Assembly (NCBI RefSeq): GCF_009362845.1 | Contig: NZ_WHNW01000001.1 | Span: 145,889 to 209,888 of the forward strand | Length of the DNA: 64,000 nt | From: Ostreibacterium oceani | GTDB taxonomy: Bacteria > Pseudomonadota > Gammaproteobacteria > Cardiobacteriales > Ostreibacteriaceae | Direction of reading: 5' to 3' | Shown here: in pieces, positions 1 to 64,000 of the stretch | Layout: each line of letters begins with the position of its first letter | Position numbering within the stretch: position 1 is the stretch's first letter | The notes under the pieces: generated by a model | Told to the model about the DNA's origin: nothing | The model's database searches: none | Seen by the model: only the letters and a program-made list of their open reading frames with translations | Position numbers and translations under genes: made by a program

Positions 1-45
1 GTATTCTCTCAAAAAATACTGTAAACAACCCGAAGAAATCTTACA
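1..45. repeat. 45-bp direct repeat, IS terminal sequence copy 1
   Basis: Bases 1-45 are identical to 726-770. The repeat begins GTATTCTCTC and ends AATCTTACA. Because 726-770 is the 5' end of the IS481-like element, this copy is read as the 5' end of a second IS copy in the same orientation, which continues left of the window. Confidence 0.9.
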
Positions 46-721
46 CTTTAAATGATTGTTTTTCGTGCCACATTTCCATCATAGTGCGGATAACACGTTC
101 TGCTTTGCCATTGGTCTGTGGTCTAGCAATACGTGTAAACTTTTGCCCGATGCCATTGTCACGACACGCTTTGACAAATGCATGTTGCGGCGTTCCTTTG
201 TATTCTTTACCATTATCTGAGTACGCATAATCAATGGTGTAAGGGCATTGTGCAAGCACGTTGCTGAGTAAAAAAGCTTTGGCGCTGTGTTGCGTTTTAT
301 CGGGTAAAATATCCGCGTACAGTTCCCGCGAGTAGTCATCAATCGCAACAAACAAATAATCCCTAGCCTCAGTTGTTTTCTGTCCTTGTAGTAACGGCAG
401 TCGTTTGGTATCAAAATGCATTAACTCGCCTGGATAGGATTTGTTATAGCGTTTTGCTTTTTGTTTCAGGCGGTGCTGGATGGATTGCTCGACTTTAGCC
501 AATCGCTTCATACCGTATTGGATGTTGCGATAACGCGCGTTGGTACTTTTCTTAGGTGAAAAAGACTGCAGCCTCGCGTTTTTAAGGACTTTGTAAATCG
601 TTGGGCGACTCACGCGATAGCGTGTGGCTAAATCGGTTACTCGCCATTGTCTGGTTTGATAAAGACGCCAAATCTCTTGGCGATCAAGCGGTGTTAAGCG
701 TATTCGTTTGTGCATGTTCAT
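41..721 (-). pseudogene. IS481-family transposase, C-terminally truncated
   Basis: A DDE-type transposase of 226 residues. It has an N-terminal helix-turn-helix region (about residues 10-45, including VSRPTIYKVLKNA) and an rve-like integrase core. The three acidic catalytic residues appear to be D104 (HFDTKR), D169 (YSDNGKEY) and E208 (TNGKAERV), a spacing usual for IS481 elements. Family members normally run to about 300 residues or more. Here the frame ends straight after the core, because the last codons (V and the stop) lie in the repeated terminal sequence of another IS copy. The C-terminal part of the fold is therefore missing and the protein is probably inactive, although all DDE residues remain. 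IS481 versus another DDE family is judged by eye. Confidence 0.8.
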
Positions 722-770
722 TACAGTATTCTCTCAAAAAATACTGTAAACAACCCGAAGAAATCTTACA
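46..770 (-). mobile_element. IS481-like insertion sequence, 3' end lost
   Basis: The element reads right to left. Its 5' end is at about 770, where the minus strand begins TGTAAGATTTC, and the transposase gene starts 49 bases inside. The same 45-base terminal sequence occurs again, in the same orientation, at 1-45, exactly where the transposase reading frame breaks off. The plain reading is that this copy is cut by the start of a second copy that continues beyond the window. A tandem or assembly-collapsed arrangement would look the same here. The right-hand end interrupts a secreted-protein gene. Confidence 0.75.
726..770. repeat. 45-bp direct repeat, IS terminal sequence copy 2
   Basis: Identical to 1-45. 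It forms the outer end of the IS481-like element and the junction with the broken secreted-protein gene at 771. It probably holds the terminal inverted repeat and the transposase promoter. Confidence 0.9.
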
Positions 771-1018
771 TCTAATTGGTTAAACCTATCTATTTCTTTA
801 TCATTTTCATCTATCACTTTCTCATTAATATCTACAGTGAGCACATCAACAGGATTATCGTACAATATCCCATTGAAATATATGGCCAAAGGGTTGTCGG
901 TACTTTCAGGCGCACTAAAGGTAATTTTTAATTTCTCTAGGTTCTGGTCAAACAATTTTTCTTCAGCATTGCTAATTGAAATAGCAGTCACTAATACTAA
1001 TAATAATATTTTCTTCAT
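771..1018 (-). pseudogene. Small secreted protein, 3' part removed by IS insertion
   Basis: The reading frame starts at 1018 after a GAGG ribosome site. It begins MKKILLLVLVTAISISNA followed by EEK, a clear Sec signal peptide with a cleavage site after NA. About 83 native residues follow (FDQNLEKLKITFSAPES and onward) before the frame enters the IS end at 770 and stops 12 residues later. The mature part is acidic and I recognise no family. The 3' end of the gene is not visible on the other side of the IS in this window. Confidence 0.6.
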
Positions 1019-1083
1019 ATCAACCTCATAGTTTTAAATTTTATTTTTCGGGGGCACACCATGCTTTACCGCACGGACCTAAA

Positions 1084-1257
1084 TGTTAGCTGTTTAATTA
1101 ACGGTGTTAAGATGCTGTCTTTGCCATTTAAAGGTTTGCCGTCATACAACGCTTGAATAGCAGCTTGCATATCGAAATTGGGTGTTTTCTTTGTCCATGT
1201 GTCATCTCCTCTGTTTCTAACAGTTTAATCAATTGACACAGAATTTTGAACACTACC
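1084..1257 (-). pseudogene. IS256-family element, 5' remnant
   Basis: On the minus strand the region opens with an end resembling IS256-family termini (GTGTTCAAAATTCTGTGTC), then a GAGGAG ribosome site. Next comes a frame reading TKKTPNFDMQAAIQALYDG and, a few residues on, ILTPLIKQLT. This is the conserved N-terminus of IS256 (MULE-type) transposases. Similarity stops after LIKQLT at about 1084 and a stop codon follows shortly. The start codon is also out of frame with the conserved peptide by one base. Only the first 45 or so codons remain. Confidence 0.65.
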
Positions 1258-1359
1258 GACCTTGAATAATTATTTATAATTGGTTAGTCTGTTATCCTAC
1301 CCAGCTAATAGCTCGGCTTATCACCCTGTTTATCGCCCTGCCCACCTCAATTTCTGCAT

Positions 1360-1399
1360 AAAAAAACCGCGCACTGATTAACAGCACACGGTTTTTTTT
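1360..1399 (-). terminator. Rho-independent terminator, bidirectional
   Basis: An inverted repeat (minus strand CCGTGTGCTG, loop TTAAT, CAGTGCGCGG, with wobble pairs) is flanked by A-tracts and T-tracts on both sides. It lies about 100 bases downstream of the cold-shock gene and would end its transcript. Confidence 0.75.
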
Positions 1400-1436
1400 G
1401 GGTTTTAAATCACTAGCAAAAGCACTAGCAAAAGCC
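1395..1436. repeat. Short tandem duplication
   Basis: The unit CACTAGCAAAAG (12 bp) is repeated twice, with a partial third copy, in the 3' flank of the cold-shock gene. Confidence 0.6.
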
Positions 1437-1498
1437 AGTTATTTAAATGGTCCCCGTTAGTCGCCTGACTTATCGGTCAAAACGACTACCGCAAAGAC

Positions 1499-1708
1499 TT
1501 AGAGTCCGCGAACGTTGTTTGCACAAGGTCCTTTTTGGCTTTCGCCAACTTCAAACTCTACTGCCTGTCCATCATTAAGCGTTCTAAAGCCGCCGTCAGA
1601 TGACTGAATCTCTGAGTGATGTACAAATAGATCTTTTCCACCTGCTTCTGGTGTAATAAATCCAAACCCTTTTTCGGCGTTAAACCATTTTACTGTTCCT
1701 TTATTCAT
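1499..1708 (-). CDS. Cold-shock protein, CspA family
   Basis: A 69-residue single-domain OB-fold nucleic-acid chaperone that binds single-stranded RNA and DNA in the cytoplasm. Both signature motifs are present: RNP1 (KGFGFI, about residues 13-18) and RNP2 (LFVHHS, about 27-32). The start KGTVKWFN and the end [12 protein letters not shown] are typical. Length matches the family. An AAGAAG ribosome site lies upstream. The gene is monocistronic, with an AT-rich leader upstream and a terminator at 1360-1399. Cold induction cannot be read from the sequence. Confidence 0.95.
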
Positions 1709-2393
1709 ATGTATTACTTCTTCTTTAAAAATAGTGAAAATAAACTATATATCTGCCACTATCACTATCGCGACAGATATTTTGTATGCTCAACTCAATT
1801 GCTAAAAAATAAATTTTCTACCAATAAAGCCAAACACACGACTTAGGTACGAAAATCACCTAGACAACATCAAACAAGACAAGGCTAGACAACCATCGAA
1901 AACTGCAAAGGGGATGAATTTAATGACTCGGTGAAACTGATAACTACACTACAGGTAACGCGATGTTTCCTGCAAAATATTAACTACCTTCTCAACTACA
2001 CATGTAAATCAGACCATTACAATACAGACAGCATACCGCAAATCACAACACCTGCAAAGCAGTATTTGCATTATTTTTTAAGGGCTAGCCACTAGTGCAA
2101 CGTTATTGCTTTATCAATAAAAAATATATCGTCTATTAAAATGGCTTATCTGCTGGGTTTGCGGCGGGGTTGCAATGGGGTTGCAATGGAGCTGCAGTGG
2201 GTTTATAGTGGAATGGTGGCATACATTCTGCAAAACCTATCTGCTTTTAAAAAGTATAATAACTGCTTGGCATCTGTCCTAACGATGACTTTTTGTCGCT
2301 GCGTTTTTGTATTCGCTTTTTAATTTTTTGTTTTAAGCCCTTGTGCTATGATGAACCCTAAAACTTTGGTTCGAATTACAAAGAGGAGACGCC
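1709..2393. other. Long intergenic region between csp and gpmI
   Basis: About 685 bases without a convincing gene. The left part should contain the csp leader and promoter, reading left. The right part contains a short tandem repeat (GGGGTTGCAAT repeated at about 2165-2186) and the gpmI promoter. A 60-codon frame at 2141-2323 runs through the repeat, has no ribosome site and no family look, and is not called. Confidence 0.6.
2344..2352 (+). promoter_or_regulatory. Candidate extended -10 promoter of gpmI
   Basis: TGCTATGAT fits an extended -10 element (TGnTATnnT), about 40 bases before the gpmI start. The -35 region upstream is only T-rich. This is inferred from pattern alone. Confidence 0.4.
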
Positions 2394-3896
2394 ATGCAAT
2401 CCGTTTTATTGATGATTTTAGACGGCTGGGGGCATGCACATGCCGCGCCTGACAATGCGATTAGCCATGCCAACACACCAAACTGGGATATGCTGCTTGC
2501 CACGTGCCCCAAAACACTAATCAAAACCGCAGGCAAAGCCGTCGGATTACCCAACGAACAAATGGGTAACTCCGAAGTCGGTCACATGAATATCGGTGCA
2601 GGTCGCGTCGTTTACCAGTCGTTAACTCGCATTCAAGATGCGCTACACGAACACCGCTTTCAACAGACCGAAGCCCTTGCAAATGCCTGCGATGTTCCCG
2701 ACAACCAAGCACTGCATATTTTGGGATTGCTCAGCGCTGGCGGCGTTCACTCGCATGAAGACCATATCGAAGCCCTAATCGAACTCGCCAAATCCAAAGG
2801 CGTTGCACGCATCTATCTGCACGTCTTTACCGACGGTCGCGACACGCCACCGCGTAGCGCTGAGGCAAGCCTTAAGCGTTTTCAAGCGCTAGAAGACCAG
2901 CAATTTAAAATCGCCACAATCACTGGCCGATACTTTGCAATGGACCGCGATAACAACTGGGAACGCACACAAACAGCCTACGAAGCCATCGCGGATAATC
3001 AGGCTGAATTTCGCGCGCCGCGAGCGCTTGATGCACTCGCGCAAGCATACCGCCGTGATGAAAACGATGAATTTATTCAAGCGACTGTCTTAGACGCCGC
3101 CGAGCGCATGCAAGACGGTGATCATTTGGTATTTATGAACTTCCGTGCCGATCGCGCCAGACAACTGACGCAGCTTTTTGCCGAAAACACCACGCATTTC
3201 CCGCACCGACACATTCAACTCAATCAGTTAGTCACGCTGACACAGTACCAACAACAACTGCAGACTACCGTGGCTTTCCCCCCAATAGCCATCCACAATG
3301 GCTTAGGTGAAGTGCTTGCCCACGCAGGCGCAAAGCAATTACGTATCGCAGAAACCGAAAAATATGCCCACGTCACGTATTTTTTTAATGGTGGCGAAGA
3401 AACCGTATTCCCCGGTGAAGACCGCATTTTAGTCCAGTCGCCTGCGGTCGCCACTTATGATCTAAAGCCCGAAATGGCCGTGTCTGAAGTCACAGAAAAA
3501 CTCACCGCTGCCATTCAAACCAATACGTATGATTTCATTTGCCTCAACTTTGCTAATCCAGATATGGTCGGTCATACAGGGGTATTTTCCGCCGCGGTCA
3601 AAGCCGTCGAAGCCGTTGATGAAGCAATGGGTAAGGTTATCAACGCCGCGCGCGCCAATCAGATGAAAATATTAGTCACCGCAGACCATGGCAATGTCGA
3701 GCAAATGACTAACCCCGAAACAGGCAAACCATTTACTTCACACACCACTTTCCCCGTGCCTTTATTGTTGGTCAACGGGGATGGAAAGCGATTAACCGAT
3801 GGTGGCGCGCTGTGCGACCTAGCACCAACGGTCCTTGCGCTCATGGACATCGAACAGCCCCCTGAAATGACAGGAAAATCTCTCATTGTGGCGTAA
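2394..3896 (+). CDS. gpmI: 2,3-bisphosphoglycerate-independent phosphoglycerate mutase
   Basis: Interconverts 3-phosphoglycerate and 2-phosphoglycerate in glycolysis using two metal ions (usually Mn2+), in the cytoplasm. The 500 residues are close to the usual 510. The alkaline-phosphatase-fold metal site starts with LMILDGWG (D10). The phosphorylated serine is S60 in MGNSEVGHMNIGAGR. The second metal motif is near the C-terminus (TADHGNVEQM). A strong AAAGAGGAG ribosome site precedes the ATG. The gene stands alone, followed by a 143-base repeat-rich gap before aas. Confidence 0.97.
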   Translation: MQSVLLMILDGWGHAHAAPDNAISHANTPNWDMLLATCPKTLIKTAGKAVGLPNEQMGNSEVGHMNIGAGRVVYQSLTRIQDALHEHRFQQTEALANACDVPDNQALHILGLLSAGGVHSHEDHIEALIELAKSKGVARIYLHVFTDGRDTPPRSAEASLKRFQALEDQQFKIATITGRYFAMDRDNNWERTQTAYEAIADNQAEFRAPRALDALAQAYRRDENDEFIQATVLDAAERMQDGDHLVFMNFRADRARQLTQLFAENTTHFPHRHIQLNQLVTLTQYQQQLQTTVAFPPIAIHNGLGEVLAHAGAKQLRIAETEKYAHVTYFFNGGEETVFPGEDRILVQSPAVATYDLKPEMAVSEVTEKLTAAIQTNTYDFICLNFANPDMVGHTGVFSAAVKAVEAVDEAMGKVINAARANQMKILVTADHGNVEQMTNPETGKPFTSHTTFPVPLLLVNGDGKRLTDGGALCDLAPTVLALMDIEQPPEMTGKSLIVA

Positions 3897-3959
3897 TTGC
3901 CGACTAATTATGGAATAAAACACACGTAAACGTTAGCGAATCATTCGCCAGGCAACTCG

Positions 3960-4015
3960 CGTTAACAGTAAATCGTTAACAATAAATCGTTAATAATGAA
4001 TCATTAACCGTAGAT
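3960..4015. repeat. 14-bp degenerate tandem repeat, 4 copies
   Basis: Units at 3960, 3974, 3988 and 4002 follow CGTTAACAATAAAT with one to several changes each. They fill the gap between gpmI and aas. Confidence 0.8.
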
Positions 4016-4039
4016 TAATCAACCCGTCAGGATAGAAAC

Positions 4040-6298
4040 ATGATGAAACCATTGGTAAAAAAACTCATGCAGTGGGCGTTTCGCGTCAAAGTACACGGAC
4101 AATACGAATCGCACCACAAAAAAACACTCATTATCGCAAATCACTCTTCGTTTTTAGATGGATTACTGCTCGCATTGTTTTTGCCGGCTAACCCCGTTTT
4201 TGTTGTCCACAGCACGGTTGAGAAAAGTCGGTTATTCCGCTATTTTTTACGCTATATTGATTATCTTGCCGTTGACCCCAGCCATCCCATGGCAATGAAA
4301 AAAGTCATCAAGCTACTAGACAGCGGACGCCCAGTCGCCATTTTCCCCGAAGGTCGCATCACAACGACTGGGGCATTAATGAAAGTTTATTCAGGTGCTG
4401 CTTTTGCTGCCAGCAAGTCTGAATCGACGATAATCCCTGTGCAAATCACGGGCGCTAAGTATAGTTTTTTCAGTCGTTTACGCGGGCTATTTAACCGCCG
4501 TTTGTTTCCAGCGCTTAGCTTGACCATCTTTCCTGCAACGCAACTCGATCGCCACGAGAATCTGCCCGTCAGAGCGCGCCGAGAGGCCGTCAAAGAAAGC
4601 TTGCACCAACTCATGATGCGGATGGCCGTTGAAGCCCGTCGCCCCATGACGCTGTTTGCCATGCTACTTGATGCTCGCAAAAATCATGGCAAACACACGA
4701 TGATTTATGAAGATGGTATTTCAGACAGCTTAACCTTCAACCAATTAGTGCACAAAGCAGTCGGGCTGTCACATTTACTCAGCAAGCAAACCTTGTCGCC
4801 CCGTGTTGGCGTCTTGTTACCCAATAGCAACGTGCATATAATTACTTTTTTTGCATTACAGCATTTGGGTAAAGTCCCTACCATGATTAATCACACAGCG
4901 GGCATTCGCGCCATCAAGGCAGGGCTGACCGCCACCCAAGCCGACACCATCATTACGTCAAAGCGATTTATTGACAAGGCACAGCTGTCTGAGCTCATCG
5001 CGCAGCTCACCGAATATCAAATCATTTATTTAGAAGACCTTGCCGCGACAGTCACGCCAAAAACCAAACTACAGATTTTTGCCAAACGGCTGATCCCCGC
5101 GCTCACCATGTCACCACAAAGCCCCAACGACGAAGCGGCGATTATTTTTACCTCGGGGTCTGAAGGCTTGCCTAAGGGCGTAGTCCATAGCCATGATAGC
5201 CTGCTCACCAACGCGGCACAAATTCAAGCCATTTATGATTTCCACCCCAAAGACCGCTTTATGATTTGCCTGCCAAATTTCCATGTATTTGGGCTATCGG
5301 GCGGCACGCTACTGCCCATCGTCATTGGGTCGCGTGCATTTTTATACCCCAACCCCTTGCATTATCGTGCCATCCCAGAGATTATCTATGATCGCGGCTG
5401 TACTATTTTGTTAAGCACATCAACGTTTTTAAGTGGCTATGCCCGATTTGCTGACCAGTATGATTTTCATCGGTTACGCTATGTCATTGCTGGCGCTGAA
5501 AAGCTATCGCAAGACGTCATTAAAACCTACCAAGAGAAATTTGGCATCCGCGTCCTAGAAGGTTACGGCACCACAGAAACCGCGCCTGTTATCGCCGCCA
5601 ATACACTTATGGCGCATAAAACAGGCTCGGTCGGCAAACTGCTCCCCAGTATGGGCGCCACACTAACGCCTGTTGAAGGCATTGCGGATGCGGGCAGACT
5701 CATTGTCAGTGGCGATAACGTCATGCTTGGCTACTTAAAGGCAGAACAACCTGGCGTACTCGATGCATCGCCTGTCATTGATGGCAAACGCCAATACGAC
5801 ACGGGTGACATTGCCAACATTGACGATCAAGGGTTCTTAACCATCCGCGGGCGCGCCAAGCGCTTTGCAAAGATTGCTGGGGAAATGGTCTCACTCGATA
5901 CCGCTGAAAAAATCGCAGCGAATGCCGCACCCGACGCCGCTCACGCCATTATTACCCGTGAAGACAAAGCCAAAGGCGAAGCGCTCATTCTATTCACCAC
6001 TGCCGAAAATTTAACTAGAAAACAACTGATTGCATCTGCACAGCAGCTGGGCATTAGCGAATTAGCCGTACCAAAAACCATCCAATCACTGTCCGAAATT
6101 CCCTTACTCGCCAGTGGCAAAACCAACTACGTTCAATTAAAAACGTTGAGTGAACAACCGACACCATCCGACCCGCTCAGCAACCGCTCGGCTGACACGG
6201 CTGAAACGGCTGACTCGGCGAACCCAGCGAACCCAACCGCCGATGCATTAATCAACAACACCCCAATCAAAACCCCAATTAAAACCCATGTAAACTAA
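4040..6298 (+). CDS. aas: Bifunctional 2-acyl-GPE acyltransferase / acyl-ACP synthetase
   Basis: Reacylates lysophosphatidylethanolamine at the inner membrane. The C-terminal ligase activates a fatty acid with ATP on ACP and the N-terminal acyltransferase transfers it. The PlsC-type domain spans about residues 1-200, with the HX4D motif NHSSFLD (H35, D40) and FPEGR (E104). An AMP-binding domain follows, with the P-loop FTSGSEGLPKGVVHSH and the later YGTTE and YDTGD motifs. At 752 residues it is somewhat longer than E. coli Aas (719). The surplus is a low-complexity tail rich in T, A, D and N (from about residue 715). Start chosen at ATG-ATG after AGGA. lplT follows, so the pair forms the lysophospholipid import and repair system, in the reverse order to E. 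coli (lplT-aas). Confidence 0.93.
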   Translation: MMKPLVKKLMQWAFRVKVHGQYESHHKKTLIIANHSSFLDGLLLALFLPANPVFVVHSTVEKSRLFRYFLRYIDYLAVDPSHPMAMKKVIKLLDSGRPVAIFPEGRITTTGALMKVYSGAAFAASKSESTIIPVQITGAKYSFFSRLRGLFNRRLFPALSLTIFPATQLDRHENLPVRARREAVKESLHQLMMRMAVEARRPMTLFAMLLDARKNHGKHTMIYEDGISDSLTFNQLVHKAVGLSHLLSKQTLSPRVGVLLPNSNVHIITFFALQHLGKVPTMINHTAGIRAIKAGLTATQADTIITSKRFIDKAQLSELIAQLTEYQIIYLEDLAATVTPKTKLQIFAKRLIPALTMSPQSPNDEAAIIFTSGSEGLPKGVVHSHDSLLTNAAQIQAIYDFHPKDRFMICLPNFHVFGLSGGTLLPIVIGSRAFLYPNPLHYRAIPEIIYDRGCTILLSTSTFLSGYARFADQYDFHRLRYVIAGAEKLSQDVIKTYQEKFGIRVLEGYGTTETAPVIAANTLMAHKTGSVGKLLPSMGATLTPVEGIADAGRLIVSGDNVMLGYLKAEQPGVLDASPVIDGKRQYDTGDIANIDDQGFLTIRGRAKRFAKIAGEMVSLDTAEKIAANAAPDAAHAIITREDKAKGEALILFTTAENLTRKQLIASAQQLGISELAVPKTIQSLSEIPLLASGKTNYVQLKTLSEQPTPSDPLSNRSADTAETADSANPANPTADALINNTPIKTPIKTHVN

Positions 6299-6358
6299 CA
6301 TGCTGACTAATTTATCTATGGCTGGGTTTCCCTCACCCCGCAGGGTTGTCCAGCCTGG

Positions 6359-7570
6359 TTGCTATGCAACCAATCACCTGGGGCTAAATTCTGTATGATT
6401 TTTGTCGTTATTGCCCAATTTTTATCTGCGCTAGCGGATAATATTTTGCTCTTTCTCATTCTAGGCATACTCAAAGAGTCACAAGCGCCAAACTGGCATA
6501 TCCCCATGATACAGCAAGTCTTTCTCATGGCGTTTATTATACTCGCGCCTTTTGTTGGTGCTATCGCCGATAGCATTGCTAAAAATCGTGTGATGATGGC
6601 GGGTAATTTACTTAAATTGGCTGGCGTCATTTTTTTATTGGCAGGCGGTAATGCCTTTATTAGCTACACCATTGTTGGTATTGGGGCGGCGATTTATTCT
6701 CCTGCTAAATACGGCATACTCAAAGAAATCACAGGCGAGGCGTTTTTAGTCAAAGCCAATGCGCTAATAGAAGGCTCGACCATCGTTGCCATTTTAACTG
6801 GCGTTGTCCTCGGCGGCCTGCTCGCTGATTTTGCGGTACAACAAGGTCAGTTTTGGCTGGTTATTGGACTGACTGCGAGTATTTATGCACTGGCTGCATT
6901 TAGTAATATCTATATCCCCAAAACCCCACCCGAACGGCCTCAGCCCATTCAATTTTTGCCGCTATTGAGGTCCTTTGCGCAAGATTTTAGCTTGCTTTGG
7001 CGAGATAAAACCGCACGTATCGCGTTGCTCGGCACGGGTATTTTTTATGGTGTTGGCGTTACCATGCGCTTTTTGCTCGTCGCTTGGGTACCCATCGCGC
7101 TACAAATCACGGATAATAAAACCCCTGCCATACTCAATGCCATGGTTGCAATTGGGGTTGTCATTGGCGCAGGATTGGCCAGTTTCATCCCGCTTAGATA
7201 TGCAAAACGCGCTATTTTCTCTGGGGTCGGCATGGGGGTTTTATTGTCTGGGCTTATGCTTAGCCAAACCCTCTCTGCGAGTTATTTCTTTTTAATTTGC
7301 ATTGGCATCAGTGGCGGCGTGTTTTTAATCCCATTAAACGCTCTGCTGCAACGTCAAGGACATCGGTTAATTGGCGGCGGACGCGCCGTTGCGATTCAAA
7401 ATTTAATCGACAACCTCGCCATGCTCGTTTTATTAGCGCTCTACATCTTCCTTATCAAAGCAGGCATTAGCGTCATTAGTGTGGGGATTTTATTTGGCCT
7501 ACTCACGATTGCCCTCGTCAGTGGCATTACGTACTATGCGTATCGCCACGCCAAATTATTACAAGAATAG
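6359..7570 (+). CDS. lplT: Lysophospholipid transporter LplT (MFS)
   Basis: A 12-helix major facilitator protein of the inner membrane that flips lysophospholipids to the cytoplasmic face for Aas. Recognisable LplT segments include VIAQFLSALADNILLF, YSPAKYGILKEITG, NIYIPK, ITDNKTPAILNAMVAIG and PLNALLQRQG. The listed start is a TTG giving 403 residues and an N-terminus similar in length to E. coli. An ATG at 6395 (MIFVVIAQF), after GGGG, is an equally plausible start. It is 60 bases downstream of aas and co-directional, so co-transcription is likely. Confidence 0.93.
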   Translation: MLCNQSPGAKFCMIFVVIAQFLSALADNILLFLILGILKESQAPNWHIPMIQQVFLMAFIILAPFVGAIADSIAKNRVMMAGNLLKLAGVIFLLAGGNAFISYTIVGIGAAIYSPAKYGILKEITGEAFLVKANALIEGSTIVAILTGVVLGGLLADFAVQQGQFWLVIGLTASIYALAAFSNIYIPKTPPERPQPIQFLPLLRSFAQDFSLLWRDKTARIALLGTGIFYGVGVTMRFLLVAWVPIALQITDNKTPAILNAMVAIGVVIGAGLASFIPLRYAKRAIFSGVGMGVLLSGLMLSQTLSASYFFLICIGISGGVFLIPLNALLQRQGHRLIGGGRAVAIQNLIDNLAMLVLLALYIFLIKAGISVISVGILFGLLTIALVSGITYYAYRHAKLLQE

Positions 7571-8051
7571 TGACCAAAGCCCCAGAGCGCCCTAGCTATG
7601 CCGTTTAAATGATGGTGATGGTGATGATTTAGGGCGATTAATATAGCAAAAAATTAAACAATTGGGTTATTTATATTCCCATGCAAGTTCAAACTGTTAA
7701 CGCCCGTTTCAGTCATGCGCCGTAACAATGAGTTTGCAACAAGATAAACCATCAAACCTTTGCACGACTAATTACAATTTACAGTCAAGCCCTACAAAGA
7801 TCAATCAACCTCCATCACTGAGTGCTTAGCCATCGGCGCAGCGTCCTAGCAAAGTGCAGCTAAAAATGGGAGAATGAGCGTACTACGCTATTCTAGACTG
7901 GAACAGTCCAGAATGTATTTGAACATAAAAAAATCCAAAAAATAGGCAGCCCCTAAGTTTGCCCTAAGTATTGACGATTAAACTATACCCATAGCGTTGT
8001 AATACAGCGCTATCATTTAAAAAACAATCAATTTTTAGGAGTGCATTAATA
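7571..8051. other. Intergenic region upstream of the PepSY/two-component operon
   Basis: About 480 bases with no gene seen. The left part has a long-loop inverted repeat (CGCCCTAG near 7589 and TTAGGGCG near 7629) that may act as a weak lplT terminator. The right part carries the direct-repeat operator candidate at 7952-7969. Confidence 0.5.
7952..7976 (+). promoter_or_regulatory. Candidate response-regulator box plus -35
   Basis: CCTAAGT occurs at 7952-7958 and again at 7963-7969, a centre-to-centre distance of exactly 11 bp, followed directly by TTGACG at 7971. Two half-sites in direct orientation one helical turn apart are the standard binding layout of OmpR/PhoB-family dimers. On the other strand the half-site reads ACTTAGG, loosely like PmrA/QseB half-sites. 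A clear -10 is not obvious; TATACC at 7984 is possible. Its place ahead of the operon that encodes such a regulator suggests autoregulation. Confidence 0.5.
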
Positions 8052-8390
8052 ATGAAAAATAGCAAACATATTTTAGCAGCAACATTAGGTTTAGTCATTT
8101 TAAGTGGTGCGGCGACGGCCGTGGCTTCTGATTACCATAAAAAGGATTATGGTGACAAAAATGGGCATTCAGTAATGCATTTATTGTCAGAGGTTAAAAT
8201 TGATATTAATCAAGCAATGCAAATAGCACTGGATGATACCTCAGGGCAGGTTTTTGGCGTAGAGTTGAGCAAAGATGACAATCGATTAGTCTGGGAAGTT
8301 GAATTGCTTACAAACGATAGTATAGCCTATGAATATGAAATCTCAGCGATAGATGGTAAGATTTTAGACAAAGAAATCGATAACGATTAA
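8052..8390 (+). CDS. Secreted PepSY-domain protein
   Basis: 112 residues with a Sec signal peptide (about 1-26, hydrophobic core ILAATLGLVILSGAATAVAS). A single PepSY domain follows: the helix DINQAMQIALDDTSGQVFGVEL, then strands ending VWEVELLT and YEYEISAIDGKILDKEID. PepSY domains are thought to inhibit or tune proteases or to act as sensors. Small periplasmic PepSY proteins often sit beside QseBC/PmrAB-type two-component genes, as here. AGGAG ribosome site. First gene of the probable operon with the membrane peptide, regulator and kinase. Confidence 0.85.
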   Translation: MKNSKHILAATLGLVILSGAATAVASDYHKKDYGDKNGHSVMHLLSEVKIDINQAMQIALDDTSGQVFGVELSKDDNRLVWEVELLTNDSIAYEYEISAIDGKILDKEIDND

Positions 8391-8419
8391 CCATTTCACG
8401 TATTGCTTATTAAAGAGTC

Positions 8420-8440
8420 GCCCGCTAAAAATTAGCGGGC
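8420..8440. promoter_or_regulatory. Perfect hairpin between PepSY gene and next gene
   Basis: A 9-bp perfect stem (GCCCGCTAA / TTAGCGGGC) with a 3-base loop lies 30 bases after the PepSY stop. It lacks a T-tract, so it is more likely an mRNA stabiliser or partial attenuator than a full terminator. It could make the PepSY product more abundant than the downstream proteins. Confidence 0.6.
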
Positions 8441-8467
8441 AAACCAATCATCACAGAGAAAAGCATA

Positions 8468-8674
8468 ATGAAAAACACCATAAATTATCAACAATACATC
8501 AAAGCTAGCTGGAAAAACTTGGCATTTAAAGAAAAGCTTTTTGTGACGACTTTAGGAACTATCCTTTTAGCCAGCGGTGTATTTCTCAGTTTATTTATTT
8601 TGATGTTTGCACTCATACTGACGACTACTTTTTCTATCAAAGCATTGATGGAAAAGCGAATTAATAAATATTGA
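8468..8674 (+). CDS. Small membrane protein of unknown function
   Basis: 68 residues. A basic N-terminal stretch (NYQQYIKASWKNLAFKEKL) precedes one long hydrophobic segment (about residues 25-56, possibly two tight helices) and a basic tail KALMEKRINKY. I recognise no family. It lies between the PepSY gene and the response regulator on the same strand, with a GAGAA-type ribosome site, so it is probably part of the signalling operon. A role as an accessory to the kinase is inference only. Confidence 0.6.
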   Translation: MKNTINYQQYIKASWKNLAFKEKLFVTTLGTILLASGVFLSLFILMFALILTTTFSIKALMEKRINKY

Positions 8675-8704
8675 CCGTTAATATAGCGATTAATATCGGA
8701 ATAA

Positions 8705-9373
8705 ATGATGCGCATTTTATTGATTGAAGATGATTCTTTAATAGGGACCGCAATCGAGCAGGCTTTAAAAGACACGCATTATTCGGTTGATTGGGTTAGC
8801 GATGGACAGTCAGGGTTATTGGCAGCTTCTACACAAGATTATCATTTAATCTTACTTGATTTAGGGCTACCCAAAATCGATGGGCTAAAAGTCTTGAAAG
8901 AGATTCGTAGCAATCGTAATCACATTCCTGTAATCATCATTACTGCACGCGATGCCGTCGAACAACGCATTCAAGGTTTAGACGCCGGTGCAGATGATTA
9001 TCTCATCAAGCCTTTTCGCGTTGCAGAGTTACAAGCACGTATCCGTGCGATAATCCGACGCGGGCAAGAGGCGAGCAGTGCAACATTAACGTGTAACGAC
9101 TTGACACTAGATGCGGCCAAAGGGGTTTTGTATCAAAATGGTGACCCTATTGCACTTTCAGCCCGTGAGTTCGCTATGATTCGTTTGTTTATGAGCAATC
9201 CTGATCGCCTTTTAAATAGGAACTACTTAGAGGAACAGCTTTATGGATGGAGTGAGGAAGTTTCAAGCAATGCGGTAGAGTTTATTATCCATGCACTGCG
9301 TAAAAAACTAGGCAAAGACAGCATTAGCAACATTAGAGGAATGGGATGGATGATCAGCCGAAAACAAAGCTAA
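8705..9373 (+). CDS. Two-component response regulator, OmpR/PhoB family
   Basis: 222 residues. The receiver domain (about 1-120) has the acidic pair EDD (residues 8-10), phospho-acceptor D52 (LLDLGLP), T in ITARD and K in YLIKPF. A winged-helix DNA-binding domain (about 125-218) includes LSAREFAMIRLF, NAVEFIIHALRKKLG and the RGMGWMI wing. It most resembles the QseB/PmrA subgroup. Two ATGs in tandem (8705, 8708) could start it. Its 3' end overlaps the kinase start by 28 bases, so the two are translationally coupled. Confidence 0.92.
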   Translation: MMRILLIEDDSLIGTAIEQALKDTHYSVDWVSDGQSGLLAASTQDYHLILLDLGLPKIDGLKVLKEIRSNRNHIPVIIITARDAVEQRIQGLDAGADDYLIKPFRVAELQARIRAIIRRGQEASSATLTCNDLTLDAAKGVLYQNGDPIALSAREFAMIRLFMSNPDRLLNRNYLEEQLYGWSEEVSSNAVEFIIHALRKKLGKDSISNIRGMGWMISRKQS

Positions 9374-10659
9374 AACAATCGCTGCGACGTGAGTTAACCC
9401 AATGGACAATCATCATTACGTTGATTGTTTCTTCGGTAGTCGGATTGGTGGCTGGCACAATGAGTTATTTCGAAGCGCGCGAAGTTCAAGATGATATGTT
9501 AAAAAACTTGGCTAACTTAGTCGCGAACTCGGAGATACCAATAACACAAAAATTGGGCTACGATTATGATGATAGCATGTTTATTGTGCAAATTATTTCC
9601 AAAGAGTTGACTCAGCGCGCGGGTATCTCACCGAATTTACCCAATGGCTTCGACACGGTTCGGCTATTCGATGATCATTGGCGAATTTATGTAAGAAGCA
9701 ACCAAGCGGGCCAACGATTTTTAGTCGCTCAAGAAACTGAATTACGTAATGAAATCGCTTTGGCCAATGCGTTTAGCGCGTTGCTTTCTAGTGCTTTTTT
9801 GGCTTTTTTCATTATGGCCTTGGTGATATTTATGATTACTCTGCGACTAAAGCCTATAGCGAATCTAGCGAATTTACTCGATAAACAAACAGCTGATAAA
9901 TTGACCGCACTACCGACAAATAATATCCCTAGCGAAATATCACCTTTTATTGAGGCAATTAATCGTTTGCTTTACCGCACTCAACAAAGTATCGAACAAC
10001 AACAACGATTTATCGCAGACGCCTCTCATGAGTTACGTACACCGTTAGCTGGATTATCTTTGTTGGTTGATAATATGGAACAAGAGAATACACCCGAGAG
10101 CAAAAATCAACAAATGAGCCTAGTGCGCCAAGGGATTAACCGTATGCAACGATTAGTTGATCAATTATTAGATTTGGCGAGATTTCAAAATCAATCTAGT
10201 CGAGCAACCAGTCAAGTCAAATTCATTTCAGTGCTGACTCAAGTAGTTGAACAATTATACCCATTAATTAATGAAAAAAATATTCACTTAACCTTGCTTC
10301 GCACCACTGACGCAGTGGTTGAGAATATCAACCATAGTCTTGAACAGCTTGTCGAAAATGCTTTGGTCAATGCAATCCGTTATATCCCAGAGGGAGGCGT
10401 CATTGAGATAACATTGGAAAAAAAGCAAAAACATCTCGTGATGACGATTGCCGATAATGGCCCAGGTATTTCACAGCATGAGCTTAAGAAAGTATTCGCT
10501 CCATTTTATCGAATAGAACAAACAGGCGAGAAAGGCAGTGGTTTGGGATTGACACTGTGTCAAGAAATCGCCAACGCTCATGCGGGAACAATTACTTTAG
10601 AAAATCATCCAATGGGCGGTTTAATTTTCCGCTATACGCAGCCTATTATTGACTCATAA
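9346..10659 (+). CDS. Sensor histidine kinase, QseC-like
   Basis: 437 residues in the inner membrane. TM1 is at about 20-40, a periplasmic sensor at about 41-142, and TM2 at about 143-166. A HAMP-like linker is followed by the dimerisation helix with phospho-acceptor H228 (ADASHELRTPLAG) and an HATPase domain. The HATPase has an N-box (NALVNAIRYIP), G1 (DNGPGIS), F-box and G2 (GSGLGLTLC). AGAGGA ribosome site within the regulator gene. The sensor region is short and I cannot tell the ligand. The adjacent PepSY protein is a candidate modulator. Confidence 0.92.
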   Translation: MDDQPKTKLKQSLRRELTQWTIIITLIVSSVVGLVAGTMSYFEAREVQDDMLKNLANLVANSEIPITQKLGYDYDDSMFIVQIISKELTQRAGISPNLPNGFDTVRLFDDHWRIYVRSNQAGQRFLVAQETELRNEIALANAFSALLSSAFLAFFIMALVIFMITLRLKPIANLANLLDKQTADKLTALPTNNIPSEISPFIEAINRLLYRTQQSIEQQQRFIADASHELRTPLAGLSLLVDNMEQENTPESKNQQMSLVRQGINRMQRLVDQLLDLARFQNQSSRATSQVKFISVLTQVVEQLYPLINEKNIHLTLLRTTDAVVENINHSLEQLVENALVNAIRYIPEGGVIEITLEKKQKHLVMTIADNGPGISQHELKKVFAPFYRIEQTGEKGSGLGLTLCQEIANAHAGTITLENHPMGGLIFRYTQPIIDS

Positions 10660-10822
10660 AAATAGGACTATCTTTTGAAAGCCTTGCTATTTGTTGATGA
10701 TAACTTAGAGACGACCGTGCTCTAAACGTAAACACTTATCCTTTCATTGCCAGTCACTACGCACTGCAAATCAATCCCTCAACCACCACTTGACTAAACG
10801 AACGCATATCGCAGGTCGAGAT

Positions 10823-11566
10823 TTAAGCCGCGAGCCAACGCGGCAAAAATTGTGACAGCCACGCTTCAACGGCAGGCGAACTCTCTTGATAAAGCTCAAT
10901 TTGTGTTTTGTAGGATTGCGCCCCAGGCAATGCTAACAAATGGGATTCACGCTGCACCCAGCAGTCTATCATCTCTCGTGTCGCCTCAGGATGAAACTGC
11001 AACCCAATCGTCTGTGGATTTAGCATAAATGCTTGGTTAGGGAAATTATCGCTCTCCGCTAGCCGCTCGCAACTTTCAGGGATGCTAAATCCTTCTAAAT
11101 GCCACTGATAAAACCGCAACCCTTGTGCTGGTAACAAACTACAGTTCTGTCGGGTAGGTCGAACGTGATGACAGCCAATTTCAATCGATTCATCGGGCTT
11201 TTTCGTCACGCCAGCACCCAAAGCACGCGCCAATAGTTGTGCGCCTAAGCAGATGCCTAAATACGGCACGCCAGCCGCAATCACTGAGGGTATCCATTCA
11301 ATTTCTTGTCGTATGCCGTCGATGGTTTGACAATCGTTTGCCGACATAACACCGCCAAAAACCACCACGCCCGCATAGTCGTTTGCATCGGGCAGCTCAT
11401 CGCCTTCTATGATACAGCGCACATCAATATCATACCCTTGATCAGTCAAAAATTGACCAATTTTTCCCATATCACCACAAGCACGGTGCAAAATAGTCAG
11501 AATAGGCAGCTTTTCTCGATTAGCCAATTGGTTAGGCAATTGATTAGACAATGGATTTTCAGGCAT
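10823..11566 (-). CDS. Class I glutamine amidotransferase-like protein (paralogue 1)
   Basis: 247 residues with a GATase1 fold. The nucleophile elbow is GICLGAQLLARALG and the catalytic His-Glu is in LQFHPEATREM. The N-terminus has a short NQLPNQLAN duplication before the fold starts at LPILTILHRA. Stand-alone proteins of this type (GMP synthase-like amidotransferases) hydrolyse glutamine or related gamma-glutamyl substrates. The real substrate is unknown. No good ribosome site is seen, so the start is uncertain. Same strand as a second, divergent family member at 11704. Confidence 0.8.
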   Translation of the reverse strand: MPENPLSNQLPNQLANREKLPILTILHRACGDMGKIGQFLTDQGYDIDVRCIIEGDELPDANDYAGVVVFGGVMSANDCQTIDGIRQEIEWIPSVIAAGVPYLGICLGAQLLARALGAGVTKKPDESIEIGCHHVRPTRQNCSLLPAQGLRFYQWHLEGFSIPESCERLAESDNFPNQAFMLNPQTIGLQFHPEATREMIDCWVQRESHLLALPGAQSYKTQIELYQESSPAVEAWLSQFLPRWLAA

Positions 11567-11630
11567 AAAAAAAGGTTATTATTTGTGATAACACCATTAT
11601 ACTGCAAATCAGCACGCGGCTAAATGTTTT

Positions 11631-11677
11631 TCATGGACTCGCTTTCATAGCCTTGCTTTCATAGACTCGCTTTCATG
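11631..11677. repeat. 14-bp tandem repeat, about 3 copies
   Basis: Units TCATGGACTCGCTT, TCATAGCCTTGCTT and TCATAGACTCGCTT follow each other in the gap between the two amidotransferase genes. Confidence 0.8.
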
Positions 11678-11703
11678 GGGCAGCAGGCAGTACAATCAAC
11701 CAA

Positions 11704-12468
11704 TCAGACTGGCAAAAACGGATTATCATCCGGCTGTCTTGGTACTTTTGCTTGCGTCAAAAACTGTGCGAACCACTGAAAAATGAGCATAGAATCAATG
11801 GTGTTTTGCGCAAAAGATTCGGATCCGATTTCATAGCGTTTAGAAGGAAACTCATCCTGACGTACGTTTAGCAGTCCTTTGGCAAACGCTTTGGAAAATT
11901 CAGGGTGGCCTTGAATCGTCAGCATATGTTCGCCGTATAGTACCAGACCAAATTCACAGCACTTGCCTTTGGCCAAAACCGTCGCATCGGACCCTAGCGA
12001 CCCCACTTGATCTTCACAAAACATCGGTACATAAAAACTTGTCGCGGCTGGCTGCATAAACCAAGCTGGCTCACAAATAGTAAATTCATGCACCCCAATC
12101 TGCCAACCGCAGTCGGCGCGTTCGACTTTTCCACCCGTTGCTTCGGCAATGACTTGATGACCAAAACAAATACCAATCGTCTTTATTTTGGCCTTATGCA
12201 GTTTGGCAACAAAGCCAATCAGTTGATTAATCCATAGCTCATCGTGTTTAACCACACTACAACGGCTGCCTGTTATCATATAGCCGTCGCACTCGTCTAT
12301 GCTGTCGGGTAGAATGCCCTCATGGGCTTTATAAACCGTATAATCAAAATGATCGTCTACTGCACTGAGGTGCTTTTTGATCATGTCTGGGTACTCCCCA
12401 AACTGGGCGCTGAGCGTGGACCGAACATCGTCACACTGTAGAATCCCTATTCGCATGCTATCATTCAC
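11704..12468 (-). CDS. Class I glutamine amidotransferase-like protein (paralogue 2)
   Basis: 254 residues with a GATase1 fold: DGYMITGSRCSV, nucleophile elbow GICFGHQVIAEATGG and catalytic QGHPEF. It is related to stand-alone type 1 glutamine amidotransferases similar to GMP synthase and gamma-glutamyl hydrolases. It shares only the fold with the neighbour at 10823, so it is not a recent duplicate. The start could be the second methionine (MRIGILQCDD), since neither ATG has a clear ribosome site. Substrate unknown. Confidence 0.8.
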   Translation of the reverse strand: MNDSMRIGILQCDDVRSTLSAQFGEYPDMIKKHLSAVDDHFDYTVYKAHEGILPDSIDECDGYMITGSRCSVVKHDELWINQLIGFVAKLHKAKIKTIGICFGHQVIAEATGGKVERADCGWQIGVHEFTICEPAWFMQPAATSFYVPMFCEDQVGSLGSDATVLAKGKCCEFGLVLYGEHMLTIQGHPEFSKAFAKGLLNVRQDEFPSKRYEIGSESFAQNTIDSMLIFQWFAQFLTQAKVPRQPDDNPFLPV

Positions 12469-12627
12469 AAAGCTAAAAGGGGAGTTATTTTAGCACGCAA
12501 AATACAAAACACAGCTATTTTTGTGGTCTTTTTGTGTTGCTGGTTTGATTTTAAGCGCCCGTTCAATCAGTGCCTTTCGACTGATATTCCTGTAGCGTCA
12601 GTATCAAGACGCCTATTTATCCTATCG

Positions 12628-13101
12628 TTATTGGACGCTTTCATTCGACCTTGGGCTAATACCTAGCCCTTTATGCATGAAAATCGCCGCATCTGGACAT
12701 AAGGTTGAAAATTGCGGTGTCTCTGTAATACGGCTTGGGGCCGCCGATCGAGGCCATCGCTCATAGCCTAATCGTCCAAAGAAACTATCTGCCTCAGTTG
12801 TCAGCAGATACAATGCCTTTAACTCAACCTGCATTGCCCACTTCTCAGCAAAGGAAACTAACCTTTTTCCAAGCCCCTTGTTCCTATGAGAAGAGGCAAT
12901 CGCCAATGAGCGCAGCAATCCAAAATCACCACACACCTCAACCCCAATCACGCCTAACAGACTCCCCTCATGGCGTATGCCAAAAAAACAAACCCGGTTA
13001 TCCTGTTGTAAATCAGCGACAGGCAAATCACATGACAACAAGAGCGCCTTAATCTCCTGGTTATAGGTCATTTTTTCCAAGGCATTACCTGAAGGCATCA
13101 T
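12628..13101 (-). CDS. GNAT N-acetyltransferase, ArsN2-like
   Basis: 157 residues. The acetyl-CoA site is LRSLAIASSHRNKGLGKRLV, with the R/QxxGxG/A loop in RNKGLG. The C-terminal part (LTTEADSFFGRLGYE, RITETPQFSTLCPDAAIFMHK) resembles the ArsN2 group of arsenic-resistance-linked acetyltransferases, where the Cys-Pro near the end is conserved. No ars genes are nearby, so an arsenic role is only suggested by family. TAGGAG ribosome site. htpX lies just upstream on the same strand. Confidence 0.75.
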   Translation of the reverse strand: MMPSGNALEKMTYNQEIKALLLSCDLPVADLQQDNRVCFFGIRHEGSLLGVIGVEVCGDFGLLRSLAIASSHRNKGLGKRLVSFAEKWAMQVELKALYLLTTEADSFFGRLGYERWPRSAAPSRITETPQFSTLCPDAAIFMHKGLGISPRSNESVQ

Positions 13102-13125
13102 ATTATCTAAAAACTCCTAATTACC

Positions 13126-13154
13126 CAACGAATAGGGTACTCAACGAATAGGGT
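13126..13154. repeat. 16-bp tandem duplication across the htpX stop codon
   Basis: CAACGAATAGGGTACT is followed immediately by CAACGAATAGGGTTAT. The second copy encodes the last htpX codons and stop and the first lies just after the gene, so the duplication straddles the gene end. Confidence 0.8.
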
Positions 13155-14013
13155 TATTTTCTAAGGCAGCGATGCGTTTTTCTAGCGGCGGGTGCGTGGA
13201 CAATAATCCACCAAACGCCGTAATCCCAAAAGCCGCCATTCTATCAGGCAATGCCGTCGGTATATTTTGCTCTTTGACACGCATTAAGGCGCGCAATGCA
13301 TTTGCCATGCTGGTTGCCGAGGTTAATTGCGCACCGCCAAGGTCGGCTTTGAATTCGCGATAGCGCGAAAACCACATCACAATCATCGAGGCAAACAACC
13401 CTAATACCATCTGCATCACCATCATTACCATAAAATACGAACCACTGGACTGCTGCCCATCACGCCCACTACTTAATACGCTGGCGATAATTCTCGCAAA
13501 GAAAAAGACAAACGTATTCAGCACGCCCTGTAGTAACGTAGAGGTCACCATATCACCATTATTGACGTGCGCCATCTCATGCCCGATAACGGCTTCGACT
13601 TCGTCTTTGGTCATGACTTGCAAGAGCCCAGTAGAAACGGCAACCAATGAGTTGTTTTTGCTCGCACCCGTTGCAAAGGCATTGGGCGCAGGCGAATCAA
13701 AAATCCCCACCTCTGGCATTTTGATACCGAGTGCATCAGATTGTGATTTGACCGTATTATAAATCCATGCCTCGACTTGGTTGCTTGGTTCGTTAATCAC
13801 TTGAACGCCCATCGAACGTTTTGCCATGTTTTTCGACATCAGCAATGAAAAAAACGACCCAGCAAAGCCAAATACCGCAGAAATCAGAAACAAACTGGTC
13901 AAATTTAGCCCATTTTGTTGTAGCATGGGTTCTAATCCCAAGACTTTGACGACAACGCTAATCATTAACATGACCGCTAAGTTGGTTGCGACTAATAAGG
14001 TGATTGCTTTCAT
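13141..14013 (-). CDS. htpX: Membrane zinc metalloprotease HtpX (M48B)
   Basis: 290 residues in the inner membrane, involved in quality control of membrane proteins. There are two N-terminal TM segments (about 4-22 and 35-55) and the zinc site HEMAH with the third ligand E in SRYREFKADLGGAQLT. Two further hydrophobic segments lie between them (FVFFFARIIASVL and the following M-rich stretch). Length matches the family. The gene ends inside a 16-bp duplication that also supplies its stop codon. Confidence 0.95.
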   Translation of the reverse strand: MKAITLLVATNLAVMLMISVVVKVLGLEPMLQQNGLNLTSLFLISAVFGFAGSFFSLLMSKNMAKRSMGVQVINEPSNQVEAWIYNTVKSQSDALGIKMPEVGIFDSPAPNAFATGASKNNSLVAVSTGLLQVMTKDEVEAVIGHEMAHVNNGDMVTSTLLQGVLNTFVFFFARIIASVLSSGRDGQQSSGSYFMVMMVMQMVLGLFASMIVMWFSRYREFKADLGGAQLTSATSMANALRALMRVKEQNIPTALPDRMAAFGITAFGGLLSTHPPLEKRIAALENNPIR

Positions 14014-14097
14014 TTTGATTGTCTCATTTATGTAGTTAATATTTCGTTATCATGCGATTTTTTTTGAAAAAATCAAGCCAACAACAATTAAAATTAT

Positions 14098-15387
14098 TTA
14101 ACGATTAGGCTGAATACTCACCCATTCGCCTACCCCCACACTGCCTTGGTCTGTTGCTAACACAATCATACAATTGGCACGTTGCACCGAGCTTAGGATG
14201 CCCGAGCCTTGGTCACCCGTCGACTCGACACAGGCTTGCCCATTTTCATCGTAAAAAAACCAACCGCGCTGAAACTCGGTTCGCCCTGGTCGTTTTTTGA
14301 GTGGTGTGGTGGTTTTTGCCTTTATCGTCAAACTCGGTACTGATTGCTGACCCATCAACTGCTCCAGCGCTAGCAAAACAAACTGCTGAAACGTAATCAT
14401 CACCGAAACGGGATTACCCGGCAATCCAAAAAACCACGCCTGACCCAAACGTCCAAACGTAATCGGTCGCCCTGGCTTAATCGCTGCTTTCCAAAAAATC
14501 AACTCACCCGCGCGTGTCACGCAATCCTTTATCCAGTCTGCTTCACCCACAGACACACCGCCTGTTGTGATAATGACATCGGCTTGTTGACTGGCTTCAA
14601 CTAAAGTTTTCTCTATCAGTGCTTGCTGGTCTGCCAAAGTGCCTTTTTCAATCACCTCAAATCGCGGATCAGTTAATAGCGCAATGAGCATATAACGATT
14701 CGAATCATAAATATTCCCATGTGCTAAGTCACTGCCTATGGGCTGCAATTCATCACCTGTCGAGATAATGGCAACGCGAATTTTACGCACCACAGGGACT
14801 TCAGCGATGCCCATCGTTGCTAGCAGCCCAATGCTCGCAGGGCAAAGCTGTGTGCCAGCGGTCAATAATACTTCACCACGGCGCAGATTTTCGCCTTGCA
14901 AACGTATATTTTGCCCGATTTTGACAGCGGCATTTATCTCCACTGTCTCTTCGGTAGCCATTTCGGTAGCCATTTCGGTTTCCTCTTGCATCACGACGGC
15001 ATCGGCGCCTTTGGGAATCACGCCGCCCGTCATAATACGCACGGCTTGCCCGCGTTGCAACGTGCCTGTAAACGGACTGCCTGCAAAGGCATCGCCAACA
15101 ACTGTCAACATCGCCCCTGCGCTGCCCTCAGCCGAATTAACATCAGCAGCAATGACCGCATAGCCATCCATTGCTGAATTATCTGTCGGTGGGTGGTCGG
15201 CAGGTGCGGCAATATCCTTAGCCAAAACACGCCCTGTTGCCTGTCGCAATGCAACCCACTGACTGTCTGTAAGCGGTGATACTTTTTCTTTGATGACGGC
15301 TTTTGCTTGCGCAATCGTAATCGCAGCAGGATCAAAATCACAATGTATTGGCGGTGCTTTATTTTGGGATGCATTATTTTGAGACAT
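14098..15387 (-). CDS. moeA: Molybdopterin molybdenumtransferase MoeA
   Basis: 429 residues. Inserts molybdate into adenylylated molybdopterin to give molybdenum cofactor. MoeA domains: PPTDNSAMDGYAV near the N-terminus, MTGGVIPKGADAVVMQEE, the MPT-binding TTGGVSVGEADWIK, and AIKPGRPITFGR followed by GLPGNPVSVMITF. The C-terminal beta domain closes the protein. In domain II a 12-bp in-frame duplication gives EMATEMATEE. The MobB-like gene lies 38 bases upstream on the same strand, so the two probably form a cofactor operon. Confidence 0.95.
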   Translation of the reverse strand: MSQNNASQNKAPPIHCDFDPAAITIAQAKAVIKEKVSPLTDSQWVALRQATGRVLAKDIAAPADHPPTDNSAMDGYAVIAADVNSAEGSAGAMLTVVGDAFAGSPFTGTLQRGQAVRIMTGGVIPKGADAVVMQEETEMATEMATEETVEINAAVKIGQNIRLQGENLRRGEVLLTAGTQLCPASIGLLATMGIAEVPVVRKIRVAIISTGDELQPIGSDLAHGNIYDSNRYMLIALLTDPRFEVIEKGTLADQQALIEKTLVEASQQADVIITTGGVSVGEADWIKDCVTRAGELIFWKAAIKPGRPITFGRLGQAWFFGLPGNPVSVMITFQQFVLLALEQLMGQQSVPSLTIKAKTTTPLKKRPGRTEFQRGWFFYDENGQACVESTGDQGSGILSSVQRANCMIVLATDQGSVGVGEWVSIQPNR

Positions 15388-15425
15388 AGTAATCGCTCGT
15401 TTCTCTTATTTTCTGCTATTTTATA

Positions 15426-16079
15426 TCAATTCGTCTCTAGCCAAGCAATTAATGCTGGCATCGTTTGAAAAACGCGCGTTTGCATCGCTGGATACGTCGT
15501 CGATTGGGTTTTTTGGGTTGATACTGTTGTGTCATCGTCTTGAGCTGACGTATCGCTGGGTAGCAAGCGTTTTGCTGTCAGACACCATGCATTACCCCTA
15601 TTTTCACCCGCTTCATCGCTACCGTCATCGCTACCGTCATCGCTACCGTCATCGCTACCGTCATCGCTACCGTCATCGCTACCGTTAGCGATAACGGAGA
15701 CCAACGCCGTTTCTGGATACACTCGATTTTCCTGTACGACCCAATCATAGGCGTTTAGCGGTAGCTGCTCCGATAGCCGTTCGCGCGATTTCAGATAATG
15801 CTGCTTATCCGTCACCAGCATCACATAGTCTAAGCCTGCCTGAAAAAGACGCTCACTGTCTTTGCCTGGTGTATCAATATCAAAACAACGGTTTTGCTTC
15901 GCAAACAGGACATTTTTACCTAACAATTGTAGTTGTGCCATGCAATCAAACAGGGATTCGATAGTGGCATTTTTTATCGCGTCATCCGTTGCACTGACGG
16001 TATCAAAGGTCACAATGATGGGGTGATTGTTGCGCTTTTCGCTGCACGGCTCATTTGACTGCGGCGGTTGCATGCTCAA
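15426..16079 (-). CDS. MobB-like protein lacking the P-loop
   Basis: 217 residues of uncertain function. The segment LGKNVLFAKQNRCFDIDTPGKDSERLFQAG (around 53-82) follows MobB, where H/FDIDxPGKDSxRxxxAG is a signature. MobB is a GTP-binding helper in molybdopterin-guanine-dinucleotide synthesis and begins with a GxSGxGKTT P-loop. Here the N-terminal stretch (PIIVTFDTVSATDDAIKNA) shows no Walker A motif, so nucleotide binding is probably lost. Residues about 133-154 are a GSDD repeat encoded by a 12-bp array. It overlaps the upstream glycosyltransferase gene by 4 bases and precedes moeA. The MobB link is by eye. Confidence 0.6.
   Translation of the reverse strand: MSMQPPQSNEPCSEKRNNHPIIVTFDTVSATDDAIKNATIESLFDCMAQLQLLGKNVLFAKQNRCFDIDTPGKDSERLFQAGLDYVMLVTDKQHYLKSRERLSEQLPLNAYDWVVQENRVYPETALVSVIANGSDDGSDDGSDDGSDDGSDDGSDEAGENRGNAWCLTAKRLLPSDTSAQDDDTTVSTQKTQSTTYPAMQTRVFQTMPALIAWLETN
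15613..15684. repeat. 12-bp perfect tandem repeat, 6 copies, in frame
   Basis: TCATCGCTACCG is repeated six times without change. It lies in the MobB-like gene and encodes GSDD units. Because the unit is a multiple of three, copy-number change would alter the linker length without breaking the frame. Perfect identity suggests recent or continuing expansion. Confidence 0.95.
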
Positions 16080-17188
16080 AGACCCCGCTCACAATCATCC
16101 ACCCCAGCGCGTAAGCAAATGACCAATACAAACACGGGCAATACCGCGACAACAAACCAAATCAGCGGATAAGTCGCTAACAAACTCCCATAAGCCATCG
16201 GCAGCAACCAACCCACATTAATACCCAATAATAACAGACTGGCCTTGGTATGCGAATCAAAAATACGATTTGCCAACTGTTGATACGCGTGGCTACGGTG
16301 CGCTTCAAAAAGCGACTTGCCTGCGACAAACCGCCTGACAAGCGTCACCGTTGCGTCAACCCAAAATACCGCGTAGAGAATTAGCATGACCCACCAGCCC
16401 GCAGCATGTGCTTGCGTCACAACCACAAAGAGCCAAGCAAATAATACCCCCAGACTCAGGCTGCCAACATCGCCCAAAAAAACCTGCGCGCGGGGAAAAT
16501 TAAACGGCAAAAACACGAAGCAACTCACTAACAAATAGATAAATACCATTAGATAAGTAGACGATAGCGGTAGTGCCTCGATCCACGTGAGGATAATCAG
16601 CGCAAGCAGCAAAAATATCGTTTGCAGCACGGTAATGCCATTAATACCGTCCATAAAATTCGTCAGGTTCACCACCCAAGTCAGCCCCAACAACGCGACT
16701 ATCCCTAGCAACCAAAGCGGTATCACAACGGGTAACGCCCAAACGATTAACTGTAGCTGATCAGACCGTATTAGCCCACCAACAATCAATGGACAAACAG
16801 CGAGTATCGTCAGTATCAATTTGACTTTTGCGGTCAATTGATGCCGATCATCCAGCCAGCCTGTTATGGCCGCAATGAGCATTGCAGCCGTTATTGGCAA
16901 CAATTCGGTTGTTTTATACCAGAGCATACCCCATAAAAAAACCCCTACTGCGGCAACCACGATTGCAATGCCACCGCCACGCGGTGTTGCGATTTGGTGG
17001 CTTGAGCGGGCATTGGGCAGGTCCAGCAATCGTTTACGGTGGCTATACTTAATCCAACCCCACGTAATGAAAGCCGTGACGGATGCAACGATGCCTGCAA
17101 CGATAACCGCAACAACCATCTCTGTCACAGACACATTCATCAGGGTTATTGACCTTGCGTCAGCGATATGCGCAGATAAGCCATTCAT
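16076..17188 (-). CDS. Polyprenyl-phosphate sugar-1-phosphate transferase (WecA/MraY family)
   Basis: About 370 residues with some ten TM segments. It transfers a sugar-1-phosphate from a UDP-sugar to undecaprenyl phosphate at the cytoplasmic face, starting an O-antigen or similar glycan. Motifs: PRGGGIAIV (WecA-like), the Asp pair GWLDDRHQ, the catalytic loop NLTNFMDGINGI, FLGDVGSLSLG, and the basic EAHRSHAYQQL loop. It resembles WbpL/WecA-type enzymes more than MraY. No O-antigen cluster is nearby. Start set at ATG 17188; the ATG at 17140 (MNVSVTEMVVAV), 12 bases after AAGG, is also plausible. Confidence 0.85.
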   Translation of the reverse strand: MNGLSAHIADARSITLMNVSVTEMVVAVIVAGIVASVTAFITWGWIKYSHRKRLLDLPNARSSHQIATPRGGGIAIVVAAVGVFLWGMLWYKTTELLPITAAMLIAAITGWLDDRHQLTAKVKLILTILAVCPLIVGGLIRSDQLQLIVWALPVVIPLWLLGIVALLGLTWVVNLTNFMDGINGITVLQTIFLLLALIILTWIEALPLSSTYLMVFIYLLVSCFVFLPFNFPRAQVFLGDVGSLSLGVLFAWLFVVVTQAHAAGWWVMLILYAVFWVDATVTLVRRFVAGKSLFEAHRSHAYQQLANRIFDSHTKASLLLLGINVGWLLPMAYGSLLATYPLIWFVVAVLPVFVLVICLRAGVDDCERGL

Positions 17189-17243
17189 CAAGTAGAGAAA
17201 TTACCCAAATCATCGTCACTTGCTTATCGTATCAATTGTTGTG

Positions 17244-18470
17244 TTATTGCGCTAGGCCAAACCCTTTGTGCAAGGCACGAACGGCGAGTTCTAGATATTT
17301 TTCGTCAATCACCGTTGAAATTTTAATTTCAGAGGTCGAAATCAATTTGATATTGATATTTTCATTTGCCAAAATTTGGAACATTTTGGTTGCAACGCCT
17401 GCATGACTACGCATGCCGACACCGACCAAAGACACCTTGACAATGGTGTCATCGCCAATGATTTCACTGTCCCCCAAAATATCTTTGGCTTGGTGGAGAA
17501 TATCAACGACACGCTGATAGTCGCCACGCGGCACGGTAAACGTCAGGTTGGCAATGCCTTGATGACTGGCATTTTGCACAATCATATCAACCTCGATATT
17601 GGCGTCAGAGACCAATGCCAAAATCACAAAGGCAGCGCCTGGTTTATCAGGGATATTCGTGACTTTAATTTGCGCCTCATCTCGGCTAAAGGCAATACCA
17701 GATACTAATGGTGCTTCCACGTCGTCGTCCTCCAAAGAAATTAACGTCCCCGAACCCGCTGTCTGCGCTGTTTCAAAGCTAGACAAAACGCGTAACGGCA
17801 CATTGTATTTACCTGCAAATTCAACCGCTCGAATTTGCAGCACTTTTGACCCCAAAGACGCCATTTCTAGCATTTCTTCGAAGGTGATTTTATCTAATTT
17901 TTTTGCCTGCGGCTCAATACGAGGATCTGTCGTATAAACGCCATCTACGTCGGTGTATATCTGACATTCATCGGCTTTTAACGCAGCGGCCAGCGCAACG
18001 GCTGTCGTATCCGAGCCACCACGGCCTAAGGTGGTAATGTTGCCTACCTCATCGGTACCTTGGAACCCTGCCACGATAACAATGGTATCGGCTTGTAAAT
18101 CCTGCTGGATTTTTTCGTCATCGATTTGCTTAATCCGTGCTTTGGAGTGGGCATCATCCGTGATAATACGTACTTGTCCGCCAGTGTATGAACGCGCCTT
18201 GAAGCCGCGCGCTTGAATGGCCATTGCTAGCAGGGCTATCGTCACCTGCTCACCTGTGGACACCAGCACATCCACTTCGCGCGGATTATTTTGCGTAGCA
18301 ATCTCACTGGCCAATGCCAGCAATCGATTGGTCTCACCGCTCATTGCGGAAACCACCACAACAACCTGATGCCCTGCTTGTTGCGTCTTAATAACACGGT
18401 CGGCGACGTGTTTTATCCGCTCAATCGTGCCAACGGAAGTGCCGCCGTATTTTTGTACAATAATCGCCAT
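17244..18470 (-). CDS. lysC: Aspartate kinase
   Basis: 408 residues. Phosphorylates aspartate, the first step to lysine, threonine, methionine and diaminopimelate. The kinase domain has [10 protein letters not shown] at the N-terminus, [16 protein letters not shown] and [13 protein letters not shown]. Two C-terminal ACT domains (from about residue 265) would bind lysine or threonine as feedback inhibitors. An AAGGG ribosome site precedes ATG. It lies 27 bases after alaS, the usual gammaproteobacterial pair. csrA, which often follows lysC, is not here. Confidence 0.96.
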
Positions 18471-18497
18471 AGTTGATACCCTTGGTGGTTACTCAAT

Positions 18498-21080
18498 TCA
18501 TCGTGCCTGTAGCAACGTATCGACCGCTGCTAGTGCTTTTTGTAATTGCTCAGGTCGTGAGCCGCCCGCTTGGGCAAAATCAGGTCTGCCACCGCCTTTG
18601 CCGTCAATGTGTTTGGCAATTTCGCCGACAATCTGCCCAGCGTGTAATCTGTCAATGGCTGCTTTGGCAACACTAACCACGAGCTTGGCTTTGTCTTCGT
18701 CTTTGGTCGCTAGTACAACCAAATCAAGGGCATGTTTATCGCGCAATTGATCAGCCAGCGCTCTAAGCTCGGCAACATCATAGCCTTCGATTAATGCCGT
18801 GATGACGTTAAATCCGTTAACTTGGCGTGTTTCAAATACCGCTTCGGTCGATTGACTCGTCAGCGCCTGCTGCTTGAGCTGTTTGATTTGCTGTTGCAGT
18901 TGTTTTTTCTCAGCGACCAATTGTGTGATTTTGCTCAATGCACTATCGGGTGTCGCTTTGAGCTCGGTTAGCATGGATTGCAACAGCGCCTGTTTTTGTC
19001 GATGGTGGTGAATCGCTTGCCAACCTGTGACGGCTTCGATACGGCGGATACCAGCGGCAACGCCCGACTGTGCCGTGACCACGATTTGCCCAATATTTCC
19101 CGTAGCACTGACGTGCGTGCCACCGCATAACTCAATCGAATGCGGCCCCATCGTCAGCACACGGACCACATCGCCGTATTTTTCGCCAAACAATGCCATT
19201 GCGCCTTTATCTAAAGCAGCGTCTTGTGACATCTGTTCAGCACTTACTGGATAATTCGCCAACACATCGGCATTGGCCAACTCCTCGATGGCTTGTAAAT
19301 CAGCCGCACTAATCGGCTGGTCGTAGGAAAAGTCAAATCGCAGACGCTCATCGGTGACCAACGAGCCCTTTTGCTCGACCGTTTGTCCCAGTACACGACG
19401 CAGCGCCGAATGCAGCAAATGCGTCGCCGAGTGGTTGCGCATAATGGCTTCTCGCCGCGCCGAATCAACACTCACAGTGACCTTGTCGCCGTGGTTGAGT
19501 GTGCCTTTTTCCATATAACCATAATGCAAAAACGCGTCGCCTTGTTTTTGCGTATCCGTCACCACAAATACGGCATCATCCGTGCGAATTTCACCCATAT
19601 CACCGATTTGCCCGCCTGATTCGCCATAAAAAGGGGTGCTATCCAAAATCACCACGGCATCGCCCTTGTGCACCGAGGATACGGATTGAAAATCAATGAA
19701 TATCTCTGACACCGTGGCTGTTGCCTGTGTCTGCTCATATCCTGTAAATTCGGTTTTGACGGTGGTTTTGAATGACTGCTCGCCCTTAAACCCACCGCTG
19801 GCTTGGGATTGTGCCACTTGTCTCGCCATCGCGGCTTCGTAGCCTGCCATATCGACTTGCAAATTGCGCTCACGCGCAATGTCTGCGGTCAAATCAACGG
19901 GAAAACCATAAGTATCGTATAGTTTAAACAGGGTCTCACCCGAAATCGTATCGCCCGTCAGGGTCGCCAAATCGTTTTCGAGGATATCCATCCCTTCACT
20001 TATCGTGCGCCCGAAGCGTTCTTCTTCGCGGCGGATTTGTTCTTCGATGCGAATTTGATTTTCAGCAATTTCTGGGTAAGCAACCCCCATTTCTGCGACT
20101 AGCGCCTCAACCAACCGATAGAAAAACGGTTGTTTTTGCCCCAATTTATAGCCATGACGAATCGCACGGCGCATAATACGACGTAATACATAGCCACGAC
20201 CCTCATTAGACGGCACGACCCCATCGACCAACAAAAACACCACCGAGCGAATATGGTCAGCGATGACCTTGAGCGAATTATGAGACAAATCGGACGTATG
20301 CGTTGCTTTACCTGCTGCATCGATGAGGTTTACAAACAAATCAATTTCGTAATTAGCATGCACGCCCTGTAAAATCGCGGCAATCCGCTCTAGCCCCATG
20401 CCCGTATCAACCGATGGCTTAGGCAGCGGCAATAACTCGCCGTCCGCTTGGCGGTCGTACTGCATAAACACCAGATTCCAAATTTCGATAAATCGATCAC
20501 CGTCTTCTTCGGGGGTGCCTGGTGGCCCACCCCAAATATGCTCACCGTGGTCATAAAAAATCTCAGAACACGGCCCACACGGCCCTGTATCACCCATTTG
20601 CCAAAAGTTATCCTTTGCGCCGATGCGTGAGATACGATTCTCTGGTACGCCGATTTGCTTCGCCCAGATAGCAAACGCCTCGTCATCGTCTTCAAACACC
20701 GTTATCCAGAGTTTTTCTGGGGGCAATCCAAAGGTTTCGGTGACGAGTTCCCACGCAAATCGAATCGCGTCTTCTTTAAAATAATCGCCAAACGAAAAAT
20801 TACCCAGCATCTCAAAAAACGTATGATGGCGTGCGGTATAACCGACATTTTCTAGGTCATTGTGTTTACCACCTGCGCGTACGCAGCGCTGAGCGGTGGT
20901 CGCGCGGCTGTAGCTACGCTGGTCTTGCCCCAAAAACACGTCTTTGAACGGCACCATCCCCGCGTTGGTAAACAGCAATGTCTTGTCATTGCCTGGCACC
21001 AAAGATGCACTCGGCACGATGGTGTGTCCTTTGTTTGCAAAAAAATCTAAAAACGTCTGCCTAATCTGTTGACTGCGCAT
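18498..21080 (-). CDS. alaS: Alanine--tRNA ligase
   Basis: 860 residues, full length for the family (E. coli 876). Charges tRNA-Ala. The class II catalytic core includes the start SQQIRQTFLDFF, the HHTFFEMLGNFSFGDYFK motif and GTGxxxE-type GMGLERIAAILQ. The editing domain has the zinc site HSATHLLHSAL and CGGTHVSATG. A C-terminal coiled-coil and DHHA1 domain ends in GKGGGRPDFAQAGG. It is upstream of lysC on the same strand and divergent from nothing nearby. Nothing odd seen. Confidence 0.98.
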   Translation of the reverse strand: MRSQQIRQTFLDFFANKGHTIVPSASLVPGNDKTLLFTNAGMVPFKDVFLGQDQRSYSRATTAQRCVRAGGKHNDLENVGYTARHHTFFEMLGNFSFGDYFKEDAIRFAWELVTETFGLPPEKLWITVFEDDDEAFAIWAKQIGVPENRISRIGAKDNFWQMGDTGPCGPCSEIFYDHGEHIWGGPPGTPEEDGDRFIEIWNLVFMQYDRQADGELLPLPKPSVDTGMGLERIAAILQGVHANYEIDLFVNLIDAAGKATHTSDLSHNSLKVIADHIRSVVFLLVDGVVPSNEGRGYVLRRIMRRAIRHGYKLGQKQPFFYRLVEALVAEMGVAYPEIAENQIRIEEQIRREEERFGRTISEGMDILENDLATLTGDTISGETLFKLYDTYGFPVDLTADIARERNLQVDMAGYEAAMARQVAQSQASGGFKGEQSFKTTVKTEFTGYEQTQATATVSEIFIDFQSVSSVHKGDAVVILDSTPFYGESGGQIGDMGEIRTDDAVFVVTDTQKQGDAFLHYGYMEKGTLNHGDKVTVSVDSARREAIMRNHSATHLLHSALRRVLGQTVEQKGSLVTDERLRFDFSYDQPISAADLQAIEELANADVLANYPVSAEQMSQDAALDKGAMALFGEKYGDVVRVLTMGPHSIELCGGTHVSATGNIGQIVVTAQSGVAAGIRRIEAVTGWQAIHHHRQKQALLQSMLTELKATPDSALSKITQLVAEKKQLQQQIKQLKQQALTSQSTEAVFETRQVNGFNVITALIEGYDVAELRALADQLRDKHALDLVVLATKDEDKAKLVVSVAKAAIDRLHAGQIVGEIAKHIDGKGGGRPDFAQAGGSRPEQLQKALAAVDTLLQAR

Positions 21081-21222
21081 AAAATTCGATACGTGGGTAA
21101 ATTAAACGCCCATTGTAACAATTCTAGCGAATAAAGGAATAGCTAACCGCGCTTAAATCACCGCTAAATGCAAATTTAAGCCCTACAGAAAATGATTTAA
21201 AAATTGCATTGTAGAAATTGCA

Positions 21223-21247
21223 ACAAAAAAACCCGCCGAAGCGGGTT
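21223..21247 (-). terminator. Rho-independent terminator of the pilus cluster
   Basis: On the minus strand AACCCGC, loop TTCG, GCGGGTT runs into a T-tract, about 20 bases after the pilE stop. The stable UUCG loop and poly-U make this a clear terminator. Confidence 0.9.
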
Positions 21248-21265
21248 AGCTGTTAGGAGACAAGC

Positions 21266-21787
21266 TTAGTTCCAGCAATGATAGCTATCGTTTAGATTTG
21301 GAGCAGCATAGTTGGGAGGGAGCGCATTACCAGGGCTTGTCACCGCCGCATACTGAAAGCCATCGCTGTCCAGCGATATAATCTGGCATGGGTGCCTGCC
21401 TTGTCTGGCGTTTGGTGTTGCTATAATGATAAATTGATGCCGCGCTAAGTTGACTTGCATACCATAGCCCCACGCGCGTCCGTCGCCTGGATAACCACCA
21501 CTCCCGTCTGCGTTCAAAGGAATATTCCAATCATTTGGTAAAAAACCGGCACGGGTTGTACAGTTAATATTATATCGATTACAAATCGCGTAGTTTTTCT
21601 CCAGTGCCAAGGCGACCTCTTGCATTTTGGCGGTCATCTTTTTCAGGGTGACTTTGCGCATGTAGTTTTCATAGCTGGGGATTGCGATTGCCGTCAGTAT
21701 CCCGATAATCGCGATGACAATCGCGACCTCAATTAGGGTAAAGCCTCGCACGGAGGCTTTGTTTAGGTTTGTTGCTTGTTTACTCAT
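21266..21787 (-). CDS. pilE: Type IV pilin-like protein PilE
   Basis: 173 residues. A short basic leader ends in G15, followed by the mature N-terminus FTLIEVAIVIAIIGILTAIAIPSYENYMRK. This is the classic type III signal cleaved by PilD, with the E5 equivalent. The rest is a minor-pilin-like globular domain with four cysteines (ICNRYNINCTT, HPCQI, YHCWN). It is last in the minor pilin operon after pilY1, the position of PilE in Pseudomonas-type clusters, and is followed by a terminator. Confidence 0.9.
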   Translation of the reverse strand: MSKQATNLNKASVRGFTLIEVAIVIAIIGILTAIAIPSYENYMRKVTLKKMTAKMQEVALALEKNYAICNRYNINCTTRAGFLPNDWNIPLNADGSGGYPGDGRAWGYGMQVNLARHQFIIIATPNARQGRHPCQIISLDSDGFQYAAVTSPGNALPPNYAAPNLNDSYHCWN

Positions 21788-21841
21788 TTTTGTTTCCTAT
21801 AATTATTCGATTGTTAATGAAACGCTACTGCCTACTACCTA

Positions 21842-24800
21842 CTACGGTCTGTAGACACGAATCCAATTGGCTTGACCAGCAGCGGGATTTTTCAACATAT
21901 GACATACAGACCCCGCATCGCAAGCTAGTCCTCCACCAACCCTAGGGTCGCCTAACGTCCCACCGCCACCTGGAGTTTGGCCAATTTCATAGGCGTCTTC
22001 GACATCAGTAAGAACACATTCTCCTTTACTATTGATCGTACACACACTACCTAGCTGGGTATTGACCTCTTCTGGATCAACTTTACTAACCACATCCTTT
22101 AAATCTTTACCCGCGGATGAGCCAAAAAACTGAACCACATTATTCGTCCGAACAATCGAGTAATTTGTGATAATGGTATTTGCAATCCATTTACGCACGG
22201 CCCCTGTGTTACCATCCTCGTTTACCGCATTATCGGTGCTGGTAACAAAGGTGGTATCATCGTTTGGCGTGAGCCCAGTCTCCCACTCAAATACATACGC
22301 ATAGCTTTTCCCGCCTGCAACACAAATACTGAAACTCGGCGTAATCGCATAAAATGAGACCTGATCGCCCACGAAAAATCCATTATTGATGATTCGCTCC
22401 CCACGTTCAAACAAGTTTATGTACCAACCGCTTTTATTGGTTCCACGCCAATCCGTTTTTTCTCTCTCGTCAGCGAAGACAAACACCTCTTCTCCATCTA
22501 TTTGTGTGGTTTTCGGGTTATCTGGCGTACAAAGCGGATCCTTAGTCGGTCGGGAACTGTCTTGACAAGTGTCTTTGGACAACTTACGCTCCAGCAAGTT
22601 AGCACGTGTCAACGTATCAGAACTAATGCTAGCCGGGTCATCGAAAATCGCATAAAAACTGTTTGTGACACCCGACAAATCATCACTACGCTCTAAGAAT
22701 TTACCTGTACCGACAAAGATTAATACGCCGTTTTGTAGATCCCCACTTTCAGGGGCGTAGTTAAACCGTTTTGCCAGTGGTTTCGATGTAATCGCCTGTC
22801 TGACCTTGCTATCATCTTCCATTGTTGTAAAGACAGTGCTATGGTTTAGGCTGGTCGGCAAACGAACATCAATGCGGTATAGATTACCGTACAGATCCCC
22901 TGCATAAATTGTATCTGCCTTACCATCAGAGCCAATATCATTTGAACTTCCGACAAAATAATCAAGCACTAATGGTGTTGACAAACCATTCGCCTCTCCT
23001 GCTGTAATCGCTGATCTTAACCCCTGCGGTCTATCAGTAATAGCACGACCTGGATCAAGGATAATTTCATCTACCAACGAACCATCTTCGATATTAATAA
23101 GGAATAGCGAAGCTACACTTCCTTCCTCACCATCTTGAACAGAGGTACTATCGCCTGTGCCTTGAGCATCATCATAACCATTAGCCATTACGACAACCCA
23201 TGTGCCATCTGACAATTGCGTGATAGTCGGCTCTGGGAAGGTGTAATATAGATTTTCATAGTCGGTACCTGGGATACCGCCTTCGATTTCCCACATTGCG
23301 GTGATACCGTTAGGTGAAGAAGGACTATCGCCGATTTCTCCAGGATTCGTAATATCGATAGCATACAATCCCCTGCCACCACGACCTGTCGTGCCAACAA
23401 GGACCGTTTTCCACTCATTATTGATTTGGACATCAGCAGCCACTTGCTTACCATCGACTAGGAACTTGTGACAGTCTGCATCGCTATACTCAAATAAATC
23501 AAATCGTCTTCTCCGTTGGTTATTACAATCATAGCCAGGCGTCGCAATGCGACTGATTTTATTGGCGGTTGAGTTCAATACTAATGCGTAAATTTCCTCA
23601 CCTGTCAAGGCGTCAAAGGCATGCACCATACCATCATTGGCACCAACATAAACCATTTTTCGTCGATTTTTATTGCCATCATAAAAATTCTTGTATCCTG
23701 GCTGCTGGCTATTGCGCGCAAGGTCAGTTGGCGCACCCACGTAGACCAAAGACGAGCCATATATATCGCCCAAAATGTTGTTTTCGGCATCGCTGTAATT
23801 ACTGCCACTAAGTGCTTTTCTTGGTCTAAATGCACCGCCTTTATCTGTCTCGTTGCTGTCATCTCCACGCAACCAATTCGCTAATGAACTCACATAACTA
23901 TCATCGCCGCCCAAAACTGCAGACTGGATTCTATCGGTTAGTAGCTTATTTTTCATTAATGGACTGCTCAGCACATTTCCTGCACTAAACGCTGCAGGAC
24001 CTCTGATTATACTGCCTTCAGCATCCTCAGGTTGAGATAAAAATTGTACGTTTCGCGCACCATGGCTGCTTGCGCCATAGTATTTATTTAGCAATTCTCC
24101 TGCACTCCAAAATGGTTCGTCGGTATATACATTACCATTTCGAACGCCGCGCATAAACCCGTATTCATCAATTCGATAGACACGGAGATCACCTGCCCAC
24201 CCGCAAAAGTCAAACCAAGCGGTAAACGAATAAGTAAACTCACCAGTCACCGCACTGGTTGGTGCAGTACTTGACTGTAAATAGCGTCTGCCATTTTCAC
24301 AGCTGAAGTTTGAAGACGGCGCTACTGTGTTGACATTCATGTTATCAAGCATGTAGTCTAGCCCCTCGTGGGTAATATTATGCAATACATAGTAGTTTTG
24401 TTTTCGGTTTGGCTGACCTGCTTCAACCGCATGCCACAGCGGCGAGCGTAAAAATGCCTCTGTATCCGTCGTTAAGAATGCATAACCCGAATCAACCACA
24501 TCCGTTTCATCATCGGGTGTTGGATCGGTTGATGCAGTTGTCATCGTGCTACTATCAACAACGAGCTGAAGTGACTCGGTGTCTGCATGAGCCATGATGT
24601 AGCCTGCTTTGACGTTGTTGCTAGTACTTGCTGCCAGCGGCTCAACAATCACATCAAGCTTTTCATCTGCATTCACACGTATTGTGTATTTAACGACGAA
24701 ATTACCTTCAAAGTTACTGCCTGCCTCTTGTTCATTGTAGGTCACGATAAACTGCATGGCAGGACGACCTTCGTTGATACTTTCATCCATATTGCTAGGC

Positions 24801-27800
24801 GCAAGCAAACGCAAGTTATCATAGACTAACCGTGGGATGGTTGGATTGCCAATTGTATCTTCGAAATCATAGTCCAAACGTCCTTCGTCCGTAAATTTGT
24901 TATAGAATTGATCATCGATGATGAGTGGCTCACCGTCGTTGGTAAATCCTTCACGTGTATTGTATTCATACACCATCTCAAATGCCGCAATTCGGTTTGT
25001 TGGGTTATACGTATCACCACCAAACTGAGTTTGCGCCACTGGAATAAACTCAATATATTCATCTGCTAATGCTTCTTTGAATAAAGAATTTTTTCGGTAT
25101 TCAGAACTGTTTTTGGCGTTCTCAGTATTACCTTCTTCATCAATAACTTCTCCGTCAGCTTGAGATAAATCCATCTCTTCTAAAGGTTTTTTCGGAATAC
25201 GTATACGTGGCAACGTGTGCTGCGCCTCGACCGCCATGAGACGCACGCCCTGAATATCCGCGAGCGGATCAACCAAATTCTCAGAACAGCCGTCATTATT
25301 TTGACCCGCACTACCTTGGCAATCTGCAGAAGGCTCACCACGCACGCCATCCTCTTCATCTTCATAAACATTATGGACATCGCCGCTCAACCCATCGAAA
25401 TGTTTCGTTATATCAGCGACATAATAAGATCCGCCGCTAGATATTCCTTTGCGATATTGTCCATGCATGTCTTTATTTTTAAACTTAAATGATACATAGT
25501 CTGCACCTGATGCACCAATCAACACATTACTTTTTTCAATCTGAGCTACCGCTGTTTTTCCGAAGTCTCCGCTTTTAACTAAATTCCACGTCGTATAGGG
25601 ATCTTGAGGATCTGGAATATCGATATTAAAGATATCGTCATTATCAAAACTGCTTCCCGCTACATTGTAAACCAGCTGCATCGATTCAGAGCAAGCGCCA
25701 TATTCCTCGATTGGGTCGCTTGTCCACCAGCGTTGACCATTTCTTTCTTCTTCAGCAACAGGAAGCTCAACGCTGATACCCATAAAGTCAACGTAGTATT
25801 CGGTATCAACAGTATTACTGCCATTGCCGTTGTTATAAAAATCATTGGTTGGTGTTGCTCGAGTATCTTCGCCTGGATCAGTTACACCAGCTTGACCAGC
25901 TTTATCCCGGAAGTCTTCTTCACCAGAAAAGTAGCGTAGACCTTCTAACAAGTACTCGGCATTCGGGTCTGCAATATTATGACAATTACCACGATTCTCC
26001 CAATTGGTTAGCGGTGCGCTACCTGGCGTGATACAACTTTGGTTATAGGCGATACTATCGACACTGCTATTATCCCTATTGCGCCCTGCTTCAGACGCAA
26101 CACGCAGGTTATTGATTGTATCTATGATTTTGCCTCTATCCCCGCCAATTTCTACCCGCAATACACCTCCTTGATCTGGGTTACTATAACTCGTTGTCAT
26201 TAGCCCCCAAAGGAAGCCCGAACGGTCAATCAATCCTGTCACATTATTGCCTGCACACGCACGAGTGAAACGAATATCACGTCTAGCCGTATTACGGAAC
26301 CTTTCATTCCCTAAATCCAGCTGGTCACCAGCAGAATCAAAGTCATTCTGCAAGTTATCATTACCAGAGTTATCACCGCCTTCATTCGTGCCATCGATTA
26401 AGTCTTCGATGTCGGTCACCTCATCAGTCGCCTCGGTGCATGCCAGTGCTTGTTCAGTATAAGTGATTTGCTGTGCATCAATCATCGCCTGCAGGTCGAT
26501 AAGCTGTTTTATCCAATTAACGGCTTCTTTTCGTTTATCAGCAGGTTCGTCAGGGTCAGTATAAGCAGTAATACTATCTGGCGCCCCTGTTGCGGCCGTT
26601 GTTGTTGCTTCAGTGCTATTGCCTGGTGTACATTCACCTGGATCGACAGTACCATCTTGCGGACCTTGTACAGTCACTTCAGGCAGATCTCTATCCCCTT
26701 CATTATAAGTACATTCCACATAATTTCCTGTGGTATGCGAGCTGGGCGTGAACGTATATCCAGGTACGACTGGCGCAGGTATTGTGCCGATTTGATTGCC
26801 TGCAGTGATCATCTGCTGTGGCGCCTTGGTCGCATCAGTCCAGTAATCACCAATAGCCACACCATCGATTGTTGGTAAAGGAGCAGCGTTTAAATCTCCC
26901 TGTGCATTATCTCTTGCTGTCTGCGCATTATCTCTTGCTGTCTGCGCATTATCTCTTGCTGTCTGCGCATTATCTCTTGCTGTCTGCGCATTATCTCTTG
27001 CTGTCTGTGCATTATCTCTTGCTGTCTGTGCATTATCTCTTGCTGTCTGCGCATTATCTCTTGCTGTCTGTGCATTATCTCTTGCTGTCTGTGCATTATC
27101 TCTTGCTGTCTGTGCATTATCTCTTGCTGTCTGTGCATTATCTCTTGCTGTCTGCGCATTATCTCTTGCTGTCTGTGCATTATCTCTTGCTGTCTGTGCA
27201 TTATCTCTTGCTGTCTGCGCATTATCTCTTGCTGTCTGCGCATTATCTCTTGCTGTCTCCGCATTATCTCTTGCTGTCTGTGCATTATCTCTTGCTGTCT
27301 GCGCATTATCTCTTGCTGTCTCCGCATTATCTCTTGCTGCCTGCGCATCATTTACCGCTTGTTGCGCCGCTGCAGTCTCTGCTGGCGTTGCACTAGCAGG
27401 CAAATTATTAAGGGCTGTCTGTGCATCCGTCAGCGCAGTTTCTGCCGTGCCTAAAGCAGTGTCTGCAGCCGTCAGCGCCGTTTCTGCCGTTCCTAAAGCA
27501 GTTCCTGCATCCGTCAGCGTCGTTTCTGCCGTGCCTAAAGCAGTTCCTGCATCCGTCAGCGCAGTTTCTGCCGTGCCTAAAGCAGTGTCTGCATCCGCCA
27601 ACGCAGTTTCTGCCGTGCCTAAAGCAGTGTCTGCAGCCGTCAGCGCAGTTTCTGCCGCGCCTAAAGCATCCCCTGCATCCGTCAGCGTCGTTTCTGCCGT
27701 GCCTAAAGCAGTGTCTGCATCCGCCAACGCAGTTTCTGCCGTGCCTAAAGCAGTGTCTGCAGCCGTCAGCGCAGTTTCTGCCGCGCCTAAAGCATCCCCT

Positions 27801-29968
27801 GCATCCGTCAGCGCCGTTTCTGCATCCGTCAGCGCCGTTTCTGCATCCGCCAAATCAGACTCTGCATCCTGCAAATCCTGATATGCTTGCGTATCCTCTA
27901 AGGTGACCGCAGCAAGTTTATCGTACTCACTTTTTAACCAATTTTGTAACTCGGTCTGTGCATCAATCAAATTTTGTTGTGCATTTCTTAGCGCTGTAAT
28001 ATTTGCCGTGGTCATAGGCTCGGCTAGTGCATTGACTAGCAAACGGTAGGCTTCTAATTCAGTAATTAATTTTTCTTTCCTAGTATCAAATTCTGTAGTA
28101 TCTAACACACTAGATAAGCTTATTGTCGTACCTACAGGAAACTCGAAATTTGTGACACCCAATGAATCCAATGCATCTTTGTAAGCATCCAATTCGGCAA
28201 ACACGGTCTGCGCAAATCCGCCAGGCGTTGTCGCTGCTTCAATTGTATTAGCAAAAGGAGCGCCTTCATTCCCTACATCTATGTTGGTTTTGATAATTTT
28301 GTCAACATTGACTAAATTATCACGCATTAAATATTCTTGAATACCTGGAATCCCTTTTGTTGCATCTAAGTCTTGATAAACTCTATCGGCAATTTGCTCT
28401 AATAAATCTTTTTTTAAGTTCTGTAAAGCTTGTAAAGTTGTCCCTACTTCTTCGGTGTCAATATTCCCATCAGAACCACAAAGTTCCTCTTTTACACCTT
28501 CATAATGCTCAAGCTTATCTTCGGCTTTCAGTAACTGTTCCTCAGCGTCTTGAACGGCGTCTATGATGTCATTAATATCACTTTCGATGGCACCAACTAA
28601 GCCGACAACCAATTCTTTTTCGCGCTCACAATCAACTTCGAGGCGGACACGAAAATCAAAAAAACCATCACCTGCATCACACGCACCAACAGAGTATCCA
28701 CTGCCTGCCGCTGCCGCTGCATTGGCAACCCAACATCGCGCTTCGTGCATCGGTGCGGGCACAGAGCCCCACTGCCATGTGTTGTGCGAAGTATTTGCTA
28801 GCACACGCAAGGTCGGCTTGCGATCATCAGGCAAGTCTACCGTCAAAGACGACGCTGAAGTTTGCGCATTATCAAATGCACGCACAGTAGCGTTCGCAAA
28901 TAGCGTGTGATTTGTGCCATCTGGGTCTTTGAATGGTGTTAAATGCGACAACCGCCACGTATTACTTAATTTAAGGAATAATGCTTCATACTCTTCTTGA
29001 GTAATTGGATCATAATCGCTGAAATCCCATGCCAAATTAAGATTATCGCTTTCAATTGGAACACCGTCATCATCCACTTTTTTGGTAAATGGACCACCAT
29101 TATCTGGATTTTCAGGGTCACACTCTTGGTAACTCGGCACAGGATTTAAATTTATGTCATAAGCTTCTGTTGGATTTTCAGGGTAGCATACGCTCTCTGG
29201 ATTGTTATCTGGGTCTGCGTTAATTTCACCGCTGGCATCTCCAACAACAAAGCGTGATGAATTTAGATTATAGCCAATTGTCCAGCCATGGCTGTCAGGC
29301 GGAATCTGCGCACGCTCTAATGCCAAGGGGCTTTTGGGACCTGGGTCAACAGTAGCATCTGAAGAGGGCAGTGAGGTCATCGTAAAGCCATCATCTGGTT
29401 TTTTCCCGCCATAAAGTTGGAAACGCACCAAATCCATACGTGACATGGTGATATAATTGAGATAATTCCCACTCCACAACCCATCGGGATTATAAGCTGG
29501 CGAATTCTCATCGGAACCTGCATTACAGTGATAATAACCAACAAGCTCAATATCATCTTCAGGATTATCGTTGTTGTTTATATCAGCATCCCCATTGATT
29601 AAAGTGTCTCCGGCATTGATGGACTCCTGCGTCGTCAACGGCGTTTCTACTAACCCTTGGATAACAAAGCCATCATTTGCACTGTCATACTGATAACAAA
29701 TATAAGGATTAAAGTAGCCACGGTACTCGTTGCGCGGGTTAAACTGTCCTTCAACCTTGGGGTATTCCCAGTCTGTACCCGTTTGTGTCAATGATACGTT
29801 GTTAAACGCACTTTCATACATCGCGTGCTCTTTGGATACATGCAGCAAAACCAGTCGTTCACCCGGCTGATCTTCTAGCTCTAATGGCCAGTCTGGCACC
29901 TCAATCGCCAGTGCCCACGAGGCGCTAAGCCCTAAAAATAGTCCCGCTTGTTTTGCTAATTTGTTCAT
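21842..29968 (-). CDS. pilY1: Giant PilY1-type pilus tip adhesin
   Basis: About 2,708 residues from the ATG at 29968, which has a strong AGGAAGGG site and a signal peptide (MNKLAKQAGLFLGLSASWALA). Usual PilY1 proteins are 1,000-1,300 residues. The N-terminal part contains the family segment SGNYLNYITMSRMDLVRFQLYGG. The C-terminal beta-propeller begins at about residue 2,100 (MVYVGANDGMVHAFDALTGEE). It contains GRGGRGLYAIDITN and, near residue 2,350, a Ca-loop-like SDGKADTIYAGDLYGN. Between them lie two helical arrays: 14-residue units rich in A, D, T and L (about 706-846) and 21 heptads of the TARDNAQ type (about 875-1,022). No VWA MIDAS motif was recognised. PilY1 primes pilus assembly with the minor pilins and binds surfaces. 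The arrays would make a long stalk. Confidence 0.9.
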   Translation of the reverse strand: MNKLAKQAGLFLGLSASWALAIEVPDWPLELEDQPGERLVLLHVSKEHAMYESAFNNVSLTQTGTDWEYPKVEGQFNPRNEYRGYFNPYICYQYDSANDGFVIQGLVETPLTTQESINAGDTLINGDADINNNDNPEDDIELVGYYHCNAGSDENSPAYNPDGLWSGNYLNYITMSRMDLVRFQLYGGKKPDDGFTMTSLPSSDATVDPGPKSPLALERAQIPPDSHGWTIGYNLNSSRFVVGDASGEINADPDNNPESVCYPENPTEAYDINLNPVPSYQECDPENPDNGGPFTKKVDDDGVPIESDNLNLAWDFSDYDPITQEEYEALFLKLSNTWRLSHLTPFKDPDGTNHTLFANATVRAFDNAQTSASSLTVDLPDDRKPTLRVLANTSHNTWQWGSVPAPMHEARCWVANAAAAAGSGYSVGACDAGDGFFDFRVRLEVDCEREKELVVGLVGAIESDINDIIDAVQDAEEQLLKAEDKLEHYEGVKEELCGSDGNIDTEEVGTTLQALQNLKKDLLEQIADRVYQDLDATKGIPGIQEYLMRDNLVNVDKIIKTNIDVGNEGAPFANTIEAATTPGGFAQTVFAELDAYKDALDSLGVTNFEFPVGTTISLSSVLDTTEFDTRKEKLITELEAYRLLVNALAEPMTTANITALRNAQQNLIDAQTELQNWLKSEYDKLAAVTLEDTQAYQDLQDAESDLADAETALTDAETALTDAGDALGAAETALTAADTALGTAETALADADTALGTAETTLTDAGDALGAAETALTAADTALGTAETALADADTALGTAETALTDAGTALGTAETTLTDAGTALGTAETALTAADTALGTAETALTDAQTALNNLPASATPAETAAAQQAVNDAQAARDNAETARDNAQTARDNAQTARDNAETARDNAQTARDNAQTARDNAQTARDNAQTARDNAQTARDNAQTARDNAQTARDNAQTARDNAQTARDNAQTARDNAQTARDNAQTARDNAQTARDNAQTARDNAQTARDNAQTARDNAQGDLNAAPLPTIDGVAIGDYWTDATKAPQQMITAGNQIGTIPAPVVPGYTFTPSSHTTGNYVECTYNEGDRDLPEVTVQGPQDGTVDPGECTPGNSTEATTTAATGAPDSITAYTDPDEPADKRKEAVNWIKQLIDLQAMIDAQQITYTEQALACTEATDEVTDIEDLIDGTNEGGDNSGNDNLQNDFDSAGDQLDLGNERFRNTARRDIRFTRACAGNNVTGLIDRSGFLWGLMTTSYSNPDQGGVLRVEIGGDRGKIIDTINNLRVASEAGRNRDNSSVDSIAYNQSCITPGSAPLTNWENRGNCHNIADPNAEYLLEGLRYFSGEEDFRDKAGQAGVTDPGEDTRATPTNDFYNNGNGSNTVDTEYYVDFMGISVELPVAEEERNGQRWWTSDPIEEYGACSESMQLVYNVAGSSFDNDDIFNIDIPDPQDPYTTWNLVKSGDFGKTAVAQIEKSNVLIGASGADYVSFKFKNKDMHGQYRKGISSGGSYYVADITKHFDGLSGDVHNVYEDEEDGVRGEPSADCQGSAGQNNDGCSENLVDPLADIQGVRLMAVEAQHTLPRIRIPKKPLEEMDLSQADGEVIDEEGNTENAKNSSEYRKNSLFKEALADEYIEFIPVAQTQFGGDTYNPTNRIAAFEMVYEYNTREGFTNDGEPLIIDDQFYNKFTDEGRLDYDFEDTIGNPTIPRLVYDNLRLLAPSNMDESINEGRPAMQFIVTYNEQEAGSNFEGNFVVKYTIRVNADEKLDVIVEPLAASTSNNVKAGYIMAHADTESLQLVVDSSTMTTASTDPTPDDETDVVDSGYAFLTTDTEAFLRSPLWHAVEAGQPNRKQNYYVLHNITHEGLDYMLDNMNVNTVAPSSNFSCENGRRYLQSSTAPTSAVTGEFTYSFTAWFDFCGWAGDLRVYRIDEYGFMRGVRNGNVYTDEPFWSAGELLNKYYGASSHGARNVQFLSQPEDAEGSIIRGPAAFSAGNVLSSPLMKNKLLTDRIQSAVLGGDDSYVSSLANWLRGDDSNETDKGGAFRPRKALSGSNYSDAENNILGDIYGSSLVYVGAPTDLARNSQQPGYKNFYDGNKNRRKMVYVGANDGMVHAFDALTGEEIYALVLNSTANKISRIATPGYDCNNQRRRRFDLFEYSDADCHKFLVDGKQVAADVQINNEWKTVLVGTTGRGGRGLYAIDITNPGEIGDSPSSPNGITAMWEIEGGIPGTDYENLYYTFPEPTITQLSDGTWVVVMANGYDDAQGTGDSTSVQDGEEGSVASLFLINIEDGSLVDEIILDPGRAITDRPQGLRSAITAGEANGLSTPLVLDYFVGSSNDIGSDGKADTIYAGDLYGNLYRIDVRLPTSLNHSTVFTTMEDDSKVRQAITSKPLAKRFNYAPESGDLQNGVLIFVGTGKFLERSDDLSGVTNSFYAIFDDPASISSDTLTRANLLERKLSKDTCQDSSRPTKDPLCTPDNPKTTQIDGEEVFVFADEREKTDWRGTNKSGWYINLFERGERIINNGFFVGDQVSFYAITPSFSICVAGGKSYAYVFEWETGLTPNDDTTFVTSTDNAVNEDGNTGAVRKWIANTIITNYSIVRTNNVVQFFGSSAGKDLKDVVSKVDPEEVNTQLGSVCTINSKGECVLTDVEDAYEIGQTPGGGGTLGDPRVGGGLACDAGSVCHMLKNPAAGQANWIRVYRP
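26900..27342. repeat. 21-bp tandem array, 21 copies, inside pilY1
   Basis: The unit TGCATTATCTCTTGCTGTC plus two variable bases is repeated 21 times with length conserved. Most differences are at one position (TGTGCA versus TGCGCA, with a few CTCCGCA). It encodes heptads TARDNAQ or TARDNAE on the minus strand, in frame. The near-identity at DNA level shows recent expansion. Confidence 0.97.
27425..27850. repeat. 42-bp degenerate tandem array inside pilY1
   Basis: Units built on GTCAGCGCAGTTTCTGCCG and a following CTAAAGCAGTGTCTGCA recur about ten times, with some half units. They encode 14-residue helical repeats of the form LTDADTALGTAETA. Blocks of two or three units recur as larger duplications (for example around 27640 and 27780). 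Confidence 0.9.
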
Positions 29969-30077
29969 TGCACCCTTCCTATATCTTTTGAATACCATTT
30001 CAACTGTTAGTTTTTTGTTAATCTGCTTATTATGTTGATTATTGCGTAGCGAAAACACCACTCAAATCGTCTCTATC

Positions 30078-31121
30078 TTATTCGATCGAAAACCTTATGG
30101 CTCTTGTCATAAAGTTTGAACGCGTACGATCATTAACATTCGGTTCATCTGACTCTATAAATCCACCATAACCTGTGCCTGTAATTCGGTGTATATAAAC
30201 TACAGGGTCCGATCCACTAGAGCCAGACCCTGTGTTAGTAATCATTAGCTCCTCTGTCCCTGCCCCCGCTCCTGTTGATTCATTGCGCGTTGTCGTCTCT
30301 AGCATATACTCTGGCAGATTGGCTTGACCAATAAAGTTCTTGTAATCATGAATATTGTCATCTACTGCACCAATATCGTCGAAACTCTGCTGGTAAACAT
30401 TGCCGACCTGATTTCTCAGCAGTATATTATTATCGCCGATTTTACCACTCGCCACACAGGCCCCGCCTTGACAAGCAACACTTGACTCAAAATCCACCCA
30501 TGCTAACGAAAACCAAGAGGCCAGATTATTGGCTGTGGTAAATGTTGTGCCTACTTTACTGCCGCCACCACTAAGTATTAGTGGACGATCACGCAAAAAT
30601 GGACGGCAATGACCCTCGGTATTAACTGAAAAATCAACTACCCCACTGACTGCATCGGCTGCAGACACTTGCCCTAGTCTTAAATTAAGCGGCACCCCAT
30701 CGGCGCAAGCCAAAGAAGTGTTGTCAGGCACAAAAGCACCCGTTAATGCCGGCAAGCCAATCAAGGTAGAGAAATACTCTGTCATCGGTTTATCTGTCGC
30801 AGGGAGCTGGAGGGTTGACTCAGCAGATTTTGCGCTTAGGGTTGCCCACCCAACGCCGCCACCACCATTATTGCTCGCTGGCGGATTAATTTTTGCGCGC
30901 AAAATATCCAGTGTCGTCTCCACATCTCTGACGACACTCTGATTGGCAAGATCAGCACGGATGCGGCTGTCATTAATTTGAGCAAACTTAGTTGCCTGCC
31001 GCGTTACCTGCGCGGTAGTCACCGTCAGCGAAGCCAAAATCAACACCATGACCATCGCAACAAACAAAACTATGCCTTGCTGCTGTTTTGGCATAGAGAA
31101 ATTTTTATTTATTTTTTTCAT
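30078..31121 (-). CDS. pilX: Minor pilin assembly protein PilX
   Basis: 347 residues. The N-terminus QQQGIVLFVAMVMVLILASLTVTTAQ is the PilX hydrophobic helix, with a Gly before the mature start and no E5-type residue in the usual place, as in PilX. The rest has a Gly- and Ser-rich globular part with paired cysteines (SLACADG, GHCRPF, VACQGGACV). The start overlaps the pilW stop by 4 bases, so translation is coupled. PilX bridges the minor pilin tip and PilY1. Confidence 0.88.
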   Translation of the reverse strand: MKKINKNFSMPKQQQGIVLFVAMVMVLILASLTVTTAQVTRQATKFAQINDSRIRADLANQSVVRDVETTLDILRAKINPPASNNGGGGVGWATLSAKSAESTLQLPATDKPMTEYFSTLIGLPALTGAFVPDNTSLACADGVPLNLRLGQVSAADAVSGVVDFSVNTEGHCRPFLRDRPLILSGGGSKVGTTFTTANNLASWFSLAWVDFESSVACQGGACVASGKIGDNNILLRNQVGNVYQQSFDDIGAVDDNIHDYKNFIGQANLPEYMLETTTRNESTGAGAGTEELMITNTGSGSSGSDPVVYIHRITGTGYGGFIESDEPNVNDRTRSNFMTRAIRFSIE

Positions 31122-31948
31122 AGCAATCCATTCTCCACATTAACACTAAATACCACTTGCCGCCCTAACTTACCTGCAGCAGATGCCGCAGGACTTTTAT
31201 CTAATGCCTGAACACGTGTTGCAATATTATCTTTGGTCGAAATTAAGTCTACTTCGACTAAAACTGAACGAATTTTATTCCGTTTATTGTCACCCCCACA
31301 ATCAATTTGCCCGACTGCCAAATAAGCCTGTAGCGTACTTAACCCCCCCGCAATACCACCTGTACAGTCTCCAGCCTCCACTCTATTAAGATCTACTAAA
31401 TAACGAAAGTTAAGCTGATCAATGCCGCCGTCTATAATGGTGACAGGCGTTGCATCCTCGTCGCCGTTTGCAAAACCACCCTGACACATCAGACTATTTG
31501 TTGCGGGATCTACAAAAAATTCAGAATAACCCACCCGCCCATCGACGACACTTGCCCCTGCACAGTGCTGAATATCATGCTCATCATCTCCTATAAAGTA
31601 AATACGCAATGCATCTTGGCCGTTTCTCGTCATTGGCTTAAAAGGAAACTCCGCATCGAGATCATTAAGGGGGCGCACTTGGTTAATTTGATCAATCGAC
31701 CTTGCCCAACCTTGTGTTTTTCTTATCTCAGTCAACGGGCGATGGCCTACTTTTTTTATCTCTGCATTAAAGAAATCATTAACAAAAGCGGCATTTTCCT
31801 CTATTTCATTGAGTGCACTCACTGTCCGGTAATTGATGTGGCTGCCATCAAACATTTTAAGCAACATGGCAACGACAATCACTCCAAGACTGAGCGCAAT
31901 CATCAGCTCCAGTAATGTCAAACCCATTTGTTTTTTTATTGATTTCAT
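31118..31948 (-). CDS. pilW: Minor pilin PilW
   Basis: 276 residues. The leader MKSIKKQMG precedes the mature LTLLELMIALSLGVIVVAMLLKMFDGS, a type IV pilin N-terminus with E at the fifth position. The PilW family region follows (INYRTVSALNEIEENAAFVNDFFNAEI), with C-terminal conserved cysteines (QHCAGA, LMCQGGF, GDCTGG, QIDCGG). Part of the priming complex fimT-pilV-pilW-pilX. Confidence 0.9.
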   Translation of the reverse strand: MKSIKKQMGLTLLELMIALSLGVIVVAMLLKMFDGSHINYRTVSALNEIEENAAFVNDFFNAEIKKVGHRPLTEIRKTQGWARSIDQINQVRPLNDLDAEFPFKPMTRNGQDALRIYFIGDDEHDIQHCAGASVVDGRVGYSEFFVDPATNSLMCQGGFANGDEDATPVTIIDGGIDQLNFRYLVDLNRVEAGDCTGGIAGGLSTLQAYLAVGQIDCGGDNKRNKIRSVLVEVDLISTKDNIATRVQALDKSPAASAAGKLGRQVVFSVNVENGLL

Positions 31949-32047
31949 TTTCTATCTCTGTTTATCATTTAATTATAAAATTCAATTATAAATTAACTCA
32001 TTTAACGTACTTACCTACCGATAAGGCAAAATACAATACTATTGATG

Positions 32048-32860
32048 CTAGTAAAAAAAGCTATATTGCACACACTCATCGCCCGTCAAACTAAAGTTTG
32101 CTGTCACACCATTGACTGGTGTTACATTTTTTCCTGTATAACACCCACGGCCCGCCAAAGGAATATTTTGCCGATTAGGGTCGTAACTCCAAACAACGGT
32201 GACATTCACTCTAGAACCTTTTTTAGAGCACCTTTTCTCGGTCGCATCAGTGGTATCTACGTCAATACACTCCACCTTAAAAGCGGCATTGGGCAAATCC
32301 CTTGCTAGATTATAGGCAAACATATTGTGCAGGTAGTCGGCTGCAAATCTTCGATAATCACAAGACTCTGAAGCGGTCGCCGAGTTCGCATCAACCAAGC
32401 CTGGAGCGACTGCCTGAAAAGGATCCACACCATTTTTATTCCCTGCACTATAGCATTGTCGCTCTGCTACATTGTTAACTCCTTGTAGAAAATTCAAGTT
32501 TTCACCCCACCGCATAAAACCGCCATTTGCCACACCACCACCCGCGTCCCTAGTCTGTGTCGCAAAATAGCCAAACTGCATCGCCTCTGGCTGAGATAGC
32601 ATCATATCGACTAATTGACGAGTGTGATACTGTGTCCACACTTGGTTAAGCGCATCACTAGAACGCTTAGTATTCGCGACTTGAAGCGCAGCATAACCCA
32701 ACAACCCCACCGCAAATATGACCAGAGAGAATAGCACCTCTAACAAGGTAAATCCGCGTTGCGCGCTCAAACTCCGTACATTTGTTCCTTGTAGTGCTGA
32801 CGACACTTCAATCGCTGGCTGAGAGGCCAATGGCATATTGTTTTTTTTAATTAATTGCAT
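32048..32860 (-). CDS. pilV: Minor pilin PilV
   Basis: 270 residues from the ATG at 32860, which follows GGAG at a good distance. A longer frame from 32911 is open but less well supported. The leader is unusually long (about 36 residues, ending SLSAQRG) before the mature FTLLEVLFSLVIFAVGLLGYAALQV. The body has PilV-like features (RQLVDMMLSQPEAM, WSYDPNRQNIPLAGRGCYTG). The fimT stop lies 54 bases upstream of this start, or the two nearly abut with the longer start. Confidence 0.85.
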   Translation of the reverse strand: MQLIKKNNMPLASQPAIEVSSALQGTNVRSLSAQRGFTLLEVLFSLVIFAVGLLGYAALQVANTKRSSDALNQVWTQYHTRQLVDMMLSQPEAMQFGYFATQTRDAGGGVANGGFMRWGENLNFLQGVNNVAERQCYSAGNKNGVDPFQAVAPGLVDANSATASESCDYRRFAADYLHNMFAYNLARDLPNAAFKVECIDVDTTDATEKRCSKKGSRVNVTVVWSYDPNRQNIPLAGRGCYTGKNVTPVNGVTANFSLTGDECVQYSFFY

Positions 32861-32913
32861 TCTATCTATCTCCGCCTGAATTATTTCAGCCTTATTCACT
32901 CCTACATGCATGA

Positions 32914-33630
32914 TTATAGTCCCGCCTCCTTACGACAGACAGAAATTCCACCGGGCTGAACTTGACTGCACAAATTTGCACCGCCCACGCACTGCGGACC
33001 ATTCGCAGCTGTACTCGAGCCTAACTGCTCACCCGTACGAGACCGATCTCGCACTCGCCCCAGAAAATCTATGGAAATTTCACGGAAATAACGCTCATTC
33101 ACACCGACCGTGAAACGTCTGTCTACCATACAAAACCGTGTCCTAACATTTTGACTGATTCCTGCCGCTGTTCGCGTATAACCTCGACCGCTGGGTCCAT
33201 AACCAACATAGCCAATCAATCCATTAACGGGGTTCCCTTGCCAAACCCCAACATCTCTGGCGACAGTCGTGCCTTTTTGAATAATAACCTCCCCATCATC
33301 AACAGCACCGTTACCATTGCGATCAACGAACATAATCCAACCACTACCCCAAAATCGCGCAGAGGCTGTCGCAGCAGCCGCATTCGCTGCCAAATCACAA
33401 TCATCCATCGCCGCGTTGGCCGAGCACAACGCGACACGCTCGCCACGACTCATTGCCTCAAGTCTTGCTTGACTCAAATGGCGCAAAAAGAGGTCTTTGC
33501 CGCCCTCTAGTTGTTGGTTTTGATAGGTTCGGCTGAGTGACGGCGCAGCCAGTGCAACCATAATAGCTGCAATCGCAACCACCACCATTAGCTCTAATAA
33601 CGTAAACCCTTTGTTTTTGTTTATTTTCAT
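32914..33630 (-). CDS. fimT: Minor pilin FimT/FimU (GspH family)
   Basis: 238 residues. The leader MKINKNKG precedes the mature FTLLELMVVVAIAAIMVALAAPSLSRTY. A GspH domain follows: QARLEAMSRGERVALCSAN, WGSGWIMFVDRNGNG and the late RGYTRTAAGISQNVRTRFC. It is the first gene of the minor pilin operon. Ribosome site AGAGAAACG. Upstream is an AT-rich region without a clear sigma-54 -24/-12 pair. Confidence 0.88.
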   Translation of the reverse strand: MKINKNKGFTLLELMVVVAIAAIMVALAAPSLSRTYQNQQLEGGKDLFLRHLSQARLEAMSRGERVALCSANAAMDDCDLAANAAAATASARFWGSGWIMFVDRNGNGAVDDGEVIIQKGTTVARDVGVWQGNPVNGLIGYVGYGPSGRGYTRTAAGISQNVRTRFCMVDRRFTVGVNERYFREISIDFLGRVRDRSRTGEQLGSSTAANGPQCVGGANLCSQVQPGGISVCRKEAGL

Positions 33631-34032
33631 ACCGTTTCTCTTTGATTATTCCCTTTGCAGGGTTTTATTCACGTTTATTATTCTATAACGTAAATACCCT
33701 ATTTTTTCGTTTATTACCAAATTGTAATTTTGGATTACCGTTGCCGCGAGGATTTCTTACCAATTATTTCGTTGATTATTTCGTTGAAAATCTTGCCGAT
33801 TAGCTTACCGATTAGCTTGCCGATTACTGGTTGTTTTTCGGGCGCTTTAACTAAAAAATTATGTTAATTCAATCGGTAAAGCGCTAAGGCAGAGTTTAAT
33901 GGCACCTGTAGCGCCAGTCATTATTGCCATTGATTTGTTGTAGGTCACACAGACCATAGCCACACAGACCATAGCCACACAGACCATAGCCACACAGACC
34001 ATGGCCACACAGGCCATCATCACACAGACCAA
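33631..34032. other. Intergenic region between ilvE and the pilus operon
   Basis: About 400 bases on the shared minus-strand side. The left half is AT-rich and should hold the fimT promoter (TTATAGAAT near 33682-33690 on the minus strand is a possible -10). The middle has a short repeat (CCGATTAGCTTA / CCGATTAGCTTG at 33798-33823). The right end is the 15-bp array that touches the ilvE stop codon. No gene seen. Confidence 0.6.
33946..34031. repeat. 15-bp tandem repeat, 5.7 copies, next to the ilvE stop
   Basis: CACACAGACCATAGC at 33946 is repeated at 33961 and 33976, with changed copies at 33991 and 34006 and a partial copy at 34021. The array ends 2 bases before the ilvE stop codon, so it lies in the 3' untranslated part of that message. 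Confidence 0.95.
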
Positions 34033-35028
34033 CTAGGCAATCGGCGTCAACCAGCCAAAGCTATCGGGTGCTTGCTCCTGTTGCAGGGCATTGAGGTATT
34101 GACGCAACTTCATCGTATTGACACTAGGATTACCCGCATTGACCGAATAGCGATTTTCATGATACACCACTTCGCTGACTGGCACTAGAACCGCAGCAGT
34201 GCCTGACAAGGCCACTTCGCCCGTTTTTGCCCAGTCAATCAACTCGTCAGCATCAATATTGCGCTCGGTCACTTGATAGCCTAAATGCGCAGCGACTTTT
34301 AATAGCGAATCCCGCGTGATACCAGGCAAGAAGTCATTAGACAACGGCTTAGTGATGACTTCGGTATCATTAATTAACAAGCAATTAGTGGCAGCCGTCT
34401 CCTGAACATCGCCATTAGGCGCAAAAATGACTTGCTCAACCCCGTATTTTTCACGCGCCTGCATGACAAGCCCCAGTGCCGATGCGTAGTTGCCCCCTGA
34501 TTTTACCGCACCAAAATGCGGCGCACAACGCAGATTATCGGTGTCTAACAACACGCTGACTTTTGCATCTGCTGAGATATAATCACCCACAGGTGATATT
34601 AGTATATACAATAACGCCGTGCGGCTAGGGGATGCTGCGCGACCGATTGAACGGTCAGTACCAATCAACGTCGGACGAATGTACGCCGTCCCTGGGAAAT
34701 CAGGCACTTGGTCGGCGTATTTATTCAATAATACGAGAATCATTTGCCGCATCTGCGCGGCGTCTGGCACGGGCAAGCATAGCTGGCGTGCCGAATTTTG
34801 CATCCGCGAAATGTGGTCGTCTAAACGAAACACACAAATGCGCCCCGTGCTGGTACGAAAGGCTTTTAACCCCTCAAAGCATTCGCTCGCGTAGTGCAAC
34901 GCATGCGAAGCAGGATGCAACACCAGCGCATCGCTCGCCTGAAAACTAACCGCTGACCAGGTACTGCCATCAAATTCACTGCACGTTATTTCATCAAAAA
35001 ATTGCGTGCCAAATTCTTGACTTGCCAT
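34033..35028 (-). CDS. ilvE: Branched-chain amino acid aminotransferase (type II)
   Basis: 331 residues, PLP enzyme of fold type IV. Transfers the amino group in the last step of leucine, isoleucine and valine synthesis or the first step of their breakdown. Features: HYASECFEGLKAFR, DDHISRMQNSARQL, AYIRPTLIG, the PLP lysine in GAVKSGGNYASAL, QVIFAPNGDVQETAATNCLL and LSGTAAVLVPV. The form belongs to the longer BCAT group also found in eukaryotes. AGAGGAT ribosome site. Confidence 0.94.
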   Translation of the reverse strand: MASQEFGTQFFDEITCSEFDGSTWSAVSFQASDALVLHPASHALHYASECFEGLKAFRTSTGRICVFRLDDHISRMQNSARQLCLPVPDAAQMRQMILVLLNKYADQVPDFPGTAYIRPTLIGTDRSIGRAASPSRTALLYILISPVGDYISADAKVSVLLDTDNLRCAPHFGAVKSGGNYASALGLVMQAREKYGVEQVIFAPNGDVQETAATNCLLINDTEVITKPLSNDFLPGITRDSLLKVAAHLGYQVTERNIDADELIDWAKTGEVALSGTAAVLVPVSEVVYHENRYSVNAGNPSVNTMKLRQYLNALQQEQAPDSFGWLTPIA

Positions 35029-35186
35029 ATTATTATCCTCTGTTAATCCTGTCTATATAGCGCCTTATTATTGCGGTTTTTTGGGCCGCTGTAAACTGCA
35101 ATCTATGCCTTTTTAGCTTACTGGCTCATGTTAGCTATTGTGCTGGCTATTGTATTGACTATGGCATTAGGTATTGCGATTTGTGG

Positions 35187-38081
35187 TTAGCTTGTTTTTG
35201 CCCCAATTTTTGCCTCAGTTTTCGTCTCAGCTTTCGTCTCAACTTGGGTTTCAAAAACCTGCGCCCAAATGGCTTTGACGTCTTGCATTTCTTGCGCAAA
35301 TCGCGCCGTATCGACAACGGTTTCATGCCCCAATAATTGTTGGTGGTGTATCCAAAAGCGATACGCCCGATAAGCAAACCGCAAATCTGCGGCATCCGCC
35401 GAACGTAAAATTTCGAATAACTCAAGCGCTGCAATTTGGCGAACATTATCACTGCAACGCACCAAATCAGGGAAATCCACCGCGTGTTTTAGCAGCAAGT
35501 ACTGCACAATAAACTCAATATCCGTTAGCCCACCTGCGGCTTGTTTGATATTCGCCTGACCGTCTGGTAGCGTTTTGTCGCGATGCTGATCTCGCATTTT
35601 GGTGCGCATTTTCAGCACATCTTGGCGCAGCGTTTCGCTATCACGGGGCATGGCCAGTACGCGCTGGCGAATATCGGCAAAGGCATCCGCGATAGACTGC
35701 CCACCAGCAACAAATCGAGCGCGCACCAAGGCTTGGTGTTCCCATGTCCACGCATCATGAAACTGATACTGCGCAAACGCATTAACGCTATTGACTGCCT
35801 GCCCCGAGCCGCCTGACGGGCGCAGTCGTGTATCCACAGGATAAAGCTGTCCGCTGGGTGTCAATGTGGTAATTAAATCGGTGAATTTTTTCACCACGTG
35901 CGAAAAAAACACGGCGTTATCTATAGACCGTTCGCCATTTGTCATCTGCTTTTCGCCTTGCGAATCATGCAAAAACACCAAGTCTAAATCAGAGCGATAC
36001 CCCATCTCCAAGCTACCCAGCTTGCCATACGCGATAATACCAAACGATGCCTGCTTCGTCTGCCCATCGAGCACATAAATCGGTCGTCCATATTTTTCCA
36101 CCAGCGCATCGATGGCCATTGTCAAAATGGCATCAATAATCGCCTCAGCAATCCAAGACAGCTGGTCTGACACGTGCAGCAGCTTAATATTACCTTGCAA
36201 ATCTGCGCTCGCCACTCGAAATGTCTCGGCATTCTTAAAGTCCATGAGTTTTTGCAGCGTGCTTTCGGTATCGCTACATTGTGCAATGGCACGCTGTAAC
36301 TCTCTGCGGATATTTTGAGCGCTACGTGGTGCGGTTTCGTGGTTTTCATGGATTAGTTCATCAATAACCAATGGATGGGTACATAAAAACTCTGTCATCC
36401 AACGACTGTGCATAAACAAATGCATGATTTTTTTCAACACGCCTGGATGCTCGACCAACAAACTCAGATAAACACTCTCATCGGCAATGGACTCGAGCAG
36501 CGTCAGCATGTGGTTAGCGATTTTAACGGGGTTGTCTTCGCCATCCAGCGCCGCAATGATTTGTGGCAAAACCCAATTTAAGCGAATCAAGTATTTTTCA
36601 CCCAAATCATGCTGCCACATCCGTTTATAAAACTGTACAAACTGGTGCGCAATGGTTTCTGCGCTTTGCTGGGTCATGTCGGTTTGGTACAGCAAGTCTA
36701 GCCAGTAATCATCGGTTAGTTTTTCTTGGTCAATTGGCTGTGCTTGCCCATCTTGAGTGGCAAAGACGCGCTGAAACAACGCAAATACTTCGTAGCGAAT
36801 ACGGTTAATTTCTTCGACAAGGCGCAGCCAGTCTTTTTCGCCCAACGCCGTCAGCAATGCCTGTCGTGGCGCGGTTTTGTTTGGTAAATCATGTGTTTGC
36901 TGATCCTGATAATACTGTATTGCATTTTCTATTTGGCGTAACCGCAGGTAATTAACGCGCAGCATGGCGGCGACTTTTTCGGATAATAACTCCTTGTCCT
37001 GCAGTGCTTGTAATGCACCCAGCAACGACTGCTGGCGCAGCGACTGCATACGCCCACCATAAATCATCTGAAACGTTTGCACGATAAATTCGATTTCACG
37101 AATACCACCGTAACCCAGCTTTAGATTATCTTTGATGCCTTTTTCTTTGGCAGCGGCGATGATTTTGCTTTTCATGTCGTCGATAGAATGCATGGCCACA
37201 TAATCGACGTGGCGCTGATAAACAAACGAAGACAATTGCGAAATAAGCGCCTGCCCCGCCGCAATATCACCCGCAACAGGACGCATTTTAACCAACGCAT
37301 AGCGCTCCCAATCGCGCCCATGCTGCAAATAATAGCGTGTCATTGCCGTAAAAGTCGTCGCCAAAGTTCCAACGCTGCCAAAAGGCTTGAGCCGCATATC
37401 AACGCGGTACACAAAGCCATTTTCATCGTACTGGTCTAGCAAGCGGATTAATTTTTGCGCCAACCGATGAAAAAACAATTCGTTATCAATCGGATTTTCG
37501 TCTGATGTGGTCGTGCCATTTTCAGGATACGCCAAAATCAAATCAATATCTGATGAAAAGTTCAGCTCGCCACCGCCCAACTTCCCCATACCAAATACCG
37601 TCAAATGCTGCGGTGTTTGGCTATTTTTGCCCATTGGTATCCCGTAACGTTCGCACATTTGTCGATACAGGTATTGATAAGTCACTTCCAAACAAACCGT
37701 CGCCAAATCTGACAGCGCCCGCAGCATGGCTTGGATGGTTATTTGCCCCGCAATATCACGACAGGCCAGCTCGACATGGCTTTGCAATCGAAATTCACGC
37801 AACCGCTTCGCTAGGGTTTTTTCATCCACCTCCGCAACCAACGAAGACAATTGATTCAGGTATTCGTTATACGTTTTTACGGCGTTGGCGCGGTTCTCCG
37901 TAGACGTTTCAAGCCGTTCTAGTATTTGCGAATAGGTGACGGGCGATCGCTCGGCAAAACGCTTGACCATTTCACTGGCTGCCGTACAGGCGTTGCTCAG
38001 TGCGTGCCTATCGGGGAAACGAGCGGGGTTATTCTCTGCAATTTCTGTTGCCGCGATTTCTGTTGCGATTTCTGTTGCCAT
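35187..38081 (-). CDS. glnE: Bifunctional glutamine synthetase adenylyltransferase/deadenylase
   Basis: 964 residues (E. coli 946). Adenylylates and deadenylylates GlnA under control of PII to match glutamine synthesis to nitrogen supply. Two nucleotidyltransferase domains are seen: GMGKLGGGELNFSSDIDLIL (first half, removing activity) and AYGKLGSLEMGYRSDLDLVFLHD (second half, adding activity). GYGGIREIEFIVQ and GGLTDIEFIVQYL follow each. The first codons are a 15-bp duplication (ATEIATEIAATEIAE) and the tail is a repetitive ETKAETKTEAK. Both ends lie outside the conserved fold and look like added low-complexity sequence. AAAGG ribosome site. Confidence 0.96.
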   Translation of the reverse strand: MATEIATEIAATEIAENNPARFPDRHALSNACTAASEMVKRFAERSPVTYSQILERLETSTENRANAVKTYNEYLNQLSSLVAEVDEKTLAKRLREFRLQSHVELACRDIAGQITIQAMLRALSDLATVCLEVTYQYLYRQMCERYGIPMGKNSQTPQHLTVFGMGKLGGGELNFSSDIDLILAYPENGTTTSDENPIDNELFFHRLAQKLIRLLDQYDENGFVYRVDMRLKPFGSVGTLATTFTAMTRYYLQHGRDWERYALVKMRPVAGDIAAGQALISQLSSFVYQRHVDYVAMHSIDDMKSKIIAAAKEKGIKDNLKLGYGGIREIEFIVQTFQMIYGGRMQSLRQQSLLGALQALQDKELLSEKVAAMLRVNYLRLRQIENAIQYYQDQQTHDLPNKTAPRQALLTALGEKDWLRLVEEINRIRYEVFALFQRVFATQDGQAQPIDQEKLTDDYWLDLLYQTDMTQQSAETIAHQFVQFYKRMWQHDLGEKYLIRLNWVLPQIIAALDGEDNPVKIANHMLTLLESIADESVYLSLLVEHPGVLKKIMHLFMHSRWMTEFLCTHPLVIDELIHENHETAPRSAQNIRRELQRAIAQCSDTESTLQKLMDFKNAETFRVASADLQGNIKLLHVSDQLSWIAEAIIDAILTMAIDALVEKYGRPIYVLDGQTKQASFGIIAYGKLGSLEMGYRSDLDLVFLHDSQGEKQMTNGERSIDNAVFFSHVVKKFTDLITTLTPSGQLYPVDTRLRPSGGSGQAVNSVNAFAQYQFHDAWTWEHQALVRARFVAGGQSIADAFADIRQRVLAMPRDSETLRQDVLKMRTKMRDQHRDKTLPDGQANIKQAAGGLTDIEFIVQYLLLKHAVDFPDLVRCSDNVRQIAALELFEILRSADAADLRFAYRAYRFWIHHQQLLGHETVVDTARFAQEMQDVKAIWAQVFETQVETKAETKTEAKIGAKTS

Positions 38082-38478
38082 TTAAATCGATTACCTTTGT
38101 TGCGCCGCACAAAAATAGCAGGCGGTTATGTCAATCTATCGTGTCCAGTTTATCGGGCCCAATTGTTGTGCCCAATTGTTGTGCCCAATTGTTGTGCCCA
38201 ATTGTTGTGCCCAATTGTTGGGTTCAATTGCGGTGTCTATGAGCACCGATTGAGACAAATTTCAAGCTACGCTAGCACGACTACACACGATTGCACTATA
38301 ATAGCACTAAACTTTCAGCGTACGACAAAATGCGCGACAAAATGCGCGATAAATTGCACGACAGAAAATGCAACCAAATACGGCGCAAAATCGCACCATC
38401 TAATCGCACCATCTAATCATGATACGAATTAACGACAAGCGCCACAACCCTAGCCACTGACTATTACGAATAACACCG
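38082..38478. other. Divergent intergenic region glnE/nagZ
   Basis: About 400 bases between the divergent genes. It holds the 13-bp array at 38158-38229, then further short duplications: CGACAAAATGCG repeated near 38325-38346 and AATCGCACCATCT repeated at 38390-38415. Promoters for both genes should lie here, but none is clear. Confidence 0.6.
38158..38229. repeat. 13-bp tandem repeat, about 5 copies
   Basis: CCCAATTGTTGTG at 38158 is repeated at 38171, 38184 and 38197, with a changed last copy at 38210. The copies are nearly perfect. Confidence 0.95.
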
Positions 38479-39528
38479 ATGATTTCAAATACTGCTTTAT
38501 TTATGATTGGTATCCAAGGCAAACAACTCACGGACGCCGAATGCCAGCTATTACAACACCCGTTAACCGCAGGGGTGATTTTATTCACCCGCAACTACGA
38601 TAACCCAGACCAAATCACCCAATTCGTCAACACGCTACGCGAAACCGCGACCAATGACTTATTAATCGCGGTTGATCACGAGGGCGGTCGTGTTCAGCGC
38701 TTTCGCGATGGCTTTACCGCGATTCCACCGATGGCAACTTTTGGCGCACTATACGATGATAAACAAGCCGCTCACTGCCCCCAGCAAATTGCCCACGCCG
38801 CAGGCTATGTCATGGCGCATGAAATTGCCGCTTGTGATATTGATTTTAGTTTTGCCCCTGTGCTGGATTTGCAAACGGATTTTTCAACGATTATCGGTGA
38901 CCGCGCCTTTCATGAAAATCCAGACATTATCGGTGAACTGGCGGCCGCATTTTATGCTGGCATGCGCGAAGCGGGCACGATTGGTGTGGGCAAACACTTT
39001 CCTGGTCATGGTGGCGTGGTGGCGGATTCACACCTTGAATTACCCGTCTCGACGGCGGATTTTGCCACGCTACAACAAACCGAAATACAACCATTTAAAC
39101 ACCTAATCGAGGCAGGTATCGAAGCCATCATGCCGGCGCATATTCTATACAGCCAAGTCGATGGCATGCCCGCTGGATTTTCTAATTTTTGGTTGGCTGA
39201 GGTGTTGCGGCATCAGCTTGGATTTAACGGCGCAATTATCAGCGATGATTTAGATATGGCAGGCGCGGCGGCATTTGGCGGTATGGCTGATCGGGTGGCA
39301 TTGGCCGCCAAAAACTGCGACTTAATCTTACTTTGTAACGACTTTGATTCCATGCAAATCGCCTATCAATGCCAGCCAATCACCCCTGACAACGACCGTC
39401 AAGCACGATTAACGGCATTGCAACGCAACAAAGCCGCGCTTAACACCACCAACAGTGGCGCGACGCAGTCGAATCGCTATAACACGCTAAAAACACTATT
39501 ACTAAAAGCACGATTACAACACCACTAA
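38479..39528 (+). CDS. nagZ: Beta-N-acetylhexosaminidase NagZ
   Basis: 349 residues, glycoside hydrolase family 3. Removes N-acetylglucosamine from anhydromuropeptides during cytoplasmic cell-wall recycling. Motifs: VDHEGGRVQRF, FAPVLDL, the acid/base loop GKHFPGHGGVVADSH (KHF(I)PGHG signature) and the nucleophile region SDDLDMAGA. No ribosome site is obvious before the ATG. In Pseudomonas-type genomes nagZ is near the thioinosine phosphorylase gene. Here the two are separated by the secreted pair and others. Confidence 0.95.
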   Translation: MISNTALFMIGIQGKQLTDAECQLLQHPLTAGVILFTRNYDNPDQITQFVNTLRETATNDLLIAVDHEGGRVQRFRDGFTAIPPMATFGALYDDKQAAHCPQQIAHAAGYVMAHEIAACDIDFSFAPVLDLQTDFSTIIGDRAFHENPDIIGELAAAFYAGMREAGTIGVGKHFPGHGGVVADSHLELPVSTADFATLQQTEIQPFKHLIEAGIEAIMPAHILYSQVDGMPAGFSNFWLAEVLRHQLGFNGAIISDDLDMAGAAAFGGMADRVALAAKNCDLILLCNDFDSMQIAYQCQPITPDNDRQARLTALQRNKAALNTTNSGATQSNRYNTLKTLLLKARLQHH

Positions 39529-39665
39529 CCCATCGTCGTCCTTACCATGCCAAGGCGTTTTGTTTATTACAATACGTTAATGTTGTCATTTTTTATTACC
39601 TAGCTTGCGTGATTTCGTTGTAATATTTTTGTAATATAAATGCTTAATTATTTTTCTAAAAAACC

Positions 39666-40982
39666 ATGTCATATAATACTCACCGCTATGCCATTAATAT
39701 AAACAAACCGCTATACGCCATCGTGCGTCGCTATCTGGTTTTAATCACGATGGGCGCCTGTGTCACCGCTATGATGCTAACATCGGCAAACGCCCAAACC
39801 ATCATCTATCAAAATGATTTTGAAAATCCAACACCCAGCAATTGCCCAAACTGGGGAGGCACTGCTTCTGCTGGAACACTTGCAGCAAACTATAACGATC
39901 CACCCGATGCGATTTTTGCACAGACTGGCTCTGCCGACAGACTGTGCGTCAGCCATCCAAGCTACGCTGACCCTAGCAATACCGCGGGAAATTTTGCTAT
40001 TACCTTTGGCGTTGCATCCAATAATATTGAATCTTGGGGGCTGGCGTTTGACCCGCAGGGCGAAGCATTTATCAACGGGTCTATACAGCTCTCCAAAATC
40101 CGTGTTTTTGCGAACAATTCTTATAACTTTACCGCCCCCGAAACCACCCCTGTTACAGCCAATTTTTATCGATTGCCCGCTGGACAAACCTACACTTTAT
40201 CCAATGCTGGCGTCCCAGTAGGGGGCAATGTCCGCGTCATTGTCGGTGGCGTCGACCAAACGCCAATTGACTCAGACACTATCAATGTGACCAACAGCAT
40301 CAATCACACCACCTTTGATTGGCAAACGTATAACTTTTCGGTAGACACCAGTGCTTTTGCAACCGGTGATAAGCTAATTATGGTTTTTACTGGCTTGCCT
40401 TTACAACGCTTCATGGCATTCGACAACCTGATCGTCACCGCCAATAATACGCCACCCACGGTGACACAGGTCAGCCAAGCCTTTGCCACCGCTGTCGTTG
40501 CGCCAGGCGCCAGCACGCAGTTAACGATTGATATCACAGGCAACAATATTGGCGATGCCTTGGGCTTGGTGCTGAATAACACGCTCCCAACACCGCTTAG
40601 ATTGGATGGTATCGCCAGCAACACCTGTGGCGGCACACCCACCATCACACCGCCAAACGCACTCGCGCTAATGGCCGGCACTGTCCCTGCGGCGGGCTGT
40701 CAAATCGTCCTCGATGTGACTTGGGACGAGGTAGACCAATGTAGCGTCCCTAGCGTCACTAACCTGATTACCGATACCGGTGATGCCACGGGTGATTTTA
40801 GCTTTACTTCGGGGCAAAACACCGCCATGATTGACGCCACCGCCGATTTGGCGTGCCTTGTCGGGGCTGGCGCTACGCCACACCCAGTACCTAGCGCCAG
40901 TAGCTGGTCATTATTCTTACTATTTATCACCTTGGTTGGCAGCTACCGTAGCCTGTATTTGCGCCGGCGGTCTAAGGCGTAA
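39666..40982 (+). CDS. Secreted protein with IPTL-CTERM-like tail (paralogue 1)
   Basis: 438 residues. A long N-terminus carries a hydrophobic signal (LITMGACVTAMMLTSANAQ, cut near residue 44). The mature protein starts QTIIYQNDFENPTPSNCPNWGG. A beta-rich jelly-roll-like region follows, then a domain with TVTQVSQAFATAVVAPGASTQLTIDI resembling conserved-repeat/DUF11-type modules. The end (HPVPSASSWSLFLLF, hydrophobic helix, LRRRSKA) has the layout of the IPTL-CTERM sorting signal: a PxPxxSxW motif, a TM helix and a basic tail. Function unknown, probably surface or secreted. A close paralogue follows 51 bases later. Confidence 0.75.
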   Translation: MSYNTHRYAININKPLYAIVRRYLVLITMGACVTAMMLTSANAQTIIYQNDFENPTPSNCPNWGGTASAGTLAANYNDPPDAIFAQTGSADRLCVSHPSYADPSNTAGNFAITFGVASNNIESWGLAFDPQGEAFINGSIQLSKIRVFANNSYNFTAPETTPVTANFYRLPAGQTYTLSNAGVPVGGNVRVIVGGVDQTPIDSDTINVTNSINHTTFDWQTYNFSVDTSAFATGDKLIMVFTGLPLQRFMAFDNLIVTANNTPPTVTQVSQAFATAVVAPGASTQLTIDITGNNIGDALGLVLNNTLPTPLRLDGIASNTCGGTPTITPPNALALMAGTVPAAGCQIVLDVTWDEVDQCSVPSVTNLITDTGDATGDFSFTSGQNTAMIDATADLACLVGAGATPHPVPSASSWSLFLLFITLVGSYRSLYLRRRSKA

Positions 40983-41033
40983 ACCCTAAGCAATGACGCT
41001 ATTACTAATAAAAAAACACAAGGAAACTTTACC

Positions 41034-42332
41034 ATGACACGTCGTACGATACCACATAGACCATTGACCCGCCTGATGACCTCTGTCACCACGTTGTTTA
41101 CCTTAATGACGTTGGGCATAGCATCCGTACAAGCCCAAACCATCATCTATCAAAATGATTTTGAAAATCCAGCCAATACCAATTGCCCAGACTGGGGAGG
41201 CACGGCCTCAGCATCAACGCTCGCAGCAGACTATAACGATCCACCCGATGCGATTTTTGCCCAAACTGCCACTGCCGATAGACTGTGCGCCAGCCATCCA
41301 AACTACGCTGACCCCAGCAATACCGCGGGCAATTTTGTTATCGGCATGCATGGGGGAAATGCTTCAACAGCCCAAATTGAGTCTTGGGGGCTGGCGTTTG
41401 ATCCCCAAGGTGAACCGCTAATCAATGGATCCATTCAACTCTCCAAAATCCGCCTTTTTACATTTAGTGACTATAATTTCACCGCGCCAGAAACCTCGCC
41501 CGTTACCGCGAATTTTTATCGCCTACCCGCAGGGCAGACTTATAGTTTATCCAACGCCACTGTTGCTTTTGGGGGCAGTGTTCGCGTCATTATCGGTGGC
41601 GTGGACCAAACGCCAATTGACTCAGACACTATCAATGTGACCAACAGCATCAATCACGCCACCTTTGATTGGCAAACGTATAACTTTTCGGTAGACACCA
41701 GTGCTTTTTCAGCGGGTGATAAATTGATTATGGTCTTTTCTGGACTACCGCAAAGAAGATACATGGCATTTGACAACCTGATTGTCACCGCCAATAATAC
41801 GCCACCCACGGTGACACAGGTCAGTCAAGCCTTTGCCACCGCTGTCGTCGCACCAGGCGCCAGCACGCAGTTAACGATTGATATCACTGGCAACAATATT
41901 GGCGATGCCTTGGGCTTGGTGCTGAATAACACGCTCCCAACACCGCTTAGATTGGATGGTATCGCCAGCAATACCTGTGGCGGCACACCCACCATCACAC
42001 CGCCAAACGCACTCGCGCTAACGCCCGGCACCGTACCGGCGGCGGGTTGTCAAATCGTCCTCGATGTGACTTGGGACGAGGTAGACCAGTGTAGCGTCCT
42101 TAGCGTCACTAACCTGATTACCGATACCGGTGATGCCACGGGCGATTTTAGTTTTACTTCGGGGCAAAACACCGCCATGATTGACGCCACCGCCGATTTG
42201 GCGTGCCTTGTCGGGGCTGGCGGCACAGCCCACCCAGTACCTAGCGCCAGTATCTGGTCATTGTTCATTGCGATACTAAGCGTTATGGCTGTCGCAATGG
42301 GTGCGACAGGGCTTTACCGCAAATCGAGTTGA
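41034..42332 (+). CDS. Secreted protein with IPTL-CTERM-like tail (paralogue 2)
   Basis: 432 residues, AAGGAA ribosome site. Same order as paralogue 1: signal peptide (MTSVTTLFTLMTLGIASVQA), mature QTIIYQNDFENPANTNCPDWGG, a central beta-rich region, the APGASTQLTIDI module, and the tail HPVPSASIWSLF followed by a helix and YRKSS. The middle and C-terminal parts are about 96 percent identical to paralogue 1 at DNA level, while signal peptides and tail helices differ. It is likely co-transcribed with paralogue 1. Function unknown. Confidence 0.75.
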   Translation: MTRRTIPHRPLTRLMTSVTTLFTLMTLGIASVQAQTIIYQNDFENPANTNCPDWGGTASASTLAADYNDPPDAIFAQTATADRLCASHPNYADPSNTAGNFVIGMHGGNASTAQIESWGLAFDPQGEPLINGSIQLSKIRLFTFSDYNFTAPETSPVTANFYRLPAGQTYSLSNATVAFGGSVRVIIGGVDQTPIDSDTINVTNSINHATFDWQTYNFSVDTSAFSAGDKLIMVFSGLPQRRYMAFDNLIVTANNTPPTVTQVSQAFATAVVAPGASTQLTIDITGNNIGDALGLVLNNTLPTPLRLDGIASNTCGGTPTITPPNALALTPGTVPAAGCQIVLDVTWDEVDQCSVLSVTNLITDTGDATGDFSFTSGQNTAMIDATADLACLVGAGGTAHPVPSASIWSLFIAILSVMAVAMGATGLYRKSS

Positions 42333-42576
42333 TAGACCAGTTGATAGGCTAGCTGACAGGCACATTGACAACGGCAGTGATTTACAGTGATTTAATTATC
42401 ACCGATGGCATTACTGATGGCATTACCTACGTTAAACCAATCGACAAGGCTGATAGGATTGATAGCGTGGATAGAATTGATAGATTATTTGGCAATTAAC
42501 GCCAATAGCCGTTATAATTGCTCACGAGACGAAACATCGTCGCCACTTTACAACCCACAAATCCGTCAGAGGTTTT

Positions 42577-42942
42577 ATGACCGAGCGCCTGTTAATTGTC
42601 GTCAATAATAGCAACCCACACAATCCTTGTGAAATTGTTGAGCCCATTTATAACGCAACCGTTGCCGCCGCCATGGATTATCATGTCGAATTGATTTTTT
42701 CGGGTAGTAGCGGCGAAATTCTAGTCAAAGGCGTTGCAGAAAGCATACTCACGCTAAAAGAAGACAAAACCGTCTATCAACTCATCCAAGAAGCCCACGA
42801 AACGGGCGTTCAAATCAAAGCTACCAAGCACCTGACGCTGCGCTGGGGCGAAGAACTAATCCCCGAAGTTGATGACATCGTTGGCGCGGGCTATGTCATT
42901 AGCGAAGTGATGGGCAATTCAACCGAAACGCTGTGTTACTAG
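42577..42942 (+). CDS. DsrE-like sulfur-relay family protein
   Basis: 121 residues with a DsrE/TusD-type fold: RLLIVVNNSNPHNPCEIVEPIYNATVAAAMDYHVELIFSG, then GVQIKATKHLTLRWG and VGAGYVISEVM. Family members carry persulfides or act in thiol redox reactions. Here the only cysteines are C18 (NPCEIV) and the penultimate residue (TLCY), neither at the standard DsrE position, so sulfur transfer is unproven. AGAGG ribosome site. The 240-base gap before it contains short duplications (GATGGCATTACT twice). Confidence 0.65.
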   Translation: MTERLLIVVNNSNPHNPCEIVEPIYNATVAAAMDYHVELIFSGSSGEILVKGVAESILTLKEDKTVYQLIQEAHETGVQIKATKHLTLRWGEELIPEVDDIVGAGYVISEVMGNSTETLCY

Positions 42943-43016
42943 GGCTATCTGCACTGTTATACGCACCTAAAATAACCGAAAAGACTAGCTGAAAAAACAA
43001 ACGGACAAAGTAGCTC

Positions 43017-43586
43017 ATGAAAAATCAGCGCGTAAGCAGCGAAACACTAGAAGACGTATTAAACCAATCGGAATGCTTGATTACCGAGCCGACCATTTTG
43101 GCGGCTTATGACAAATTAGCAGCCATGCTCAATTTACATTATGCCACTTTAAATCCGATTATCCTCGTCGTACTCAATGGTGGCTTAATCCCTGCCGGCC
43201 ATCTATTAACTCGGTTATCGTTTTTCCACCGTATGGACTATATTCACGCGACCCGCTACCAGGATAATATCGGTACACAAGAATTAATTTGGAAGGCCGA
43301 GCCCGACCTGCCCCTAAAAGACGAACATGTCCTCTTGGTCGATGATATTTTTGACGAAGGCATTACCCTTAAGTCTATCGTTAACGTACTAAAAAATGCA
43401 GCGCCTGCTAGCATCAAAACCTGCTGTCTGCTTGACAAGCAGCACGATCGCAAGGTTGCCGATTTTCAAGTTGATTTTATTGGCACTGGGGTGGATGATA
43501 AATACATATACGGCTGCGGCATGGATTATCATGGCTATTTGCGGCATTTGCCTGGCATTTATGCCTTAAAATCGACTGATGACTGA
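43017..43586 (+). CDS. Hypoxanthine-guanine phosphoribosyltransferase
   Basis: 189 residues, type I phosphoribosyltransferase for purine salvage. The PRPP loop is VLLVDDIFDEGITLKSIVNVL. Also present are the PPi loop region LVVLNGGLIPAGHLLTRL and a late VDFIGTGVDDKYIYGCGMDYHGYLR that follows the hypoxanthine group. The same gene precedes a thioinosine phosphorylase in several gammaproteobacteria. Together the two would convert methylthioinosine to hypoxanthine and then IMP. Confidence 0.87.
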   Translation: MKNQRVSSETLEDVLNQSECLITEPTILAAYDKLAAMLNLHYATLNPIILVVLNGGLIPAGHLLTRLSFFHRMDYIHATRYQDNIGTQELIWKAEPDLPLKDEHVLLVDDIFDEGITLKSIVNVLKNAAPASIKTCCLLDKQHDRKVADFQVDFIGTGVDDKYIYGCGMDYHGYLRHLPGIYALKSTDD

Positions 43587-43721
43587 CCCGATCACACTAA
43601 AACCGAACACACTAAAAGTCACGCTAAAACTAAAGCGAAGACTACGCTTAGATTAACAAACAACTAAAATCCAACTAACATCCAACTAACAACCATAATC
43701 AAACAAAAAAGGTATAACACG

Positions 43722-44453
43722 ATGATTGGCATTATTGGCGGCAGTAGCCTAAAATCACTCAAACAAATGGTCATTCAAAAAAAGGAAGTTGTTCGAACGC
43801 CTTTTGGCATCCCTTCATCGCCGATTATCCTTGGCACGCTATTTGGCGCGCCTATTGCCTTTTTGGCACGGCATGGCGTACAGCATACGATTCCACCGCA
43901 TTTGATTAATTATCGTGCTAACATCTGGGCGTTACACCATGTTGGTTGCCAAGAAATCTATGCCTTTTCAGCGATGTGTAGTATCAACGACAATATTTCG
44001 GTCAAAGATATTGTCATTCCCGACCAGCTTATCGACTACACCTGGGATAGAAAATCGACATTTTTTAATTCACAGATTGAGACCGTCCAATACACCGAAT
44101 TTTTAGAGCCCTATTCCTCACAAGCGCGACAAAAGCTTATCCATGCTGCTAGCGAACAAAGCCAGCCGTATCATGACAATGCCACTTATGCTATCACGCA
44201 GGGCCCGCGCTATGAAACGCGCGCAGAAATAGAACGCTACCAACGCGATGGCTGCCATGTCATCGGCATGACGGGCATGCCAGAAGCCTCACTCGCCCAA
44301 GAAATCCAAGCTGATTATGCTGTCTGTGGTTTGGTGACCAATGTCAACACAGGTAACCAGCAAATTTCACACCGAGAAATCATTGCCAACTTGAACCAAA
44401 CCGATCAAGTTTTTGATGGGCTATTGTCAGCCCTACTCACACAACCCGCATAA
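43722..44453 (+). CDS. S-methyl-5'-thioinosine phosphorylase
   Basis: 243 residues of the MTAP/PNP family. Phosphate and ribose sites: IIGGSSL at the start, LARHGVQHTIPPHLINYRANIWAL, and TQGPRYETRAEIERYQRDGCHVIGMTGMPEASLA. The pattern follows the Pseudomonas methylthioinosine phosphorylase rather than the adenosine enzyme. The usual NAVGG loop reads SAMCSIN here, an unusual change near the base pocket. AAAAGG ribosome site. Pairs with the phosphoribosyltransferase upstream in methylthio-purine salvage. Confidence 0.85.
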   Translation: MIGIIGGSSLKSLKQMVIQKKEVVRTPFGIPSSPIILGTLFGAPIAFLARHGVQHTIPPHLINYRANIWALHHVGCQEIYAFSAMCSINDNISVKDIVIPDQLIDYTWDRKSTFFNSQIETVQYTEFLEPYSSQARQKLIHAASEQSQPYHDNATYAITQGPRYETRAEIERYQRDGCHVIGMTGMPEASLAQEIQADYAVCGLVTNVNTGNQQISHREIIANLNQTDQVFDGLLSALLTQPA

Positions 44454-44810
44454 TACCCCGTGCCGTATCATAACTCGAATAGCCGTATAGTCGTCCGATT
44501 GGTTGTACAACGGGTACTGAGCGGATAAAAAGCAATCAGTCGATTCAAGATAAAAAGCGGCAGGTCGATTCAAAGCGGCAGGTCAGCTCAGGCAGGTCAG
44601 TTCAAAGCGGCGCCAAACGTCGAAATCACACGGTCTTTTCTGTTTGTGCGCAGGAAGTGACGCTTTTTAGCTAACGCGATAATGCCAATTAGACTTATAA
44701 TAACCTTTGGCAATGTAGTGGGGCTTTTAGCGAGTAGCTAGGTTATTCAGCTAGCCGCTAAAGGTCGATTACATGTGTATCATTTTCCTTTAATTTATGG
44801 AGCGTAAGTT
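44454..44810. other. Intergenic region upstream of the MttB-like gene
   Basis: About 357 bases with no gene. Repeated CAGGTCGATTCAAAGCGG-type units lie at about 44536-44610. The promoter of the downstream gene is expected in the last 150 bases (TTATAATAAC near 44695-44704 may be a -10) but cannot be assigned with confidence. Confidence 0.5.
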
Positions 44811-46346
44811 ATGTCAGAAAGACGTAGTCGACGTGGTCGTGGTGGCGCAGACGCGCGTATTGAAAAAACAATCAAACCCTTTGCTGAGCGCAAAATTCCT
44901 TATTTCGACATCATCAGCGAAGCTGACTACCAAATTATCGAAGACAATGCAGAAACCATCCTCAATGAAATTGGTATCGAGTTTCGCGGTGACGAAGAAG
45001 CCATACAAATGTGGCGTGATGCAGGCTGTACGATAGAAGGCGAACGCGTTAGATTTCCTCGTGGGCTATGCCGTCAATTAATCCAAGACAATGCGCCCCG
45101 CGAATATACGCAGCACGCCAGAAACCCAGCGCGAACCACCATTATCGGTGGCGACCGCATGGTCAATGTGCCAGCGTATGGCTCGCCATTTGTCAGCTCG
45201 CTCGATTTTGAACGCCGCTACGCAACGCTTGATGACTTCCAAAACTTTGTCAAACTCGCGTATATGTGTGACAGCCTGCACCATTCAGGCGGTACGGTGT
45301 GTGAACCCGTCGATATTCCTGTCAATAAACGACATCTGGACATGGTTTATGCACACATGAAATATTCTGACAAACCATTCATGGCCTCTGTTACTGCGCC
45401 TGAGCGCTCACAAGACACCGTCGATATGCTAAAAATCCTATTTGGCGATGACTTTTATGACGAAAACGGCGAGCCAAAGACCTTTACCAGCAGCTTGATT
45501 AACGCGAATTCACCCATGACTTTTGATGACACCATGCTCGGTGCGCTCAAAGTATTGGCACGCAACAACCAAGCCACCGTCGTATCGCCATTTATCTTAG
45601 CAGGCGCTATGTCGCCTGTCGCCGTTGCGGGTACTTGCTCACAAATTCTCGCTGAATCAATGGCAGGCATGGCATTTGCGCAACTTATTCGTCCAGGCGC
45701 GCCTGTGGTATTTGGTACGTTTTCTAGCTCGATTTCCATGCAATCCGGTGCGCCGACATTTGGCACGCCAGAGCCTGCACAAATCCTGTACATTACGGCG
45801 GGTCTTGCGCGACGTTTGGGTGTTCCATTCCGCTCAGGTGGCGGTTTCTGCGCTTCCAAAGTCGTCGATGCACAAGCCGCCGTCGAGGCCGCCAACACCA
45901 TGTCACATTCGTCGATGGCAGGCATTAACTTTATGCTGCATACTGCAGGCTGGCTAGAGGGCGGATTGGTCATGAACTACGAAAAATTCGTCATTGACGC
46001 CGATCAAATTGGCATGGCACAGCGCATCATTGGCGGTGTCGATATGACCGAAAACGGTCAAGCTATGGATGCCATTCGTGAAGTCGGGCCTGGCAAACAC
46101 TATCTGGGTTGCGCCCATACGCAGCGCAATTTCAAAGATGCGTTTTATCTCTCTCCGTTGACTGATAATAACAGCTACGAGCAATGGAGCGCTGAAGGTA
46201 AATTGACGATGGAGCAACGCGCCAATGCTTACTGGAAAAAGCTATTGGCGGCTTATGAAGCGCCACCGCTCGATGCAGAGACTGATGCGGCATTACAAGC
46301 CTTTATCGAAAAACGTAAAAATGAAATGCCAGATGAAATTGGGTAG
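44811..46346 (+). CDS. MttB-superfamily methyltransferase, non-pyrrolysine type
   Basis: 511 residues of the trimethylamine:corrinoid methyltransferase superfamily (TIM barrel): PYFDIISEADYQIIEDNAETILNEIGIEF, RFPRGLCRQLIQ, YGSPFVSSLDFERR, HHSGGTVCEPVDIP, SSISMQSGAPTFGTPEP, LLHTAGWLEGGLVM and the late GPGKHYLGCAHTQRNF. The frame has no internal UAG, so no pyrrolysine. Such members act on other methylated amines, for example glycine betaine. No corrinoid protein, reactivase or second methyltransferase is in the window. The N-terminus is basic (SERRSRRGRGGADAR). GGAG ribosome site. Convergent with a LysR gene. Confidence 0.88.
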   Translation: MSERRSRRGRGGADARIEKTIKPFAERKIPYFDIISEADYQIIEDNAETILNEIGIEFRGDEEAIQMWRDAGCTIEGERVRFPRGLCRQLIQDNAPREYTQHARNPARTTIIGGDRMVNVPAYGSPFVSSLDFERRYATLDDFQNFVKLAYMCDSLHHSGGTVCEPVDIPVNKRHLDMVYAHMKYSDKPFMASVTAPERSQDTVDMLKILFGDDFYDENGEPKTFTSSLINANSPMTFDDTMLGALKVLARNNQATVVSPFILAGAMSPVAVAGTCSQILAESMAGMAFAQLIRPGAPVVFGTFSSSISMQSGAPTFGTPEPAQILYITAGLARRLGVPFRSGGGFCASKVVDAQAAVEAANTMSHSSMAGINFMLHTAGWLEGGLVMNYEKFVIDADQIGMAQRIIGGVDMTENGQAMDAIREVGPGKHYLGCAHTQRNFKDAFYLSPLTDNNSYEQWSAEGKLTMEQRANAYWKKLLAAYEAPPLDAETDAALQAFIEKRKNEMPDEIG

Positions 46347-46655
46347 TGGCAAAATTAGCTAATCCAAAAACAAAGTGATGCCAAAACAGAGTGATGGAAT
46401 CCTTGCTGTCTTAGCACACGCGTTTTAAGACATGTTCTACAAAAACACCCGCAATCGCGGGTGTTTTTGTTTGGGTTTCTACCCAGATTTTCTTTTAATC
46501 TTGTTTAAACTTTTTTAAATTTTTTATATCTGATAGCCCTATAAACCACTACCTAGTGACATCAAGTCACGGCATAAAGTGCTTACGTCAAGACCTTACA
46601 TAAGGGCATGGAGATTGAGGAAAGCATCAATACAACACACAAGAAAGATACAAGG
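46347..46655. other. Convergent intergenic region mttB-like/lysR-like
   Basis: About 309 bases holding the shared terminator at 46441-46468 and AT-rich sequence after it. No gene seen. Confidence 0.6.
46441..46468. terminator. Bidirectional rho-independent terminator
   Basis: AAAAACACCCGC, loop AATC, GCGGGTGTTTTT: a 12-bp perfect stem with A and T tracts built in. It lies between convergent genes and can serve both. Confidence 0.93.
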
Positions 46656-47660
46656 TCAACTCCCCATTTTTTTCGACTCAGCCCGAACAATATCCATAAA
46701 TAACGTTGCCGCCGGCGATGCAAAGCCACTTTGTCGGGTAATGATGCCGATATTAGTCGCTTCTTCAGATAAATCGACATCGAGAATCGTAATCCGATTA
46801 TCACGGGCCTCATCAGAGATGGATTCGCCTGGAAATGCCGCAATTAAATCATTACTTTTAATCACTTTCAGGCTACGCACATGCGTTAAAGAATAAATAC
46901 TCGCAGACGGTAAGTCTAACTCGGATTTACGGAAAAACCGCTCAATCTGGCTATACATGATTGAATCACGCGGCGGCATTAACCAATTCCATGCCAATAA
47001 GTCTGCAGGGCTCACATTTTTGCGCTTAGCCAGCGGATGCTCGTTACGGACAACTAGTTGCAGCGTTTCGTTATAAAAATGTTCGATGTGAATGTCTTCG
47101 TACTGATTTTTATTCGGCAATCGACCGACAATTAAATCCAAATTGCCACGTTTTAACGAAGGAATTAAACGGATGTTATAATCCTCGACTAAATTAATCT
47201 GTACATTCTTTCGCTGCGCTAATAACTCAATGACAGAACGCGACACCAAATCCGTCGAGGCGGCAACTGTCAATCCAATCGTTAGTCTGCCGCCTTGCCC
47301 AGCGGCTAAATCCGACACTTCACCTTCTGCGTCTCGCAGTTGATTAATGATGATATGCGCGTGTTTGATGATGATTTCACCGTAGGGCGTCGGCTCAACC
47401 CCTCGTGACATTCGATGGAATAACGTCACACCCAAGTCACGCTCCAAATCCTGCAGACGCTTAGTAATCGCAGGTTGTGATAGCCCCATCACATTTGCTG
47501 CATTGAGAATCGTGCCGTGCTCATCTAGGGCGATAATCATTCGCAAGTCTTGTACCTTAATCAAATTACAAAAGGCTTGTGCCGTTAATTTAGCTTTTGC
47601 CTTAGTTTTTGACGTAGTTTTTGAATTAGATTTTAGCTTAGCTGTCTGTTTAGATTTCAT
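46656..47660 (-). CDS. LysR-family transcriptional regulator
   Basis: 334 residues. The first 28 are a Lys/Thr/Ser-rich low-complexity stretch (KQTAKLKSNSKTTSKTKAKAK) not seen in most LysR proteins. The HTH then covers about 38-97 (NLIKVQDLRMIIALDEHGTILNAANVMGLSQPAITKRLQDLER, LGVTLFHR). A periplasmic-binding-protein-like effector domain runs from about 120 (GRLTIGLTVAAS, LDLIVGRLP). It resembles the subgroup that includes GbpR/PcaQ. The long basic N-terminus could be extra or come from a wrong start, as the ATG has little ribosome site. Target unknown; the convergent MttB-like gene is a candidate. Confidence 0.88.
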   Translation of the reverse strand: MKSKQTAKLKSNSKTTSKTKAKAKLTAQAFCNLIKVQDLRMIIALDEHGTILNAANVMGLSQPAITKRLQDLERDLGVTLFHRMSRGVEPTPYGEIIIKHAHIIINQLRDAEGEVSDLAAGQGGRLTIGLTVAASTDLVSRSVIELLAQRKNVQINLVEDYNIRLIPSLKRGNLDLIVGRLPNKNQYEDIHIEHFYNETLQLVVRNEHPLAKRKNVSPADLLAWNWLMPPRDSIMYSQIERFFRKSELDLPSASIYSLTHVRSLKVIKSNDLIAAFPGESISDEARDNRITILDVDLSEEATNIGIITRQSGFASPAATLFMDIVRAESKKMGS

Positions 47661-48073
47661 CTCGATTGTTACCTGTTAGTTGTTGTTCACCACTTCACTT
47701 GCCGCAGAATAGCGCATAATAGCCGCATAATAGCCGCATAATAGCCGTTAACTGCGCTGCGCACCTCAATCCTTTGAATAAATTAACCAAAATAAATTAA
47801 TCAATTGATAATGTATGATTTATTGAATAAATCTGCCAGCGGCAACAACTATTTTTAATAGATTATATCACAAATAGTTATGCGTAGGTAACATTTAGCA
47901 TTAATATGAATACCGATATAACATTGCCATGACACTACTATCATATTGCCACAATATTACCATCGTATTGCCATCGTATTGCCATGGCATTGCCACTACA
48001 ACCTGTCGCCCTATCGCTGTTTTCGCCACTGCCTCATCATCACCCCGTCATCATCACCCCGTCATCACCGCGC

Positions 48074-48106
48074 AATAAAAAACCCCGATTGACGGGGTTT
48101 TTTATT
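48074..48106 (-). terminator. Rho-independent terminator downstream of aqpZ
   Basis: AATAAAAAACCCCG, loop ATTGA on the plus strand, CGGGGTTTTTTATT: a perfect inverted repeat with A and T tracts, about 110 bases after the aqpZ stop. Confidence 0.9.
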
Positions 48107-48156
48107 GCACTTATCGTTAGCCTTTTTTATTGCTAACCTTTATTCCTAACCTTGCT

Positions 48157-48200
48157 GGCTAATGGCGCTAGGCTAATGGCGCTAGGCTAATGGTGCTAGG
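48157..48200. repeat. 14-bp tandem repeat, 3 copies
   Basis: GGCTAATGGCGCTA is repeated three times (the last with one change) just after the aqpZ stop codon. Confidence 0.9.
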
Positions 48201-48217
48201 TGATTAGTTAGCTATTA

Positions 48218-48925
48218 TTAGTTACTATTAGCGCTTGATTGACCAAAACAACGATACAAAAACCCAGCCGCCATCGCCCCAGCAATCGGTGCAACCCAAA
48301 ATAACCACAGCTGCTTAACCGCCCAATCGCCAACAAATAACGCGACACCCGTGCTACGCGCAGGGTTGACTGAAGTATTGGTAACCGGAATCGAAATCAA
48401 ATGAATTAACGTCAACGCCATACCAATCGCCAAAGGTGCCATCGCCGCAGGTGCGCGCTCGTGTGTTGCGCCCAATATGATAAACAAGAACATAAACGTC
48501 ATCACCACTTCGGTCGTCAGTGCTGCCTGCAAACTATACCCGCCTGGCGAATGCTCAGCATAGCCGTTTGAGGCAAATCCAGCAGACACATCAAACCCTG
48601 CTTGCCCCGAGGCGATAAGATACAAAATTGCCGCTCCAGCAATACCACCGAGGACTTGGCTGATGATATAGGGGAATACTTCACACGTGGGCATTCGCCC
48701 GCTGCTCCATAATCCCAATGTCACGGCTGGATTTAAATGACAGCCCGAGATATGCCCGATGGCATACGCCATTGTCAGCACCGTCAAGCCAAACGCTAAA
48801 GAGACGCCCAACAAACCAATGCCCACATCGGGAAACCCAGCCGCCAATACGGCGCTACCACAACCACCTAACACCAGCCACAACGTACCGATAAACTCGG
48901 CAATTAACTTGTTACGCATTAACAT
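48218..48925 (-). CDS. aqpZ: Aquaporin Z
   Basis: 235 residues from ATG 48925, with AGGAG 10 bases before. A longer open frame to 48976 lacks support from the family. Six TM helices and two NPA loops: [16 protein letters not shown] and [33 protein letters not shown] and the [13 protein letters not shown] start match AqpZ rather than GlpF. The His and Arg of the aquaporin selectivity filter are present, so it should pass water but not glycerol. It is divergent from glyQ. Confidence 0.95.
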
Positions 48926-49306
48926 TTTATTTATACTCCTATCAATTCCTATCAATTTTTTGTTATCTAATGACAATCATTGGTCATTGCTATAATTTTT
49001 TGGTTAATTTTTGGTTTTTTACCGTGGCAAATTATAGGCAATGTCTCGGCCCGTGCCTACTCATTTTTTATTTTTTACGCGTTTTTTGCGTGTTTTTTAC
49101 ACATTGCACACGCACGCGACTAAACCATGCAAGGTAAAAACAATCGCAAAGAATGCTTGGCGTCCGTGCGATGGATTTGTAGAATAGACAAATTGAAATG
49201 ATAATAAAGTAATTAAATACAAATTGGGCAATGAATTAGGCAAAGCCACTCGTTCGCTAACTAGATGCGTAACTACATGCCCAACTGGATGCTAAGCGGA
49301 TAAAAT
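48926..49306. other. Divergent intergenic region aqpZ/glyQ
   Basis: About 380 bases with no gene. Contains the palindrome at 48969-48988, T-rich stretches, and a repeated NNNTAACTACATGC-type motif near 49255-49295. Promoters for both genes are expected. Confidence 0.55.
48969..48988. promoter_or_regulatory. Imperfect palindrome, possible operator of aqpZ
   Basis: AATGAC, 8-base centre AATCATTG, GTCATT: a 20-base palindrome with perfect outer arms, lying 44-63 bases ahead of the aqpZ start. It matches 13 of 19 positions of the Fur consensus including the core AATGA-AATCATT part, but the outer consensus bases fail. Which protein would bind is unknown. Confidence 0.35.
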
Positions 49307-50251
49307 ATGACAACAACAATGAGTTTCCAAGCAATAATTTTACGATTACAGCAATTTTGGTCAGAGAAAGGCTGCCTCGTCTTACAGCCTTATGATGTCG
49401 AGGTGGGCGCAGGGACGTTTCATACGGCTACTTTTTTAAAGGCGATTGGGCCAGAGCCTTGGAATGCCGCTTATGTGCAGCCATCACGGCGCCCAACCGA
49501 TGGACGCTATGGCAATAATCCAAACCGATTACAGCATTACTACCAATTCCAAGTCGTGATGAAGCCTTCGCCAGATGCCTTTCAAGAAATGTATCTGGAC
49601 TCGTTAGCCGCGATTGGTATCTCGCCACTAACCCACGACGTGCGCTTTGTCGAAGACAACTGGGAATCCCCCACGCTGGGCGCTTGGGGTCTCGGTTGGG
49701 AAGTGTGGGTAAACGGCATGGAAATTTCTCAATTCACCTATTTTCAACAAGCAGGCGGTATGGAATGCAAGCCCGTGATGGGCGAAATTACTTATGGCCT
49801 TGAACGCCTTGCGATGTATATCCAAGGGGTGGACAGCGTTTATGATTTATTATGGAACACCACACCACAAGGCGATGTCACTTATGGCGATGTTTTTTTA
49901 CAAAACGAAGTCGAACAATCCACGTATAATTTTGAACAAGCCAATGTAGAAGAATTATTCCGCCAATTTGAATTCGCCGAAAAAGAAGCCGTTCGCCTAT
50001 CGGCACTCATGCTCGCATTGCCCGCGTATGAACAAGTCCTCAAAGCCTCGCATTTGTTTAATTTATTAGATGCACGCGCCGCCGTGTCCGTCACGGAACG
50101 CCAACGCTATTTACTACGCGTGCGCCACATTGCCAAAGCCGCCGCCGAAGCGTATTACGAATCTCGCAAAGCACTGGGCTTTCCCTTGTGCCGCGGTGAA
50201 TTTGCCCCCTTAGCAGCCGCATTATTGGCCGAAACGGAGGTATCAACATGA
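49307..50251 (+). CDS. glyQ: Glycine--tRNA ligase alpha subunit
   Basis: 314 residues, full length. Catalytic subunit of the bacterial alpha2beta2 GlyRS. Class II motifs: [64 protein letters not shown], and [25 protein letters not shown]. It overlaps glyS by 4 bases (ATGA), so the two subunits are translationally coupled. Confidence 0.98.
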
Positions 50252-52389
50252 GTCAATCTATGGGGCAATCTACGGGACAATCTGCGGGGCAATCTATGAA
50301 TGAATCCACGTTATTAATCGAATTGGGCGTCGCCGAATTACCAACTGCCGCCGTTGAACAGCTATCACAAGCCTTTTTAACGCAAATCAAGCATTGCTTA
50401 GACGAAAAAGGCATTCGCTATGGCAGCGCCAAACGCTTTGCCACTGCTAGACGCCTAGCCGTGCAAGTGCACAACATCGCCGCAACCCAAGCCGAACAAC
50501 ACATTGAAAAACGCGGACCTGCACTAAAAGCCGCCAAAGACGCCGATGGCAACTGGACCAAAGCCGCCAGCGGATTTGCTGCGTCTTGTGGTGTGGCAGC
50601 CGATGATTTACACATCGACAGCACCCCCAAGGGTGACTGGCTGTTTTTTCGCCAAACGGTCGCTGGCAAACCGACTGTCGCATTAATCCCTGATTTATTT
50701 CAAGCGGCTTTGGCCGATTTACCGATTGCAAAACGTATGCGCTGGGGCAGCCGTGACGAGAGCTTTGTTCGCCCTGTCTTGACCTTGGTCATGATGCTAG
50801 ACGATACCGTCATTGACGCCGAGTTATTCGGTGTGAAATCAGGCAATACCACACTAGGGCATCGCTTTCATGGCGATAAAACACGCACCATTCTGCACGC
50901 CAACGCGTATGAAAAAAACCTCGCCGATAGCTTTGTCATTGCCGATATCGACAAACGCCGTGAAACGATTGTTCAGCAAGTCAACGCGCTAGTTGCCACC
51001 ATTGATGCCGCACACGGTGCAAGCCCTGTTATCGACGCAGGCACACTGGATGAAGTCAACGCCCTTGTTGAGCACCCCGTTGCGATTTTGGGCGAATTTG
51101 ACGCGCGCTACCTGCGCATTCCGCAGGAAGTCCTCATCAAAACCATGCAGGATAACCAAAAATACTTTGCTGTGGTGGATTCAGAGAATAAGATTTTGCC
51201 GTATTTTGTCACGATTGCCAATATCGCATCAGAACACCCTGATATCGTCCGGGTCGGTAACCAGCGCGTCATTGAACCGCGTTTTGCTGATGCCGAATTT
51301 TTCTGGGAAAATGACCAAAAAACCCCGTTAATTGCTAGGCGCGATGCGTTAAAACACGTCGTTTACCAAGCAAAATTAGGCAGCGTATTTGACCGCAGCG
51401 AACGCATGACAACCATCGCCCAATGGCTTGCCGAGCAATTAGACTATAATCGCGATTATGCTCGCCGTGCCGCCCAATTAGCCAAATGTGATTTAACCAC
51501 CGAAATGGTCTTTGAATTTGGCGAACTGCAAGGTGTCATCGGTCAATACTACGCAAAAAACGATGGCGAACCGCACGAGGTCACCACAGCGATACGCGAA
51601 CATTACCTACCAAAATTCGCAGGCGATGCACTCCCCAAGACACAAACGGGGCTAGTCATTGCACTAGCCGATAAAATCGAAAACCTAATCGGTGGTTTTG
51701 CGGTCGGTGCTAAACCAACAGGCACCAAAGATGCCTATGGATTGCGCCGAGCCACTATTGGCATCATTCGACTACTGGATAACGCGGCACTCGATTTGGC
51801 ACTCGCTGATTTATTAGCCTTCGCTGCCCAAGCTTTTGACCCCGCATTAAGCGCCGAGAAACAACTAAACGATATTCAATCCTACATTGACGAGCGTTTA
51901 AAAGGCTACTATCACGACCAAGGCATTCGCTACGATGTGATCGAGGCTGTCCTTGCGGTAAAACCTGCGTATACCCATGATGCAACGGCACGCTGTCAGG
52001 CGTTGATGGCATTTTTACCCCACGAAGCAGCGGACAATCTATTTGCCGCCAACAAGCGTATCAGCAATATCCTCAAAAAAACCACCGTCACACAATCTGC
52101 CGTTGATACGCAAAAACTCACCGAAACCGCGGAAAAAACACTCGCGGCAGCAACCAGCCACGTTAAATCACAGCTCAATGCCGCTATTGCCCAGCAGGAT
52201 TATGCCAGCGCCCTCAATATCCTATCGGTATTACGCCAACCGCTGGATGACTTTTTTGACCAAGTCATGGTCATGTCAGACGATGACAGCGAAAGAAATA
52301 ATCGCCTAGCGCTATTGGCAGACATCCGCGCATTGTTTTTGCAAATCGCTGATGTATCTACCATTGATAATTCGGTGGGTAATGGCTGA
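50248..52389 (+). CDS. glyS: Glycine--tRNA ligase beta subunit
   Basis: 713 residues (E. coli 689). Binds tRNA-Gly and supports the alpha subunit. The fold begins at [36 protein letters not shown] and NQKYFAVVD follow, with an anticodon-binding domain at the end. The first 19 residues are an extra repeat ([16 protein letters not shown]) coded by a 12-bp tandem repeat absent from usual GlyS. It could be a start extended by slippage. The ATG at 50296 (MNESTLL) would give a normal protein, but the ATGA overlap favours the listed start. Confidence 0.97.
50254..50304. repeat. 12-bp tandem repeat at the 5' end of glyS, 4 copies
   Basis: Units CAATCTATGGGG, CAATCTACGGGA, CAATCTGCGGGG and CAATCTATGAAT follow each other in frame, encoding the QS(M/T/A)G repeat. 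Confidence 0.9.
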
Positions 52390-52479
52390 TGGATAATCTG
52401 CTCAAAAAACTGTATTAAAATTGTCATATGAAAAACCATAGTCTTTTTGTAACACAAAAAAAATGATAGACTTTGACTA

Positions 52480-53763
52480 ATGAAAAATATTAAAGTTATA
52501 GAGTTATTTGCAGGTGTTGGTGGTTTTCGGCTTGGACTAGAAGGCTGGAATGGAAAGTCACCATCCTCAAAATACAAAAAATCAATAAAAACAAACTATA
52601 AAGTGATTTGGAGTAACCAATGGGAGCCCTCCACAAAAATACAGCATGCCTCATTTGTTTACGAAAGCCGTTTTGGTAAACATGGACATTCAAATCAAGA
52701 TATTTCACTAGTTAAGTCTTCAGAAATTCCAGACCATGATTTATTAGTCGGTGGTTTTCCATGTCAGGATTACTCTGTCGCAACTACTTTAAAGAACTCT
52801 AAAGGACTTATCGGCAAAAAAGGAGTTTTATGGTGGAGCATTCACAGAATCATCGAAGAAAAACAAAATAAGCCAAAATTTTTGATACTAGAGAATGTTG
52901 ATCGGTTACTTATTTCTCCTTCTGGACAAAAAGGTCGTGATTTTGCCATTATCTTACAGAGCCTGAACGAATTGGGCTATGCAGTTGAATGGCGAGTAAT
53001 CAATGCAGCTGATTTTGGAATGCCACAACGGCGAAGACGAATATTCATCTTAGCCTACCTAAAGGAAACGGGCATTCAAAAGAGTCTAGCGCGAATGACG
53101 CCCACACAGTGGATTTTAAACCAAGGGGCATTAGCGAAGGCGTTTCCAATAACACCTGAAAAAATGCTGTTTCCAACAGAATTCACATTAGAGGGTGACA
53201 TTGTTTCAATATCTGATAACTTTAATCATAACAACTTTGCTAGACCTTTTGAAAACACAGGCATAATGATTGATGGCTTGGTTACTACGATAAGAACAAG
53301 ACCAAACTATAAGGGCAATTACATTCTATTGAAAGACCTTATTCAAAAAGAAGAAGTTCCCTCTGATTTTTATATCGATAAACATTCTATTGAAAGATGG
53401 GCTTATTTAAAAGGCTCTAAAAAAGAAATAAGAAAAAATGCTCAAGGTTTTGAATATCACTACAGCGAAGGCGGTATGACTTTCCCAGATTCACTAAACA
53501 AACCATCTCGAACAATAATCACAGGAGAAGGCGGGAAATCACCTTCAAGATTTAAACACGTTGTTGTTTCGGATAGAGGATTACGTAGACTAACGCCAAT
53601 TGAATTGGAAAGACTGAATATGTTTCCCGATAATCACACAAAAATTGATGGGATTACCGACACGAAACGAGCATTTTTTATGGGGAATGCTTTGGTAGTC
53701 GGAGTAATCGAAAAAATCGGAGAAGAACTTTATAAACAAATAAATCAGTTTGAATATGCTTGA
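52480..53763 (+). CDS. DNA cytosine-5 methyltransferase (Sau3AI-type system)
   Basis: 427 residues. Ordered m5C motifs: I IELFAGVGGFRLGLEGW (8-23), IV GGFPCQDYSVA with catalytic C95, VI LENVDRLL (E138), VIII QRRRRIFILAYL, and late GNALVVGVIEKIGEEL (IX/X region). The variable target-recognition part is between VIII and IX. The linked endonuclease is MutH/Sau3AI-like, so the site may be GATC with 5-methyl on C, by inference. The gene is AT-rich compared with its neighbours. No ribosome site precedes the ATG, and a -10-like TAGACT 7 bases before it raises leaderless translation. Its 3' end overlaps the endonuclease by 8 bases. Confidence 0.92.
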   Translation: MKNIKVIELFAGVGGFRLGLEGWNGKSPSSKYKKSIKTNYKVIWSNQWEPSTKIQHASFVYESRFGKHGHSNQDISLVKSSEIPDHDLLVGGFPCQDYSVATTLKNSKGLIGKKGVLWWSIHRIIEEKQNKPKFLILENVDRLLISPSGQKGRDFAIILQSLNELGYAVEWRVINAADFGMPQRRRRIFILAYLKETGIQKSLARMTPTQWILNQGALAKAFPITPEKMLFPTEFTLEGDIVSISDNFNHNNFARPFENTGIMIDGLVTTIRTRPNYKGNYILLKDLIQKEEVPSDFYIDKHSIERWAYLKGSKKEIRKNAQGFEYHYSEGGMTFPDSLNKPSRTIITGEGGKSPSRFKHVVVSDRGLRRLTPIELERLNMFPDNHTKIDGITDTKRAFFMGNALVVGVIEKIGEELYKQINQFEYA

Positions 53764-55162
53764 TATTACTTCGGCAGATTCAATTATTGATTTTGCCAAA
53801 CTGCTAAAAAACCAAACTTTACGAGAAGTTTGTGGTAAAGAAATTGAAAAACACGGCTACAAAGGAAAAGGCAATTTTGGTCAAATTTTAGAAAAATTCT
53901 ATTTCGGTTATGAACCTAATTCTGATGCCGAACCTGATTTTAAAGAAGCAGGAATTGAACTAAAATCTAGTCCTTTAAAAACATTGAGAAATGGAGAATT
54001 ACGCTCAAAAGAAAGATTGGTTTTAAATATCATAAATTATTTAGAAGTTCATAAAGAGGATTTTGAAACCAGTTCATTTTGGAAGAAAAATGCTCATTTA
54101 CTTTTGGTGTTTTATCTGCACGATAAAGATTTAGACCTTCTTGATTACCTTATTAAATTGGTTGACGGTTGGCAATACCCTAACGAAGATTTGAAAATTA
54201 TCAAACACGATTGGGAAACAATAAACCAAAAAATAAAAGACGGTAAAGCACACGAATTATCGGAAGGAGATACATTTTATCTTGGAGCTTGTACAAAAGG
54301 TTCAACAGCCTTAAAGTCATATCGTGACCAACCTTTCAATGTTGAAAAAGCAAAACAAAGAGCATATTCGCTTAAACAAGGTTATGTAAATCACATAATA
54401 GCAAATATCGCTCAAGAAGAAACTGCGGTTTACGGAAAGATAATTGATCAACCCGAAATTCTTGATTTAGTCCAATCAATTGAAGATGTTGTAATTTCAA
54501 AATTTCAACCGTTTTATGGAAAATCAGCAGAGCACATTGAACAAGAATTAGGCTTGGAATTAAATCAAAAAGCTAAAAGTTATTTTGCCAACCTTACAAA
54601 TACAATTCTTGGAATTGAGTTAAATCAAAAAATAGCGGAGTTTGAAAAAGCAGATATTCGAGTAAAAACAATTAGACTTAAAGAAAATAATTTACCGAAA
54701 GAAGATGTTTCATTTCCAACATTTAAATATAAAGAATTTGTTCGAACAGATTGGGAAGATTCCGATTTTAAGAACATATTGGAAAGTAAATTTTTCTTTG
54801 TGTTTTACCAATTTGAAGGCGAAGATTTGATTTTACGAAAAGTAAAGTTTTGGAATATGCCACATTCTGATATTCTTGAAGCAAAAGACGTTTGGGAAAA
54901 AACGATAAAGACAGTTTCAAATGGAGGAATCGTAAAAGAAATAACCGACAAAGGAATAAGAAAGACAAATTTCCCAAAGAAAACCGAAAACAGAGTGAGC
55001 CACGTTAGACCACACGCTAAAAATGCAGCAGACACATATGAATTACCTGTTGCGGATAAACTAACGGGATTGACTGAATTTACAAAACATTGTTTTTGGC
55101 TTAACGCAAGTTACGTGAAAGATGAAATATACTTGAAAAATTCGTCACCTAATTTAACTTAA
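53756..55162 (+). CDS. Sau3AI/MutH-family type II restriction endonuclease
   Basis: 468 residues from the ATG at 53756, inside the methyltransferase end (ATGCTTGA overlap); a TTG 6 bases earlier is less likely. The N-terminal MutH-like domain has GKGNFGQILEKFYFG and the metal site D61, E68, K70 (EPDFKEAGIELKSS). Sau3AI has a second, inactive MutH-like domain at the C-terminus. The last half here (WNMPHSDILEAKDVWEKTI, FPKKTENRVSHVRPHAKNAADTYELP) fits that layout, and the length is near Sau3AI (489). It is AT-rich, with adenine-rich codons. Expected to cut unmethylated GATC, which needs testing. Confidence 0.9.
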   Translation: MLDITSADSIIDFAKLLKNQTLREVCGKEIEKHGYKGKGNFGQILEKFYFGYEPNSDAEPDFKEAGIELKSSPLKTLRNGELRSKERLVLNIINYLEVHKEDFETSSFWKKNAHLLLVFYLHDKDLDLLDYLIKLVDGWQYPNEDLKIIKHDWETINQKIKDGKAHELSEGDTFYLGACTKGSTALKSYRDQPFNVEKAKQRAYSLKQGYVNHIIANIAQEETAVYGKIIDQPEILDLVQSIEDVVISKFQPFYGKSAEHIEQELGLELNQKAKSYFANLTNTILGIELNQKIAEFEKADIRVKTIRLKENNLPKEDVSFPTFKYKEFVRTDWEDSDFKNILESKFFFVFYQFEGEDLILRKVKFWNMPHSDILEAKDVWEKTIKTVSNGGIVKEITDKGIRKTNFPKKTENRVSHVRPHAKNAADTYELPVADKLTGLTEFTKHCFWLNASYVKDEIYLKNSSPNLT

Positions 55163-55171
55163 ATTTGCATC

Positions 55172-55723
55172 ATGAAACTCGTCATCCTAGACCGTGATGG
55201 TGTCATTAACCAAGACCTCGGGCATTACGTGACTTGTCCTTCGGCGTTTGTCTTTAACGAAGGCGTAGTTGAGGCGATTGCGCTGCTAAAACGCCACGGC
55301 TATCTCGTTGCCATTGCGACCAACCAAGCGGGTATCGAACGCGGGTTTTACACACACCAAACGCTGGCTGCCATTCATCACCGAATGCTACAAACCATTC
55401 GCCAAGGCGGCGGTGATATTGACCGAATTGTCTATTGTCCTAGCTATGACGACAATCATCCGTGGCGCAAGCCAAACGCGGGGATGCTGCGTGAGATTTT
55501 AGACGGCTATGGCATCCAAGCAACGCATGCCGTTTTTATCGGTGATACCGTGCGTGATATGCAAGCAGGCGATTGTGTTGACTGCCAGCTCATCATGGTC
55601 AAAACGGGCAAAGGTCTTACCGAATACCCCTTGTTACCAACACCATTGCGTGATAAAGTGCGATTAGCGACGCATTTATTGCAGGCATGTGAGTGGCTTG
55701 TCGATCGCAACGCAGTCGATTGA
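55172..55723 (+). CDS. gmhB: D-glycero-beta-D-manno-heptose-1,7-bisphosphate 7-phosphatase
   Basis: 183 residues, HAD phosphatase in ADP-heptose synthesis for lipopolysaccharide inner core. Motif I is ILDRDGVINQD (D7 and D9), motif II is in AIATNQAGIERG, and motif IV is FIGDTVRDMQAGD. The zinc cysteine cluster of E. coli GmhB is not present (YCPSYDDNHPWRKPNAGML instead). It starts 9 bases after the endonuclease stop. In related genomes gmhB follows glyS directly, so the restriction pair sits inside that cluster. Confidence 0.92.
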   Translation: MKLVILDRDGVINQDLGHYVTCPSAFVFNEGVVEAIALLKRHGYLVAIATNQAGIERGFYTHQTLAAIHHRMLQTIRQGGGDIDRIVYCPSYDDNHPWRKPNAGMLREILDGYGIQATHAVFIGDTVRDMQAGDCVDCQLIMVKTGKGLTEYPLLPTPLRDKVRLATHLLQACEWLVDRNAVD

Positions 55724-55850
55724 CGTTGTAGCGGCATTGGTCTAACCGTTGCTCGCTTAGATTGCGAGAATAAACTAAAACAAGCATAATAAGGCGCTAT
55801 AAGACACAATAAAGCGCAATAAAGCGCAATCAACCGTAAGCATAAACCGC

Positions 55851-56615
55851 ATGATTTTAAAGATTCGTACCAGCATTGCTTTCACACTGGCGGTAGTCAG
55901 TCTCATTATCTGGACACCCGTTGCTATCCTCGGTGGCTGGGTGTTGCCTGAAAAAGGAGCTTTTTATGTTGCGACGCTGTGGGGGCGTTGGGTGACGTTT
56001 TTGGTCAAACACATTGTCGGTATTCGTTATAAAGTAGTCGGTAAAGCGAATATTCCAGCAACGCCGTGTGTGGTCCTTTCCAAACACCAGTCCATGCTGG
56101 ATATTTTTGTTTTATTGATGGTTTTTTCACCGCAAGCTTGGGTGTTTAAACGCGAACTACTACGCATTCCGTTTTTTGGTTGGGCGTTGGCGGCAACAAA
56201 GCCCATCGCGATTGATCGTAGCGCTGGCCGACAAGCCATGTCGATGCTAATTGAACAGGGCAAAAGAAAGCTGGCTGCGGGTTTTTGGGTCGTACTCTAC
56301 CCCGAAGGCACACGAACCAAGCCTGGCGAAAAAGGCACCTATAAAAACGGCGGGGTAATGCTCGCCAAGGCAGCAGGCGTACCCATATTGCCTGTGGCAT
56401 TAAATACGGGGCTATTTTGGGAAAAGGGCAAGGGCCCGATTAATACGGGCGAAGTTGAGATTGTTATCTCTCCACTGATTATGCCAAATGAGGAAATACG
56501 ATTGATTACACAACAGGTTGAAGCCAGTATTGAAGAAAATACCGCACAGATAACGCGACAACACCCCTACTATTTGGCGATGTTGCAGCAAAAAAAGGAA
56601 CACAATAAATCATAA
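55851..56615 (+). CDS. plsC: 1-acyl-sn-glycerol-3-phosphate acyltransferase
   Basis: 254 residues, inner membrane. Adds the second acyl chain to make phosphatidic acid. An N-terminal TM segment (FTLAVVSLIIWTPVAILGGWVL) precedes HX4D in KHQSMLDIFVL and the FPEG-type motif YPEGTRTKPGE. The partner motif PILPVALNTG is also present. This is the plsC form that follows gmhB in the glyQS cluster. The gap before it has a short AATAAAGCGC repeat. It is distinct from the acyltransferase domain of Aas. Confidence 0.93.
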   Translation: MILKIRTSIAFTLAVVSLIIWTPVAILGGWVLPEKGAFYVATLWGRWVTFLVKHIVGIRYKVVGKANIPATPCVVLSKHQSMLDIFVLLMVFSPQAWVFKRELLRIPFFGWALAATKPIAIDRSAGRQAMSMLIEQGKRKLAAGFWVVLYPEGTRTKPGEKGTYKNGGVMLAKAAGVPILPVALNTGLFWEKGKGPINTGEVEIVISPLIMPNEEIRLITQQVEASIEENTAQITRQHPYYLAMLQQKKEHNKS

Positions 56616-56707
56616 TAAACAAACCGACTATGGTTAGGCTACGACTAAGTTATAGCTAGGTTCTGGCTAGACTAGCGTTAGCGACTATTAAAAAAGAGGA
56701 GACTACA

Positions 56708-57961
56708 ATGTTTAAAAAAACCATGACTATTGCTGATTTTGACGCAGAATTAGCCACCGTAATTGCATCAGAAAATAAACGGCAAGAAGAACACATCGAG
56801 CTAATTGCCTCAGAAAACTACACCAGCCCACGTGTGTTAGAAGCACAAGGCTCAGTACTGACCAACAAATACGCCGAAGGCTACCCAGGCAAGCGTTATT
56901 ACGGTGGGTGCGAGTATGTTGATGTCGCAGAAAAACTCGCCATCGAACGCGCCAAACAACTATTTAACGCTGATTTTGCCAATGTACAGCCGCATTCTGG
57001 GTCGCAAGCCAACGGGGCGGTCTTTTTGGCATTGCTTGAGCCTGGTGACACGGTATTAGGCATGAGTTTGGCACACGGTGGGCACTTGACGCACGGCGCA
57101 TCAGTGAATTTTTCTGGCCGTCAATATCGCGCTGTACATTATGGTATTGATGAACAAGGATTAATCGATTATGACGAAGTCGAAAAACTCGCCGTAATGC
57201 ACAAGCCCAAAATGATTATCGCAGGCTTTTCCGCCTATTCTCAGGTGCTTGATTTTCCGCGTTTCCGTGAAATTGCTGACAAGGTGGGGGCTTATTTACT
57301 GGTCGATATGGCGCACGTTGCAGGCTTAATCGCCGCAGGCTTATACCCTAACCCAGTGCCGTTTGCAGACGTGGTCACCTCAACCACGCACAAAACACTG
57401 CGTGGACCGCGCGGTGGCATCATCCTTGGCAAAGCAAACCCTGACATCGAGAAAAAAATTGATTCAGCCGTTTTCCCAGGGATTCAAGGCGGCCCATTGA
57501 TGCATGCCATTGCAGGCAAAGCCGTTGCGTTTTTAGAGGCGCTGTCACCTGAGTTCAAGACCTATCAAAAACAAGTATTGGCAAACGCCAAAGTTATGGC
57601 AAAAACATTCAACGAGCGCGGCGTCAATATCGTCTCGGGTGGCACAGAAAATCACCTGATGTTAGTAGATTTAATCGATAAAGGCGTCACTGGCAAAGCC
57701 CTAGATGCAGCACTGGGGCGGGCTTATATTACCGTCAATAAAAATTCCGTGCCTAACGACCCGCAATCTCCCTTTGTGACTTCTGGTATTCGTGTCGGCA
57801 CGCCTGCAATTACCACACGCGGCTTCAAAGAAGACGAAACCCGTCAGTTGACGCATTGGATTTGTGATATCATAGACGACATTAACAATGACGAACTAAT
57901 TGATACAATTCGCGAAAAAGTCATCAAACTATGCGCAGGATTCCCTGTCTATCAGTCGTGA
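56708..57961 (+). CDS. glyA: Serine hydroxymethyltransferase
   Basis: 417 residues, PLP enzyme. Converts serine and tetrahydrofolate to glycine and methylene-tetrahydrofolate. Features: [57 protein letters not shown], the PLP lysine in [14 protein letters not shown] and [11 protein letters not shown] very strong AGAGGAGA ribosome site is present and a terminator follows at 58151. Confidence 0.98.
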
Positions 57962-58057
57962 GTGACTATCGGCAGTTAAGCAAACACGATACCAGACTTG
58001 ATGTGTGCAGCATCGCTTATATCGCGTCAATCTGGTCGCGTTCGCCTAGTCGTATTC

Positions 58058-58112
58058 CCTAATTGCGCCCTGGTTGCGCCCTAATTGTGACCTAGTAGCG
58101 CCCTAATTGCGT
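58058..58112. repeat. 11-bp degenerate tandem repeat, 5 copies
   Basis: Units CCCTAATTGCG, CCCTGGTTGCG, CCCTAATTGTG, ACCTAGTAGCG and CCCTAATTGCG run without gaps. Confidence 0.9.
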
Positions 58113-58150
58113 TTTACCCTCACTAACCGACTGTTTAAAGCGTCATGACA

Positions 58151-58201
58151 CCCCAGCCACAAGACAACCGCTATAATGGTTTTGTGGCTGGGGTATTTTT
58201 T
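58151..58201 (+). terminator. Rho-independent terminator of glyA
   Basis: CCCCAGCCACAA pairs with TTGTGGCTGGGG over a loop of about 19 bases, followed by TATTTTTTT. A strong stem, about 190 bases after glyA. The loop contains TATAAT, so a promoter use cannot be excluded. Confidence 0.85.
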
Positions 58202-58251
58202 TATTGGTATCTTTTTTGTTGATAGACGCTGGCTAGGAGTCTATTCGCTCG

Positions 58252-58306
58252 CTATGCAATTACTATGCGCTTACTATGCACTTGCTATGCGCTTACTATG
58301 CGCTTT
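58252..58306. repeat. 11-bp tandem repeat, 5 copies
   Basis: CTATGCGCTTA and close variants follow one another from 58252 to 58306 between glyA and nrdR. Confidence 0.9.
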
Positions 58307-58473
58307 TTTACATACACCTTGCCGAACATACACTTTACCGACTTTTTGCGCGCTTTTTTATGCCCCTATGCTGTATAATGTCTATTAATTCGTCTATTAG
58401 CAAGCGTGCGTTCCCTGTGAATCTCCCCTCAACGCACCATTGCACCATCGACTTAAGCTAGGTAATAATTTTT

Positions 58474-58947
58474 ATGATTTGTCCATTTTGTCAGTTTGAA
58501 AATACGCGCGTCATTGATTCGCGATTAGTAGTAGAGAGCAATAAAATTCGGCGGCGACGCCAATGTGAACGCTGTGAAGAGCGGTTTACCACCTATGAAA
58601 TGATTGAAGATTTTTATCCGATGTTGGTCAAAGGAGACGGCCGCCGCGAAGCATACAACCCCAACAAGGTCCGTGCGGGCATCAACCGCGCAATAGAAAA
58701 ACGGCCAATCACCGCAGAACAAGTCGATGCAGTGATTCATTTTATTGAAACGCAGTTACGCAGCAGTGCCGACAAAGAAATTCCCGCAAAGGCCATCGGC
58801 GAATGGATTATGCAACAATTAATTGAAATTGATGAAGTCGCCTATGTGCGGTTTGCCTCAGTCTATCGCTCATTTCAAGACGTGAGTGCTTTTCAGCGTG
58901 AAATCGAACGCTTACAGGCCTCATTCATTGACAAAGGTCAGTCTTAA
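58474..58947 (+). CDS. nrdR: Transcriptional repressor NrdR
   Basis: 157 residues. A zinc ribbon (CPFC at 3-6 and CERC at 31-34) precedes an ATP-cone domain (about 49-139). Represses ribonucleotide reductase genes through NrdR boxes when dATP is bound. No nrd genes are in the window. It lies 11 bases ahead of ribD, the common nrdR-ribD arrangement. Confidence 0.97.
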   Translation: MICPFCQFENTRVIDSRLVVESNKIRRRRQCERCEERFTTYEMIEDFYPMLVKGDGRREAYNPNKVRAGINRAIEKRPITAEQVDAVIHFIETQLRSSADKEIPAKAIGEWIMQQLIEIDEVAYVRFASVYRSFQDVSAFQREIERLQASFIDKGQS

Positions 58948-58958
58948 CGGAGCGCTAC

Positions 58959-60062
58959 ATGTCTGACCATGACAATCGCTTGATGCAGCGCGCTATCGAG
59001 TTAGCGCGACAAGGTTGGCATACCACCACACCCAATCCGCGCGTAGGCTGTGTTATTGTCAACGCGGGTGAGGTTGTTGGCGAAGGATACCATCAGCGTG
59101 CAGGCGAACCCCATGCTGAAGTTCATGCGCTCAAATCCGCTGGTAGCAAAGCCGCTGGCGCAACGGCTTATGTCACTTTAGAGCCTTGTTCGCACGTAGG
59201 CAAGACACCGCCGTGTGCCGATGCGCTCATTGCAGCAGGCATCAAAACAGTCGTGATTGGCTGCCAAGACCCTAATCCGCTAGTCGCTGGACGTGGTATT
59301 GCCCAATTAAAAGCTGCCAATATCACCGTAAAAACAGGGGTGTTAGCGCCAGAATGCGAAGCATTAAACCCAGGTTTTTTTAAACGTATGCGCACTGGTC
59401 GCCCTTGGGTACGGGTTAAAATCGCCATGAGCCTTGATGGACGTATTGCAACGCAAACTGGTGCTAGCCAATGGATTACCAGCGAGGCATCACGCCTTGC
59501 TGTTCAGCAATTACGCGCAGGCGCTTGCGCGGTGTTGACCTCCAGTCGCACGGTGATGATAGACAATCCTGCTTTAAACGTCAGAATACCACCCGATCCG
59601 CCGCAATCGCCCTGCCTCATGCGCCAACCCACTCGAGTTATCGTTGATTCACAGCTGACCATTTCACCAGACAGTCAAATCTTGCACTTGCCAGGTAAGG
59701 TGATTATTTTTTATCACCGAGCCCCCGTTGAAAAAGAAACCGCCCTCGCGTCACTGGCTACCCTTATCCAAGCGCCTAGCCACAATGGTCGCGTCGATTT
59801 ATCGGCCGTTATGAAAACCCTTGGTGAACTAGGTCACAACGAGATTTTAGTCGAGGCAGGCGGCCTATTCGCTGGTGCTTTGTTGTCTGCGGACTTAATC
59901 GACGAATTAATCGTTTACCAAGCACCTTTGTTACTCGGTCATCAAGCACAGGCAGGATTCCACTTACCTGACATCTTCGCATTAACGGAGGCTTATGCTT
60001 GGACCTATGAACGTTGCCGTCGGGTAGGCAATGATATAGAATTAGTCTTAACACCCCGATAA
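58959..60062 (+). CDS. ribD: Riboflavin deaminase/reductase RibD
   Basis: 367 residues, two domains. The N-terminal deaminase has zinc ligands H52 (PHAEVHAL, with E54), C77 and C86 (EPCSHVGKTPPC). The C-terminal reductase begins around WVRVKIAMSLDGRIA (NADPH site) and includes LVEAGGLFAGALL. Catalyses steps two and three of riboflavin synthesis. GGAG ribosome site. Confidence 0.97.
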   Translation: MSDHDNRLMQRAIELARQGWHTTTPNPRVGCVIVNAGEVVGEGYHQRAGEPHAEVHALKSAGSKAAGATAYVTLEPCSHVGKTPPCADALIAAGIKTVVIGCQDPNPLVAGRGIAQLKAANITVKTGVLAPECEALNPGFFKRMRTGRPWVRVKIAMSLDGRIATQTGASQWITSEASRLAVQQLRAGACAVLTSSRTVMIDNPALNVRIPPDPPQSPCLMRQPTRVIVDSQLTISPDSQILHLPGKVIIFYHRAPVEKETALASLATLIQAPSHNGRVDLSAVMKTLGELGHNEILVEAGGLFAGALLSADLIDELIVYQAPLLLGHQAQAGFHLPDIFALTEAYAWTYERCRRVGNDIELVLTPR

Positions 60063-60125
60063 AGCACAGACAATAACGCACAGACAATAAAGCAAAAATA
60101 ATCACACACAGACATTAACACACAA
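60062..60125. repeat. Degenerate tandem repeat in the ribD-ribE gap
   Basis: Copies of GCACAGACAATAA occur twice in exact form, followed by weaker ACACAGACATTAA-type copies. Confidence 0.75.
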
Positions 60126-60139
60126 AGGCAAGACACGAT

Positions 60140-60760
60140 ATGTTTACAGGAATCATCCAAGATGTCGGTAAAGTCATCGATTTAAAAAAATCAGGAACGG
60201 ATATGCAATTAACCATTACGAGTCAGGGGCTTGAATGGTCAACCGTGCAATTAGGCGATAGCATTGCGGTCAACGGCGCTTGCTTAACGGTGACTGATTT
60301 GCTGGTCAATGCAGATAACACAGGGCAATTCATGGCGGACGTGTCGCACGAAACATTGCAAAAAACAACATTAAGCCAACTGGCTATCGGGCATGCTGTT
60401 AACCTAGAAAAAGCCTTAACACTCTCAACACCGCTGGGTGGACATTTGGTCTCAGGCCATGTCGACGGCATCGGGCAAGTTCGTCATATCAACGCCGACG
60501 GCGACAGCACCCGTTACTATTTTTCCGCCCCTAACGAATTGCTAAAATTTATTGCCATCAAGGGGTCAATCACCATCGAGGGCATTAGTTTGACCGTCAA
60601 CGGCGTTAGCGCTGAGGGCTTTGATGTGACCATTATTTCTCACACCGCGGACAAAACAACCATTGCGGCGCTGCAGCCGGGCGATAGGGTTAACCTAGAA
60701 ATCGATTTGATTGCACGCTATATTGCGCGTATGATGGAGTTTGAAAAACCAACCGTATGA
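60140..60760 (+). CDS. ribE: Riboflavin synthase alpha subunit
   Basis: 206 residues in two similar barrels. Converts two 6,7-dimethyl-8-ribityllumazine molecules to riboflavin. MFTGIIQDVGKV at the start, SIAVNGACLTVT, GGHLVSGHVDGIG and GISLTVNGVS are family signatures. It lies downstream of ribD and upstream of ribBA. No FMN riboswitch elements were seen before it or before ribBA. Confidence 0.97.
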   Translation: MFTGIIQDVGKVIDLKKSGTDMQLTITSQGLEWSTVQLGDSIAVNGACLTVTDLLVNADNTGQFMADVSHETLQKTTLSQLAIGHAVNLEKALTLSTPLGGHLVSGHVDGIGQVRHINADGDSTRYYFSAPNELLKFIAIKGSITIEGISLTVNGVSAEGFDVTIISHTADKTTIAALQPGDRVNLEIDLIARYIARMMEFEKPTV

Positions 60761-60920
60761 CTGACAGCTTAACAAGCATAACAATCGCAGCATAACAATC
60801 GCGCACAGCAATGGGGCACAAAAAATAATTAAAAGAATAACCTAGTTTAAAATATTTACAAATATTCACATCCATTCATAATCGCATATTCACAAATAAC
60901 GAGATTCATTTAGGTAACGC

Positions 60921-62018
60921 ATGGGAAAATTAAACACCACAGAAGAAATACTCACCGACTTAGCGCAAGGGAAAATGGTCATTATCATGGACGATGAAGA
61001 CCGAGAAAACGAAGGCGACTTAATTTTAGCCGCCGATTGCGTAACACCCGAGGCCATTAATTTTATGGCAAAACATGGTCGCGGTCTCATTTGCTTGCCC
61101 ATCACACAGGCGCGCGCCAACCAACTAAAACTTTGGCCCCAAAGCCAGCAAAACAACGCCCAGTTTTCGACCAAATTCACGGTGTCTATTGAGGCCGCCG
61201 AAGGCGTTACCACAGGAATTTCAGCCGCTGACCGCGCAGCAACCATTCGCGCGGCCATTCGCCCTGATGCCAAGCCTTCGGATGTGGTACAGCCTGGACA
61301 CGTATTTCCTATTGTTGCCGAAACAGGCGGCGTGTTAACCCGTGCTGGGCATACCGAAGCGGGGTGTGACTTGGCTAGGCTCTCAGGGCATAGCCCCGCC
61401 GCCGTAATCGTTGAAATTTTAAACGATGACGGCACAATGGCTAGGCGACCTGATTTAGAAGTTTTTGCTAAAAAGCATGGGCTGAAAATCGGCACCATCG
61501 CCGATTTAATTGCCTACCGCCTAGAAAAAGAAAAAACCGTCGAAAAAATGGCCGAGACCGAGCTCACCATTCACGCACAGCCCATTCGCCTCGTCGTTTA
61601 CCAAGACAGCGTTGACGGCCAATTGCACTACGCCCTAGTCAAAGGTAGCCTAACCCCTGAAACACCCACGTTTGTCCGCGTCCATGTGCAAAATATCTTT
61701 ACTGATTTATTCCACGCCGCGGTGAATAACCGCACTTGGACACTAGACGATGCCATCGCCAAATTAAACGCAGAGCCGCACGGCGTTATTGTTATTTTAG
61801 CCGATGATAGTTCGCAACAAGATATCATTATGGCGGTACACGAATTAAATCAATCCCAAAAAACGCCACGCTTAGAAAAAAAAGAATTACGTACTTATGG
61901 CATTGGCGCACAAATTTTGATGGATTTAAATGTCAGAAAAATGCGCTTATTATCTGCCCCGAAAAAATTCAACAGTATGTCAGGATTTAATCTAGAAGTG
62001 GTAGAATACCTATCCTAA
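60921..62018 (+). CDS. ribBA: DHBP synthase with degenerate GTP cyclohydrolase II domain
   Basis: 365 residues. The N-terminal RibB domain is intact: [56 protein letters not shown]. It makes the 4-carbon unit for lumazine from ribulose 5-phosphate. The C-terminal domain (about 212-365) keeps the RibA outline ([39 protein letters not shown]). It lacks the zinc cysteines and the SxRCDCG-type site, reading [14 protein letters not shown] instead, so it cannot be an active GTP cyclohydrolase II. Such RibBX forms are known in gammaproteobacteria; a separate ribA is expected elsewhere. Confidence 0.95.
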
Positions 62019-62035
62019 ATCAGAGAGGAAACCTT

Positions 62036-62512
62036 ATGAATCCAGAAATTCGATTAACCGAAGGCGATTTTGTTATTGACGATGCACGTTTTGCGATTGT
62101 CTGTAGCCGCTTTAACCATTTTATTGTTGATGCCTTGGAAAAAGGTGCGATTGATGCGCTCAAGCGCCACGGCACTGATTACGCCAATATCGAAGTTTTC
62201 AAAGCACCAGGGGCTTATGAACTCGCACTCGTCGCCAAACAAGTCGCCGCGACTAACCGATTTGAAGCCGTTATTGTTTTGGGCGCGGTCATTCGCGGTG
62301 CGACCGCACATTTTGAGTATGTATCAGGTCCTTGCGCATCTGATATTTCCAAAGTCGCGCTAGACACGGGTATTCCTGTCGTTTTTGGCGTGTTGACCAC
62401 CGAGGACATCGAACAAGCAATTGAACGCGCTGGCACCAAGGCCGGCAACAAAGGCGCAGAAGCCGCATTAACGGCAATAGAAATGGTAAGCCTACTGCGA
62501 CAAATCAACTAA
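62036..62512 (+). CDS. ribH: 6,7-dimethyl-8-ribityllumazine synthase
   Basis: 158 residues, full length. Condenses the RibB product with the pyrimidine intermediate. Motifs: [49 protein letters not shown] with the catalytic His, and [30 protein letters not shown] ribosome site. It lies two bases before the nusB start. Confidence 0.97.
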
Positions 62513-62513
62513 C

Positions 62514-62945
62514 ATGCGCGAATTAACGGTTCAACAATTAGCCACGATTCGCAAAGCCCGTGCGAGACGCTTTGCTATGCAAGCGGTTTATTCCCAGCTC
62601 ATCTCGACCGAGGGCTTTGACGAAGTTGTCACCCAAACCAAACAACGCATCAGCGACGAAGATTACGACACCGATTTTTTAGATGAGATTTTACAGGGCA
62701 TTGCAACCCAGCAAGCCCATTTTGAGTCGCAACTCACGCCGTTTTTAGACCGCTCTATTGCCCAGCTCGGCGTGATAGAACATGCCATTCTACTCGTTGG
62801 CGCGTATGAATTAAACGGAAAAGTCACACCGCATAAAGTCGCTATTAACGAAGCCATTGTGCTTGCCAAAAAATTTGGCGCCGAAGACAGTTATAAATAC
62901 ATCAACGGCGTACTGGATAAATTATACAAATCCCTGACTGGATAA
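62514..62945 (+). CDS. nusB: Transcription antitermination factor NusB
   Basis: 143 residues, all-helical. Binds boxA RNA with NusE (S10) in rRNA antitermination. ARRFAMQAVYSQLIS, LGVIEHAILLVGAYEL, AINEAIVLAKKFGAEDSYKYINGVLDKL are the conserved parts. It is nearly touching ribH, as is common (ribH-nusB). Confidence 0.96.
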   Translation: MRELTVQQLATIRKARARRFAMQAVYSQLISTEGFDEVVTQTKQRISDEDYDTDFLDEILQGIATQQAHFESQLTPFLDRSIAQLGVIEHAILLVGAYELNGKVTPHKVAINEAIVLAKKFGAEDSYKYINGVLDKLYKSLTG

Positions 62946-62990
62946 CTGGTCTAAATAATCAGTCTAGGTAACAATCAGTCTAGATAACCG
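62945..62990. repeat. Degenerate repeat in the nusB-fba gap
   Basis: CAGTCTAGGTAACAAT, then CAGTCTAGATAACC, following a similar GGTCTAAATAAT copy: about 16-bp spacing. Confidence 0.7.
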
Positions 62991-63020
62991 ATACTTTTAG
63001 GATAATTTTAGGAGAGTCTT

Positions 63021-64000
63021 ATGCCAATAGCAACCACTGAACAGTACACTCAAATGCTTGATAACGCAAGAAAGGGCGGATTTGCTTACCCAGCCATTAA
63101 TGTGGTCGGGCTAGAGGGGCTTAATGCCGTGATGCAAGCCTTTGCCGAAGCCAAAACCGATGGCATTATCCAAGTCTCTACCGGCGGCGGCAAACATGCC
63201 TCAGGCGGCATTGATGAGGCATTAGGCGCTATGATTATTGCCGAGGCAGCGCATGTCATCGCCGAACAATACCCCGTGTTAATCGCGTTACACACCGACC
63301 ATTGCGTCCCTGAAAAGGTCGATAGTTTTATGATTCCTCTAATCGAAGCGTCTGAAAAACGCGTTGCCGCAGGACAAAAGCCGCTATTCAACTCACTGAT
63401 GTTCGATGGCTCAGTCTTACCGCTTGCCGAGAATATGCGTATTGGCAAAGCATTACACGAACGCATGACGAAAATCGGCATGTTGATTGAAGTCGAGACA
63501 GGCGTTGTGGGCGGTGAAGAAGACGGCATTGATAACTCGGATGCCAAATCGGAGGAACTCTACACGTCACCCGAAGAGATGGTCTATGTGTACGAACAAT
63601 TGGCAGACATTGGGCCTTTTATGTACGCGGCGACTTTCGGCAACGTACATGGCGTTTACAAACCCGGCAATGTCAAACTCAAGCCAAGCATCCTGCACGA
63701 TGGACAGTTGGCAGTTTGTAGCAAACATGCAACGGACAAAAATCCGCTTAATCTTGTCTTTCACGGTGGCTCAGGCTCGAGTAAAGACGAAATTGCTGAA
63801 ACCTTGCATTATGGCGTCGTTAAAATGAATGTCGATACCGATACCCAATATGCCTTTACCCGCCCAATCGTCGATCACCTACTAAAAAATTATGACGGCA
63901 TCCTGCGAATTGACGGCGAAGTCGGCAATAAAAAGGTCTACGACCCCCGTGCCTATCTCAAAAAAGGCACTGACAACATGAAACAACGCGTTATCGAAGC
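63021..64000 (+). CDS. fba: Class II fructose-bisphosphate aldolase, 3' end beyond window
   Basis: 326 complete codons are visible. The frame is open to the end of the window. Zinc enzyme that splits fructose 1,6-bisphosphate in glycolysis or joins the trioses in gluconeogenesis. Signatures: FAYPAINVVGLEGLNAVMQAFAE, the LHTDHC catalytic/zinc motif, EVETGVVGGEEDG, YAATFGNVHGVYKPGN and FHGGSGSS. The pattern is that of the longer FbaA-type class IIA enzyme. AGGAGAG ribosome site and ATG at 63021. Confidence 0.96.
   Translation, partial: MPIATTEQYTQMLDNARKGGFAYPAINVVGLEGLNAVMQAFAEAKTDGIIQVSTGGGKHASGGIDEALGAMIIAEAAHVIAEQYPVLIALHTDHCVPEKVDSFMIPLIEASEKRVAAGQKPLFNSLMFDGSVLPLAENMRIGKALHERMTKIGMLIEVETGVVGGEEDGIDNSDAKSEELYTSPEEMVYVYEQLADIGPFMYAATFGNVHGVYKPGNVKLKPSILHDGQLAVCSKHATDKNPLNLVFHGGSGSSKDEIAETLHYGVVKMNVDTDTQYAFTRPIVDHLLKNYDGILRIDGEVGNKKVYDPRAYLKKGTDNMKQRVIE

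Follow-up and report, generated by a model that had tools for sequence, protein, structure and literature searches.

An apparently mosaic Sau3AI-family restriction-modification gene pair of probable Bacteroidota descent between glyS and gmhB of Ostreibacterium oceani

Results

The two genes located between glyS and gmhB in a 64,000-nucleotide stretch of the Ostreibacterium oceani genome (hereafter the window, whose numbering is used throughout) are best explained, with a probability of about 0.8, as a Sau3AI-family pair of Bacteroidota descent that was joined by recombination from at least two parent types, A and B, and that lacks the HTH gene present upstream of most relatives. The history of this methyltransferase gene (M) and endonuclease gene (R) is neither single nor clean, which makes it unusual. 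The features of the locus are collected in Table 1.

Table 1. Positions in the window of the gene pair, its neighbors, and the segments distinguished within it.
Feature	Position	Strand	Evidence
glyS, left neighbor, intact	50248..52389	+	TIGR00211 815 bits, profile 1-684 of 684
AT-rich gap, 90 bases, 5' of M	52390..52479	.	Without HTH gene similarity, promoter-like or terminator-like site
M, predicted C5 cytosine DNA methyltransferase, 427 aa, apparently chimeric	52480..53763	+	PF00145 2e-65; TIGR00675 244 bits
Mosaic segment 1, M residues 1-342 (catalytic core, target-recognition region), B-type	52480..53505	+	Informative sites, tree, DNA identity
Putative first recombination break interval, in the conserved block around S343-V361	53506..53565	+	Informative sites, alignment, model loop
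Mosaic segment 2, M end (from residue 363) and R start, A1-type	53566..54106	+	96.9% DNA identity to L036 over 53530-54106
R, predicted Sau3AI-family restriction endonuclease, 468 aa from ATG	53756..55162	+	NF040973 549 bits; PDB 4pxg 1e-74
Mosaic segment 3, inside R, A2-type	54115..54589	+	DNA identity 94.3% to L040, 81.5% to L036
Mosaic segment 4, R end, A1-type	54593..55138	+	DNA identity 90.5% to L036 and L038
R end, seven extra residues and stop	55139..55162	+	Similarity to most A copies ends at their stop codon
gmhB-like gene, right neighbor, 9 bases past R	55172..55723	+	ORF list; 168 bits (cut-off 178)

Identity of the gene pair

The R protein passed the cut-off of the curated NCBI model NF040973 (549 against 300 bits), and its residues 30-459 matched the solved Sau3AI chain 4pxg over about 430 residues in a two-domain layout, the C-terminal domain also matching PDB entry 2reu. 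The Sau3AI of these entries, from Staphylococcus aureus, is likewise a two-domain enzyme with a C5 methyltransferase as its partner, the role played here by M (PF00145, TIGR00675); however, its sequence is distant from that of R, and the M in the window appears to be a natural chimera in a proteobacterium. Residues D61, E68, and K70 of R, presumably catalytic as judged by MutH and Sau3AI work, were identical in all 70 aligned R rows, and the C5 methyltransferase motifs of M were kept in the 70-row alignment. By family membership, the locus is thus a Sau3AI-family type II restriction-modification system of an ordinary kind, as an earlier note on this DNA had proposed, and GATC is the probable target of both enzymes. 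The kinship with MutH claimed in the same note was seen in a match of R to the Pfam MutH model; that R is the mismatch-repair MutH itself is nevertheless practically out of the question, considering scores of a quarter to a third of the cut-offs (TIGR02248, 52 against 229.9 bits; PRK05070, 72 against 243 bits), the two-domain Sau3AI match, and a genome in which no Dam was found.

Both reading frames are open, and they overlap by 8 bases, as had been stated, when R is read from ATG, or by 14 bases when it is read from the alternative TTG start at 53750. The AT-richness that had been noticed was also confirmed: M had a GC content of 36.6% in its first part and 37.1% in the remainder, and R one of 31.6%, versus 45.3% for the genome (461 kb), and GC3 was 0.22-0.30 in the pair versus 0.47-0.52 in the flanking genes.

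Insertion site and distribution in the order

The pair was correctly placed by the earlier note in the glyQS-gmhB-plsC cluster, between the end of glyS at 52389 and the start of gmhB at 55172. The genes on either side appear complete: the NCBIfam cut-offs were exceeded by glyQ and glyS and narrowly missed by gmhB (168 against 178 bits) and plsC (96 against 103 bits). Among 23 relatives of the order with a good gmhB match, glyS adjoined gmhB in 16, the two genes being separated by -8 to 18 bases in 10, 83-261 in 5, and 698 in 1, and in the remaining 7 no glyS was found within the stretch examined around gmhB. Many members of the order share the close junction, so the pair was added there. Of 32 genomes from the order, that of the host was the only one in which a MutH/Sau3AI-type protein was detected; the other 31 also had no match to M above 43% identity.

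No mobile-element gene was recognized beside the pair on reading the ORFs listed for 46.6-60 kb, in agreement with the earlier note, and the integrase, HTH_17, and Rep genes of the element at a Bacteroidota comparison locus (L036, below) had no match in the window. The host is a proteobacterium according to the similarity of glyS and glyA and the gene order: the best matches of glyS in the plasmid collection were from Acinetobacter (42%), and glyA showed about 70% DNA identity to that of E. coli.

In three Campylobacterota loci (L110, L111, and L114, with M starting near 4739, 4730, and 4739, respectively), a Sau3AI-type M lies directly 3' of glyQ, like glyS a gene for glycyl-tRNA synthetase; a glyQ/glyS match occurred only in these three among the best 80 of 107 loci. 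The resemblance to the position of M after glyS in the window is possibly a coincidence.

Relatives of the gene pair

The comparison loci were picked by similarity to R, as the best 80 of 107 R relatives obtained from a genome-contig scan, and 69 of them with complete pairs were compared in full. The nearest R relatives among the best 80 (83-90% identical) were from Flavobacteriaceae and other Bacteroidota; further relatives among them came from a few other Pseudomonadota, Campylobacterota, and one Fibrobacter record, so that spread across phyla is not confined to this host. Two groups of Bacteroidota Sau3AI-type loci served as references, namely, group A (L036-L052) and group B (L072-L108).

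Carriage of close relatives on plasmids or phages was rejected, all matches being below 60% identity; viral contigs yielded one M match at 71% and no R. At L036 (229-7386), the restriction-modification genes are preceded by genes for a tyrosine integrase, an HTH_17 protein, and Rep_1, an arrangement reminiscent of an integrative element. A donor mobile element common to the relatives was not borne out, the L036 gene set being present in no other locus among the best 80 of 107.

Several comparison loci departed from the simple M-R arrangement. L048 carries a 389-residue ORF without a Pfam match between M and R (4821-5990), and the M-R gaps of L054 and L099 are similar in size. The pair of L056 (4346-7281) is broken, M similarity ending past residue 166 and R similarity starting at residue 36, with an HTH-like ORF on the opposite strand between them. 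A Mangrovimonas genome contains two Sau3AI-type pairs on different contigs (L039 and L059), which could recombine.

Mosaic structure

Similarity to the two groups changed within M. Group A copies were 82-90% identical to the window in R and merely 62-66% in the first 340 residues of M; group B copies were 61-68% identical in R and 69-76% in the M start. At the DNA level, segment 1 was 75.7% identical to L080 (group B) and 66% to L036 (group A). In total, 126 A/B-informative sites were identified, of which 17 matching neither type were dropped. The window carried the B state at 31 of 35 scored sites in M residues 1-342, the A state at 10 of 10 in residues 363-420, and the A state at 60 of 64 in R, a split that none of 1000 permutations equaled. 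Sites separating two A sub-lineages, A1 and A2, divided the A-type part further: the A1 state was found at 45 of 48 sites in segment 2, 3 of 54 in segment 3, and 51 of 59 in segment 4 (0 of 100 permutations as good).

The trees gave the same assignment. In the M start tree, the window row fell within a set containing 15 B rows (support 96), and a clade of the window with A was rejected (dlnL 98.8, p-AU 0.019). In the R tree, it fell within an A-containing clade (support 100), and a clade with B was rejected (dlnL 75.6, p-AU 0.0047). The M end tree comprised 78 columns, in which the window row is identical to L038; p-AU for the window with A was 0.21, and because of the identity to A rows the corresponding test with B is uninformative. 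Across the three R segments, L036/L038 and L039/L040/L042 remained stable groups and the window row shifted between them, indicating that the pair in the window is the recombinant.

Such a flip was seen in none of the 69 relatives with complete pairs (from the best 80 of 107). The A-likeness of the three window parts was 0.11, 1.00, and 0.94, respectively; the parts agreed in type in 66 of the 69 relatives, and a spread above 0.3 was limited to L071, L099, and L103. In 397 genomes of one Bacteroidota family, full-length matches to the M start reached at best 77%, and since the nearest B copy among the best 80 of 107 is just 76% identical, the B parent is evidently unsampled.

The first break falls at M residues 343-361, a long, almost invariant block in the best-conserved part of M. 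An alignment with HhaI, which covers M residues 3-201 and 368-422, places this block between the target-recognition region and motif IX, and in the predicted M model (mean pLDDT 76.7, pTM 0.83) residues 345-360 form a low-confidence loop. A crossover at this block leaves both halves whole.

Taken together, the pair reads as having been recombined from three or more parent lineages of Bacteroidota. The group A loci (up to 90% identity in R) and group B loci (up to 76% identity in the first part of M), both among the best 80 of 107, are of one parent type throughout and mostly have the upstream HTH gene, unlike the window. The earlier note had spoken of a clean acquisition that left both flanks intact; the flanks are indeed intact, but the acquired DNA is not a clean single unit. 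In Helicobacter pylori, methyltransferase gene parts are reportedly exchanged by recombination as well; this domain movement is said to alter specificity, whereas the specificity of the window M was probably kept because both parents are Sau3AI-type. No chimeric Sau3AI-type methyltransferase, and no description of this locus, was found in the titles and abstract openings of the open-licence literature.

Missing upstream HTH gene and expression

An HTH gene of about 102 residues, whose end lies over the M start, was present in 56 of the 69 relatives (one match being cut by a contig end), A rows accounting for 20 (of 21), B rows for 28 (of 31), and other rows for 8 (of 17). Two versions of it exceeded Pfam HTH cut-offs. 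It was absent from the window, and positions 52390-52479 showed no similarity to the versions of ten relatives; queries with the A and B versions also found none in the host genome, in searches run without a positive control. As 13 of the 69 relatives likewise had no match, its absence is not peculiar to the window. The position of the gene recalls that of C proteins, and by this analogy it may act in a C-like manner. C proteins delay endonuclease expression, according to PMC3850674. The gap between glyS and M (52390-52479) yielded neither a sigma-70-like promoter nor a terminator-like site, so read-through from glyQS is possible.

GATC depletion, Dam, and MutH

GATC is strongly under-represented in the host genome, with a ratio to the second-order Markov expectation of 0.29 (526 observed versus 1841 expected in 461 kb) and a Kr of 0.59 (461 kb), the threshold for under-representation being 0.78 in Rusinov et al. 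(PMC4687349). In 10 relatives (40 kb each), Kr was 0.92-1.03 in 8, one of which (G005) had a low Markov measure of 0.63, and 0.43 and 0.58 in two of one genus (G013 and G015), which are also depleted and have no Sau3AI protein. G013 had no MutH-family or D12 match. G015 (L218) carries, side by side, a D12 methylase and another methylase of N6/N4 type together with a small nuclease-like ORF that weakly matches PD-(D/E)XK.

Neither Dam nor another or stand-alone MutH was found in the host genome; the sole D12-type match, located beside a coaD-like gene, reads as the 16S rRNA methyltransferase RsmD. Deamination of m5C was rejected as the cause of GATC loss, as the excess of GATT (1.15) was not above that of GATA (1.23) and GATG (1.27). 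CCGG (Kr 0.28) and GGCC (Kr 0.70) were likewise under-represented in the host (461 kb), hinting at past or present systems for those sites. A Prevotella paper (PMC5608340) deals mainly with an adenine-methylating GATC system and has no bearing on this pair.

PMC4687349 associates strong site avoidance both with long-lived systems and with systems since lost. The allele in the window looks younger than the GATC depletion because its A1 segment is 97% identical to the Bacteroidota copy L036. This combination fits either an older resident system that was overwritten in place or an earlier system that was lost.

Discussion

The family, position, and mosaic structure of the pair, its missing upstream gene, and the GATC depletion were observed; we infer its GATC specificity, activity, and mode of expression, and the order of events. 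The M protein would methylate the cytosine of GATC and R would cut unmethylated GATC in incoming DNA, as in the family. The DNA probably descends from Bacteroidota; at least two parent types recombined, B giving most of M, and A, with two sub-lineages, giving the M end and R. The first break lies in the conserved M stretch between the target-recognition part and motif IX, so M stayed whole and R kept its A-type 8-base overlap. The unit in the host extends from the M start to the R end, between glyS and gmhB, without the HTH gene, and expression would depend on glyQS read-through, with R coupled to M via the overlap.

Where the parts were joined is a separate matter. Transfer of a mosaic that had already formed in Bacteroidota, with the GATC depletion left behind by a GATC system that the host once had and then lost, has a chance somewhat short of even. 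The A and B types co-occur in Flavobacteriaceae, and G013 is depleted with no MutH-family or D12 match; site avoidance can also outlast lost restriction systems, as described in PMC4687349. However, the same B/A joint was found in 0 of 69 relatives (from the best 80 of 107), and the closest M start in the 397 genomes of one Bacteroidota family reached only the 77% given above.

It is unlikely, though worth consideration, that the M start is instead a remnant of an older resident GATC system and that incoming A-type DNA overwrote the M end and R by recombination. GATC would then already have been protected by the resident M, so the incoming R would have needed no control gene, and the control gene is indeed missing. 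GATC is strongly depleted though the A1 segment is 97% identical to L036, with 4 silent and no replacement differences over 65 codons of the M end, and the GC3 of the M start (0.30) is above that of 29 of 31 B copies. Against this, the shift in GC3 is weak and shared by the M end (0.29), the signal being too weak for dating amelioration of the pair; moreover, no traces of any other system were detected. Both A and B types occur in Bacteroidota, one genome of which has two A copies, so the joining may have happened there. The specific sequence in which a resident GATC methyltransferase gave immunity and flavobacterial DNA replaced the M end and R via the conserved motif is a doubtful proposition.

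It is very improbable that the chimeric M has an altered or lost specificity and that the locus is a decaying relic: the recombination lies close to the recognition part of M and the control gene is missing, but both parent types pair with a Sau3AI-family R, all catalytic motifs are kept, both frames are open, the predicted M model is coherent (pTM 0.83), and an active restriction enzyme with an inactive methyltransferase should be lethal.

Recombination of methyltransferase genes is usually discussed as a route to changed specificity. In the Sau3AI-family pair described here, it joins parts of two systems whose specificity is probably the same, and the DNA has moved across phyla. A restriction pair that is AT-rich and flanked by intact genes may thus be the product of more than one acquisition event. 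If in-place exchange is true, a restriction enzyme could be acquired in the absence of its control gene, and a young allele would stand beside an old signature of GATC avoidance. As a recombinant without the gene thought to time expression, the pair offers a testable case of establishment or replacement without a control gene.
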